Shown piece by piece: positions 1-39,475 of a stretch of DNA of 39,475 nt. The notes beneath the pieces are model-generated. The model saw only the letters and a list, made by a program, of their open reading frames with translations, was not told where the DNA came from and made no database searches. How positions within the stretch are numbered: the first letter of the stretch is position 1; each line of letters opens with the position of its first letter. The stretch is taken from the IMG/VR virus record IMGVR_UViG_3300034021_001118, positions 1 to 39,475 of that record; one strand, given 5' to 3'. The translations under genes and the position numbers were made by a program. Origin of the DNA: a virus.

Positions 1-1
1 C

Positions 2-133
2 AAGTGGAACATCCCCCTAAACCTCGTCCTCACCCACCAACAAGTCGCCCCAACGCGCAAAACCGACATCTCCCCCGGCGACGCCGCCCGCTTTAAGAGC
101 AGACTCCGTTCTGCCCTGACGACTGCCAACTGA
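2..133 (+). CDS. C-terminal end of a probable tail/connector protein (partial)
   Basis: Open frame entering from the left edge and ending in TGA at 131-133, giving 43 residues rich in Thr, Arg and Ala. No domain can be recognised from so little. It lies 17 bp before the large tail gene and runs the same way, so it is probably the preceding gene of the tail operon. If the window ends are joined, this frame continues exactly from the partial gene at 39372-39475. The join would give only about 78 residues, shorter than I would expect for a tail or head-completion protein, so some sequence may be missing between the ends. Confidence 0.5.
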   Translation, partial: KWNIPLNLVLTHQQVAPTRKTDISPGDAARFKSRLRSALTTAN

Positions 134-144
134 CGACTGCCAAC
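117..144 (+). repeat. 14-bp perfect tandem duplication across a stop codon
   Basis: TGACGACTGCCAAC occurs at 117-130 and again at 131-144. The second copy supplies the TGA stop of the upstream frame, and the repeat ends 6 bp before the ATG of the next gene. It looks like a small slippage duplication in an intergenic junction. No Shine-Dalgarno is visible in the spacer. Confidence 0.8.
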
Positions 145-150
145 TTCCCC

Positions 151-2271
151 ATGTCCCTCGAATCTCCAGTCCAACGCGACGGCGACAACGGCTTCATCGG
201 CTTCGCCAGCCGCTTGAACCCTCTCACGCTACCGGCAGGCATGCTGCAAGACAGCGTCAACATGCGCTTGGATCGCGGAGTCGCCCAAACCCGCAAGGGC
301 AGCAAGCGCCTCACCGACACCATCGGCACGACCGGCGCCCCGCTCACCTTGGACTTCACCCTCGGCACCGACAAGACCGTCACCTCAATCACCCGCGCCT
401 CGACCACGGCGACCGTCACCGCCACCGCCCACGGATTTACAACAGGCGACCAGGTCAACATCCGTGGCGCCGTGCAAACGGACTACAACGGCGACTTCCT
501 TGTCACGGTCACGGACGCCAACACTTTTACCTACACCGTCAGCGGCAGCCCCGCGACACCGGCCACCGGAACGATCATTGCCAACAACGGCCCCGAAGTC
601 CGCGACAGCTATGACGGCGGACTCTATGCGGCCGGTGTCTTCGCCAGCCAGAACTACGACAACGCCAACGAATTTATCGTGCTCGCCGGATCAGACAGCG
701 CAACGCTTTGGAAGCAAAGCGGCACAACCACGCTGACATATCCAACATCTCCGAGCGAGACGGTTGAAGCCACCGACACCGTTTCCGTGGTGCAGGCGTT
801 TGATCGCGTGTATGTTCTGCGCGAGGCTGACCGCACGGTGAGCGGATGGGAAGCGAAGGCGGTCACATCCGGCGGCATTACGGTGAGCGGCACCACGGCG
901 ACCGTCAACCTCACTGCACATGGATACCCTGCTGGCGCCCGCGTGCGCTTGGAGGGTAGCAGTGTTGCCGCTTTCGATGGCCACGAATACGACATTGCAA
1001 CAAGTTCGACAAACAGCTTTACGATCACCTGTCCGGCCACCGCCGTCAGCGATACAACGCTCACCGGACGCACTGTGCGTCGGGTAAAGGCACCTCTGTA
1101 TTGGGCAGGAAGCGGATCTGTCTTTATTCGCTCCACTGCGGGCGTCCCAAGCGAGGGCGCCAGCTTCACGCGCATGCCGTCAACCGGATGGGCAACCTAT
1201 TTCAACAACCGCCTCTGGATCGCCAAGACCCGCGACACGGTGGGCATCAGCGATGTTCTCGAGCCAGATTTGTTTGATCCTTTCTTCAATAGCTTCCGCG
1301 CAGGCGCAGGCGGCGATGACCGCATTGTGGCAATCCACCCATGGGTCGAAGGCCAAGCCCTCGTCTTCTGCCGCAAATCCATCTGGCTCGCCACGCTGAA
1401 CCAATTCAGCAGCACCGATGGTAGCGACTTTAGCGTCGATACTCCGGTCAGCGGCCTTACCCTCCTGACCAACGAGATCGGCTGCTCGGCCAGAAACACC
1501 ATCTGCACCGCCGGAAACTTCGTTTTCTTCCTGAGTGACGCGGGCATCTACCGCCTCGACAGCCGCCTTGACTTGAAGCTGCGCGGCGACACTCGGCCTC
1601 TCTCGGAGCCTATTGACGACCTGTTCAGCACAGTCAACCAGAGCCGCGTCGAGGACAGCGCCCATGCTGTTTGGCATAATAACCGCTATGTGATCGCCTT
1701 ACCGACCAGCAGCAATGCCTTAGACGGCAACCAGCTCGTCATCTGCTGGAACTCGCTTAATGAGCAGTGGGAATACCGCGACACCTATCCGTCGTCGGCG
1801 GCTATCAATCAAATCTTGGTCGCAACCTACAACAACGCTCGACGCCTCTTTAGCATCCCTCGATCTGGCAACCTTTATCTGCTTGAGGAGCAGACAACCG
1901 GAGGCGACGACCAATCGACCGGCACGGCGACCAATCCGATCACCGGCAGCATCAAGACGCGCCGCTACGACTTTGGCGACATGCACTCCAAACGGTTCCT
2001 CCGCACCATCGCCGATGTCGTCATTCCGGCCGGAGCCACCGTCACGACAAAGATCAGCACGATCAACCCCGACACCGAGACAACCGTCGGCGAGCTGACC
2101 AACAGCAACGCGACCAGCGAGGATTACAACATGAAGTCTCCGGTGCGCTACAAAGCCCACAGCGCCGAAGTCATTTACGAAACCTCCGGTGGGCGGCCGG
2201 AAATCAGATCCGCCAGCATCGAGGCATCACCGAAATCGTTGCCTCCCACGGAAACCAGAAACGCAGCATAA
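151..2271 (+). CDS. Large tail protein with two E1-FCCH-like beta domains
   Basis: A 706-residue protein, probably a structural part of the short tail (tail-tube or tail-needle-hub class). The N-terminus sets out a pattern common in podovirus tail proteins: a statement of phage DNA-facing loops followed by RLDRGVAQTRKG near residue 47. Two beta-rich modules, about residues 73-143 and 240-310, carry the sequence style TATVTATAHGFTTGDQV / FTYTVSGSPATPATGT, which databases label ubiquitin-activating E1 FCCH-like domains. In phages these are taken as structural insertions, not enzymes. The remainder looks like a beta-propeller-type tail body. There is no signal peptide. It is the first complete gene of the rightward late tail operon and ends 2 bp before the fibre gene. 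The assignment to a tail protein is firm, the exact role is inferred. Confidence 0.75.
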   Translation: MSLESPVQRDGDNGFIGFASRLNPLTLPAGMLQDSVNMRLDRGVAQTRKGSKRLTDTIGTTGAPLTLDFTLGTDKTVTSITRASTTATVTATAHGFTTGDQVNIRGAVQTDYNGDFLVTVTDANTFTYTVSGSPATPATGTIIANNGPEVRDSYDGGLYAAGVFASQNYDNANEFIVLAGSDSATLWKQSGTTTLTYPTSPSETVEATDTVSVVQAFDRVYVLREADRTVSGWEAKAVTSGGITVSGTTATVNLTAHGYPAGARVRLEGSSVAAFDGHEYDIATSSTNSFTITCPATAVSDTTLTGRTVRRVKAPLYWAGSGSVFIRSTAGVPSEGASFTRMPSTGWATYFNNRLWIAKTRDTVGISDVLEPDLFDPFFNSFRAGAGGDDRIVAIHPWVEGQALVFCRKSIWLATLNQFSSTDGSDFSVDTPVSGLTLLTNEIGCSARNTICTAGNFVFFLSDAGIYRLDSRLDLKLRGDTRPLSEPIDDLFSTVNQSRVEDSAHAVWHNNRYVIALPTSSNALDGNQLVICWNSLNEQWEYRDTYPSSAAINQILVATYNNARRLFSIPRSGNLYLLEEQTTGGDDQSTGTATNPITGSIKTRRYDFGDMHSKRFLRTIADVVIPAGATVTTKISTINPDTETTVGELTNSNATSEDYNMKSPVRYKAHSAEVIYETSGGRPEIRSASIEASPKSLPPTETRNAA

Positions 2272-2273
2272 TT

Positions 2274-3656
2274 ATGGCTACACTCACAAAAGGACAAACA
2301 TTTGCCAGCGGCGACACCGTCACGGCGACCAAACTCAACAACTTGGTCGATGCGGCCACGATAGCCAACATCGTCAACGCCGACATCGGCGCTTCGGCGG
2401 CTATCGCTCACAGCAAACTGGCCAACATTACGGCTGGTCAGGTGCTTCTTGGCAACGCAAGCAATGTGCCAACGGCAACAGCTCTCAGTGGCGATGTCAC
2501 GGTCAACAGCTCAGGCGTCACAGCTATTGGGTCCGGTGTGATTGTGGATGCAGACATCAACGCCTCGGCGGCCATCGGATTGAGCAAGCTGGCAACCGGC
2601 GCTTTGCCAACAGCCATCACCGTTGCCTCGGCCAATCTGGTAGACGGCACCATCGTCAATGCGGACATCAATGCCTCCGCTGCGATTGCTCACACCAAGC
2701 TGGCAAACATAACTGCTGGTCAGGTGCTCATGGGAAATGCCAGCAATGCACCCACTGCCACGGCACTCTCCGGTGACGTTACTATCAACAGCTCTGGCGT
2801 AACCGCTATCGGCTCCGGCGTGATCGTGGACGCCGATGTCAGCGCATCGGCCGGTATTGCGCACTCCAAGCTCGCCAATATCACAGCGGGCCAAGTGCTA
2901 GTGGGCAATGCAACAAACGTCCCGACCTCAACAGCTCTGAGCGGTGACGTGACGGTCAACAGCTCCGGTGTCACCGCTATCGGCGCAGGCGTGATTGTTG
3001 ATGCCGACGTGAGCGCATCGGCTGCGATTGCCCACAGCAAGCTCGCCAACATTACCGCTGGAAGCGTGCTGATTGGCAATGCAACAAACGTCCCTACCGC
3101 AACGGCGGTTACAGGTGACGTAACTATTAGCAGCTCCGGCGTGACCGCCATTGGATCGGGCGTTATCGTCAACGCGGACATCAGCGCTTCGGCGGCCATT
3201 GACGGCAGCAAGTTGGCAACGGCCGCACAGCAAGCCCTTGTTCCAGCTGGAGCCGTGATGCCCTTTGCCATGAATAGCGCTCCAAGCGGATGGTTGGCGG
3301 CGGACGGTAGCAACGTCAACCGCACCACCTACGCCGCACTTTTCAGCGCCATCGGCACGACCTACGGCGCCGGCGACGGCAGCACGACTTTTGACCTGCC
3401 AGATCTTCGCGGCTACTTCGTGCGCGGCAGCGGAACCAACAGCGACGCCACGGCTGCTGGGACGTTTGGAGCAAAGCAGGCGGATGATTTAAAAAGCCAC
3501 AGTCATAATTATACGAGATATAATGTTACGTCGCCAAGAACAAGCGGAGGCACGGGCAACTTCTGGAGCGACACTGCTGAAGTGGCGACAAGCGCAACCG
3601 GCGGCACCGAAACCCGCCCCAAGAACATCGCCATGCTTTATTGCATCAAGTTTTAA
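2274..3656 (+). CDS. Repeat-built tail fibre with C-terminal tail-collar domain
   Basis: A 460-residue fibre. Residues 33-316 are about five copies of a 57-residue unit whose core reads IVDADVSASAAIAHSKLANI followed by TAGQVLVGNATNVPT and SSGVTAIGSGV. Such hydrophobic/glycine repeats form trimeric beta-solenoid shafts. Residues from about 325 to the end match the phage tail collar domain: a PSGWLAADG segment, then DLPDLRGYFVRGSG, then a His/Ser-rich tip and a closing NIAMLYCIKF. The tip is the likely receptor contact. The start ATG is 2 bp after the previous stop, so translation is probably coupled. Codon use matches the neighbouring virion genes. Confidence 0.88.
   Translation: MATLTKGQTFASGDTVTATKLNNLVDAATIANIVNADIGASAAIAHSKLANITAGQVLLGNASNVPTATALSGDVTVNSSGVTAIGSGVIVDADINASAAIGLSKLATGALPTAITVASANLVDGTIVNADINASAAIAHTKLANITAGQVLMGNASNAPTATALSGDVTINSSGVTAIGSGVIVDADVSASAGIAHSKLANITAGQVLVGNATNVPTSTALSGDVTVNSSGVTAIGAGVIVDADVSASAAIAHSKLANITAGSVLIGNATNVPTATAVTGDVTISSSGVTAIGSGVIVNADISASAAIDGSKLATAAQQALVPAGAVMPFAMNSAPSGWLAADGSNVNRTTYAALFSAIGTTYGAGDGSTTFDLPDLRGYFVRGSGTNSDATAAGTFGAKQADDLKSHSHNYTRYNVTSPRTSGGTGNFWSDTAEVATSATGGTETRPKNIAMLYCIKF
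2370..3221 (+). repeat. Five 171-bp in-frame tandem repeats of the fibre shaft
   Basis: The fibre gene contains about five units of 171 bp (57 codons). Units 3 to 5 are the most alike. The second unit carries a different segment (ATGALPTAITVASANLVDG) in place of part of the standard one. Strong protein similarity with many synonymous differences indicates old duplications under selection, not recent slippage. Unequal crossing-over between units could change fibre length. Confidence 0.85.
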
Positions 3657-3677
3657 GGATTAACCGAACAAAACACT

Positions 3678-5234
3678 ATGGCAACAAGAACACCAGCCCG
3701 CCGCCCGGCACCAGCACCCGCTAAACGACCAGCGCCTGCACCAGCCCGCCGCCCTGCAAGACGCCGGCCGCAAGGACCACAGCGAGGAACCAACATCAGC
3801 GCACCAGCGATTGCCGCCGAAGGGCGTAATCTCGCCGCTGAAAATGTCGGTTTTATCAACCAGAACCTTCCCGCGGCTGCCAACAACTTTAGCAACATCC
3901 AGCAGGGACAGATCGACGCGCAGGCTGGCCGGTTAGACAACCGTTTCACGCAATCGGCCATCGACGCTGGGCAGAACGTCATGGGCCAATCGCAAGCTCT
4001 CGGCGGGCTTGGCTCGCTGGCCTCCGCGCTTGGCGTTGGCAATATGATATCTGGCCCGACACGCTCAGAGCGACAGCTTCAGCGCCTCGGCCAGCAGGCT
4101 ATGGGCGTGCGCGCCGACCAAGTGGTTGAGCCAACGAACGTCCGCGAGGTTGCCGCTCAGAATGTCTCCGGCGCCCAGCTTGGCGCGGTGCGCGACGTGT
4201 CGGCAGTCAACGCCGACCGCGTCAGGAATGTCAGGGCCAGTAATGTCGGTCAAGGCCAACTTGGATCTGCCCTCATGCAGCAGGCCATCAGCCGAGCCAG
4301 CAGCAACGGAATGCTCTCGCCAGAAGCGTCACGCGATGCAGTGCAGGCGGCTCGCCAAGGCATGGCAGCGCGCGGTCTGGCTACCGGAGGCGCCGGAATG
4401 GCCGCCGAACTTCTCAACCGTGACCGCTACTCGCGCGCCCGCATGGCCGAAGACAATGCGTTTGCCGCTGCCGTCCAACAGCAGGACATTGCCCGCCAGT
4501 TCAGCAATGTCGGCAACCGCTTGCAGGCATCATTGGCCAACCAAGGCGTGGCGGCGCAGCAATCATTGGCCAATCAAGCGGCGGCGATGGACGCCCAGCG
4601 CCTCAACCAAGGCACCGACCTTTCCATTGCACAGGCTGACGCTCAATTCCAGCAGCAAGCCAACTTGGCCAACCAAGACGCCGCCATGCGCGCCGGTTTG
4701 GCCAACCAGCAGCGCGACCAGTTCCTTGGGCAAACGTCCATGGAAGCCCAGCGCCTCAATCAAGCGGCCAACATGCAGCAGACCGACGCAAATCGCTCGT
4801 TCATGCTGAATGCCAACAACGCCGTCAATCAGGGCATGCTCAATCGCCAAAACTTCGGCATGGGGCAGCTTGGCCTCGGAGCCAACCTCTTGGGCAACAG
4901 CGGTACGATGGGGATGAATTACGGCAACTACATGACGAGCCTCGACCCCTACTCTCGCGCAATGAGCGCCGGTATCAACATGGGTCAGTTCAGCGGCCAA
5001 GCCGCAGGCAACATGCTCAACAACCAGCTCGGCGGAATGATCGACCTGTCTGGTAATGCAGCGACGTTCAATACGAATCGTCAGGACAGCCTTTACAATA
5101 ACTATCAGAACAATCGGGCGGCGATGCGTGCGGCGAATATGCAGGCCGGTGCGCAGCAGAACGCGGGCATGATGGGCATTTTTGGTGGGATCGGTGGCGG
5201 TGTGGCTACCGGAATCGCGGCGGCTTCTTTCTAA
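3678..5234 (+). CDS. Gln/Asn-rich virion (internal/ejection) protein with basic N-terminal tail
   Basis: A 518-residue protein. The first ~35 residues are almost only Pro, Ala, Arg and Lys (repeats of ARRPAPAPA), resembling histone-H1-like DNA-binding tails. The rest is rich in Gln, Asn, Ala and Met and strongly helical, with repeated SLANQ / LANQ segments around residues 275-350. The C-terminus ends in a glycine-rich hydrophobic stretch (GIFGGIGGGVATGIAAA) that could insert into a membrane. Composition and place between the fibre and the giant protein suggest an internal or ejected virion protein, comparable in position to T7 internal core proteins. No catalytic motif was seen. Its stop overlaps the next start (TAATG). 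Confidence 0.6.
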   Translation: MATRTPARRPAPAPAKRPAPAPARRPARRRPQGPQRGTNISAPAIAAEGRNLAAENVGFINQNLPAAANNFSNIQQGQIDAQAGRLDNRFTQSAIDAGQNVMGQSQALGGLGSLASALGVGNMISGPTRSERQLQRLGQQAMGVRADQVVEPTNVREVAAQNVSGAQLGAVRDVSAVNADRVRNVRASNVGQGQLGSALMQQAISRASSNGMLSPEASRDAVQAARQGMAARGLATGGAGMAAELLNRDRYSRARMAEDNAFAAAVQQQDIARQFSNVGNRLQASLANQGVAAQQSLANQAAAMDAQRLNQGTDLSIAQADAQFQQQANLANQDAAMRAGLANQQRDQFLGQTSMEAQRLNQAANMQQTDANRSFMLNANNAVNQGMLNRQNFGMGQLGLGANLLGNSGTMGMNYGNYMTSLDPYSRAMSAGINMGQFSGQAAGNMLNNQLGGMIDLSGNAATFNTNRQDSLYNNYQNNRAAMRAANMQAGAQQNAGMMGIFGGIGGGVATGIAAASF

Positions 5235-6043
5235 TGACCTACGAAGACAAAGTCTCCTACGCCCACCGGCTCATTGAGCAGTCGCTCGCCGAGTTTGGCC
5301 AGCCGTGCATCGCTTGCTCTTTCGGCAAGGACAGCATGGTGGTGCTGGACTTGGTGCGGCGCCACCGCGATGACCTGCCGGTGGTGTTTCACCGCGAGCC
5401 TTGGCAGCCGCACAAGTATCGGTTCGCCGATGCGGTGATCCAGCACTACGGACTGCGCGTCTACGATTTCCCGCCCTCGGCCACGATGGTGCAGGACGGC
5501 GGCGGCGAGGTGGAGATCGCCGGATACTACCAGATCGGCGCCCGCTACAATATGCTGCCGACCGGTATCCGCGCCCCGAAGGACGGCGAGGACTTTGTCT
5601 GTGGTCTCAACGACATCTATCAGCGTCCGACCGGCACGTTCAATTGGCCGTGGGATGCGATGTTCCATGGCCACAAGGCGAGCGATACGGATGCGGTCTA
5701 CGGCGACATCACGATCCGCACCGATGTGGCGCGCAACCTGGACAGCGCCAGCCTTGTCTTCCCCATCCGCCTCTTCACCGATGAGGACGTGTGGCGCTAC
5801 ATCGAGGAGAACAATTTGCCCATCCACCATGGCCGCTACGAGAAGGTCGGCGAGTCATGGCAGGAGCGGGAGGACAAAGGTGACAACCCTGACTATGTGA
5901 CCGCCTGCACGGCGTGCATGGCCAAGGACGGACCCGCCGAGGTGCTGTGCCCGCGGCTTGGCCAATTGGTGAGTAATGTGAGCGATCAGCTCCGGTGGTC
6001 ACAAAAAGAACGCCCCAGCTACCTGCGGGCCGAAGCAGCTTAA
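5234..6043 (+). CDS. PAPS-reductase-family (N-type PP-loop ATPase) enzyme
   Basis: A 269-residue enzyme of the phosphoadenosine-phosphosulfate reductase family. The PP-loop SFGKDS is at residues 29-34, and a family-type FTDEDVWRYI helix lies in the C-terminal half, followed by cysteines in TACTACM and CPRL that could bind metal or an Fe-S cluster. Members activate sulfate esters or adenylate substrates; DndC- and IbrA-type relatives act in DNA phosphorothioation or unknown phage functions. I see no Dnd partner genes, so the substrate is open. It sits inside the virion operon with a TAATG overlap to the gene before, so it is made late, which is unusual for a metabolic enzyme. The family is sure, the reaction is not. 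Confidence 0.85.
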   Translation: MTYEDKVSYAHRLIEQSLAEFGQPCIACSFGKDSMVVLDLVRRHRDDLPVVFHREPWQPHKYRFADAVIQHYGLRVYDFPPSATMVQDGGGEVEIAGYYQIGARYNMLPTGIRAPKDGEDFVCGLNDIYQRPTGTFNWPWDAMFHGHKASDTDAVYGDITIRTDVARNLDSASLVFPIRLFTDEDVWRYIEENNLPIHHGRYEKVGESWQEREDKGDNPDYVTACTACMAKDGPAEVLCPRLGQLVSNVSDQLRWSQKERPSYLRAEAA

Positions 6044-6067
6044 TCAACAACGAAGGAGAACAAAACT

Positions 6068-6556
6068 ATGTTTAGCTATGCACCCCAAGAACCCGATCAA
6101 AGCGGACGCATCATCGCCCAGGGCATGATGGGCGCCGCGCAAACCAACGCCCAGACGATGGGACAGCTCGGCCAGGATATTGGCGGGGCGCTGGCGTCCA
6201 TCGGCGGGATGGTCGGCAACGTCAGTCAGGCCAACGCCCAGGCGGACTCGGCATTCGATGCCATCAATGCCATCGGCCAGATGTATCCCGGCATGAAAAA
6301 GATTTCCTCTGCCCTAGAGGGTATGGATCCGCGCACACGCCGGCTGGCTTCCATGAGCATCCTCGACAACCTCGGGTCGATCTCGCAGCTCGGCATTGCT
6401 GGCATGAACAACCAGACACGCACGGCGCAGCAGGGGCTGACGGCGCGGATGCCGATGGCGCGGGTTGCCGCGGACGCGCAGGCCAAGGTCGCCGCAGGCC
6501 AAGGAACCATGGGCATGCTGCAAAACGTCAACCTTGATTACGTCAAAGACCGCTAA
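6068..6556 (+). CDS. Probable virion protein, unknown
   Basis: A 162-residue protein rich in Ala, Gly, Met and Gln, with a helical, low-complexity composition like the gene at 3678-5234. A clear ribosome binding site (GAAGGAG) precedes the ATG at 6068. No known domain is recognised. Its place directly before two more probable ejection proteins suggests an internal virion component. The stop is 1 bp from the next start. Confidence 0.55.
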   Translation: MFSYAPQEPDQSGRIIAQGMMGAAQTNAQTMGQLGQDIGGALASIGGMVGNVSQANAQADSAFDAINAIGQMYPGMKKISSALEGMDPRTRRLASMSILDNLGSISQLGIAGMNNQTRTAQQGLTARMPMARVAADAQAKVAAGQGTMGMLQNVNLDYVKDR

Positions 6557-6557
6557 T

Positions 6558-7487
6558 ATGCCTCCACGCAACCAACAGCCTCCATACTACCAAGACGAGG
6601 AGCCTCTCCCTGTCATGGACAACGGCATGTCGCTTGCCCAGCTCGAGGCTGGCGTGACCGATATGAACGGCGTCCCAGCCTACGAAGACGATCTGTCGGC
6701 GCCGGAAGAAATTCTCAACGACACGGCAGCGATGGAAGTCCCGGCGACCGGGATGTCTTTTGACTTCGGTTCGCTGCGCGTGCAAAGCCCGGAAGATTTC
6801 GATGCGCTGCCCGACGAGCAAAAGGAACTCCTTCGCGCCATCAAGCGCGGCGTTCAGTTTACCCCCCAAGGCGCTGCCGAGTTTATCCTCGGTCAGCAAA
6901 AGTCGCGCATGGAGCAAGACCGCAAGGTGGCCATGATGCAGGCTGACCCAGTGCGCCAAGAGCAGACGCGCAAGCTGAAGACTGAGGCGGACGTGCTGGA
7001 AGAGAACCGCATGAAGGCGATGCGCAAGACTTTTGAGACGGCGTCCTACATGGATGACTTGTTGGAAAAGACCAAGACGCACCCTGGGCGGCAATACGCC
7101 ACGGGCAAGAGCAGCATCTTGCCGAAGGTTCCCGGCACGGCGCCGGCGGACTTCCAAGTGCTGCTTGACCAGATCGGCGGACAGCAATTCTTACAGGCGT
7201 TTGAAACACTCAAGGGAGGCGGCCAGATCACCGAAGTGGAAGGACGCAAGGCGACCGAGGCGATGGCGCGGATGAATCCGCGGCAGAGCGAGGAGGCATT
7301 TCTGCAGGGCGTCAATGAGTTTCAATCGATCGTGCGTTCGGCCAAGGAGCGCGCCAACGCCAAGATCCAACCCCAAGATTCCCCATCAACGCCGGCCGCC
7401 GAAAGCGCAGCCCCGCGTCAGCGTAAAACAGTAGCAGGAACAACCTACGAAAAAGGAGCTGACGGAAGATGGTACCAAGTTCGCTAG
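6558..7487 (+). CDS. Probable internal virion protein, unknown
   Basis: A 309-residue protein. I place the start at the ATG at 6558, right after the previous stop, rather than at the upstream in-frame start inside the previous gene. The N-terminus is Pro/Gln-rich and acidic; the middle (about residues 90-260) is charged and helical with a likely coiled coil; the end is Ala/Pro-rich, then a short KTVAGTTYEKGADGRWYQV motif. Such a short closing motif is frequent in phage structural proteins. The gene overlaps the giant downstream gene by 19 bp, so their translation is probably coupled. Function inferred from context only. Confidence 0.55.
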   Translation: MPPRNQQPPYYQDEEPLPVMDNGMSLAQLEAGVTDMNGVPAYEDDLSAPEEILNDTAAMEVPATGMSFDFGSLRVQSPEDFDALPDEQKELLRAIKRGVQFTPQGAAEFILGQQKSRMEQDRKVAMMQADPVRQEQTRKLKTEADVLEENRMKAMRKTFETASYMDDLLEKTKTHPGRQYATGKSSILPKVPGTAPADFQVLLDQIGGQQFLQAFETLKGGGQITEVEGRKATEAMARMNPRQSEEAFLQGVNEFQSIVRSAKERANAKIQPQDSPSTPAAESAAPRQRKTVAGTTYEKGADGRWYQVR

Positions 7488-10400
7488 ACGGATTAACCGA
7501 CGAGCAGCTCGCCGAGCTGGAAGCGCAGCAGGGACAGCCGGAGATCACCACCGGACTGGTGGATCGCCTTGCCGCATCCCCTGCTCCGGCGCAGGGATTC
7601 ACCGACCAGCAGCTTGATGCGCTGCCAGCGCTGGCCTCCACGCCGTTTGCCCGCGAGCGTGGCATTGCCTTGCCGCCCGAAGCTCCCGCGGAGCCGGAGC
7701 CGATGACAGACTATGAGCTGAACCAGCTCGAGGAGGAGAACTACCGCCGCGTGGACTACATCATGCCGCAGGAGGAGTTCCGGCAGTATTGGACGCGACG
7801 CAAGGAGGAGAACAACGAGGTCGGACGCTTCATCGATGGTGTAGGCCAAGGTGCCGCAGCCATGATCGGCATGCTGCCGCAAGCGGCCAATGAGATCACC
7901 GATGCGCTGATCACGGGCGTCAAAGATCCGCTGCGCCAAGCTGAACGCAATTTGCAGACCGGCGCGGAGATCGTCCGCAAGGCTGGCATCAACATGGTGC
8001 AGCTCTTCGATTGGGTCGGCAACAAAGCCAATGACGCGGCAACCTGGGCGAAGCGCCGCGGACTGAAGCAGCAGGCATTGGCCAAGCGCCTCGAGCAGGA
8101 AGGCAAGCTGACCGGCGATGAGCTGCGGGACGCGAACATTATTGCCGCGGCGGCCAGCGAGGCGGATGCGATGGAGCCGATGCCTGTGGAAGAAGAAGAG
8201 GATTTCGACAAGGCTTACGAGCGCTACCAGCGTGAGAAGGCGCTTGAGCAGGAGTTCGCCGGAGTCACAGACTTTCAGATCGGCGCCAGCAAGGTGAGCG
8301 CGCCGGCGGCGACCAAGGAGGCTTACCAGATTACCGACGAGCAGCCTGCGGAAACGCTGTCGATGATCGGCTCCATGGTTGTCGATCCGGTCAATTTGAT
8401 CCCGGTCGGTGCGGGCGCGTTGAGCAAGCTGCGCGTGCTTCGCCGCACGGCAACACTCGCCGGCGCCCCGCTTCGAGGCGTGCAGCGTGCGGCCGATGCC
8501 ACGGCAGACCTCGCCGAGCGCGCAGAGTTTGGCATCAGCAGTCGCGTGCAGGACATCACCGGGCTGACCGCAAAACAGCAGGCAGCGCTTGGTGCCGGTG
8601 CGGCCGGTGCTGCGGTCTATGCGGACGCGGCGGGCGGCGGCGGCAATGTTACCGCGGCAGTCACGGCCATCGGCAGCGTGCTGCCCGGGCTGCGTTATGG
8701 CGGTGCGATCATCCGCAAGACCGGAGCGGCGGCCGGCGGTGCGGCGACCATCATCCGCGAGGCGGGTGTGGGCGGCATCGGCACGGCGCGAGCGGAAGCG
8801 GCGGCCGACTTGGCGCGCATGACGGCGATCCCTGAGCGCTACCGGAAATACTTTACAGGCTACGTTGACGGCACCGACAGCACGCTCAAGCGCGTGGCGC
8901 AGGATGCTGGCAACCCGGAGGCGCTGCGCCGTGTGGCGCGCTTTGCCGACCGCGCTGGCGTAACGACGGCGGCGCGCTTGGCTGACGATGTGACGAGCGG
9001 AGCGGTGGCTGCTGGCATTACCGGAGCACCCTTCGCTGCATTGCAACCGGATGCCGAGCGCGCCGGTGAGGTGCTGGGCGGCATCATGGCCTTGGGTGGT
9101 GTGGCCGGAGTTGCTGGCAGTGTGGCTCGCCGCGGAGCTACGGAAGCGGACGCGGACATCGCCCGCATGATGGCTGACGTGTATGCGGTGGGCGGCAACA
9201 TCGATGGTTTTTCTCAGCTCCCACACGCCACCCTAGACAGGCTGGCTGCCATGCAGGGAATGCTTGCAAGCAAAGTAGACTTTGTCCCGCTGCGCGCTGA
9301 CGAGTATCGCAAAAACAAGGACACATCCGAAGTTGGCGGCGAGCTCTCTGCCGGTCTGTTTTTAGAAAAAGACGCTAACAACCGCGCAAGAATTTACATC
9401 AATCTTGATGCACGACCCGGGCAAGGCGGCGCCGCGGCCATTGCTCCGCATGAAATTGGCCACGCCATTCTGACAAGCAACGTCCTCGACGGACAGCCGC
9501 GCAACGACCTGCGCAACTTGGTCAACCAGCAATACGGCGTTGAAGGCGTGACCGCACGCGGACGCGAGTATGTGACGCGATTGGTGGATGGCGACATCCA
9601 GAACGGCACGACCGGAGAGCTGCCGCAGGTGCTGACCGAGCAGGAGTTCCGTGACCTTGAGAGCGGCAACAAGTCGGCGGCAGACATCTCCAAGGCGCGC
9701 AAGCTAGAACCGAGCGAGCGGGAGAGGCTGATTAACGAGCGCTACGAGGAGCTGTCGCAGCGCAGCATTGAGCGTGGCGAAGATGCCCTGGACTGGGCGC
9801 GCGACGAGATCATCGCCGAGACATTTGCCAGCGAGGCGCCGGCCATTGACTTCCGCGCCATCCGCCGCGATGCCGCCTTCCCTCGCCTCGCCGAGTCCAT
9901 GCTGGCTACCGGCGGGCGCGTGCTGGAGATGATGGGCGTGCGATTGGACAGCGGCACCGGCAAGATGCTGGACAATCCGTCTGTCCTCTTCCGCGACAAT
10001 CCGCTTTTCCAAGACCGCATCATGCAGAAGCGCGTGAAGGAATACGTCCGCGCCTACGATCAGTATCTGGTCGGCCTCGAGGAGGCTGGCAGCGCAACGC
10101 CCCGCGGCGTAGAGCTGGCGCGCAGCAGCCGCCCGGAGGACATGGCGCGCAGCACGCACGTCAAACTGCGGGACGAGGGTCGCGGTGTCCTTGAGAACGA
10201 TTTCCTTTTCCAAAAGCCGGACGGCACCTACGCCTACAAGCCGCAGCCGATCATTAATGCCGCCGAGGCCAACCGAGCGGCGCAGATCAAGACGCTGTAC
10301 GATGCGAAGAAGTTCGTGCCGGTCAACTCGACCGAGTTTGGCAAGCGCAAGGTCAACGGACGCGAGGTGATCGGCGGGCCGGTGCTGCCGCCGCAGTTTG

Positions 10401-12517
10401 ACCTCTTCACGCAATTCCCGCAGCACGTCCGCGAGTTTGCCCGGGCGATGGAAGCCAGCCGCGCCGAGGGCGGAAGCTGGAACATTGACTACAACGCCAT
10501 CGGCACAGGCTCCAGCGGACGCTACCGCATCACCAACATGGGCGCCGTGCGCGCCATCCAGCGCGAGACCGTGCCCTTCGGATGGCAGGTGACCAAGCAG
10601 AACCATTTGCTCGCCGCCTCGCTTGACCTCAACGCCTTCCGCGCGTCCGCCATGAAGGCGATCAACAAGGGCGAGCTGGGCATCTTCAACAACGACATGA
10701 AGCAGGTGGAGGCCGACCTCAAGACCTACCTCGCCAACCACCGCAACGGCATGCCCGGAGAGGCGACCATCGGACAGCAGAAGCGCGACACGCTTAACGG
10801 ACTCATCGGCACCGGCACCGCCGTGCAGCGCGCCGCCAACCCGCTCTACGCCGAGCTGAATCCCAAGGGCAGCATCCGCACTTGGCGCATCGACCGGCTC
10901 AACGACGCCCAGCCGAGCGGCCGCACCGGCTACTTCTTCGACTACGACAAGATCAACAACAACCGCATGCCCCAGCAGATCCCGCGCTCGGCTCAGGGGA
11001 TGCCGGATGCCGTCGATGCGCTCACCACCGACCAGCTACTGCGTCAATACGAGGAGAACCAAGGCTACCTCGGGCTGTCCACCCTGGGCATGCGTGAGGG
11101 CCGTCCGGTGCGTGGCGGCGCTGCGCAAACCCGCGAGCTGCTTCGGCGCAACGAGGCGATCAGCGCAGAGCTGGAGCGCCGCGGCGTGCGGGAGGAAGAT
11201 CCGCAGCTACAGCGGGCGTTGCAGAGGCGTGGGCAGGCGATGCCGGATGCGCAGCCCGCAGATTTTGCGCAGCCTAGCATTACGGACGGCCCGCTTGAGG
11301 TTGAAGACTCACCGCTTCGCATTAGCACAAGAACCCCCTCAGCTAAGGCCGCCACTGAAAATCCGCTGACTAGTCAATTGAGCATTGATACCGCAGCGAT
11401 TGCCAATGCCGGCGCTTTGGCCAAAACAACCGGCATCATCGCTCAATATCCAGGCATTCGCTTTGCCTCCAAGAATCCCGAGGGGCGCGCCCAAGAGTTT
11501 ATTCGTTTTGCCGCTGACAATTTGCTTTGGCTGCATGACCAAGTGCCGGCCGACATTCGCCCACGCTCAAGCCTTTGGTACGATGGCGCAAGAAACATAA
11601 GCGTGCGGTGGAGCGGCGAGTATGGCATCCCTCGGCAGGGCAATGCCGCGGCTATAGCGGCGCTCTCACCGCAGAAGGATTGGTATATGAATGTGTCGCT
11701 GGCTCGGCGCGTTCTTGAGATGGTGACAAAAAACCAAGATCGCGTGTTTGGTGATGCAGAGATGCAGTGGGCCAAGCAGCGGATGAAGCAGGCCGCGCCA
11801 ATCCAAAAGATGTTGGCGGGAATAAAGGGCAAGCGGTTTGCCGATATGACGACTTACGAAAAGGCCGTCTTTTCCCGCGCGTTTGACGAGATTAATAATC
11901 CGCGAGGCTACGAGATTCTTTCGCCGGAGGGTGAGTTTATTGGCCCCGCAACAAACAAAGACGGGTCGCCGTCGCGCGTGGCTTGGGGGGATTTTAACAG
12001 CATCGCTAAGGCTGTGACAGTGTCTGAAGATCCGCGGGCCGAGGTGATATCTCGAGCGCTTGGCGAAGAGCACAAGGTCAGGTCGTTTTACAACAACATT
12101 ATCCTGCCGAACTACGCAAGGTTTGGGGACGTGACGATTGACACGCACGCCGTGGCGGGAGCTTTGCTGCGTCCGCTGGCCGGGAGCGACACGCCGGTGC
12201 TGCATAACTTTGGAGGCTCGGGTGCTGGCGGCAGCGCCATTACTGGGCACAGCGGCACCTATGGTTTGTATGCCGACGCTTACAGGCTGGCCGCCTCTGA
12301 GCGCGGAATCCTCCCGCGGCAGATGCAGTCAATCACATGGGAGGCTGTCCGCGGATTGTTTTCTCCAGAATGGAAGACGGCCAGCAACAAGGCGCTTGTG
12401 GACAAGGTCTGGACGCAGTATAAGAAAGGTGAAATAGACATCAATGAAACTCGAAAGCAAATCAGCGACAGCGCGGGCGGAATCGCGGCCCCAAGCTGGT
12501 ATCGACCCAATCCTTGA
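7469..12517 (+). CDS. Giant polyvalent ejection protein with zincin motif (1682 aa)
   Basis: The largest gene. It resembles phage polyvalent proteins that are packed in the capsid and injected with the DNA. The N-terminal 300 residues are charged and helical. Residues ~365-415 and ~530-555 are Ala/Gly-rich hydrophobic segments that could enter membranes. H661-E-I-G-H665 is a zinc metallopeptidase motif (HExxH) following a beta strand, as in zincins. The C-terminal ~300 residues contain ALSPQKDW, KVRSFYNNI, VTIDTHAV and MQSITWEAVRGLF, a pattern I associate with an uncharacterised phage domain (DUF7178-like) that has a helix-hairpin-helix-glycosylase flavour. A transglycosylase domain was not seen. 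The start overlaps the previous gene by 19 bp. Length and architecture support an ejection protein; enzyme activities are unproven. Confidence 0.75.
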   Translation: MVPSSLDGLTDEQLAELEAQQGQPEITTGLVDRLAASPAPAQGFTDQQLDALPALASTPFARERGIALPPEAPAEPEPMTDYELNQLEEENYRRVDYIMPQEEFRQYWTRRKEENNEVGRFIDGVGQGAAAMIGMLPQAANEITDALITGVKDPLRQAERNLQTGAEIVRKAGINMVQLFDWVGNKANDAATWAKRRGLKQQALAKRLEQEGKLTGDELRDANIIAAAASEADAMEPMPVEEEEDFDKAYERYQREKALEQEFAGVTDFQIGASKVSAPAATKEAYQITDEQPAETLSMIGSMVVDPVNLIPVGAGALSKLRVLRRTATLAGAPLRGVQRAADATADLAERAEFGISSRVQDITGLTAKQQAALGAGAAGAAVYADAAGGGGNVTAAVTAIGSVLPGLRYGGAIIRKTGAAAGGAATIIREAGVGGIGTARAEAAADLARMTAIPERYRKYFTGYVDGTDSTLKRVAQDAGNPEALRRVARFADRAGVTTAARLADDVTSGAVAAGITGAPFAALQPDAERAGEVLGGIMALGGVAGVAGSVARRGATEADADIARMMADVYAVGGNIDGFSQLPHATLDRLAAMQGMLASKVDFVPLRADEYRKNKDTSEVGGELSAGLFLEKDANNRARIYINLDARPGQGGAAAIAPHEIGHAILTSNVLDGQPRNDLRNLVNQQYGVEGVTARGREYVTRLVDGDIQNGTTGELPQVLTEQEFRDLESGNKSAADISKARKLEPSERERLINERYEELSQRSIERGEDALDWARDEIIAETFASEAPAIDFRAIRRDAAFPRLAESMLATGGRVLEMMGVRLDSGTGKMLDNPSVLFRDNPLFQDRIMQKRVKEYVRAYDQYLVGLEEAGSATPRGVELARSSRPEDMARSTHVKLRDEGRGVLENDFLFQKPDGTYAYKPQPIINAAEANRAAQIKTLYDAKKFVPVNSTEFGKRKVNGREVIGGPVLPPQFDLFTQFPQHVREFARAMEASRAEGGSWNIDYNAIGTGSSGRYRITNMGAVRAIQRETVPFGWQVTKQNHLLAASLDLNAFRASAMKAINKGELGIFNNDMKQVEADLKTYLANHRNGMPGEATIGQQKRDTLNGLIGTGTAVQRAANPLYAELNPKGSIRTWRIDRLNDAQPSGRTGYFFDYDKINNNRMPQQIPRSAQGMPDAVDALTTDQLLRQYEENQGYLGLSTLGMREGRPVRGGAAQTRELLRRNEAISAELERRGVREEDPQLQRALQRRGQAMPDAQPADFAQPSITDGPLEVEDSPLRISTRTPSAKAATENPLTSQLSIDTAAIANAGALAKTTGIIAQYPGIRFASKNPEGRAQEFIRFAADNLLWLHDQVPADIRPRSSLWYDGARNISVRWSGEYGIPRQGNAAAIAALSPQKDWYMNVSLARRVLEMVTKNQDRVFGDAEMQWAKQRMKQAAPIQKMLAGIKGKRFADMTTYEKAVFSRAFDEINNPRGYEILSPEGEFIGPATNKDGSPSRVAWGDFNSIAKAVTVSEDPRAEVISRALGEEHKVRSFYNNIILPNYARFGDVTIDTHAVAGALLRPLAGSDTPVLHNFGGSGAGGSAITGHSGTYGLYADAYRLAASERGILPRQMQSITWEAVRGLFSPEWKTASNKALVDKVWTQYKKGEIDINETRKQISDSAGGIAAPSWYRPNP

Positions 12518-12647
12518 CCAGCTCAAAAAGCTGGGGATGGACGTGACGCGCGAGAACTACTTGCTGCTCATGTTTGGCGAAGATCCGCAGGAGCCGCTCG
12601 ACGCAGAAGTCGAGGCGTCATTACCGCATTTTCTTAAAAAGAAATAG
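12444..12647 (+). CDS. Small conserved-looking protein at the end of the late operon
   Basis: A 67-residue reading frame beginning inside the last 74 bp of the giant gene in another frame. The sequence is charged, with LDQLKKLGMDVTRENYLLLMF and a Lys-rich end, and would fold as two or three helices. A weak GGTGAAATAG lies upstream. It is the last frame before the terminator at 12676. No family is recognised. The region after 12517 is otherwise empty, which supports it being real. Confidence 0.55.
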   Translation: MKLESKSATARAESRPQAGIDPILDQLKKLGMDVTRENYLLLMFGEDPQEPLDAEVEASLPHFLKKK

Positions 12648-12675
12648 CCCATCTGGCACGTCCAGAAAGAGACTA

Positions 12676-12706
12676 AGGGTCAGCTACGGCTGGCCCTTTC
12701 TTTTTT
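12676..12706 (+). terminator. Intrinsic terminator of the tail operon
   Basis: A 9-bp stem (AGGGTCAGC at 12676-12684 with GCTGGCCCT at 12689-12697, one G-T pair) closed by a TACG loop and followed by TTTCTTTTTT. This is a textbook Rho-independent terminator pointing right, 29 bp after the last late gene. Confidence 0.9.
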
Positions 12707-12744
12707 GCTTGGCGGGTGGGCGGTCGGGCTTACTTTTGGGCGAT

Positions 12745-13698
12745 ATGAGAACGATTGCTGGGGCGTGGTTGTTGAGTGTCATGCTGGCGGCGGCGGGCGG
12801 GGCGACGGGGGAACATGATGTCTTCGTCACGCTGGAGCGGGCGGATTCGCTGCACGGGCCTTGGGTGCCGGTGGCCGTGGAGGGCGCGATGCTGCACGGC
12901 GGGCGGATCAATGCGGGCCGGGTGCAGGGCGACCAGGGCTTTTACCGGATGCAGGGCGAGCTGGTGCCGGTGGCTACGCCTACGCCGTCACCGACCCCGA
13001 CGCCGGCGCCTACGATCGATGCGGTGAGCGTGCCGGGCGGGACGCAGTCGGCGTGGTTCGGCACGGCGTGGATCGAGGGGTTTGCCATCGGGCGCTATGA
13101 GGTGACGGGCGCGCTGTGGGCGCGGGTGCGGGATTGGGCGGTGACGCGGGGCTATGACCTAGCGGGGCGTGGGACGTGGGCGGGTGAGGATTTTCCGGTG
13201 GGATCGGTGAGCTGGTACGATGCGGTGAAGTGGTGCAATGCGCTGTCGGAGTGGCAGGGGCTGGCGCCGGTGTATCTGGTGGGCGGCGCGGTGTATCGCA
13301 GCGGCACTGCGGACGCGGTGACGGCGGCGGGCGGGAATGGGTGGCGGTTGCCTACGGAGCGGGAGTGGGAGTGGGCGGCGCGCGGGGCGACCTCGAGCGG
13401 AGGATTCACTTACGCGGGGAGCAATACGGTGGGCGCGGTGGCGTGGTATTCGGTGAATGCGGGGTCGGCGCAACGAGTGGGCACGAAGCTGGGCAATGAG
13501 CTGGGCGCCTATGACATGAGCGGGAATGTGGCCGAGTGGTGCTTCGACATTGCCACGGTGGGGATGACGCCGCGGAGATTCCGCGGGGGCGCCTATGCGA
13601 TCGCGGGAGAGCTGGCGGTGCGCTCGACGCGGCGCGGAGAGCAGCCGCCGGGCGCGGTGAATGCGTGGATGGGATTGCGGCTGGCGCGGACGCCGTGA
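12745..13698 (+). CDS. Secreted FGE/SUMF1-like (C-type-lectin fold) protein
   Basis: A 317-residue protein started at the ATG at 12745, which gives a signal peptide (MRTIAGAWLLSVMLAAAGG). The upstream in-frame extension is basic and runs through the terminator. Residues ~25-75 form a short module ending in GFYRMQGEL, then a Thr/Pro linker (TPTPSPTPTPAPT), then a formylglycine-generating-enzyme-like domain from ~95 to the end, with RYEVTGALWARV, PVGSVSWYDAVKWCNAL, WRLPTEREWEWAARG, GNVAEWCFD and WMGLRLA. Catalytic FGE needs a Cys pair that I cannot identify here, so a binding role is as likely as an enzymatic one. It lies outside the late operon, after its terminator and beside attP, and uses many more GCG/GGG codons than the virion genes. 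This suggests recent acquisition and expression in the lysogen. Confidence 0.85.
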   Translation: MRTIAGAWLLSVMLAAAGGATGEHDVFVTLERADSLHGPWVPVAVEGAMLHGGRINAGRVQGDQGFYRMQGELVPVATPTPSPTPTPAPTIDAVSVPGGTQSAWFGTAWIEGFAIGRYEVTGALWARVRDWAVTRGYDLAGRGTWAGEDFPVGSVSWYDAVKWCNALSEWQGLAPVYLVGGAVYRSGTADAVTAAGGNGWRLPTEREWEWAARGATSSGGFTYAGSNTVGAVAWYSVNAGSAQRVGTKLGNELGAYDMSGNVAEWCFDIATVGMTPRRFRGGAYAIAGELAVRSTRRGEQPPGAVNAWMGLRLARTP

Positions 13699-13750
13699 GG
13701 GCGCGTGCCAGACTACGCGGCAGAGTGGTAATCGGACAGAGGACAGCAGG

Positions 13751-13791
13751 GCATTACGAATGCGCTGCTCTACCAACTGAGCTACTTCGGC
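13751..13791 (-). tRNA. 5' half of tRNA-Thr(CGU), truncated: probable attP core
   Basis: On the minus strand 13791-13751 reads a normal tRNA from position 1 through the anticodon arm: acceptor GCCGAAG, D-arm GCTC...GAGC, then GCGCA-TTCGTAA-TGC with anticodon CGT. Similarity stops in the 3' side of the anticodon stem; no variable loop, T-arm or acceptor 3' strand follows. It cannot work as a tRNA. A 41-bp exact tRNA piece beside an integrase is the expected identity block of an attP that recombines with a host tRNA-Thr gene. Confidence 0.85.
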
Positions 13792-13858
13792 GATGGTCGT
13801 TTTCTCTGTAGAAATTGAAACTGAATGTATCGGTTTGCATCTGGTTTGCCTTATTTTT

Positions 13859-13901
13859 TGGCAGAGAAAGTGGCAGGGTTTTGCCGGACTTTTGGCAGGG
13901 T
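13859..13901 (+). repeat. TGGCAG direct repeats, candidate integrase arm sites
   Basis: TGGCAGAG at 13859-13866 and TGGCAGGGT at 13871-13879 and 13893-13901 lie in direct orientation; a related GGCAGAG occurs on the other side of the tRNA piece at 13719-13725. Short direct repeats on both sides of an attP core are typical of arm-type binding sites of tyrosine integrases. The assignment is from position only. Confidence 0.4.
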
Positions 13902-13939
13902 GATTTGACAGCGGAGTCTGGCAACGCTACCCCTGCGGC

Positions 13940-15046
13940 ATGGACACACACAAAGTCACGGCGTCCGGTCTGACCGGCAAACTGTATCTGCCCACTGACT
14001 CGCCGCGGTGGCAGTTGGACTTCCGTCACCCGCACACTCGCAAGCGGCTGCGGATTTCGACCGGGCTGCGTGACCTCGCCATGGCTAAGGAGAAGGCGAA
14101 GGGCATTCTCACCGACTCGGGGCGCGACGGACTTGTGGCCTTGCAGGCGCATGCCATGCGGACGACGGCGCGGTCGGTTGGTGAGGCGGTGGATCATTAT
14201 TTGAAGGTGAGCAAGTTGCCGACCAAGCAGGCGAATGTCAACCGGCTGCTGCGGTTCCTGCGGGCGGTTCTCGGCGGGACCAATGAGCAGCTCCGGGCGC
14301 TGCCGCTGACGGCGGTCTCGCCGGCTAATGTGGCGAAGTATCAGCGCGAGTTTGAGGGCAGTGTCTACACCGTCCGCGGGACGTTGGCGGGTGCGCGGTC
14401 GGTCTTTTGTCATCCGCTGGAGTGGCAGGATTTTGCGTTGCCGGATTGCATTCAGAAGTTTGCTGCGGCCTCGGTCGGCATGCGGGCGCCGGCGGTGACG
14501 TTTGAACGCATCGCGCCGGCGGTCCTCGAGGCGATGGATGCGGCGAGTAAGCAGCGCGGCGGTGGGATACGAAGGGCTTTCCTATTGACCCGCTACCTCG
14601 GGCTGACGCCGAAGGAGGTTGCGGCCTGCCGGCGGACTTGGATCGAGGAGCGCAATGACAAGTTCGTGCTGGTCATCATCGAGCGCGAGGGGCTGACGCT
14701 GAAGACTGGAGCCAAGCGAGGGCGCGCGTTGTCACTCCCGGAGTGGATGGCGCGTGAGCTGCTCACCGCGGAGGACTGTATGGTGGAGGGCAAGACGCCT
14801 GGGCGGCGGAAGTTTTTCGTGGAGCGGATCTTCAATGCGTTCGTGCGGGAATTCATTCCCGAGCGCGCGGCGGCGGCTTACGAGCTGCGCAAGCAGGCGG
14901 GCAGCGACATGCTAAACGCGACTGGGAAGATCTCGCTGGTGCAGCACATGCTGGGGCATACGGAGCCTTCGACGACGGCGCGGTGGTATGCGGTGTACGA
15001 CCGCGAGGTGGACGTGGCGTCAGTCTGGGATAAGTCCACTAATTAG
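13940..15046 (+). CDS. int: Tyrosine recombinase (phage integrase)
   Basis: A 368-residue integrase. Residues ~10-70 form the N-terminal arm-binding part, ~75-165 the core-binding SAM-like domain and ~185-365 the catalytic domain. Catalytic-domain landmarks are K255, the helix AYELRKQAGSDML with R317, LGH with H340, and the nucleophile Y350 in TTARWYAVY. Two usual catalytic positions differ: the first Arg of the GLR-type motif is Thr223 (GLTPKE), and the His of HxxR is Tyr314. It may belong to a divergent clade in which neighbouring residues replace them. It reads right, directly after the attP region, and meets the leftward cluster tail to tail. Confidence 0.9.
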   Translation: MDTHKVTASGLTGKLYLPTDSPRWQLDFRHPHTRKRLRISTGLRDLAMAKEKAKGILTDSGRDGLVALQAHAMRTTARSVGEAVDHYLKVSKLPTKQANVNRLLRFLRAVLGGTNEQLRALPLTAVSPANVAKYQREFEGSVYTVRGTLAGARSVFCHPLEWQDFALPDCIQKFAAASVGMRAPAVTFERIAPAVLEAMDAASKQRGGGIRRAFLLTRYLGLTPKEVAACRRTWIEERNDKFVLVIIEREGLTLKTGAKRGRALSLPEWMARELLTAEDCMVEGKTPGRRKFFVERIFNAFVREFIPERAAAAYELRKQAGSDMLNATGKISLVQHMLGHTEPSTTARWYAVYDREVDVASVWDKSTN

Positions 15047-15060
15047 ACATGTCCGGTGCG

Positions 15061-15097
15061 ACGTGTCGAAGAAACGCCGAAATTTAGACACGTTTTG
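15061..15097 (+). terminator. Possible weak terminator between integrase and leftward cluster
   Basis: ACGTGTC (15061-15067) can pair with GACACGT (15087-15093), followed by TTTTGC. The loop is 19 nt, so the hairpin is weak. It lies where two convergent transcripts meet and overlaps the end of the leftward gene. Confidence 0.3.
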
Positions 15098-15323
15098 CAC
15101 GCACCCTTACCACGTCCATCTCGTATTGGCGGATAGCTTTAGCGTATTCCTCGTAGCTGCCAAAGTCTGAGTGCTTAGGATATGGCGGATCGTTGAAGAT
15201 GGCAGACAGCAAACGCTGCTCGGCATTTGGCCGCTCGTAGTCCGTTGGGCCAAGTGCCGCCCACGCTGCCTCAAGCCGCTTGCGGGACATTTGCTTGGTC
15301 ATCGGGATCACGGTGTCGATCAT
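15084..15323 (-). CDS. Small hypothetical protein
   Basis: A 79-residue protein started at the ATG at 15323, whose ATGA overlaps the stop of the gene upstream. It has an Arg/Ala-rich helix (RKRLEAAWAALG) and a second half with NDPPYPKHSDFGSYEEYAKA ending in basic residues. No family is recognised. It is the last gene of the leftward cluster. Confidence 0.6.
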   Translation of the reverse strand: MIDTVIPMTKQMSRKRLEAAWAALGPTDYERPNAEQRLLSAIFNDPPYPKHSDFGSYEEYAKAIRQYEMDVVRVRAKRV

Positions 15324-15544
15324 ACATAAGCCGCCTCGATGCGGCAAATATGCGCCTCAATCTCCGCAACTTCTTCGGCGTATGGCAGGACATCGAGGTC
15401 CGCGCAGGCATGCCGCACGCAGTTGTCGCTGAGGCACTGCCGGCGCATCATGGCGAACAACTCGGGGCTGTCGAAGCGGCGACCGGCAAGGCGCAGGCCG
15501 GACCATGGGAAGGTGCCGGTGGCGAAGTAGTCGTGGCGGGTCAT
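15320..15544 (-). CDS. Small hypothetical protein
   Basis: A 74-residue protein with ATGA overlaps at both ends, which fixes its start at 15544. Four cysteine or histidine positions (CLSDNC, RHAC, HIC) are spread over the second half and could bind zinc. The end is a helix rich in Glu and Ala. No known family; the coupled position suggests a helper gene of the lysogenic cluster. Confidence 0.6.
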   Translation of the reverse strand: MTRHDYFATGTFPWSGLRLAGRRFDSPELFAMMRRQCLSDNCVRHACADLDVLPYAEEVAEIEAHICRIEAAYV

Positions 15545-15921
15545 TGCTGGGTGAAGCGGTATTGATGCGAATAGTCGGTCCCTGCTTTCTTGGCCGGTTT
15601 CTTCTTGGGCCGGCGACTGACTGGCTCGCGGATTCCAAGTAGCTTGCGCTCCTCTGCGGTCAGCTTGGCGGCTACGGCGTTGTAGGCGTCTTCTTCTTGG
15701 AAGCGGCGCAAGATGCCCTCGCGGCGCTCACCCCACCAGTCCTTCATGTGGCTGGCCGTGAAGTTGCGGCTGAAGACTGCGTTGAGGACTTTTTCGTGCG
15801 TCAGGTTGGACGCTGCTGCGAGTTGTTTAGAAAGCGCGATTAAGGCGGTGCGCTGTGGCGTAATCTTGGCGATGATGGCTTCGATGTCATCAAAGCGCTG
15901 CTGTGCTGTTTTGGATTTCAT
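15541..15921 (-). CDS. Hypothetical helical protein with basic tail
   Basis: A 126-residue protein. The N-terminal ~95 residues are predicted helical (DDIEAIIAKI, TALIALSKQLAAA, DWWGERREGILRRF), followed by a Lys/Arg/Pro tail (RRPKKKPAKKAG) that may bind nucleic acid. The start ATG at 15921 lacks a good Shine-Dalgarno; a 33-bp gap separates it from the lipoprotein gene upstream. No family recognised. Confidence 0.6.
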   Translation of the reverse strand: MKSKTAQQRFDDIEAIIAKITPQRTALIALSKQLAAASNLTHEKVLNAVFSRNFTASHMKDWWGERREGILRRFQEEDAYNAVAAKLTAEERKLLGIREPVSRRPKKKPAKKAGTDYSHQYRFTQQ

Positions 15922-15954
15922 GTGGTGTGTTTGTGTTTGGGTTGGGTGAAAGTT

Positions 15955-16353
15955 TCAAGGGTTAACGGCAAGCGGTTGCGGTGGCTTGGGCTGGGTGGCG
16001 CTGTACCAATGCGTGTACCCAGGGACGCGCAGCAGGACGCGGGACGGAACTCGGTAGCCGCTCGGATACACCATCTCCTCGAAGGCTACGGAGTCGTGTG
16101 GGACAACGGCGCGGATGATGGAGTCCTGCTTCCATTTGCCGAACTGGTCGGCGACCAGCTTGACGGTGAGCGGCGAGGTGCCGAGGTATTCGGCGTTGAG
16201 GTAGACGAGCGCGCCGGGTGGCAGCGTGGCGATCTGCACGGTGACGACCGGCTCGGCGCTGCGGTAGCGCTCGGGCACTGGGTCGGTGGCGCAGCCGGTG
16301 AGGACCGCCGCCAAGGCCAGAGGAGCGGCGTGTCTGGCGATGGCGGCGATCAT
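15955..16353 (-). CDS. Lipoprotein with PEGA-like beta domain
   Basis: A 132-residue protein with a signal sequence ending in the lipobox LTGC, lipidated Cys21. The mature part (TVQIATLPPGALVYLNAEYLG..SPLTVKL) matches the PEGA-type beta fold common on bacterial surfaces. It would be anchored to a membrane facing the periplasm. In a leftward cluster next to the integrase, a lipoprotein could serve superinfection exclusion or host conversion; a spanin-like (Rz1) role is less likely because no Rz partner is seen. The start ATG overlaps the upstream stop (ATGA). Confidence 0.75.
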   Translation of the reverse strand: MIAAIARHAAPLALAAVLTGCATDPVPERYRSAEPVVTVQIATLPPGALVYLNAEYLGTSPLTVKLVADQFGKWKQDSIIRAVVPHDSVAFEEMVYPSGYRVPSRVLLRVPGYTHWYSATQPKPPQPLAVNP

Positions 16354-16526
16354 TCGGCAACCTCCAGAGGCAGCGCAAGCTGCGGATCGGCGGCTTCTTT
16401 GCGCGCCAATTGGACAATATGCGCGTGCCGGATGACAAGCTCGGTGAGCTTGAGCGCGGCGCCGACATCGTAGTCGTGGTCCGCGTTGAACGTGGCGGCG
16501 GACTGGGCGATGGCGTGGATGTTCAT
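16350..16526 (-). CDS. Small hypothetical protein
   Basis: A 58-residue protein. I choose the ATG at 16526 because the identical junction GATGTTCATGTTA (stop TAA, C, then ATGAACATC on the minus strand) also starts the gene upstream. An alternative ATG at 16541 would add five residues and overlap that gene. The sequence is helical and Ala/His-rich (IRHAHIVQLARKEAA). No family recognised. Confidence 0.55.
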   Translation of the reverse strand: MNIHAIAQSAATFNADHDYDVGAALKLTELVIRHAHIVQLARKEAADPQLALPLEVAE

Positions 16527-16527
16527 G

Positions 16528-16806
16528 TTAGTGGTGACCATTCGACAACGACTTAATCCAAACAACGCGGCCGCGGTCATCGATGTTAATGAGCGTAGTG
16601 CCGGTCCAGCCGCGCCAGATTCTGGCGACACGGTCGAGGGTGTCGCCGCTCGCCAAGATGTAGCGGCGAGAGCGCTTGCGGACCAGCGGCGTAATGTTGT
16701 CGCGGCGGCGGATGACAAACCATGTGTTGCCTGCGGCAACCTCAAGTTGCAAGCGGTCTTGCTCTACAGGCTCGAGGTTGAGTTTTGTAATGCCGATGAT
16801 GTTCAT
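16528..16806 (-). CDS. Small hypothetical beta-rich protein
   Basis: A 92-residue protein started at the ATG at 16806. The sequence alternates hydrophobic strands (NTWFVIRRRDNITPLV, GTTLINIDDRGRVVWI) and basic segments, suggesting a small beta barrel. It lies 1 bp from the gene on each side within the leftward cluster. No family recognised. Confidence 0.55.
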   Translation of the reverse strand: MNIIGITKLNLEPVEQDRLQLEVAAGNTWFVIRRRDNITPLVRKRSRRYILASGDTLDRVARIWRGWTGTTLINIDDRGRVVWIKSLSNGHH

Positions 16807-16807
16807 G

Positions 16808-17155
16808 TTAGGCGCAGGCTGAGATGATGTCATTGGCCAGCGAGCCGCCGGCACGTTGCAGGTGCAGGTCGTGCGCGATGCGAGCGCACTTCGGGCAGAT
16901 CGGTGCGCTGCCGTCATACTCGCGGCGCTCGGTCTGGCCCCATGCGCCGCCGAGCGTGCGACCGCTGCACAGCGTGGAGTAATGGACGTTGAGGATGAGA
17001 CCGGACTTCGGCCCGATGGTGTCGCAGCGGCGACCGATGTGCCAGTAACCGTTGGATTGGTTGCTGGTGATGTATTTGCGCTCGGGCTGTTGGCTGAACA
17101 GCTCGTGGCGATGCAGTTTGGTGCTGTCAACTTCGGTTGTGGTGTGTGTTGTCAT
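16808..17155 (-). CDS. Small hypothetical protein with a CxxC pair
   Basis: A 115-residue protein started at the ATG at 17155 (MTTHTTTEVDSTK); the longer form would run into the repeat region. It has His/Cys clusters (RRCDTIG, TLCSGRT, APICPKCARIAHD) that could bind zinc. It is the first gene of this stretch of the leftward cluster and is preceded by the TGTAGGCATCT repeats at 17172-17190, so it is likely under their control. Confidence 0.55.
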   Translation of the reverse strand: MTTHTTTEVDSTKLHRHELFSQQPERKYITSNQSNGYWHIGRRCDTIGPKSGLILNVHYSTLCSGRTLGGAWGQTERREYDGSAPICPKCARIAHDLHLQRAGGSLANDIISACA

Positions 17156-17171
17156 CTGTAAGCACCATATC

Positions 17172-17220
17172 GCATCTGTAGGCATCTGCAAGCATTATTT
17201 GCAATATTTTGCAAAATAGT
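17172..17220 (-). promoter_or_regulatory. Phased GCATCTG repeats and TGCAAGCATTATTT element upstream of leftward genes
   Basis: GCATCTGTAG, GCATCTGCAA and GCATTATTTG begin at 17172, 17182 and 17192, exactly 10 bp apart, so a protein would meet them on one DNA face. The block includes the 11-mer TGTAGGCATCT (17177-17187), found again at 17595 and, inverted, at 17681. TGCAAGCATTATTT (17187-17200) has a perfect 14-bp inverted copy at 17569-17582. An A/T-rich part (17195-17220) could hold a promoter for the gene at 17155. Confidence 0.6.
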
Positions 17221-17244
17221 TACTTCCCTCTGTAAATCAGCGGG

Positions 17245-17505
17245 TTACTTGAGGGCTTTTTCCAGCTTGGCGGCCATCCCGCCGACGTTGCGCAGGATCA
17301 TCGACCGGAACTGCTCGGTCATGGGGCCACCGAAGGCTTCCTCCAGCTCCATGTAGAACTCGAGGGCCACGCCGGTGTATTTGGCCGCGGTGAGATGCGC
17401 CGCCGGCGCCCTCCGCTGCAGCCGGGCGTGTGCCTGGTCGCTGATGTTGGCAAAGACCGACCTGCGTGAGCCGACAAGTCGTTTTGCTGTGGGTGTGGTG
17501 TTCAT
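17245..17505 (-). CDS. Small basic protein, possible regulator
   Basis: An 86-residue protein started at the ATG at 17505 (MNTTPTAKRLVG). The first half is basic (RLVGSRRSVFANI, HARLQRRAPA), the second helical (ALEFYMELEEAFGG, ILRNVGGMAAKLEKAL). Size, charge and place between the two operator blocks fit a small DNA-binding regulator, perhaps of ribbon-helix-helix type, but I see no decisive motif. It is the first leftward gene from the divergent control region and is flanked by the perfect inverted 14-mers at 17187 and 17569. Confidence 0.5.
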   Translation of the reverse strand: MNTTPTAKRLVGSRRSVFANISDQAHARLQRRAPAAHLTAAKYTGVALEFYMELEEAFGGPMTEQFRSMILRNVGGMAAKLEKALK

Positions 17506-17697
17506 AGCGCAAACAGACTCCAACGGTTGCCTACAATTGTCAATTGGGGTGAATTCCCCATGGCGGAAAAATAATGCTTGCACCTGTGGGCATGTGTAGG
17601 CATCTTTAGCGAAGTCAATGCAAGCCCACCTCGCACTGATCGCCTGCCGCCCCGCGCATCGTCGTGCCTTGTGTGCCTACAGATGCCTACACTTTCT
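17506..17697. promoter_or_regulatory. Divergent early control region with repeated TGCCTACA boxes
   Basis: This 192-bp gap separates the leftward and rightward early genes. TGCCTACA occurs at 17528, 17674 and 17684 and, inverted (TGTAGGCA), at 17595. The last two direct copies are 10 bp apart and end 6 bp before the rightward ATG. A palindrome TGGGGTGAATTCCCCA lies at 17545-17560 and CAATTG is doubled at 17534-17546. A TTGACA box reads left across 17541 (minus strand, next to CAATTGTCAATTG), but its -10 partner is poor. It looks like the switch region of a temperate phage. Confidence 0.6.
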
Positions 17698-17886
17698 ATG
17701 ACAAACACACCACACCTGCTCACGATCCGCGATGCCGCCTCGGCCCTGCGCGTGAGCTACGCCACGGCCCGCAAATGGGTCATCGACGGCCGGCTGCCGA
17801 GCATTGCCTTCGGGCAACGCACGCGCCGGATACCTGCCATGCAACTCGCCAAGTTCATCTCGGCGAACACCACCGGAGGAAACTAA
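17698..17886 (+). CDS. Helix-turn-helix protein (excisionase/MerR-like fold)
   Basis: A 62-residue protein: LTIRDAASALRVSYATARKWVIDGRLPSIAFGQRTRRIPAMQLAKFI is a HTH_17-type unit as found in excisionases and small DNA-binding accessory proteins. The RDAA..L.VS..TARKW segment is the recognition helix-turn-helix, and the basic RTRRIP wing follows. The ATG lies right after the TGCCTACA pair, so the gene is the first product of the rightward early transcript. Candidate Xis or early regulator. The stop overlaps the next start (TAATG). Confidence 0.8.
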   Translation: MTNTPHLLTIRDAASALRVSYATARKWVIDGRLPSIAFGQRTRRIPAMQLAKFISANTTGGN

Positions 17887-18005
17887 TGAGCGCGCTCGAA
17901 GTTCTCTCCTATCTCACCGATCCCGTGTTCTGCACGGTGGTTGTTCTTTCGGTCGGCACGTTCGTTGCACTGGAAATCATTAACAAGATCGGAGGCGCGC
18001 GATGA
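17886..18005 (+). CDS. Small single-span membrane protein
   Basis: A 39-residue protein with one hydrophobic span (VFCTVVVLSVGTFVALEII). A strong Shine-Dalgarno (GGAGG) lies 5 bp before the ATG, and the end overlaps the next ATG (ATGA). Function unknown; small early membrane proteins in temperate phages may act in exclusion or lysis timing. Confidence 0.65.
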   Translation: MSALEVLSYLTDPVFCTVVVLSVGTFVALEIINKIGGAR

Positions 18006-18472
18006 GCGGACAACTCAAGGGCACTAGCAATCATCCCGGCGATCCAATCCGCATCATCAATGGCGTTGAGATGGTCAATCAAGACTGGGTTAACCAGCGC
18101 GTTATTGAGGAGGCCAACGATATGCCTGGGCAACTTGCTCCGAGCGTTAAAGCGGCCCGCGAGGCGCGCGAAACGGTCAGCGAATTGCTCCGCGGCATTG
18201 GCTACGAGATGGAGCAGTTTGAGGACAATTGCCGCGACCACCTTAACGCAATCCGAGGAAAGCGGATCGCCGTTGTTAGCGAGGCAACGCAGATTACAAA
18301 TGCGCTGAAGGAGGTCCGGCAGTTCTTCATCGGGGCCGACTACAAGACCGAGATGGAGCGGCTCGGAGAGTTTGTGACGCTTTGTGAGCGGATGCAGAGG
18401 CTCAAAGACAGCGGGTTTTTGGACCGGGTCGCCGACACGATGCTCAATCTTGCTGAAGGAGGCGCGCGATGA
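18002..18472 (+). CDS. Hypothetical helical protein
   Basis: A 156-residue protein. The N-terminal ~40 residues (GDPIRIINGVEMVNQDWVNQRVI) look like a small globular start; from ~45 it is strongly helical and charged, compatible with a coiled coil (SVKAAREARETVSELLRGIG, EMERLGEFVTLCERMQRLKD). No known family is recognised. It is joined to its neighbours by ATGA overlaps, so it is part of the early operon. Confidence 0.65.
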   Translation: MSGQLKGTSNHPGDPIRIINGVEMVNQDWVNQRVIEEANDMPGQLAPSVKAAREARETVSELLRGIGYEMEQFEDNCRDHLNAIRGKRIAVVSEATQITNALKEVRQFFIGADYKTEMERLGEFVTLCERMQRLKDSGFLDRVADTMLNLAEGGAR

Positions 18473-18810
18473 TCGACCTCAACATCGACCGGCCGTATCA
18501 CCCGGAAGCGCTGTGCGAATGCGGTGACGCTGAATGCCTCGGACCCGTGGATGCTGTCATTCCGGTGGTTGAAGCGCTGGCTGCCACGCTGCCACAACTT
18601 GAATCGCCGATGCTCAAGCTGATCAAGGAGCGCAACGAGGCGCGCCGCCTGTGCGAACTCCTCGCCGGCTCCTTCCCCGACATCGCCACGCTGACCAACA
18701 AGAAAGCCATCGATGCGGCCAACGAGGAGATGCACCAGGCGCTGTGGGCGTATTGCAAGACCAAGAAGGACTGGGACAAGCGCAGCTACCAACTCGGAGG
18801 TGAGCAATGA
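18469..18810 (+). CDS. Hypothetical protein with N-terminal CxC pair
   Basis: A 113-residue protein. ALCECGDAECLGP near residues 14-26 holds three cysteines that could bind metal. The remainder is helical (LKLIKERNEARRLCELLAG, DAANEEMHQALWAYC). It has ATGA overlaps at both ends. No family recognised. Confidence 0.62.
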   Translation: MIDLNIDRPYHPEALCECGDAECLGPVDAVIPVVEALAATLPQLESPMLKLIKERNEARRLCELLAGSFPDIATLTNKKAIDAANEEMHQALWAYCKTKKDWDKRSYQLGGEQ

Positions 18811-18959
18811 GCGAGACGCTTTTACTTCCTTCACCCGCGCCGGAAGCCAACCGCAGCCGCCGCGAGCGCACCCCGCAGGAAGAAGCCGAGTGGCTCGAGG
18901 ATAAGCGCGCGGAGTACGAGGCCGACCGCTGCTGCGGGCATCACTGGGGCAACATCTAA
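18807..18959 (+). CDS. Small charged protein with CCGHHWG end
   Basis: A 50-residue protein, very rich in Arg and Glu, closing with DRCCGHHWGNI, a Cys/His cluster that could bind zinc. It is too short to be classified. It starts with an ATGA overlap and ends just before the Shine-Dalgarno of the methyltransferase locus. Confidence 0.55.
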   Translation: MSETLLLPSPAPEANRSRRERTPQEEAEWLEDKRAEYEADRCCGHHWGNI

Positions 18960-18973
18960 GGAGCAACAATGTG
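18958..18973 (+). promoter_or_regulatory. One Shine-Dalgarno serving two out-of-frame starts (ATGTG)
   Basis: AAGGAG at 18958-18963 is followed by CAACAATGTGG. The ATG at 18969 (spacing 5) opens the 418-codon alternative frame; the GTG at 18971 (spacing 7) opens the methyltransferase frame. Both spacings are workable, and the two starts overlap by one base, so initiating ribosomes would divide between them. Confidence 0.7.
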
Positions 18974-20225
18974 GATACTACCAAAGCAATTACACACGTC
19001 TCCCTTTGTGCCGGCTACGGAGGCATTGATCTCGGACTTAAACGAGCAATCCCAAGCCTGCGCACAATCGCTTTTAGTGAGATCGAAGCCTTCGCCTGCG
19101 CGAACTTGGTCTCTAAAATGGAAGCGGGACTCTTGGACCCAGCTCCTATCTGGACGGATCTTAAAACCTTCCCATGGGCCGAGTTTCGCGGCCGCGTGGA
19201 CATCCTCTCTGGCGGCTATCCGTGCCAGCCATTCAGCGCAGCCGGAAAACGCCTCGGCGCCGAAGACCCACGACACCTCTGGCCGCACATATCAGCCGGA
19301 ATTGCTGCAATGCGACCAAGTGTCTGTTTCTTTGAAAATGTCGAGGGACATATCAGCCTTGGGCTTCCCGACGTGCTGCAAGACTTGGCAGGAATGGGTT
19401 ACCGAACGACGTGGGGCGTATTCAGCGCGAGTGAAGTTGGCGCGCCGCACCAGCGGAAAAGAATCTTTATCTTGGCCCACCGTCACGGCGAACGAGGACA
19501 GCTACCGGATTGGTGGCGAGTCGCAGCAGAGCAAGTGCCTGTCGGCGATGGCGAGGCGTGGAGAGATGGACGAGAATTGGTCAACGCCGAATTGCACAGA
19601 CGGCAAGACTGGCAGCACGACAACTCAGGGCCGCAGCTTAGTGGCGGACATACAACTCCATGGCCAAGCCGCCCCGGCGAGCAGCAGTTCGCTTGGGAGC
19701 CGCCAAGGGTTGTGGCCAACGGCCAGCGTCCCGAACGGCGGCCAGACAACATCGGGACGAGCGGACAAGGACAGCAAGAAGCAGGTGCGGCTGGAGCATG
19801 CGGTGGCTCAATGGGGCACGCCGGCAGCCAACGATGCGAACAAGACTCCGCATTGCGAGGTCAACAGCAATCAGGCCGGATTAGCGAAGAGTGTGGGCTT
19901 GGAGTTGCAGAGGCAATGGGGCACGCCAACAGCACGCGACCACAAGAGCGGCCGAGGCAACGAGGAGCGGGAATACAAGGAGCTGACGCCGATGGTGGAG
20001 AGAACGCAGGCGGGGAAATTAAACCAGAATTGGGTTTGCTGCTTGATGGGAGTGCCGATGGGTTGGGTGGACCCAATGTGTCCGGTCTCAGTGATCAAGA
20101 GCTGGCCGAGATTCGTGATTGGATGGTTACGAGCACAAACCGCACCGATTCCCTGCGACTCCTCGGCAATGGAGTCGTGCCTGCCACCGCAGAGCGAGCT
20201 TTCCGAGTTCTCGTTGGCGAGTTGA
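18969..20225 (+). CDS. Alternative-frame ORF covering the methyltransferase gene; probable overlapping gene
   Basis: A 418-codon frame starting at the ATG at 18969, 2 bp before the methyltransferase GTG, and ending 17 bp before its stop. Its protein has its own repeated pattern: W-x-T-x repeats (SWPTVTANED, NWSTPNCTDG, LWPTASVPNG, QWGTPAANDA, QWGTPTARDH) at DNA positions 19473, 19578, 19713, 19812 and 19917, and a C-terminal LNQNWVCCLMGVPMGWVDP motif. I recall W-P-T-P repeats and LNPxWVExLMGxPxGW motifs from C-terminal regions of phage methyltransferases, and hypothetical phage proteins opening with MWxLPKxLHTS; neither was checked. Length alone proves nothing, because other shadow frames here are long too. 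It could be a real overlapping protein or the C-terminal half of a frameshifted methyltransferase. Confidence 0.55.
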   Translation: MWILPKQLHTSPFVPATEALISDLNEQSQACAQSLLVRSKPSPARTWSLKWKRDSWTQLLSGRILKPSHGPSFAAAWTSSLAAIRASHSAQPENASAPKTHDTSGRTYQPELLQCDQVSVSLKMSRDISALGFPTCCKTWQEWVTERRGAYSARVKLARRTSGKESLSWPTVTANEDSYRIGGESQQSKCLSAMARRGEMDENWSTPNCTDGKTGSTTTQGRSLVADIQLHGQAAPASSSSLGSRQGLWPTASVPNGGQTTSGRADKDSKKQVRLEHAVAQWGTPAANDANKTPHCEVNSNQAGLAKSVGLELQRQWGTPTARDHKSGRGNEEREYKELTPMVERTQAGKLNQNWVCCLMGVPMGWVDPMCPVSVIKSWPRFVIGWLRAQTAPIPCDSSAMESCLPPQSELSEFSLAS

Positions 20226-20242
20226 TGGAGCACCAACCATGA
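18971..20242 (+). CDS. dcm: DNA (cytosine-5) methyltransferase
   Basis: A 423-residue C5-cytosine methyltransferase starting at GTG 18971. Motif I (SLCAGYGGIDLG, residues 11-22) follows the start at once, so no later start is possible. Motif II is SEIEAF, motif IV GGYPCQPFSAAGK with catalytic Cys85, motif VI FENVEG at 121-126, motif VIII QRKRIFI at 161-167, and motifs IX/X LLGNGVVPATAERAF at 397-411. Between VIII and IX lies a ~220-residue low-complexity segment that may include the target-recognition domain. No restriction nuclease lies nearby, so it is probably an orphan enzyme protecting phage DNA. It shares almost its entire length with the ORF at 18969 in another frame. Confidence 0.9.
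   Translation: MDTTKAITHVSLCAGYGGIDLGLKRAIPSLRTIAFSEIEAFACANLVSKMEAGLLDPAPIWTDLKTFPWAEFRGRVDILSGGYPCQPFSAAGKRLGAEDPRHLWPHISAGIAAMRPSVCFFENVEGHISLGLPDVLQDLAGMGYRTTWGVFSASEVGAPHQRKRIFILAHRHGERGQLPDWWRVAAEQVPVGDGEAWRDGRELVNAELHRRQDWQHDNSGPQLSGGHTTPWPSRPGEQQFAWEPPRVVANGQRPERRPDNIGTSGQGQQEAGAAGACGGSMGHAGSQRCEQDSALRGQQQSGRISEECGLGVAEAMGHANSTRPQERPRQRGAGIQGADADGGENAGGEIKPELGLLLDGSADGLGGPNVSGLSDQELAEIRDWMVTSTNRTDSLRLLGNGVVPATAERAFRVLVGELMEHQP
19473..19946 (+). repeat. Five diverged ~30-bp repeats readable in two frames
   Basis: Units begin at 19473, 19578, 19713, 19812 and 19917 with TGG followed by an ACG/ACC or AAC trinucleotide. In one frame they read W-x-T-x-x-x-x-D/N; in the methyltransferase frame they read HRHGERGQ, NAELHRRQ, NGQRPERR, HAGSQRCE and HANSTRPQ. 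Units 4 and 5 share TGGGGCACGCC. Spacing varies from 99 to 135 bp. Confidence 0.7.
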
Positions 20243-20394
20243 CCACCCACGACATTGACCTCGTCACGCAATGGCTCGCCGCGCGGGACAACGAGAAGGC
20301 TGGCGCCAAGGTGTATCACGGTGAGCGGCCGTGTTTGCCGGCGGCTGCCATGTTGGCGGTGGCTGAGAGGATTTGGAGGAAGCGCTCGAGGTGA
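20239..20394 (+). CDS. Small hypothetical protein
   Basis: A 51-residue protein, helical and charged (VTQWLAARDNEKAG, LAVAERIWRKR). The start overlaps the methyltransferase stop; the TGATG at 20392-20396 couples it to the next gene. No family recognised. Confidence 0.55.
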   Translation: MTTHDIDLVTQWLAARDNEKAGAKVYHGERPCLPAAAMLAVAERIWRKRSR

Positions 20395-20573
20395 TGACCT
20401 TCAAGCAGTGGCGAGCGTGCGGACGTAAGCGGCGGTTTCACACCGCGGCAGAGGCGCGCCGTTGTCAGCCGATGATGACCGTCTACGAGTGCAAATATTG
20501 CGGCCGCTACCACCTGACCAAGGGGATCGACTGGTGGGCCAAGCACATCCTGCAACGGAGGCTTGCGGCTTGA
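20394..20573 (+). CDS. Small zinc-ribbon protein
   Basis: A 59-residue protein with RKRRFHTAAEARRC and YECKYCGRYHLTKG, a CxxC plus Cys/His set typical of phage zinc-ribbon proteins that read CxxCxxYHL. I choose the ATG at 20394; an upstream TTG would lengthen it into the previous gene. It probably binds nucleic acid. Coupled at both ends. Confidence 0.65.
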   Translation: MTFKQWRACGRKRRFHTAAEARRCQPMMTVYECKYCGRYHLTKGIDWWAKHILQRRLAA

Positions 20574-20845
20574 AGACGGCGCCTCTCCTTTGCGCTTGGC
20601 CGGTCGCCCACAACGAGTGGCGCATCCAGTCGCGCATCGGTGCGGCGTCCAAATACCTTCGCTCCGGGCTGAAGCTGACGCGCTGCGCCTGGGCTATTTG
20701 TGGCGGACATCTGGTCATCTTCAAGGTGATCGGCGGCAAGGCTGACGCTCAGAGGGTGATGGCGAGTGTGACCCGCTATTTAAGGGAGATTTCTACAGAG
20801 AGGGCAATTCACGAAATGCCCCGCAGAGGCGTTTTGATTTCATGA
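20570..20845 (+). CDS. Small hypothetical protein (TTG start)
   Basis: A 91-residue protein. I choose the TTG at 20570, whose TTGA overlaps the previous stop; no in-frame ATG lies near. The protein is mixed alpha/beta with basic residues (RIQSRIGAASKYLRSGLKLTR, AICGGHLVIFKVIGG). No family recognised. The stop overlaps the next ATG (CATGACC). Confidence 0.5.
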   Translation: MKTAPLLCAWPVAHNEWRIQSRIGAASKYLRSGLKLTRCAWAICGGHLVIFKVIGGKADAQRVMASVTRYLREISTERAIHEMPRRGVLIS

Positions 20846-21459
20846 CCATGGAGACACCGCCAAAACGCACCCGACGACGCCTCAAGGGCAAGGTCGGCAG
20901 ACCGAAGAACGTGCCCGACGCACCGAAGGATGGACCGCTGGCGCCGGAGCGTGTCTACGGATCAACGGGCCTTGGCATTCCTGAGGAGCGCGCGGTGCGC
21001 ATCCTCTGCGCCGTCGAGGCTGGCATCCCGCAGACCACGATCTGCCGGGAGTTCGCCGTCAGCCATCACACGGTGCATGCCCTGGTCCGCAATCGCTCGG
21101 ACCTTATGGCGAAAGCCAACTCAATCATCAAACTAAACTGGGCGTATCTCGCCATGATGACCTCATCGGAACTCGCTGCGCGACTGGCAGATATGAAGGA
21201 TGGAGCGCTCACCATGCTGGCCGGTATTGCTGCCGATAAGAATCTCTTGCTGGGCGGCCAGCCAACCCAGCGGATCGAGCACACCGTGGCGCCTGCGGCT
21301 GAGGCTTGGGGCAGCTTTGTGGAGCATATGCGGCAGGAGGTTAGGGAGCGTGATGCGATCGATGTGGCGTTTGAACCGGTCGGCCCTCGGGAACCGGACG
21401 CGCAAAAGGCCGCTGCACTGCCGGATCGGGCTGATAACTCCGAGATCAATGTCCCGTAA
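20842..21459 (+). CDS. Helix-turn-helix DNA-binding protein (regulator or small-terminase-like)
   Basis: A 205-residue protein with a basic start (RTRRRLKGKVGRPKN) and a helix-turn-helix at about residues 50-80 (RAVRILCAVEAGIPQTTICREFAVSHHTVHALV). The following helical segment ends around 140. It closes the early operon before a 184-bp gap. A transcription regulator is the simplest reading. A small terminase subunit is an alternative, because the large terminase gene at 29755 has no obvious small partner next to it. Confidence 0.65.
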   Translation: MTMETPPKRTRRRLKGKVGRPKNVPDAPKDGPLAPERVYGSTGLGIPEERAVRILCAVEAGIPQTTICREFAVSHHTVHALVRNRSDLMAKANSIIKLNWAYLAMMTSSELAARLADMKDGALTMLAGIAADKNLLLGGQPTQRIEHTVAPAAEAWGSFVEHMRQEVRERDAIDVAFEPVGPREPDAQKAAALPDRADNSEINVP

Positions 21460-21643
21460 CTCATTGCATATCAACGCATCGTAAGCATAACCATATACAA
21501 TGTAGGTCATGACTACTTCGATCATATCTGCACATCAACAAGCATATTCCTCTGTCCGACCGGGGGGGCGGGGGTCGATGCTCTGACTTTTGCAAATACC
21601 CCCCACCGATAGCAACCCCCGAAATTTTTTGCAAAAACACTTT
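21460..21643. promoter_or_regulatory. Gap with phased GCAT repeats, G-rich hairpin and C-runs
   Basis: GCATATCAAC, GCATCGTAAG and CATAACC start at 21466, 21476 and 21486, similar in phase to the operator block at 17172. A further CATATCTGCA and AGCATATT lie near 21523-21548. CGACC at 21557-21561 can pair with GGTCG at 21573-21577 around seven G, a C and G residues. C-runs follow at 21599-21604 and 21616-21620 just upstream of an A/T-rich block before the next ATG. A control region for the replication operon is likely; no textbook promoter was found. Confidence 0.45.
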
Positions 21644-22033
21644 ATGATCAACGCCCTAGTCACCAAAGCCAAGTCCACCATCAGTCAATCTATCAGTCAA
21701 CCCGCCAAGCCCACCCCAGAAGCCAAGCCCGAAGCCATCCTCAAAGCCGCCCCCGTCACCGACCAGCAGCTCGCCGAGACTGTCGCCAAGCAGGTCGGCT
21801 ACCAACCCGGCGACCAAGTGACCGGCGCCGTTCTCCCCAAGAAAATCCCCAACACCCGCCTCCTCTACGTCTCAGTGCCCGACTGGTCGGAGCCGGTGAT
21901 TTGCTCAGTGCAGAATGCCGCGGACTGGTCAGCCGGCGAGCGCATCAAGTGTGTGTACGTTAAGGCCGACACTGAGGGCCGCCTTGTCTTTGAGAACCGC
22001 GACGGCATCCGCCGCAACCGGTGGCGCCGATGA
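21644..22033 (+). CDS. Hypothetical protein upstream of the initiator
   Basis: A 129-residue protein; I take the ATG at 21644, because the upstream TTG would begin in the C-rich gap. The N-terminal ~60 residues are Ser/Pro/Lys-rich and disordered; residues ~65-125 form a compact beta-rich part (TRLLYVSVPDWSEPVICSV, ERIKCVYVKADTEGRLVFE). It overlaps the initiator start by a few bases. No family recognised; its place suggests a role in replication. Confidence 0.6.
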   Translation: MINALVTKAKSTISQSISQPAKPTPEAKPEAILKAAPVTDQQLAETVAKQVGYQPGDQVTGAVLPKKIPNTRLLYVSVPDWSEPVICSVQNAADWSAGERIKCVYVKADTEGRLVFENRDGIRRNRWRR

Positions 22034-22863
22034 GCGTAGCCGCCACCAACTACGTCTGGACCCAGTCGCCCGCGGAAGGCGCCGACCGGCTTGTCCTGCT
22101 GGCCTTGGCCGACTTTGCCGATGAGGCGGGCAACTGCTTCGGTTCATGGGGCAAGCTCGAGGAAAAGACCCGCCTCGCCCGCGCCACGGTCGCCCGCTGC
22201 CTTCGCCGCCTGCAAGACCGCGGCGAGCTGATCATGGTCGAAAAGGGCCACCGCAAGCTGGCCGGAGACGGCGCCGAGGCATCGATTTGGAAGATCCCCG
22301 GTGTGTCCGCCGAGATGGGTCTCAGAATGAGACCGGTCTCAGAAAGAGACCCAAGTAGTGTCAGAATGAGACCCAAGTGGTGTCAGAATGAGACCCCAAC
22401 AATAAGGAACATAAAGGAACGTAATAAAGGCGCTGACGCGCCCGCTCCGGCGATTTCATCGCCTTCGCTACCTTCTTCGGAAAAAGAAGCCCCGAAACCC
22501 AAACGCGCCCCCACTCCCAAATTCGACCCAGCATCTATTCCGCTGCCCCACGGTCCGGGCTTCCAAAAATGGTGGCTGCATTTCGTCGAGCACCGCAGCA
22601 ACCCGATCAAGGGCCGCCGCAACCCCCTAACCCCGCTCGCCGCCAAGATCATCCTCGGCGAGCTGGCTGCGGTCAACGAGCAGCAGGCCGTCGAATCGAT
22701 CAAGAAGTGCATCGCCGCGGGCTGGGTTAAGCCGTTCCCGCCGGAGCCGCCCGCCAAGCCCACCCTCGTCACTTTGCCACCCCAAGGCCAACCCAAACAA
22801 ACCGCCCTCGAGCGCTCCCTCGCCGAGATGCGCGAGCAGTTCGCCAAAGAAAACGCAGCCTAA
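22030..22863 (+). CDS. Winged-helix replication initiator (lambda O-like)
   Basis: A 277-residue protein started at ATG 22030. The N-terminal ~85 residues form a winged-helix domain (KLEEKTRLARATVARCLRRLQDRGELIMVEKG). A low-complexity linker (LRMRPVSERDPSSVRMRPKW) follows, then a Pro/Ala part and a C-terminal domain with FQKWWLHFVEHR, ILGELAAVNEQQAV and a closing helix REQFAKENAA. This order matches initiators that bind iterons and load DnaB; the C-terminal part would contact the helicase encoded at 24836. The linker is exactly where the iterons are encoded (22322-22395), as in lambdoid O genes. Family call firm on layout, not proven by a search. Confidence 0.75.
   Translation: MSVAATNYVWTQSPAEGADRLVLLALADFADEAGNCFGSWGKLEEKTRLARATVARCLRRLQDRGELIMVEKGHRKLAGDGAEASIWKIPGVSAEMGLRMRPVSERDPSSVRMRPKWCQNETPTIRNIKERNKGADAPAPAISSPSLPSSEKEAPKPKRAPTPKFDPASIPLPHGPGFQKWWLHFVEHRSNPIKGRRNPLTPLAAKIILGELAAVNEQQAVESIKKCIAAGWVKPFPPEPPAKPTLVTLPPQGQPKQTALERSLAEMREQFAKENAA
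22317..22430 (+). other. Candidate replication origin inside the initiator gene
   Basis: Four iterons with core TCAGAAWGAGACC start at 22322, 22339, 22361 and 22383; the last two spacings are both 22 bp. The first two units carry the palindromic form GTCTCAGAAWGAGAC. The array is followed at once by an A/T-rich stretch (22396-22430) suited to strand opening. The arrangement equals the lambda origin: iterons in the linker-coding part of O plus adjacent A/T-rich DNA. Confidence 0.75.
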
Positions 22864-22866
22864 CCC

Positions 22867-23337
22867 ATGAGCAATCTATTCGCCCTCGAAGACGGCGTCC
22901 ACGCCCCCATCACCGGAGGCACCGTCCTATCCGCCTGCCGCAAAGGAGAGATCTCCGAGTCCCTCTTCATTGTCGGCGCCCAAGTCCACGACTGGGAAAT
23001 CTTCACGCCCTTCGGCCACGCCCAGACGACCGACGTGATGTTGACCCGCGCCGGCGTCCGCCCGATCGCCGTCCAGGTAAAGACCGCCACCCTCGACCGC
23101 GGCGCCTACCACGTCTCCGTCAAGCGCGCCACCGGCGGACTGAAAGCCCGCCCCTACGAGATCCACGACTTCGACGTGCTCGCCGCCTACCTACCCGACC
23201 TCAATCAATTTGTCTTCTGGACCTTCGACGACATCAGCAACCGAGTCAGCGTCCGCTACGACCCAAACAAGCACCGGAAACCCGGTAACTGGGATTTGCT
23301 TAACACCGTCGCAGAATCATTAACCCGCACGCAATAA
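22867..23337 (+). CDS. PD-(D/E)XK-like endonuclease
   Basis: A 156-residue protein. TTDVMLTRAGVRPIAVQVKTA around residues 54-74 supplies the PD-(D/E)XK-type D...QVK active-site pair, followed by strands and a C-terminal helix. The style resembles the group-I-intron-type PDDEXK_5 family, so it may cut or nick DNA during replication or recombination. It lies directly after the initiator gene. Substrate not known. Confidence 0.6.
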   Translation: MSNLFALEDGVHAPITGGTVLSACRKGEISESLFIVGAQVHDWEIFTPFGHAQTTDVMLTRAGVRPIAVQVKTATLDRGAYHVSVKRATGGLKARPYEIHDFDVLAAYLPDLNQFVFWTFDDISNRVSVRYDPNKHRKPGNWDLLNTVAESLTRTQ

Positions 23338-23436
23338 TTGATTGCCCCCCCCCCCCCCCCTAAGTTATCAATTTGCTATTAAACCCCTAAGACAGCCAAT
23401 GTCCGACCCCCAACTGTACATTTGACCAGTAATTTT
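23338..23436. other. Gap with a 16-C run and CCCCTAAG repeats
   Basis: Sixteen C in a row at 23345-23360, then an A/T-rich part with CCCCTAAG at 23357-23364 and again at 23384-23391. A TTGACC box lies near 23421. The run is unusual in coding-dense phage DNA. It might be a slippage-prone or origin-related element, or a sequencing artefact. Confidence 0.5.
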
Positions 23437-23613
23437 ATGAAAACCGCAAAAAGCACCAAAAAGGCGAGCGCCCCCAAGGCGCCGAAAGCAACTACCCTCA
23501 ACATCAACGTCGAATACGTTGAGCAGATCGCCGACGAGAGCATCGCCACCATCATGGCCCTGCGCGCCCTCGTCCGCCAACTCGCCACCGAACTTGAGGA
23601 GGCCCGCAAATGA
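23437..23613 (+). CDS. Small basic protein
   Basis: A 58-residue protein with a Lys/Ala-rich start (KTAKSTKKASAPKAPKATT) and a helical end (ESIATIMALRALVRQLATELEEA). The start is the ATG at 23437. It overlaps the next gene by ATGA. No family recognised. Confidence 0.55.
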   Translation: MKTAKSTKKASAPKAPKATTLNINVEYVEQIADESIATIMALRALVRQLATELEEARK

Positions 23614-23807
23614 CCCTCCACAACGGCAAAACCTTAGCCCTTGAATATGAACCCACCGGCCCGCTGTTTGGCCGGCTCATGCTTGAGGCTCAGTCGATCA
23701 ACGCAGCGTGCGACCGCTTCCTCGCCAAGCGCGGTCTGATCACGCAGCCATCCTTCCGCAACTCCGGCTTCATCTTCGGCCGCGGCAAACAGAGGGCGCG
23801 CAAATGA
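23610..23807 (+). CDS. Small hypothetical protein
   Basis: A 65-residue protein with a mixed alpha/beta start (KTLALEYEPTGPLFGRLML), a helix (SINAACDRFLAKRG) and a basic end (RGKQRARK). ATGA overlaps at both ends. No family recognised. Confidence 0.55.
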   Translation: MTLHNGKTLALEYEPTGPLFGRLMLEAQSINAACDRFLAKRGLITQPSFRNSGFIFGRGKQRARK

Positions 23808-24013
23808 GCACCATGATCCCCGACCTGGTTGTCGGCTCGGTCGGCTTCGGCAGCAACTTCGCGGACAACACCGCCTCGCTTGAGGCGCAAGTCCGTGAGC
23901 TGATTCGCAGCAACAATCGCCTCATCCGCGTCTTGAAGCGCTGCGTCAAGCCATCCAACGAAGTCGCCTCCGAGGCACACGACGCCATCGAAGAGGCGAC
24001 CAGCATCCGATGA
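23804..24013 (+). CDS. Small helical protein
   Basis: A 69-residue protein. After a glycine-rich start (DLVVGSVGFGSNF), the rest is helical and charged (SLEAQVRELIRSNNRLIRVL), a possible short coiled coil. ATGA overlaps at both ends. No family recognised. Confidence 0.55.
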   Translation: MSTMIPDLVVGSVGFGSNFADNTASLEAQVRELIRSNNRLIRVLKRCVKPSNEVASEAHDAIEEATSIR

Positions 24014-24255
24014 GCCTTCCCTACGAGCAAGCCCGCGCCATCGCGCAGGCCCGCCACTTCCTGACCGAGCTGGGCACCCCGGGCAAAATCAAGCGCATCC
24101 CCGCCGAGATCCGCCGCGAGGCCCGCGCCCGCCTCAAGCACATGCCGATGTCGTGGGATATCCCACGCATCGCCGAGGATCTGGGCGCCTTGCAGAATAT
24201 GGAAAAGCTCGAAGAGCACTACCGGAAGGTCTTTTGGGAGGAAGTGAAGCGATGA
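24010..24255 (+). CDS. BPSL0761-family protein
   Basis: An 81-residue protein: MSLPYEQARAIAQARHFLTEL, then IPAEIRREARARLKHMP. The opening MxxPYExxRAxxxxxxFLxEL and the later RxEARxxLKHxP match the phage and plasmid family called BPSL0761, all-helical and of unknown function. ATGA overlaps at both ends. Confidence 0.7.
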   Translation: MSLPYEQARAIAQARHFLTELGTPGKIKRIPAEIRREARARLKHMPMSWDIPRIAEDLGALQNMEKLEEHYRKVFWEEVKR

Positions 24256-24557
24256 GCGCCGGCAAAGGCGACAGCCCCCGTCCGGTCAACGGCGACCGCT
24301 ACCGGGCCAACTACGAGCGCATCTTCGCCAAAGAAGACTCGCTCTCCGACATCCTCACCAAGGTCCGCGAGCAGTTCCCGTATCCCACCTGGATCTGCCG
24401 CCCCTGCGGCGAAGCCCACGGCCGCGGCATGCCCGCCGGTCACGTCTCGACCTGGCACGAAGACCGTTGCGGCGTGTGCGGCAAGGTGACTTCCGTCAGT
24501 GAACCCCGCGATTTCGGCCACCTAAAAAAATGGCCCATCCTCCCAAAAAACCCTTGA
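24252..24557 (+). CDS. Small zinc-ribbon protein
   Basis: A 101-residue protein started at ATG 24252. The start SAGKGDSPRPVNGDRYRANY is a phage-typical opening; ICRPCGEAH and DRCGVCGK form a two-CxxC zinc ribbon, with a conserved-looking WHED between. Likely a nucleic-acid or protein-binding helper. No exact family known. Confidence 0.7.
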   Translation: MSAGKGDSPRPVNGDRYRANYERIFAKEDSLSDILTKVREQFPYPTWICRPCGEAHGRGMPAGHVSTWHEDRCGVCGKVTSVSEPRDFGHLKKWPILPKNP

Positions 24558-24562
24558 TTCCT

Positions 24563-24594
24563 ATGCCAACACATGCCAACATTTGCCTACAGAT
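24563..24594 (+). promoter_or_regulatory. Three 10-bp-phased operator-like repeats
   Basis: ATGCCAACAC, ATGCCAACAT and TTGCCTACAG follow one another with a 10-bp period, and the last contains TGCCTACA (24584-24591), the octamer of the early control region. They lie in the 66-bp gap before the small gene and DnaB, so a repressor that acts at 17.2-17.7 kb may also act here. Confidence 0.5.
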
Positions 24595-24623
24595 CACGCC
24601 ACGACAGAAAGCCGTAAAACGTC

Positions 24624-24839
24624 ATGGCCACTGAGCACCAACCACCACCACCGCCCGAACACCACATCACCCCATGGCTCGAAGAAACATTTCGCTTAGT
24701 CGATGCAGCCTGCGACCGCTGGGAACGTCGCCGCGCACAACTTGCCCGGAGGAAGGAAGAAAATGAACGCGCTCATTCTGACCTACCTCGCGCTGATCGT
24801 TCTGACGTTCATTGTCATAGTCGTTCTGGAAAACAATGA
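24624..24839 (+). CDS. Small hypothetical protein
   Basis: A 71-residue frame; the first ~45 residues are Pro/His-rich, then helical and basic (WLEETFRLVDAACDRWERRRAQLARRK). The last 25 residues are read from DNA that also encodes the small membrane protein at 24763 in another frame. It may end earlier in function than in sequence. No family recognised. Confidence 0.45.
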   Translation: MATEHQPPPPPEHHITPWLEETFRLVDAACDRWERRRAQLARRKEENERAHSDLPRADRSDVHCHSRSGKQ

Positions 24840-24858
24840 CGACGGAGGCGCCGCCTAA
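24763..24858 (+). CDS. Small single-span membrane protein
   Basis: A 31-residue protein: MNALILTYLALIVLTFIVIVVL then ENNDDGGAA. A strong Shine-Dalgarno (GGAGGAAGG) inside the gene at 24624 precedes its ATG. Its end overlaps the DnaB start in another frame. The role is unknown. Confidence 0.6.
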   Translation: MNALILTYLALIVLTFIVIVVLENNDDGGAA

Positions 24859-26242
24859 AGTGAAACGCACCGTTCCCCAAAGCCCCGCCACCGAGCGCAC
24901 CGTCCTCGGTTCGCTCATGGCTGATCCCAAACTTTGCGACGAAGTCTCCGGCATCCACGCCGACCTTTTCTACACGCCCGCGCATCGCCTCATCTACGAG
25001 ACCATCGCCGAGGTCCGCGCCGAAGGCGGAACCGCGAACGTCATCGCCGTCACCCAACGCATTGACGCCCAGCACAAGCTCAACTTCGTCGGCGGCGCCG
25101 GTGCCCTCACCGAGATGCTCGGCGACTACGCCGGAGGCAGCGCCGCAGTCGAATATCACGCGCAAACCCTCCGCGACCTCCACGCCCGCCGCCGCATCAT
25201 CGACGCCAGCGTCGCCATGCAAGCCGCCGCCCAGGACATGGCCAGCGATGCCGACAGCGTCCTCCAGCAGGCGGGCGAAAGCGTCCTCAGCCTCAGCCTC
25301 ACCACCGCCACCGACAGCATGCGCGCCCCCAGCGCCATCGTCCCCGGCCTCCTCGAAGAGCTAGAGAGCCTTATGGCCGGCGGCAAAAAGCTCGGCCTGC
25401 AGACCGGCATCCGCGACTTCGATCAAGTCACCGGCGGACTCCGCGGAGGTCAGCTCACCATCATCGCCGGCCGCCCTGCCATGGGCAAAAGCGCCCTCAT
25501 GCTCAACATGGCCGACAACATGTCCCGCCGCGGCATCCCGGTCGTCTATTTCAGCCTCGAAATGCCCGCCACCGAGTTGGCCGCGCGCGTAGTCCTCGGC
25601 CGCGCTGAGACGAACACCGAGATCATTCGGAACGGCTTCCTCACCGCCAGCATCAAACACCGCATTTTTGATGCCGCCACGCAATTTTCCACAGAACCCC
25701 TCTATGTGGACGATCGCGGCGGCCTCACGCTCCTCGACATCCGCGGCCGCGCCCGCCTCGCCGTCCGCCGCTGGGGCGTCAAGTGCATCTTCGTTGACTA
25801 CCTCCAGCTCGTCAGTCACTCCGGCGCCCAGTCCCGCGAGAACGAAGTCGGCTTCGTCTCCCGCGGCCTCAAAGCGATGAGCATGGAGTTAGGCATTCCA
25901 GTCGTCGCCGCCGCCCAGGTCAACCGCCAAGCCGAGAACCGCAGCGACAACCGCCCAAAACTTAGCGACCTCCGCGAGTCCGGCAGCATCGAGCAAGACA
26001 GCGACATCGTTTGCTTGATCCATCGCCCCGCTTATTACGCCGTGCAAGACGAGGAACCGGAAGTCCAAGACGCCGAGTTAATCGTGGCCAAGCACCGCGC
26101 CGGCCGCACCGGCACGCTCAACCTCACATGGCGTCCCTCGCTCACCCGCTTTGAAGGCACTGCGCCGGTCGGTCGCACCAGCGACAGCGATGGCTCGGTT
26201 TACGCGCCGGCGAAACAACTCTGGGAGGCCATCAATGAATAG
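24836..26242 (+). CDS. dnaB: Replicative DNA helicase (DnaB family)
   Basis: A 468-residue hexameric helicase. The N-terminal helical domain spans about residues 15-110 (ATERTVLGSLM...TLRDL), the linker ~110-180 and the RecA-like ATPase ~185-440. Walker A is GRPAMGKSAL (residues 212-221), Walker B VDYLQL (320-325), and AAQVNR and DLRESGSIEQDSDIV mark motifs 3 and 4. It unwinds DNA at the fork and is the likely cargo of the initiator at 22030. Length is normal for DnaB. It overlaps the small genes upstream by four codons. Confidence 0.95.
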   Translation: MTTEAPPKVKRTVPQSPATERTVLGSLMADPKLCDEVSGIHADLFYTPAHRLIYETIAEVRAEGGTANVIAVTQRIDAQHKLNFVGGAGALTEMLGDYAGGSAAVEYHAQTLRDLHARRRIIDASVAMQAAAQDMASDADSVLQQAGESVLSLSLTTATDSMRAPSAIVPGLLEELESLMAGGKKLGLQTGIRDFDQVTGGLRGGQLTIIAGRPAMGKSALMLNMADNMSRRGIPVVYFSLEMPATELAARVVLGRAETNTEIIRNGFLTASIKHRIFDAATQFSTEPLYVDDRGGLTLLDIRGRARLAVRRWGVKCIFVDYLQLVSHSGAQSRENEVGFVSRGLKAMSMELGIPVVAAAQVNRQAENRSDNRPKLSDLRESGSIEQDSDIVCLIHRPAYYAVQDEEPEVQDAELIVAKHRAGRTGTLNLTWRPSLTRFEGTAPVGRTSDSDGSVYAPAKQLWEAINE

Positions 26243-26486
26243 CGAAACGCTTCGCCGCCGCGGCATGTCCCGCCGCTGTGGCAGGGCTTGGAAGTATTCG
26301 CGTCCAAGCTGGCCGGTTATCGCGCAGCTTAAGGATGAACGCGCCTATGTCTGGGGCGGAATGTGGATTCACCCATGCGGCATTAGCTACCAAGAGCCGC
26401 TCAAGGACGGATTTGAAGAGGGTTGGGGCGAAGAGCGCTGTAGCTGCGCACTATGCTCGGAATTTCGGCAGGAGTTTTGCTCATGA
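26235..26486 (+). CDS. Small Cys-rich protein
   Basis: An 83-residue protein started at ATG 26235, inside the last codons of dnaB. A basic start (LRRRGMSRRCGRAWKYSR) is followed by Gly/Trp-rich and Cys-rich parts (WGGMWIHPCG, GEERCSCALCSEF). The CxCxxC pattern may bind zinc. No family recognised. Coupled by ATGA to the next gene. Confidence 0.55.
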   Translation: MNSETLRRRGMSRRCGRAWKYSRPSWPVIAQLKDERAYVWGGMWIHPCGISYQEPLKDGFEEGWGEERCSCALCSEFRQEFCS

Positions 26487-26869
26487 TCAACTCCCGCCAG
26501 AAAGGCGCCAGCTTTGAACGCGAGGTTGCCAAGGCACTGACCGTTGAAGGCTTTCCCGCCAAGCGCGGAGCGCAAGTCTCGCAAGGTGCCTGGGGCGTCA
26601 GCGCGCCCGACGTGATCGTGCCCTGCTTGCCGGGTTGGCACTTTGAATGCAAGCGCCATGGCCGCGCGCGGTTTGACCTGAACGCCGCCATTGCGCAGGC
26701 CCGCCGTGACGCCGGCACCGACCTGTGCGCCGTTATCCATCGCCGCGACCACAGCGAGATGCTCGTCACGCTTCCGTTCAACGAATTTTGCACGCTGCTG
26801 CGCCACTCCGACTTTCCTATCCAACCACAAACACAACCAACCACACAACCATGCCAAACAAAACCCTAA
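26483..26869 (+). CDS. Archaeal-Hjc-like PD-(D/E)XK nuclease (resolvase candidate)
   Basis: A 128-residue protein started at ATG 26483 (MINSRQKGASFEREVAKAL). The E of FEREV, the PDVIV and the ECK of WHFECKRHG form a PD-(D/E)XK active site in the spacing of Holliday-junction resolvases and related phage nucleases. It would process recombination or packaging intermediates. A Gln/Thr/Pro tail closes it; the last 19 bp overlap the ssDNA-binding gene. Confidence 0.7.
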   Translation: MINSRQKGASFEREVAKALTVEGFPAKRGAQVSQGAWGVSAPDVIVPCLPGWHFECKRHGRARFDLNAAIAQARRDAGTDLCAVIHRRDHSEMLVTLPFNEFCTLLRHSDFPIQPQTQPTTQPCQTKP

Positions 26870-27423
26870 CCACACCCGTGGGCATCGCCCGCTATCCTCA
26901 CCTCAACCGTCCCGACACCAAGTTCGACGACGTGGGAGTGTTCAAAGTCAACCTCGAGCTAACCGCCGAGGAAGCCGAACCGTTCATCAAGCAAGCTGAG
27001 GAGCTTTTCTCCGCGTTCGTCGCCGAGAAAAAAGCCGAGCTGAAAAAAGACAAGCTCAAGCTCCACGCCGCGCCTTGGGAAGACAACGACGGTCTCGTTC
27101 AGTTGAAGCTCAAGGTCAAAGCCGTGGGCAAAGACAAGGCCGGCGAGACCTACAGCCGCGCGCCGAAGCTCTTCAACGCATCCGGCGACATCATCACCGA
27201 CAACATCGGCGGCGGCAGCAAGATCCAAGTCGCGGTCGTTCCCTACTGCTGGTACACGGCCACCTTGGGCGCCGGCATCACGCTGCAGCCCAAGGCCGTC
27301 ATGGTGCATGACCTCGTCACCTGGGGCGACGGCGGCAGCGCCGTGGCCTACGGCTTCGACGTTTCGGAAGCCAAGCCCGCCGCCCGCAAGACCGGCACCG
27401 ACGACGAAGAGATCACCTGGTAA
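26851..27423 (+). CDS. ssDNA-binding protein (T7 gp2.5-like)
   Basis: A 190-residue OB-fold-type protein started at ATG 26851. The opening (LTTPVGIARYPHLNRPD), FNASGDIITDNIGGGSKI, CWYTATLGAGITLQPKAV and the acidic end (GTDDEEITW) match gp2.5-like phage SSBs, where an acidic C-terminal tail binds other replication proteins. It coats single strands at the fork and may aid annealing. It lies between the resolvase-like and Cas4-like nuclease genes. Confidence 0.75.
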   Translation: MPNKTLTTPVGIARYPHLNRPDTKFDDVGVFKVNLELTAEEAEPFIKQAEELFSAFVAEKKAELKKDKLKLHAAPWEDNDGLVQLKLKVKAVGKDKAGETYSRAPKLFNASGDIITDNIGGGSKIQVAVVPYCWYTATLGAGITLQPKAVMVHDLVTWGDGGSAVAYGFDVSEAKPAARKTGTDDEEITW

Positions 27424-27428
27424 CCCTC

Positions 27429-28196
27429 ATGCCAGCGAAAAACACCACAAGGGGGGCGGCAAAACGCCGCTCCCCTTCCCAAGCCGCACCCGCACCTGAG
27501 CCTGACCGCTATAACGAGGCGGGCCAGAAAATCGTCAAGCTCCAGAAGCTGCGCAGCCATCAAAAGTATCTGCTTAAAGATGGCTCGCAGGTTCCCGGAG
27601 CGTCCACCATCTGCAAAGTCGGCGACGACCAGAGCAACCTTATTCACTGGGCGTGGAATCTGGGAAATTCCGGCAAAGACTATCGCAAAGTGCGAGACCA
27701 AGCCGCAGATGTCGGCACAGTCTGCCACTTTTTAATCGAGTGCTATTTCCACGGCTGGGAACCCGACCTCGGCGAATACGCACCGGCCGACATTGAGCGC
27801 GCGCAGATTGCCTTTGCCAACTTCCTGCAGTTTTGGAGCGAGCAAGAGCTGACCGTGCTTGAGCCGGAAGTGCAACTCGTCAGCGAGGCCCACATGTTTG
27901 GCGGCACCATCGACGCTCCGAGCGTAGACAGCAAAGGCCGCATCGTTCTCCTCGACTGGAAAACCAGCAGCGGCATCTACACCTCGCAGAAGCTGCAGCT
28001 CGCCGCCTACGAGCGCCTGTGGAATGAAAACCGCCCCGAGCAGATCGTGCAGCGCCGCGCCGTTGTCCGCATCGGCAAGGACCGCGCCGACGACCACAGC
28101 ATCGAGTGGATGTTCAGCAGCGACAACGAGTGGGAATACTTCAAGGCCCGCTTGGATCTGTATTACGCCGGCCAACGCTACAAAAAAGCCGCCTAA
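27429..28196 (+). CDS. Cas4/RecB-like PD-(D/E)XK exonuclease
   Basis: A 255-residue protein. An N-terminal disordered basic ~30 residues is followed by a nuclease core: GGTIDAPSVDSKGRIVLLDWKTSSG with the D...DWKTS active site around residues 160-180, then QLAAYERLW. This is the RecB/Cas4 nuclease pattern. With the SSB just upstream it may form a phage recombination pair. No cysteines for a Cas4 iron-sulfur cluster were found. Confidence 0.8.
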   Translation: MPAKNTTRGAAKRRSPSQAAPAPEPDRYNEAGQKIVKLQKLRSHQKYLLKDGSQVPGASTICKVGDDQSNLIHWAWNLGNSGKDYRKVRDQAADVGTVCHFLIECYFHGWEPDLGEYAPADIERAQIAFANFLQFWSEQELTVLEPEVQLVSEAHMFGGTIDAPSVDSKGRIVLLDWKTSSGIYTSQKLQLAAYERLWNENRPEQIVQRRAVVRIGKDRADDHSIEWMFSSDNEWEYFKARLDLYYAGQRYKKAA

Positions 28197-28492
28197 TGCA
28201 AACCGCCAAGCAAACACTAGACGCCGCATCGTCCGCCGTTTGCGGAGCGCGCAACGAGGACTACGGCTCGCCCGCGGATGATTTCGGGACGCAGGCCGAG
28301 ATGTTCTCCAGCTACCTGTCGCGCACCAACGGCGCGCAGGTCTTGGTCACAGCATCCGACATCGCCGCGCTCATGATCCTGGTAAAGATCGCCCGCCAAG
28401 CGCACTGCCACAAAGCGGACAACTGGATCGATGTCGCCGGATACGCCGCGTGCGGCGCCGAGTGCGATGCCAGACAAGCCGACCTCGCCTAA
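28196..28492 (+). CDS. DUF6378-family protein
   Basis: A 98-residue protein: NEDYGSPADDFGTQAEMFSSYL, then SDIAALMILVKIARQA and DNWIDVAGYAACGAECDA. These segments match the phage family DUF6378, an all-helical family with a nucleotide-pyrophosphohydrolase-like look; activity is not established. TAATG overlap with the previous stop. Confidence 0.8.
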   Translation: MQTAKQTLDAASSAVCGARNEDYGSPADDFGTQAEMFSSYLSRTNGAQVLVTASDIAALMILVKIARQAHCHKADNWIDVAGYAACGAECDARQADLA

Positions 28493-28741
28493 ATGCCCCC
28501 GCGCAGAACCATCGCAATCGTCCGCAAGAAGCTCGGCCGCGAAAAAGCGGACGGCATGACCATGGGCGACGGCAAAGTCTACATCGATCCCCGCCAGAGC
28601 GGCGCGGACGAGCTAGACACGGTTCTGCATGAGCTGCTCCACCATGTCTGCCCCGACATGAGCGAAGAGGCAGTCGCCGAGAAGTCCGCCATGATGGCGA
28701 GGTCGATGTGGAAAGACAAGTGGAGGCGCGTCCACGAATGA
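28493..28741 (+). CDS. Small protein with HExxH zincin motif
   Basis: An 82-residue protein. After a beta hairpin (KVYIDPRQSG) comes LDTVLHELLHHVCPDMSEEAVAE, with H-E-L-L-H in a helix, the zinc metallopeptidase signature, and a later Glu that could be the third ligand. This is a minimal SprT/ImmA-like peptidase fold. Substrate unknown. It abuts the previous gene and overlaps the next by ATGA. Confidence 0.75.
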   Translation: MPPRRTIAIVRKKLGREKADGMTMGDGKVYIDPRQSGADELDTVLHELLHHVCPDMSEEAVAEKSAMMARSMWKDKWRRVHE

Positions 28742-28860
28742 CCGCCGCCGGCTACATCCTCATCGGCCTCGCCTTGGGCGTAGTGCTCGGCGCCTTGGCT
28801 TCCTACGGCGCCATGTTTGCCTGGGCCATCCGCTACGGACGCGAGGAGGATGCGGAATGA
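28738..28860 (+). CDS. Small membrane protein
   Basis: A 40-residue protein with one long hydrophobic segment (YILIGLALGVVLGALASYGA) and an acidic end. ATGA overlaps on both sides. Candidate holin-like or exclusion protein, but nothing decides. Confidence 0.6.
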   Translation: MTAAGYILIGLALGVVLGALASYGAMFAWAIRYGREEDAE

Positions 28861-29012
28861 CCAGCGCAATTCTCATCGCTCTGGTTGGCTTCGCTTACTT
28901 CGCCGTAGCCATCGACCAAGCATTCATTCAACACAACTTTTGGAATGGCATTGTGTGGTTTGGTTACGCCATCGCGCAAATCGGCCTTTGGCACGTCACC
29001 GTGCAGCCCTGA
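28857..29012 (+). CDS. Small membrane protein
   Basis: A 51-residue protein with a hydrophobic start (SAILIALVGFAYFAVAI) and a second hydrophobic stretch (WNGIVWFGYAIAQIGLW), so two possible spans. Coupled to the gene before. A holin is conceivable since no other holin is seen; unproven. Confidence 0.6.
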   Translation: MTSAILIALVGFAYFAVAIDQAFIQHNFWNGIVWFGYAIAQIGLWHVTVQP

Positions 29013-29016
29013 CTTT

Positions 29017-29169
29017 ATGGAGAAGTACAAAATTATGACGCCCGAAATCGAAGAAATCGACAAGACGATCGTGCTGCTGAAAAGCCAGCGGCAGAAACTT
29101 GTCGCCAAAGAGGCGAAGAAAAAGGCCGATGCCCTTTGCGCCGAGATGCGCAAGCGCAAATCCAAATGA
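29017..29169 (+). CDS. Small coiled-coil protein
   Basis: A 50-residue protein started at ATG 29017. It is one charged helix (EIEEIDKTIVLLKSQRQKLV, then Lys/Ala/Glu-rich). No family recognised. Its stop overlaps an ATG at 29166 by ATGA. Confidence 0.55.
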   Translation: MEKYKIMTPEIEEIDKTIVLLKSQRQKLVAKEAKKKADALCAEMRKRKSK

Positions 29170-29484
29170 CTTATAAGTTGCAGGCTCAAGCGGGTTCTCG
29201 CCGGCGTTCATGTGGTGTGACGCCGCGGACCATCTCCGGGATGCCCAGCTCCACCGAGCGAGACGAGTGGGGCGCCTGCACATTCTTTTTGTCCGGGCAG
29301 CGTAGTAACCGGGGAGCACCGTATGGTGTATCCCGTGGTCGGGAGAGGGATACGGCTTATCGGCCCGTGTCGGCCTATAACACGGCACCCCACTACCCTC
29401 GTCACCATGGCAACCCGTGTGCTGAAAAGGTGCGGCCGCACCGTTCCCGGCAATCTTTCTGAAATCTCAAATTTCAAATCTCCA
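29170..29484 (+). other. Stretch without a convincing gene, three hairpins
   Basis: About 315 bp lie before the packaging genes. A frame from the ATG at 29166 to 29462 (98 codons) exists, but it is Arg/Ser-rich, has no codon bias and shows no motif. Three inverted repeats follow in order: CGGCGT 29202-29207 with ACGCCG 29220-29225; GTATCCC 29328-29334 with GGGATAC 29347-29353; CCGTGT 29365-29370 with ACACGG 29380-29385. A structured RNA, an antitermination or a packaging site is possible. Confidence 0.45.
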
Positions 29485-29697
29485 ATGATCCACGAATTCG
29501 CCCGCCCCGTTCCCGTCAAGACCCCGCTCGGTCTTGGCTCGGTGTGGTATGTGGAGTCGCAGGGCGCCTATTTCAACAACATCTACGCCGTGATCCTCGA
29601 GGACACCGGCGAGACGCGCTACATGCGCAGCGATCAGTTCGTCGTCTTGGAGAATCCCACGATGGACATCAAAAATTTGGGCGCTGGCACGGCTTAA
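29485..29697 (+). CDS. Small hypothetical protein before terminase
   Basis: A 70-residue protein started at ATG 29485. It is beta-rich (FARPVPVKTPLGLGSVWYVES, NIYAVILEDTGETRYMRSDQF), similar in style to small phage proteins with an SH3-like fold. No family is recognised. A 57-bp gap separates it from the terminase. Confidence 0.6.
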   Translation: MIHEFARPVPVKTPLGLGSVWYVESQGAYFNNIYAVILEDTGETRYMRSDQFVVLENPTMDIKNLGAGTA

Positions 29698-29754
29698 CAA
29701 AATCGGCCCTGGGGAGGGTCCGAGCGTCAACCAGCCAGCGCCCATCTTATTTCC

Positions 29755-31377
29755 GTGAACGAGCACCAGACACGCTTCAAGCCCACACCGCACCCCGTCA
29801 TGCAGGTCGATCTCGACTTGCTTGAGAAACTGGGGCCGGACGAAGGCTGGAAATACTTAAAAACGAGGGAAGAGCTGATCGCCCGCGAGGCATCAGACCC
29901 GTTTCGCTATGGCTACATCCCGCCGGTGTGGAAGCGCGCGTCCGAATTGCTGGAAAAACACCGTGAGATCCTCGTCATGGGCGGAAACCGCTCGGGAAAA
30001 ACGGAATGGGCGGCGAAAGAAGTCATAAAAACGCTTTATTCCAAGCCCGGATCAGTTGTTTGGTGCTTTCAGACCACCGCGCCCAACTCCATCGAATTGC
30101 AACAGCCCCGCATTTGGAAATATATGCCGCCGGAGTGGAGGACGGCGAGAAAAGGGCAGATTACGAATATAACGTACAGCGTTAAGGGGGGCTATACAGA
30201 ACAGAAGTTCGTGACCCCACAAAACAGTATCTGTGTTTTTCGCAATTATTCGCAAGACCCGAGCACGCTGGAGGGCGGCGAAATCGATTTCGCTTGGGCG
30301 GACGAGCTGGTGCCGCTGGATGTCCTCGAAACCCTCCGTTTCCGCCTCGTAGACCGAAATGGCAAGCTCGCCGTGACCTTTACGCCGGTCGAAGGCTGGT
30401 CGCCGACCGTTGCTGACTATTTGTCTGGCGCCAAGACCATCACCGATACGGACGCCGAGCTGCTCCCACTCAAAAACGACAAAGGCGAGATCTCCGGCTA
30501 CGACAAAGTGCCCATCGAGCAGATCAATCCCAAGGGGCGCCCGATTCTTTACTTCCACACGCAGTCAAATCCCTGGGCCGGCTGGTCCCGCATGAAGAAA
30601 GAGCTGCAGAGCGAGACCAAGGAAAAAATCCTCTGCCGCGCTTACGGCGTCCCGACCAAAGCCATCAGCGGCCGCTTCCCGCTGTTCAATCCCAAGGTCC
30701 ACGTCATCCGCGCCTCGGATGTCCCGCAAGGCACCCGCTACCATTGGGTCGATCCGGCGTCTGGCAAAAACTGGGCGATGATCTGGACGGTGCATGACAC
30801 ATCTGGCCGCATCGTTGTCTACCGCGAGTGGCCCGACCAAACGTCCTACATCGAGGGCATCGGTTATGCCGGCGAGTGGGCGCTACCGGATGGCAAGAAG
30901 CTCGACGGCAAGCCCGGACCCGCGCAGCAAGACTTCGGCTTCGGCCTCGAGCGCTACAAAGACGAAATCCTCCACGTCGAAGGCGGCGAGGAAATCTTTG
31001 AGCGCTGGATGGACAGTCGCTACGGCAACGCCCGCACGCTTGGCAAGGAATCCCCAACGACCCTCATCGACGAGATGGCCGACCTCGGCATGCTCTTCAC
31101 GGCGACCCCGGGCGACAGCATCGATGAAGGCGTCAGCATGATCAACGATGCCCTGTCATACAATCCCGAAAAGCCGGTGGACGCCCGCAACCAGCCGAAG
31201 CTGTACATCAGCGAAAACTGCAAAAATGTCATCTACGCCCTACAAACTTACACTGCGGCTGACGGTAAAAAGGGAGCGACCAAAGACTTCATCGATTTGC
31301 TTCGTTACGTTTGTCTCTCCGACGCCATCAACGTCGAGGGCGACATCCTGCGCAGCCACGGAGGAGGCAGCTACTGA
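29755..31377 (+). CDS. terL: Terminase large subunit
   Basis: A 540-residue packaging motor starting with GTG. Walker A is GGNRSGKT at residues 76-83, Walker B IDFAWADE ends at D183-E184. The nuclease domain begins near HWVDPASGKNWAM (about residue 325), where VDP carries the first metal-binding Asp, and ends with DFIDLLRYVC. It cuts concatemers and drives DNA through the portal at 35335. No small-subunit gene is adjacent; the HTH protein at 20842 is a candidate. Length and motif order are normal. Confidence 0.93.
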   Translation: MNEHQTRFKPTPHPVMQVDLDLLEKLGPDEGWKYLKTREELIAREASDPFRYGYIPPVWKRASELLEKHREILVMGGNRSGKTEWAAKEVIKTLYSKPGSVVWCFQTTAPNSIELQQPRIWKYMPPEWRTARKGQITNITYSVKGGYTEQKFVTPQNSICVFRNYSQDPSTLEGGEIDFAWADELVPLDVLETLRFRLVDRNGKLAVTFTPVEGWSPTVADYLSGAKTITDTDAELLPLKNDKGEISGYDKVPIEQINPKGRPILYFHTQSNPWAGWSRMKKELQSETKEKILCRAYGVPTKAISGRFPLFNPKVHVIRASDVPQGTRYHWVDPASGKNWAMIWTVHDTSGRIVVYREWPDQTSYIEGIGYAGEWALPDGKKLDGKPGPAQQDFGFGLERYKDEILHVEGGEEIFERWMDSRYGNARTLGKESPTTLIDEMADLGMLFTATPGDSIDEGVSMINDALSYNPEKPVDARNQPKLYISENCKNVIYALQTYTAADGKKGATKDFIDLLRYVCLSDAINVEGDILRSHGGGSY

Positions 31378-31586
31378 TGACCATGTCGCCGCCATCCCCG
31401 CCCAGCCGCCTGCGCCCCGGACGCCGCGGCAGTGACATCCCGCGCTGCGGCATCTGTGCCAAGCCGCTTCGTATTGAAGACATCCACGGCCACGACACCC
31501 ACCTCGGCCCTGCCTGCCGGGAATGCGGCCCGCACCTGCAGAGAGCCATCCATGCGCTTGAGATCATCGTCATGCGCCGCGGCTAA
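31377..31586 (+). CDS. Small zinc-ribbon protein
   Basis: A 69-residue protein whose ATG overlaps the terminase TGA. IPRCGICAKPL and GPACRECGPH form a zinc ribbon with two CxxC pairs. A Pro/Arg-rich start precedes it. Probably DNA-binding or structural, made with the terminase. Confidence 0.65.
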   Translation: MTMSPPSPPSRLRPGRRGSDIPRCGICAKPLRIEDIHGHDTHLGPACRECGPHLQRAIHALEIIVMRRG

Positions 31587-31614
31587 TTCGCCATTCGCGA
31601 ACAGCAAACACCTT

Positions 31615-31899
31615 ATGTTCACCAAAACCAAAACCATCCCTACTGACCTCTACACCGTCAGCGAAGACTTCGACCGCGAGGGCGCCCTTGCCTTCAGCCG
31701 CGACCAAGCACCGCCCGCCTACCTCGCCGTCATGCTCGAGTTGCAAGACCGCATTGCCGACGCCAGCACGTTGGTCGCCACCATGGCCACCGCCAAGGAA
31801 CCCGGCTACCTCGCCCACGCCGCCGGCCAGCTCAACGCCTTGCAGGAACTCTGGGACACCCTCGAGCAGCGCCGCACCGAAGCCTCTCGCTTAGTGTAA
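31615..31899 (+). CDS. Hypothetical helical protein
   Basis: A 94-residue protein started at ATG 31615. It is acidic at the start (VSEDFDREGALAF) and helical afterwards (YLAVMLELQDRIADASTLVATM, LNALQELWDTLEQRR). No family recognised. It is the last gene before the 490-bp control region. Confidence 0.6.
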   Translation: MFTKTKTIPTDLYTVSEDFDREGALAFSRDQAPPAYLAVMLELQDRIADASTLVATMATAKEPGYLAHAAGQLNALQELWDTLEQRRTEASRLV

Positions 31900-32008
31900 A
31901 GCCATGTTCCCGCTCGCACCCTTTCGGGTATAATCCGGCCGCTTTCCGGGCATTTATCCCCGATCGGGAACCCTGTTATAGAAACGGCTCTGTATTTGTA
32001 ACGAAATC

Positions 32009-32038
32009 TGTAAGAAAAACAGCCCTGTTTTTCTTACA
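32009..32038. promoter_or_regulatory. Perfect 14-bp inverted repeat
   Basis: TGTAAGAAAAACAG and CTGTTTTTCTTACA are exact complements with only CC between (32023-32024). With A-rich arms on one strand and T-rich on the other it is either a bidirectional terminator-like hairpin or, with its short centre, a dimer-binding operator. Confidence 0.7.
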
Positions 32039-32065
32039 AGTCGCCGCTCGCCGACCCGTCGTTAA

Positions 32066-32092
32066 CTGACAGATTGTTGCAAACCGTATAAC
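32066..32092 (+). promoter_or_regulatory. Possible sigma70 promoter
   Basis: CTGACA (32066-32071) and TATAAC (32087-32092) with a 15-bp spacer, which is short. Might be a secondary start for the capsid operon. Confidence 0.35.
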
Positions 32093-32269
32093 TCGGCGCG
32101 TGTTATCCTACGCTTTGTATCAAAAACACCGCACAAAAGGTGACAGAAAGTGCAATCACTTGCGCAGAACTATAGCCGATCCTATCCACGCCAGTATCGC
32201 ACAACGATACTATCATCCCTCTGGCCCCACGCTCCCGGCTCCCTGCTCTACGCTTTCCAAAAGAAAATG

Positions 32270-32298
32270 CTGGACATTTGTCCAGTAGTCGTTATACT
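32270..32298 (+). promoter_or_regulatory. Sigma70 promoter with operator palindrome over the -35 box
   Basis: TGGACA (32271-32276) and TATACT (32293-32298) are each one base off consensus with a 16-bp spacer. The palindrome CTGGACATTTGTCCAG (32270-32285) covers the -35 box. A repressor or activator binding there would control the capsid operon directly. Transcription would start near 32305, leaving an ~85-nt leader. Confidence 0.7.
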
Positions 32299-32391
32299 GG
32301 TAGTATCAAAGTTGAGTCGTGCCCGCATGGCACACCGGTTTGATCGGACTGGCAGACGCTCTGCCTGGTTCCTACTTGAGAGGTAAAGCTC

Positions 32392-33414
32392 ATGGCGACA
32401 GATAACGCGGCCCCGGCCGTAGATGTGGAAGATTTCGACGTTATGTCGATCAGCGAAGCGCTCGTCGGACTGGATCAACCAGCACCGGAAGCGGCTGATC
32501 AAAAGACCGACGCCGAAGAAGAAAAGCTCTCTGACAATGACGAGTCGGATGAATCCGAGGCCGAAAAGCCCGCGGAGGAATCCGAAGATGAAGATGCCAA
32601 GGAGTCCGAGGACGAAGAGTCCGAAGACGACGACGCCCCGGTTCCGCAGGAGAAAGTCCAAAAGCGGATCGACAAGCTGACGGCGCAGAAAAAAGAAGCC
32701 CTCGAAAAGGCTCAGACGCTGGAGACCGAATACAGCGCGGCCAAGACCAAGCTCGCCGAACTAGAGGCGCAGGTCAACGAAGCCAGCCGCCCCGTCCTTC
32801 AGCCCTCCGCGGAGAACCCGCTGGCTGATGTCGATACGCAGGAAGCGCTTGAGGCTAAAATCAAGTCCGCGCAGGAAGTCCGCCGCTGGGCGCTCCGTAA
32901 TACGGACGGCGCCACGGTCAAACGACCGGACGGCACTGAGGTCTACGTCGATTCTGACGAGGTAAAAAACTACCTTATCCGTGCAGACGATGTCCTCACG
33001 ACTTACGGACCCGCGCGCCAGCAATGGCTCGCCCAACGCCAGCCGGCCGTCGAAGCAGCCAAGAACCTGTTCCCCGACATCTTCACCAAAGGCACCGCGC
33101 TCAACACGGCCTACCAAGCCACCGTGAAGCAAGCGCCAGAGCTGCTCAAGCTGCCCCAAGTCGAATACTGGGTCGGCCTCGCCCTCTACGGCGAACAGCA
33201 GCTCATGCAAAAGCAAGAGGCCCAAAAGGCCAAAGCCAGCGCCGCCAAGAAAGTCTCGTCAGCAAAATCAGAAGCCAAACTTCCCACGCCTGCATCCCCG
33301 GTTAGCGCAGCCAAGTCTGCCACCAAGACAAGCAGCAAAGACGCTGCAAAACGACTCTACGAACGAGGCGACCGCCAATCGCTGGAAGCCTTCGCCGAGA
33401 GTCTTCTTAGCTAA
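32392..33414 (+). CDS. Capsid scaffolding protein
   Basis: A 340-residue protein. Residues ~20-85 are very acidic (SEDEDAKESEDEESEDDDAP), followed by a Lys/Glu/Ala-rich coiled coil (QKRIDKLTAQKKEALEKAQT), a compact middle (GYVDSDEVKNYLIRADD region) and a basic, disordered Lys/Ala/Ser end. This pattern and the place just before the capsid gene define scaffolding proteins, which guide shell assembly and leave. A ribosome site GAGAGGT precedes the ATG. Confidence 0.85.
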   Translation: MATDNAAPAVDVEDFDVMSISEALVGLDQPAPEAADQKTDAEEEKLSDNDESDESEAEKPAEESEDEDAKESEDEESEDDDAPVPQEKVQKRIDKLTAQKKEALEKAQTLETEYSAAKTKLAELEAQVNEASRPVLQPSAENPLADVDTQEALEAKIKSAQEVRRWALRNTDGATVKRPDGTEVYVDSDEVKNYLIRADDVLTTYGPARQQWLAQRQPAVEAAKNLFPDIFTKGTALNTAYQATVKQAPELLKLPQVEYWVGLALYGEQQLMQKQEAQKAKASAAKKVSSAKSEAKLPTPASPVSAAKSATKTSSKDAAKRLYERGDRQSLEAFAESLLS

Positions 33415-33440
33415 CCCAAAAACAGAAAGAACCAATCATC

Positions 33441-34457
33441 ATGCCTACTGGATCCATTTTCCCAGTGACAGGTCAGCGTGAAGACCTGAGCGACGTTATC
33501 ACTATCGTCGATGCAAAAAACACGCCCTTCGTTTCGGCCGCCCGCAAAGGCGCCGACATCACCAACGCTGCCGTTTACAGCTTCCAAGCTGACAAATACA
33601 ACGACCCGTCCTTCGACGGCGTTCTGAGCAACTCGGACGTTTCCACGTTCGACGATCCGGCCAAAAACCGCGCCCTCCTGAGCGCCCGCGGGCAGATGTT
33701 CCGCCGCGCCGTTAAGGTCGATACGTTCGTCCAAGAGGCCAGCGACATCGCCGGCATCGGCCGCAAGAAACAGCTCGCCGTTGGCGTTTCCAAGGCTCTC
33801 TTGGAGACCAAGCGCGACATGGAGTCCGCCTTCTGCTCCGACCGCGAAAGCCAAGAGCAGAGCGGCGCCAACCCGTATCGCACCCGCGGATTGTTCCGTT
33901 TCGTGGATAGCGCGGCACAAACTGACCTCCCGGTCCCGGCCGCCTACCGCACTCCGACCGCCAGCATCAACACCGACGCCGCGCCGACCGAGTCCGCCGT
34001 GCAGACGCTCCTCCAGAGCATCTACAGCCAGACTGGCCAGATCGACGACATGGTGCTCCTCTGCGGACCTTCGCTCAAGCGCACCTTCACCGAGTACACT
34101 CGTTTCAGCACCGGCTCGGCTGGCGCTGGCCTGTCGATCCGCACGTTCAACAACTCTGCCGACTCCAAGAAGATCGTCAGCGCTGTGAATGTGTTTGAAG
34201 GCGACTTCGGCACGCTCCGTCTGTTGCCCTCGTTGTATCTCCGTCAGAACAACTCCAGCGACACGGCGAAAAACTCGTCCGGTCTGGTGCTCAACATGGA
34301 CCAGTGCGAAGTCCGCTTCGCCAAGCGTCCGGCCATGCGGGAGCTTCCCGACCTCGGCGGCGGCCCTCGCGCGCTGATCGATGCTATCGCTTCGGTCACC
34401 TGCTTGGCCCCGCAGTCCCAGGGCAAGTTCACCGCCGGTGTGGCGCTCGCAGCCTAA
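33441..34457 (+). CDS. Major capsid protein (SU10/DUF5309 type, HK97 fold)
   Basis: A 338-residue shell protein. The opening TGQREDLSDVITIVDAKNTP and QAFCSDRESQ-type segment (MESAFCSDRESQ) match the SU10 major-capsid family, known from short-tailed phages. The middle (about 135-300) is the beta-rich domain, the end GGPRALIDAIASVTCL the closing strand. It forms the procapsid with the scaffold upstream. It sits in the usual scaffold-capsid order. Confidence 0.87.
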   Translation: MPTGSIFPVTGQREDLSDVITIVDAKNTPFVSAARKGADITNAAVYSFQADKYNDPSFDGVLSNSDVSTFDDPAKNRALLSARGQMFRRAVKVDTFVQEASDIAGIGRKKQLAVGVSKALLETKRDMESAFCSDRESQEQSGANPYRTRGLFRFVDSAAQTDLPVPAAYRTPTASINTDAAPTESAVQTLLQSIYSQTGQIDDMVLLCGPSLKRTFTEYTRFSTGSAGAGLSIRTFNNSADSKKIVSAVNVFEGDFGTLRLLPSLYLRQNNSSDTAKNSSGLVLNMDQCEVRFAKRPAMRELPDLGGGPRALIDAIASVTCLAPQSQGKFTAGVALAA

Positions 34458-34482
34458 TCATTAACCAAGGAACAAACTTAAA

Positions 34483-34944
34483 ATGAAAGTCTACGAACTG
34501 CCCTACGAAAGCAAAGCGGCCTTTGGCTACTCCCATAAGGTCATCCTCGACCACAACGACCTCAGCGACACCGATGACGCCCAGACGATCAATTTGATCC
34601 CTGTCGTTGCCGGAACGGTTGTCAAAGCCGCAGCGACAAACCTGACATCCGTGTTTGACAGCTCGGACGCTACGACCATCACCACCACGGTGAAGATTGG
34701 TCACAACGACGCGACCGCCGACGACGATGCGTTCATCGCGTCTCAGGAGTTGAACCCCAGCGGAACCGAAGTGTTCTACAAGGTCAACCCCTCTGCGACC
34801 CCGTTCGTGTTCACGGAAGGCACGGCAGCCTCTCCCAAGTATATCCAAGCGGCCTTCGCTTGCACTACTGGCGACAGCCTTGCGGATCACAACGCCGGCG
34901 AACTGGAGGTCTTCCTCCACATCGCCAACGTCAACGCGCTCTAA
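34483..34944 (+). CDS. Possible capsid decoration protein
   Basis: A 153-residue, beta-rich, Thr/Asp/Ala-rich protein without hydrophobic core helices (VIKLDHNDLSDTDDAQTINL type and TTTVKIGHNDATADDD). The gene starts 25 bp after the capsid stop with an AAGGAAC ribosome site. Position and composition fit a head decoration or stabilising protein. No family is recognised. Confidence 0.6.
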   Translation: MKVYELPYESKAAFGYSHKVILDHNDLSDTDDAQTINLIPVVAGTVVKAAATNLTSVFDSSDATTITTTVKIGHNDATADDDAFIASQELNPSGTEVFYKVNPSATPFVFTEGTAASPKYIQAAFACTTGDSLADHNAGELEVFLHIANVNAL

Positions 34945-34966
34945 GTCAGACCAAGTCTTGAATCAC

Positions 34967-34995
34967 CTGCGGCGTCTCCGGGCGCCGCAGCTTTC
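34967..34995 (+). terminator. Possible attenuator after the capsid genes
   Basis: CTGCGGCG (34967-34974) pairs exactly with CGCCGCAG (34983-34990), 8-nt loop, then CTTTC. The U-tract is short, so termination would be partial, leaving more capsid than portal mRNA. Confidence 0.4.
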
Positions 34996-34998
34996 AGG

Positions 34999-35334
34999 AT
35001 GGCCGACTCACTCTGGACCGGCATCGCCAACGACCTGGGCGATGAGATGGCCCACCTCGTCAAAGAGGAACTCCTCACAGGTTGGAACGCCAAGGCCGTC
35101 ATGGCCGGCCTTGAGCAGCAGCGCATCGCGCAGGCCAACGAGCGCCTCGAGCAATGCGCCGTCGAAGGCATCGGCCAGCACACCATGAGCATCGACGCCG
35201 ATGTCTACTGGGCTTGGGAAAAAACCGAACCCGGCTGCTGGGCCGACAAAGGCTGGCGCGATGACTTCAAAAAGCGCCACCCCGAGACCGCCGTCCATTA
35301 CACCCCGCGCCGCACCACGGTGCTTGTCCCTTAA
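34999..35334 (+). CDS. Small hypothetical protein before portal
   Basis: A 111-residue protein, mostly helical and charged (LGDEMAHLVKEELLTGWNAKAV, QQRIAQANERLEQCA), with a Trp/Asp-rich second half (DVYWAWEKTEPGCWADKGWR). It lies between capsid and portal and ends 1 bp before the portal ATG. Likely structural or assembly-related; no family recognised. Confidence 0.6.
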   Translation: MADSLWTGIANDLGDEMAHLVKEELLTGWNAKAVMAGLEQQRIAQANERLEQCAVEGIGQHTMSIDADVYWAWEKTEPGCWADKGWRDDFKKRHPETAVHYTPRRTTVLVP

Positions 35335-37443
35335 ATGATCAAAGCACCCGACCGCGACAAAATCTCCGAGATCCTCTCGGACATCGATGAAGCCGACGCC
35401 GATGGCAGCGGCTACGTCCAGCGCAAGCTCCGCAACTGGAACACCCGCTTCTGCATCTGGGCTGGCCAGACCGACGACGGCCGCAAACACCAAGAAGCCC
35501 TCGGCAAGCGCCCGTTTCCATGGGACAAAAGTTTAGATTCGCGCGTCCGCATGGCCGACACCATCGTCCGCGACCACGTCGCCATGCTGACAAACGCCTT
35601 CTTCAAGGCGCGCGTCCAGGTCCAGCCCGTCGAGTCCATGGACATCGACAAACGCAGCGCTGCGGAGTCCGTCCTCAAGTGGCTCCTCTTTCAGCACGTC
35701 TTGGATGACCTCCGGCGCGAAGTGCAGCTCGCCGCCAACTTCCGCGAGACCTACGGCCTCGCTGTTATGGCCGTCGATTGGATCAAGACCACCCGCACCG
35801 AAATCAAGTCATTCTCCATGGAAGACGCCATGGCCATGCTGCAGGAATCCCAAGATCCCAACCTGCAAGCCCTCCTTGAGGTCGTCCTCGACCCCGAGCA
35901 AGAAGAACTCGCCGCCCAGCTCATGGGCGAAGTCATCCCAGAACTCGGCACCACCGCCAAAGTCCGCCAGTTCCGCGAAAAAGGCTTTGTCGAATGGGAG
36001 CAACCCTACGTTTTTGAAAGCCGGCCCCAGTGGACCGCTTTGGAACCCTGGGAGGACATAATTTTTCCAGCTCAAACCTATAGTCTACAGCGTGCTGCGT
36101 TCGTTGCCCGACGCGAGCTAATGACCGAACCGGAGTTGCGCGAACGTGCCGCTGTAGAGGGCTGGGATGACAAATGGGTCGAGCAAGTCGTGGAGAAGAA
36201 AGGCGACATCCGCCGCATCTCGCTGAACCTCCACCGCAGCGACCAGTTCCTCTACGACCACCAGCGCGACATGATCGAGATCTGGCACGTCTACAGGAAG
36301 GAGCACGACGACCGCACCAAGGCGATGCGCGTCACCCGCACCGTCCTCAGCTACCACGTCCCGGATCGCACCGCCGTCCACGACATTTTGCCCTACGCCC
36401 ACGCGCTCTATCCCTTCGTCGAGCTGCCCCGCGAACGCGCCTCGCGCCCCATCTTGGAATCCCGCGGCGTGCCGGAGATCGTCCAGACCGCCCAGGAAGA
36501 AGTCAAAATTCAACGCGACATGCGAGGCGACCGCGCCAGCATCGTCACCTTGCCCCCGCTCAAAACCCCCGCCGCGCGCGGCAAGATGGACCTCATCATG
36601 GGGCCGGGCGTCCAGATCCCCGAGCGCCGCCCCGGCGAGATCACTTGGATGAACCCGCCGCAGCCCGACGCCGGCAGCATCGAAGTCGAAATGTCCATCC
36701 GCAACGACGTGGACAACTACTTCGGCCGCATCAGCGAAGCCGTCCCGCCGCAACGCTATATGCTCCACACCCAGGAGCTGGTCGATAGCTGGCTCCTTGA
36801 TATGAAGCTCTGCCTCGTCCAGACGCTTTCGCTCTGTCAACAATACATGACCGCGGAAGAAGTCGCCCGCGTCACCGGCAACCCCAATCTCCCGCTCACC
36901 GCCAGCCCCGCCGACATCCGCGGCCGCTTCGACGTGACCTGCGAGTTTGATGCCCGGTTGCTCGACAACGAGGCGCTCGGAAAAAAGCTGGATTATTTGG
37001 CCTCCGTGCTCACTCCGCTGGACTCCTTCGGAGTCATAGATCGAGTAGGTTTGGTCAAATATATGATGCAGGCAGTAGACCCAAATCTCGCCGGCATCCT
37101 CATCAAAGACATCGGCGCCGCTACCCAGGCCGAGCAAGAAGACGAACAAGCCGCCTTCGCCAAAATCGCCGCAGGCACCGAACCCCCGCTCAAAGAGGGC
37201 GGACAAAATGCCCAAGTCCGCCTGCAAACCTTGCAGACGATCATCCAGTCGAATCCCGCCGTCCAACAACGCTACGCCCAAGACGAAATCTTCCGCTCCA
37301 TGATCGACGCGAGAGCACAAGCCTTCCAGTTCCAGCTCCAACAACAGCAAAACGCCGTCATCGGCCGCACCGGCGCCCAGCCCGCGCTGCAAAAGCTCCA
37401 ACAAGACCAGCAACTCGGCATGTCCGCCCAACCCGCCGCCTGA
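35335..37443 (+). CDS. Portal protein (head-tail connector)
   Basis: A 702-residue portal of the P22/podovirus class. The start (DRDKISEILSDIDEADADG) is followed by a long mixed domain including FRETYGLAVMAVDWIKT, the stem/wing region around 380-480 (QTAQEEVKIQRDMRGDRASIV), and a long helical C-terminal part with ~60 residues of Gln-rich barrel (LQLQQQQNAV). It forms the twelve-unit ring through which the terminase packs DNA and to which the tail attaches. Length is at the high end of the family. Confidence 0.85.
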   Translation: MIKAPDRDKISEILSDIDEADADGSGYVQRKLRNWNTRFCIWAGQTDDGRKHQEALGKRPFPWDKSLDSRVRMADTIVRDHVAMLTNAFFKARVQVQPVESMDIDKRSAAESVLKWLLFQHVLDDLRREVQLAANFRETYGLAVMAVDWIKTTRTEIKSFSMEDAMAMLQESQDPNLQALLEVVLDPEQEELAAQLMGEVIPELGTTAKVRQFREKGFVEWEQPYVFESRPQWTALEPWEDIIFPAQTYSLQRAAFVARRELMTEPELRERAAVEGWDDKWVEQVVEKKGDIRRISLNLHRSDQFLYDHQRDMIEIWHVYRKEHDDRTKAMRVTRTVLSYHVPDRTAVHDILPYAHALYPFVELPRERASRPILESRGVPEIVQTAQEEVKIQRDMRGDRASIVTLPPLKTPAARGKMDLIMGPGVQIPERRPGEITWMNPPQPDAGSIEVEMSIRNDVDNYFGRISEAVPPQRYMLHTQELVDSWLLDMKLCLVQTLSLCQQYMTAEEVARVTGNPNLPLTASPADIRGRFDVTCEFDARLLDNEALGKKLDYLASVLTPLDSFGVIDRVGLVKYMMQAVDPNLAGILIKDIGAATQAEQEDEQAAFAKIAAGTEPPLKEGGQNAQVRLQTLQTIIQSNPAVQQRYAQDEIFRSMIDARAQAFQFQLQQQQNAVIGRTGAQPALQKLQQDQQLGMSAQPAA

Positions 37444-37470
37444 TTATAGCGAAATTAGAGAGTTTAGCCC

Positions 37471-37680
37471 ATGCACCCAAACGTCTCAGTCAGAAACATC
37501 GCCGGACTAAACATCCCGCAGCACAACGCGGTTGAGCTGAATTACGTCTCCACGACAAACAATCTCTCCACGGTGGTCTACAAGGAGGGCAGCCAGACAG
37601 TCGCCACGCTCACCTTTACCTATGTCGGCGGCACGCCGTCCAGCGATGACGCCAAGATTGCAACAGTGACTCGCTCCTAA
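37471..37680 (+). CDS. Small hypothetical protein
   Basis: A 69-residue beta-rich protein (NIAGLNIPQHNAVELNYVS, TVVYKEGSQTVATLTFTYVG) ending against the fibre gene (TAATGG). Common as a small capsid- or tail-associated protein in this place; no family recognised. Confidence 0.6.
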   Translation: MHPNVSVRNIAGLNIPQHNAVELNYVSTTNNLSTVVYKEGSQTVATLTFTYVGGTPSSDDAKIATVTRS

Positions 37681-38936
37681 TGGCTATCAAGTTCAACCCG
37701 CTGACAGGAAACTTCGACTTCACCGGCTCCGGTGGAGGCGGCGGCGGTGCGTCCTATATCGACGGCGAGGTTGCCACCTACGCGGACCTGCCCTTGGACG
37801 GCTCGGCCCCGCTCAACAGCGCATGGCTAGTGCGCAGCAGCTCGGGAATATGGCCGTTCAACAAGCCTGCGGGCATCTACTATCGTTCAGCCACCCTCGG
37901 CGTCAGCCGCGATGCCGACTATACATACGGAGGCACGCTTGGTGACGTTTTCTCCGACTCCGTTTTCCTCCTGTATGACGAGGCTTCGACTACCCGCACT
38001 GGACAATTCAACCTCGGCAACATTACCGCAGGCCAGAACCGTGTGCTCACTTGGCCCAACACCAACGGCACCATCGCGCTAACCGGCCAACTCACCGACA
38101 CCCAAATCTTCACCGCCAACGGCACTTGGACAAAACCCGCAGGGGCCAAGATGTTGCAAGTGGAACTCGTCGGCGGCGGTGGTGGCGGCGGCGGCGGACG
38201 GCGTGGCGCGGCAGGAACCGCACGCGGTGGCGGCGGCGGCGGTGCAGGCGCAGGACACACAGTTTTGCTTATTGACCCTGAGTCTCTCGGCGGAACAGAA
38301 ACCGTGACGGTCGGCGCTGGCGGCGTGGGCGGCACCGCTGCGGGCAACGACACCAACGGCGGTGCAGGCGCGGCGGGCGGCGACACCACTTTTGGTCCAC
38401 TCAAAGCCTTTGGCGGCAATGGTGGCGCAGGCGGCAACAATACCGCACAAGCTGCCGGTGGCGCATCAGCTTCCGTCCGTGGATTCATCATCAACTCATC
38501 ACACAGCACAGCCGCAGGCGGTGGTGGCGGCTATGAGGCAACGGCAGCGGGCGCAGGAACGGGATCGTCCTCGTCGGGAAATATCTGGCCTGCAAGTGGC
38601 GGCGGTGGTTCACGAATTACGTCAGCCAATGTTGTAAACGCCTCTGGCGCAGGCGGTGCGATTGGTTCAGGCAGCGGGGGCATCAATCCGCATACTGTGG
38701 CTGGAGGCGCTGCGCCCAATGCTGGCAACAAAGGCATTACAGGTGGCCGTCTTGGCTTCATCGGCGCTGGTGCCAGTGGTGGTCGCCAAGGAAGCGCAGG
38801 CGAAGGTGCCGAAGGCGGCGATGCAATTTTGGGCGGCGGCGGTGGTGGTGGCGCTGGCGCAACAAACGACGCAGGCGGATCAAACGCAGGCGGAAAAGGC
38901 GGCGACGGTATCGCCGTCATAACCACATACTTCTAA
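37680..38936 (+). CDS. Glycine-rich tail fibre/adhesin
   Basis: A 418-residue protein. The first ~125 residues form an N-terminal attachment domain (KFNPLTGNFDFTGSG, GEVATYADLPLDGSAPLNSA). From ~135 the sequence IFTANGTWTKPAGAKMLQVELVG opens a glycine-rich domain with long GGGGGG runs up to the end, as in phage tail-tip or receptor-binding glycine-rich domains. It ends in IAVITTYF. It probably binds a host surface. The gene is joined to the previous stop by TAATG. Confidence 0.8.
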   Translation: MAIKFNPLTGNFDFTGSGGGGGGASYIDGEVATYADLPLDGSAPLNSAWLVRSSSGIWPFNKPAGIYYRSATLGVSRDADYTYGGTLGDVFSDSVFLLYDEASTTRTGQFNLGNITAGQNRVLTWPNTNGTIALTGQLTDTQIFTANGTWTKPAGAKMLQVELVGGGGGGGGGRRGAAGTARGGGGGGAGAGHTVLLIDPESLGGTETVTVGAGGVGGTAAGNDTNGGAGAAGGDTTFGPLKAFGGNGGAGGNNTAQAAGGASASVRGFIINSSHSTAAGGGGGYEATAAGAGTGSSSSGNIWPASGGGGSRITSANVVNASGAGGAIGSGSGGINPHTVAGGAAPNAGNKGITGGRLGFIGAGASGGRQGSAGEGAEGGDAILGGGGGGGAGATNDAGGSNAGGKGGDGIAVITTYF

Positions 38937-38938
38937 TT

Positions 38939-39364
38939 ATGACCGAGCAATACGCCATCCTCGATCAACCCGCCGGACACCTCGTCAACGTAGTGCTTTG
39001 GGACGGCGACACCGGCAAGTGGCAACCGCCCACCGGAACATCCGCCGTCCGCTTGGCCGACCTCGACCTCGCCACACTTCCGCCCGCACCGGCACCGGAA
39101 GCCGAACCGATCACCGCCGAAGAACACCTCAAATCCGTCGGCCTCGGCGGCGAACGCCAGCCCACGTTGCTTTATCTCCGCCAGTCCCTCGCCGCCGCCG
39201 GCCAGCAAAGCCCCGAACTGGACGCCGTCGAGCAATACTTGCAGCAGATCCTCTCCATCTTCGCGTCCGATCCAAGCCCCCGCAACGACTGGCCGCAGCC
39301 GCCCAGCACCTTCGAAGCCGCCGTCCAAGCCGCCATGCAAACTCTTAACCCCTTAGTGCCTTAG
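38939..39364 (+). CDS. Hypothetical protein, possible fibre assembly factor
   Basis: A 141-residue, Pro/Ala-rich protein beginning 2 bp after the fibre stop. The start (YAILDQPAGHLVNVVLWDGDTGKW) looks like a small beta domain, and the rest helical (YLRQSLAAAGQQSPELDAVEQYL). The position directly after a fibre gene is typical of fibre assembly factors. No family recognised. Confidence 0.55.
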   Translation: MTEQYAILDQPAGHLVNVVLWDGDTGKWQPPTGTSAVRLADLDLATLPPAPAPEAEPITAEEHLKSVGLGGERQPTLLYLRQSLAAAGQQSPELDAVEQYLQQILSIFASDPSPRNDWPQPPSTFEAAVQAAMQTLNPLVP

Positions 39365-39371
39365 TGTCCCC

Positions 39372-39475
39372 GTGAGAACTGTAACTCTTCAGTCTATTTT
39401 GTTACGCGCCTGGCAGAGAGTCGGCAACGACGCCTCTGCGTTGGCAAATATTCCCTCCGGTGCGCAGACCATGCT
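39372..39475 (+). CDS. N-terminal end of a tail/connector protein (partial)
   Basis: GTG start at 39372, then MRTVTLQSILLRAWQRVGND and further to the edge of the window. Openings of this kind (RTVTLQS.L.RA) are typical of tail/head-completion proteins upstream of large tail genes. The frame runs off the right end. Joined to position 1, it would continue in frame into the partial gene at 2-133. Confidence 0.65.
   Translation, partial: MRTVTLQSILLRAWQRVGNDASALANIPSGAQTM

Follow-up and report, generated by a model that had tools for sequence, protein, structure and literature searches.

What does a phage gene for a cytosine-5 DNA methyltransferase (C5-MTase) encode when a second reading frame lies open over almost all of its length? 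The question is posed by an IMG/VR virus record of 39,475 bases, analysed here over its whole length and referred to below as the window, in which the initial annotation had pointed to a 418-codon ORF covering nearly the entire MTase gene in another frame, with 1255 bp in common, and had left the choice between a second protein superimposed on the first and a shift of ribosomes from one frame to the other. Both ORFs are there as described (Table 1), with an overlap at 18971-20225 and with the alternative frame at +1 relative to the MTase frame.

The dual-frame locus

The window carries tailed-phage genes, namely those for the terminase, the major head protein, a DnaB-like helicase and an O-like replication protein, along with ssDNA-binding protein and exonuclease genes that belong to the same set. 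Long antisense ORFs of 577 and 437 aa are also present on the minus strand at 7493-9226 and 36118-37431, opposite long plus-strand ORFs, and are likely an effect of the G+C content.

Table 1. Features of the dual-frame locus in the window (alt, alternative or nested frame; MT, MTase frame; the ratios are defined under Selection on the two frames)
Feature	Position	Strand	Remarks
Nested (alt) gene	18969..20225	+	ATG start; 418 aa, stop included; W-x-T repeats and motif IX
C5-MTase gene	18971..20242	+	GTG start; 423 aa, stop included; motifs I-VIII and X, without motif IX
Shine-Dalgarno AAGGAG, common to both starts	18958..18963	+	5 nt to ATG, 7 nt to GTG
Overlapping starts ATGTG	18969..18973	+	alt ATG 18969-18971, MTase GTG 18971-18973, common G
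MTase-frame motifs I-VIII, most of the large catalytic domain	18992..19495	+	PF00145; MT dNN/dSN 0.21
Alt N-terminal extension, specific to the window family	18969..19170	+	MWILPKQLHT...SPARTW..KWKRDSW...; alt dNN/dNS 0.34 (0.29-0.39)
Five alt-frame W-x-T units, proposed target-recognition region	19473..19943	+	alt dNN/dNS 0.30, MT dNN/dSN 0.83
Alt-frame LNQNWVCCLMGVPMGWVDP, C5-MTase motif IX	20019..20075	+	alt dNN/dNS 0.06, MT 3.16
MTase-frame motif X (LRLLGNGVVPATAE)	20156..20197	+	C-tail MT dNN/dSN 0.11

The five W-x-T repeats that had been noticed in the alternative frame are found at residues 169, 204, 249, 282 and 317 of its product (nucleotides 19473, 19578, 19713, 19812 and 19917). How easily could such a frame remain open by chance? 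When the codons of the MTase frame were shuffled synonymously 20,000 times, the alternative frame was open as long as observed in 11 of the shuffles and contained 6.2 stops on average; in the 16 other long ORFs of the window, the longest open run in the same register amounts to 253 codons. Because the G+C content is high (59%), we nevertheless judged ORF length alone to be insufficient, and the decisive evidence for the alternative frame is comparative and goes beyond the shuffle test.

Conservation of the nested frame

Relatives of the alternative protein are encoded in 257 IMG/VR stretches, the best 80 of which were kept; two of these (L019 and L063) are fragments cut by a contig end, and the 78 near-complete relatives among the best 80 of 257 all have an uninterrupted alternative frame of about 345-570 codons. 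An open MTase frame accompanies it, in the same register, in every near-complete relative except one (L066), in which the frames are rearranged. The initial annotation had made the case for a second gene depend on intact homologues and on abnormal synonymous variability across the overlap, and the former are provided by these relatives. Two resemblances that it had pointed out are borne out as well: the MWILPKQLHT start, which it had linked (as MWILPKQLHTS) to unannotated phage proteins, recurs among the IMG/VR relatives, and the C-terminal motif (LNQNWVCCLMGVPMGWVDP), which it had linked to the tails of phage methyltransferases, is widespread in phage methyltransferase loci. The start region of the 80 family sequences, the window included, reads ATGTGG in 60 and ATGACATGG in 18, the latter with separate ATGs 5 nt apart; in both arrangements a start codon is kept for each frame.

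The same pair of frames occurs on an alphaproteobacterial plasmid and in named phages of Lacticaseibacillus, Acinetobacter, Bacteroides, Pseudomonas and Paenibacillus, where the frame adjoining the MTase contains W-P-T repeats and finishes in a motif IX-like stretch; the nested frames of Lc-Nu and Lily are shortened. Prophages of E. coli carry the dual-frame pair, too. In the lambdoid prophage of E. coli cS100a (L504:1357-2526), neither the MTase frame (404 codons) nor the nested frame (343 codons) is interrupted, and yet the MTase is listed in RefSeq as a pair of incomplete pseudogene fragments. The Paenibacillus larvae phage genes DIVA_50, LILY_63 and BLOOM_57 are members of the nested family, labelled by their annotators as 'internal gene' or as a second 'DNA cytosine methyltransferase', without the internal gene being tied in these annotations to motif IX or to a subunit role. 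The number of W-x-T units, counted by pattern, ranges from 0 to 7 between loci (L142, L096, L126 and others in the viral scan for WVEWLMGFP described below), as expected of a modular region.

Selection on the two frames

Selection was estimated with a simplified count of the OLGenie type, in which sites and differences are classed by their effect in both frames, so that constraint on the alternative frame is expressed as dNN/dNS and that on the MTase frame (MT) as dNN/dSN. In the window family, 692 pairs give an overall alt dNN/dNS of 0.62 (0.55-0.70) and a value of 0.23 for the stretch of motif IX. Independent pairs were then drawn from four sets: the window family, the IMG/VR scan, bacterial genomes and the Fernvirus type. 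In the W-x-T region, alt dNN/dNS is 0.30, 0.11, 0.20 and 0.09 in these sets, respectively, and MT dNN/dSN is near neutral (0.83, 1.23, 1.01 and 0.59); at motif IX, alt dNN/dNS falls at 0.06, 0.17, 0.07 and 0.07. Motifs I-VIII are constrained in the MTase frame in all four sets (MT dNN/dSN 0.13-0.25), and so is the C-terminal tail wherever it was computed (0.11-0.34), the tail and overall ratios coming from sets other than the Fernvirus type, which consists of 6 pairs. The frame under selection thus changes where motif VIII ends and changes once more after motif IX.

Some of the conserved words of the alternative frame are in part shadows of the MTase motifs, the word KMTATSG, for instance, being the shifted reading of EDDRDLWP. 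A control within the same genes and in the same register is provided by the region upstream of the nested start in the other families, where alt dNN/dNS is 0.93 (0.82-1.05), that is, neutral, compared with 0.57 (0.52-0.62) inside the overlap; over motifs I-VIII, constraint beyond the shadow stays. The alternative frame is a real gene, under purifying selection once the constraint of the MTase is allowed for.

Division of the methyltransferase motifs

The initial annotation had credited the MTase frame with all the main C5-MTase motifs, which holds for motifs I-VIII, including PCQ and ENV, and for motif X; motif IX is located in the alternative frame. A Pfam search matches PF00145 to residues 8-175 of the MTase-frame product (E=2.4e-33), and this match covers profile positions 2-166 of 324 only; motif IX is absent from the MTase-frame polypeptide, and the score for TIGR00675 is under its cut-off. 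It is the alternative frame that contains the consensus LNxxWVxxLMGxPxGW, which is motif IX of the C5-MTase small domain, downstream of the W-x-T repeats. In C5-MTases, most motifs reside in the large domain, and the variable region and motif IX in the small one (PMC3404938). The split between the frames matches the large (I-VIII and X) and small (variable region and IX) domains of M.HhaI and M.HaeIII, which suggests that the nested protein is the missing small domain, so that a single enzyme appears to be divided between the two ORFs, rather than an MTase being paired with an unrelated protein. That the nested protein adopts the small-domain fold is our proposal from the motif arrangement.

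The MTase frame is matched by phrog_363 (E=9e-58), and phrog_1008 matches the alternative frame of the window (E=1.3e-20) and the Paenibacillus phage internal gene BLOOM_57 (6e-72); judging by these matches, phrog_1008, labelled 'DNA methyltransferase', is in fact the nested frame. No Pfam or NCBIfam family matches the alternative frame or the nested family, no solved structure in the PDB was matched by the nested-family profile, and the alternative region over motifs I-VIII resembles no known part of an MTase. AlphaFold2 models of the nested protein alone are of low confidence, with a mean pLDDT of 48.6 for the window and 59.7 for a Paenibacillus-phage homologue; they predict a helix at motif IX, and Foldseek found nothing significant in the PDB with the nested-protein model. 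Models as poor as these would be expected of a chain that needs its partner in order to fold, a point that we do not count as evidence.

How general is the division? We scanned viral and bacterial genomes for DNA coding for WVEWLMGFP, the counts being samples from the matches listed. Among these matches, the MTase N-terminal domain lies in frame +2 in 74 of the 75 testable viral loci and in 110 of the 112 loci from bacterial genomes, covering the motif in 108 of the latter; motif X, in the MTase frame, usually follows at +53 or +125 nt, and, contig-edge cases aside, no nested ORF clearly without an MTase was found among the matches listed. A converse sample consisted of IMG/VR C5-MTases picked solely by catalytic motif IV (scan for GFPCQPF), a gene counting as dual when its alternative frame has at least 80 open codons upstream and at least 50 downstream of motif VIII. 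By this measure 95 of the 106 genes are dual, and among the 11 that are not, a canonical motif IX occurs in the MTase frame of 10, whose alternative runs are mostly short. Of the 95 dual genes, 69 match the motif IX pattern, and several of the other 26 have a divergent motif IX when inspected by eye.

Loci in which motif IX or X has shifted between the frames are rare, and each motif is still carried once. In L331, a contig from a bacterial genome (MTase ORF 4496-5759, nested ORF 4845-5598), the MTase frame includes motif IX, and the nested ORF keeps its W-P-T repeats but stops just before IX; here a single frame holds LNPDWVEWLMGFPVGWT followed by GNAVV, and this stretch is aligned without gaps by HMMER to residues 272-314 of M.HhaI (RKLHPRECARVMGYPDSY...QFGNSVV), a match that is weak on its own, at about -1 bit. 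In three further loci (L217, L154 and L157), a short ORF with motifs I-VIII occupies one frame, and the repeats and motifs IX and X the other. Two more layouts were seen. At L066:2391-3980, three frames carry, respectively, motifs I-VIII, the alternative N-terminus, and the later repeats with IX and X, which is either a real rearrangement or a sequencing error; at L260:5806-6793, motifs I-VIII and IX are in one frame, X in another and the nested N-terminal part in a third.

Evidence for independent initiation of the nested protein

In the window family the nested frame starts at the MTase start, with an N-terminal extension that is missing from the common nested form, which has an internal start. 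A collection of 279 nonredundant dual genes was assembled to examine initiation. With genes cut by a contig edge left out, every gene of four sets (54, 104, 77 and 29 genes) has at least 94 open codons in the alternative frame ahead of the end of motif VIII, and permuted genes have 30-75 there on average. In families other than that of the window, the nested start is usually 100-105 codons upstream of this point and is followed by a recurrent EQLTLF-like N-terminus. A Shine-Dalgarno sequence of at least 4 nt is present at 79% (n=53), 90% (n=39) and 60% (n=15) of the nested starts in three sets, against 13-17% of control positions outside the window family (11-17% over all sets); in the window family itself, the figures are 56% (n=54) and 11%, respectively. 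Fourfold-site divergence of the MTase drops at the nested start from 0.60 upstream to 0.34 downstream (Fisher 5e-30, 48 independent pairs), so that synonymous variability across the overlap, the other point on which the initial annotation had made the case depend, is far from normal.

The conserved start, the Shine-Dalgarno sequence and the synonymous drop argue for two separately translated proteins and against frameshifting. Together with the open-frame floor, these features suggest that the small chain is a protein in its own right; a downstream frame devoid of initiation of its own, as in a frameshifted gene, is not what we find. On comparative grounds, it is strongly supported that the nested frame has its own initiation, and not FRAMESHIFTING.

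A probable enzyme in two chains, and the alternatives

An explanation that we consider highly probable is that of a dual-frame C5-MTase, in which two proteins, independently translated from the same DNA, are proposed to assemble into one enzyme. The MTase frame would give rise to an alpha subunit, that is, the large catalytic and AdoMet-binding domain with motifs I-VIII and X, in which an unconstrained, probably disordered loop would stand in place of the small domain; the +1 frame would give rise to a beta subunit equivalent to the small domain, with the W-x-T repeats as proposed target-recognition elements and with motif IX; and the alpha and beta chains would assemble into a single site-specific methyltransferase. 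As far as the aligned genes go, both frames are conserved and selected, the nested start is a separate one and the catalytic motifs are divided; we infer in addition that the two chains bind each other and that the W-x-T repeats recognize DNA, and the benefit would most likely be the protection of phage DNA from host restriction.

Could the two frames instead yield a single chain? Under programmed frameshifting, ribosomes would translate motifs I-VIII, shift to the alternative frame for the repeats and motif IX and shift back for motif X, which would account for the fact that selection changes frame after motif VIII and after IX. Such a scheme, however, requires two opposite shifts, and it predicts neither the conserved nested start with its Shine-Dalgarno sequence, nor the floor of about 100 open alternative codons upstream of motif VIII, nor the drop in synonymous divergence of the MTase at the nested start, nor the strong constraint on the alternative N-terminus in the window family. 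We regard it as very improbable and reject it because of the open-frame floor, the Shine-Dalgarno sequence at the nested start and the synonymous step; of the two options left by the initial annotation, the second protein is thus strongly supported and frameshifting strongly disfavoured. Some room, albeit small, has to be given to the view that both proteins are made and that the nested one is a separate accessory, such as an anti-restriction factor or a regulator, acting outside the methyltransferase, given that the N-terminal part of the nested protein resembles nothing known and that its model is of low confidence. This unlikely scenario does not explain why the nested protein holds the very motif IX that the MTase frame lacks, why IX or X moves between frames without being lost, why enzymes with a motif IX of their own in the main frame have no nested ORF, or why, contig-edge cases aside, nested ORFs clearly without an MTase did not turn up among the WVEWLMGFP matches listed.

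The remaining two possibilities deserve hardly any credence. The alternative frame could be open merely as a consequence of the G+C content of 59% and of the MTase protein sequence, and some of its conserved words are indeed shadows of MTase motifs; but the permutations, the estimates of selection, the same-gene control, the Shine-Dalgarno sequences and the step at the nested start are all contrary to this, in the middle region the roles are reversed, with the MTase frame behaving as the shadow, and the neutral control upstream of the nested start refutes a chance or shadow ORF. It is just as far-fetched to view the MTase frame as decaying and the alternative frame as the stranded remnant of an ancestral single-frame enzyme: the middle region of the MTase does evolve neutrally, but motifs I-VIII and X are under strong constraint (MT dNN/dSN 0.11-0.34), and loci of great diversity keep both frames open.

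Relationship to known systems

A two-chain C5-MTase has a precedent in M.EcoHK31I and its relative M.EaeI. The gene for the small subunit of M.EcoHK31I is nested, in a different frame, within that for the large subunit, and activity requires both proteins. According to PMC3404938, which cites Lee et al. (1995, NAR 23:103) on the division of the motifs, M.EcoHK31I (YGGCCR) is a natural two-polypeptide C5-MTase with motifs I-VIII and X in the large chain and IX in the small one; in the same source, its target-recognition domain (TRD) is predicted in the large subunit. It is the closest precedent for the window, where motifs I-VIII and X likewise belong to the large chain and IX to the small one. 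The principle is therefore already known from a restriction-modification enzyme. The differences are that the TRD of M.EcoHK31I is placed in the large subunit, whereas in the window the variable W-x-T array, which may serve recognition, is in the nested protein; that M.EcoHK31I is part of a restriction-modification system, whereas the dual genes described here are found in phages and prophages; that the nested ORF of the window, unlike that of M.EcoHK31I, starts 2 nt before the MTase and has an N-terminal extension; and that, again unlike M.EcoHK31I, the dual arrangement is here the majority type in the sampled collection.

Other parallels are looser. M.AquI is a C5-MTase split into alpha and beta chains, with motifs I-VIII in one and parts of the small domain in the other (PMC3404938). 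The loci L217, L154 and L157 resemble it in having IX and X together in the second chain. In M.AquI, however, the small subunit contains motif X and the variable region is divided, whereas motif X of the window is in the MTase frame, and the genes of the window, unlike those of M.AquI, overlap almost completely. In Rz/Rz1 of phage lambda, a gene is nested out of frame within another and the products work together; these are unrelated proteins, the lysis spanins. In the ShiLan element (PMC11855218), a phage methylase gene harbours an HNH endonuclease that is read out of frame, but this is a homing insertion of 195 aa that stands outside the enzyme, whereas the alternative ORF of the window spans the whole gene and contains an MTase motif. 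We found no description of a phage-wide dual-frame arrangement in the accessible literature, most subscription papers lying outside the search; as far as that literature shows, what is new is that this is the majority form among the sampled phage C5-MTases, that the repeats are in the nested chain, and that selection and initiation both testify to the second gene.

Implications

Extending this to tailed phages at large, we find it reasonably likely, though with less confidence than we have in the two-chain enzyme itself, that their dominant C5-MTase consists of two chains encoded by one DNA in two frames, with the W-x-T array as a module of specificity that gains and loses units. If so, catalysis and specificity would evolve in different frames of the same DNA, and the familiar C-terminal GRVADGVPxRVDR in annotations of phage methyltransferases would for the most part reflect, as a shadow, the out-of-frame motif IX. 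Many annotated phage methyltransferases that pass for 'complete' would then be part of an enzyme whose partner is usually unannotated, and codon-optimised cloning of the annotated ORF alone would destroy that partner, with the consequence that the enzyme would be wrongly scored as inactive. With its many naturally overlapping genes, the family also allows one to ask how two frames share one sequence, and the role of the nested repeats in DNA specificity becomes a testable question.
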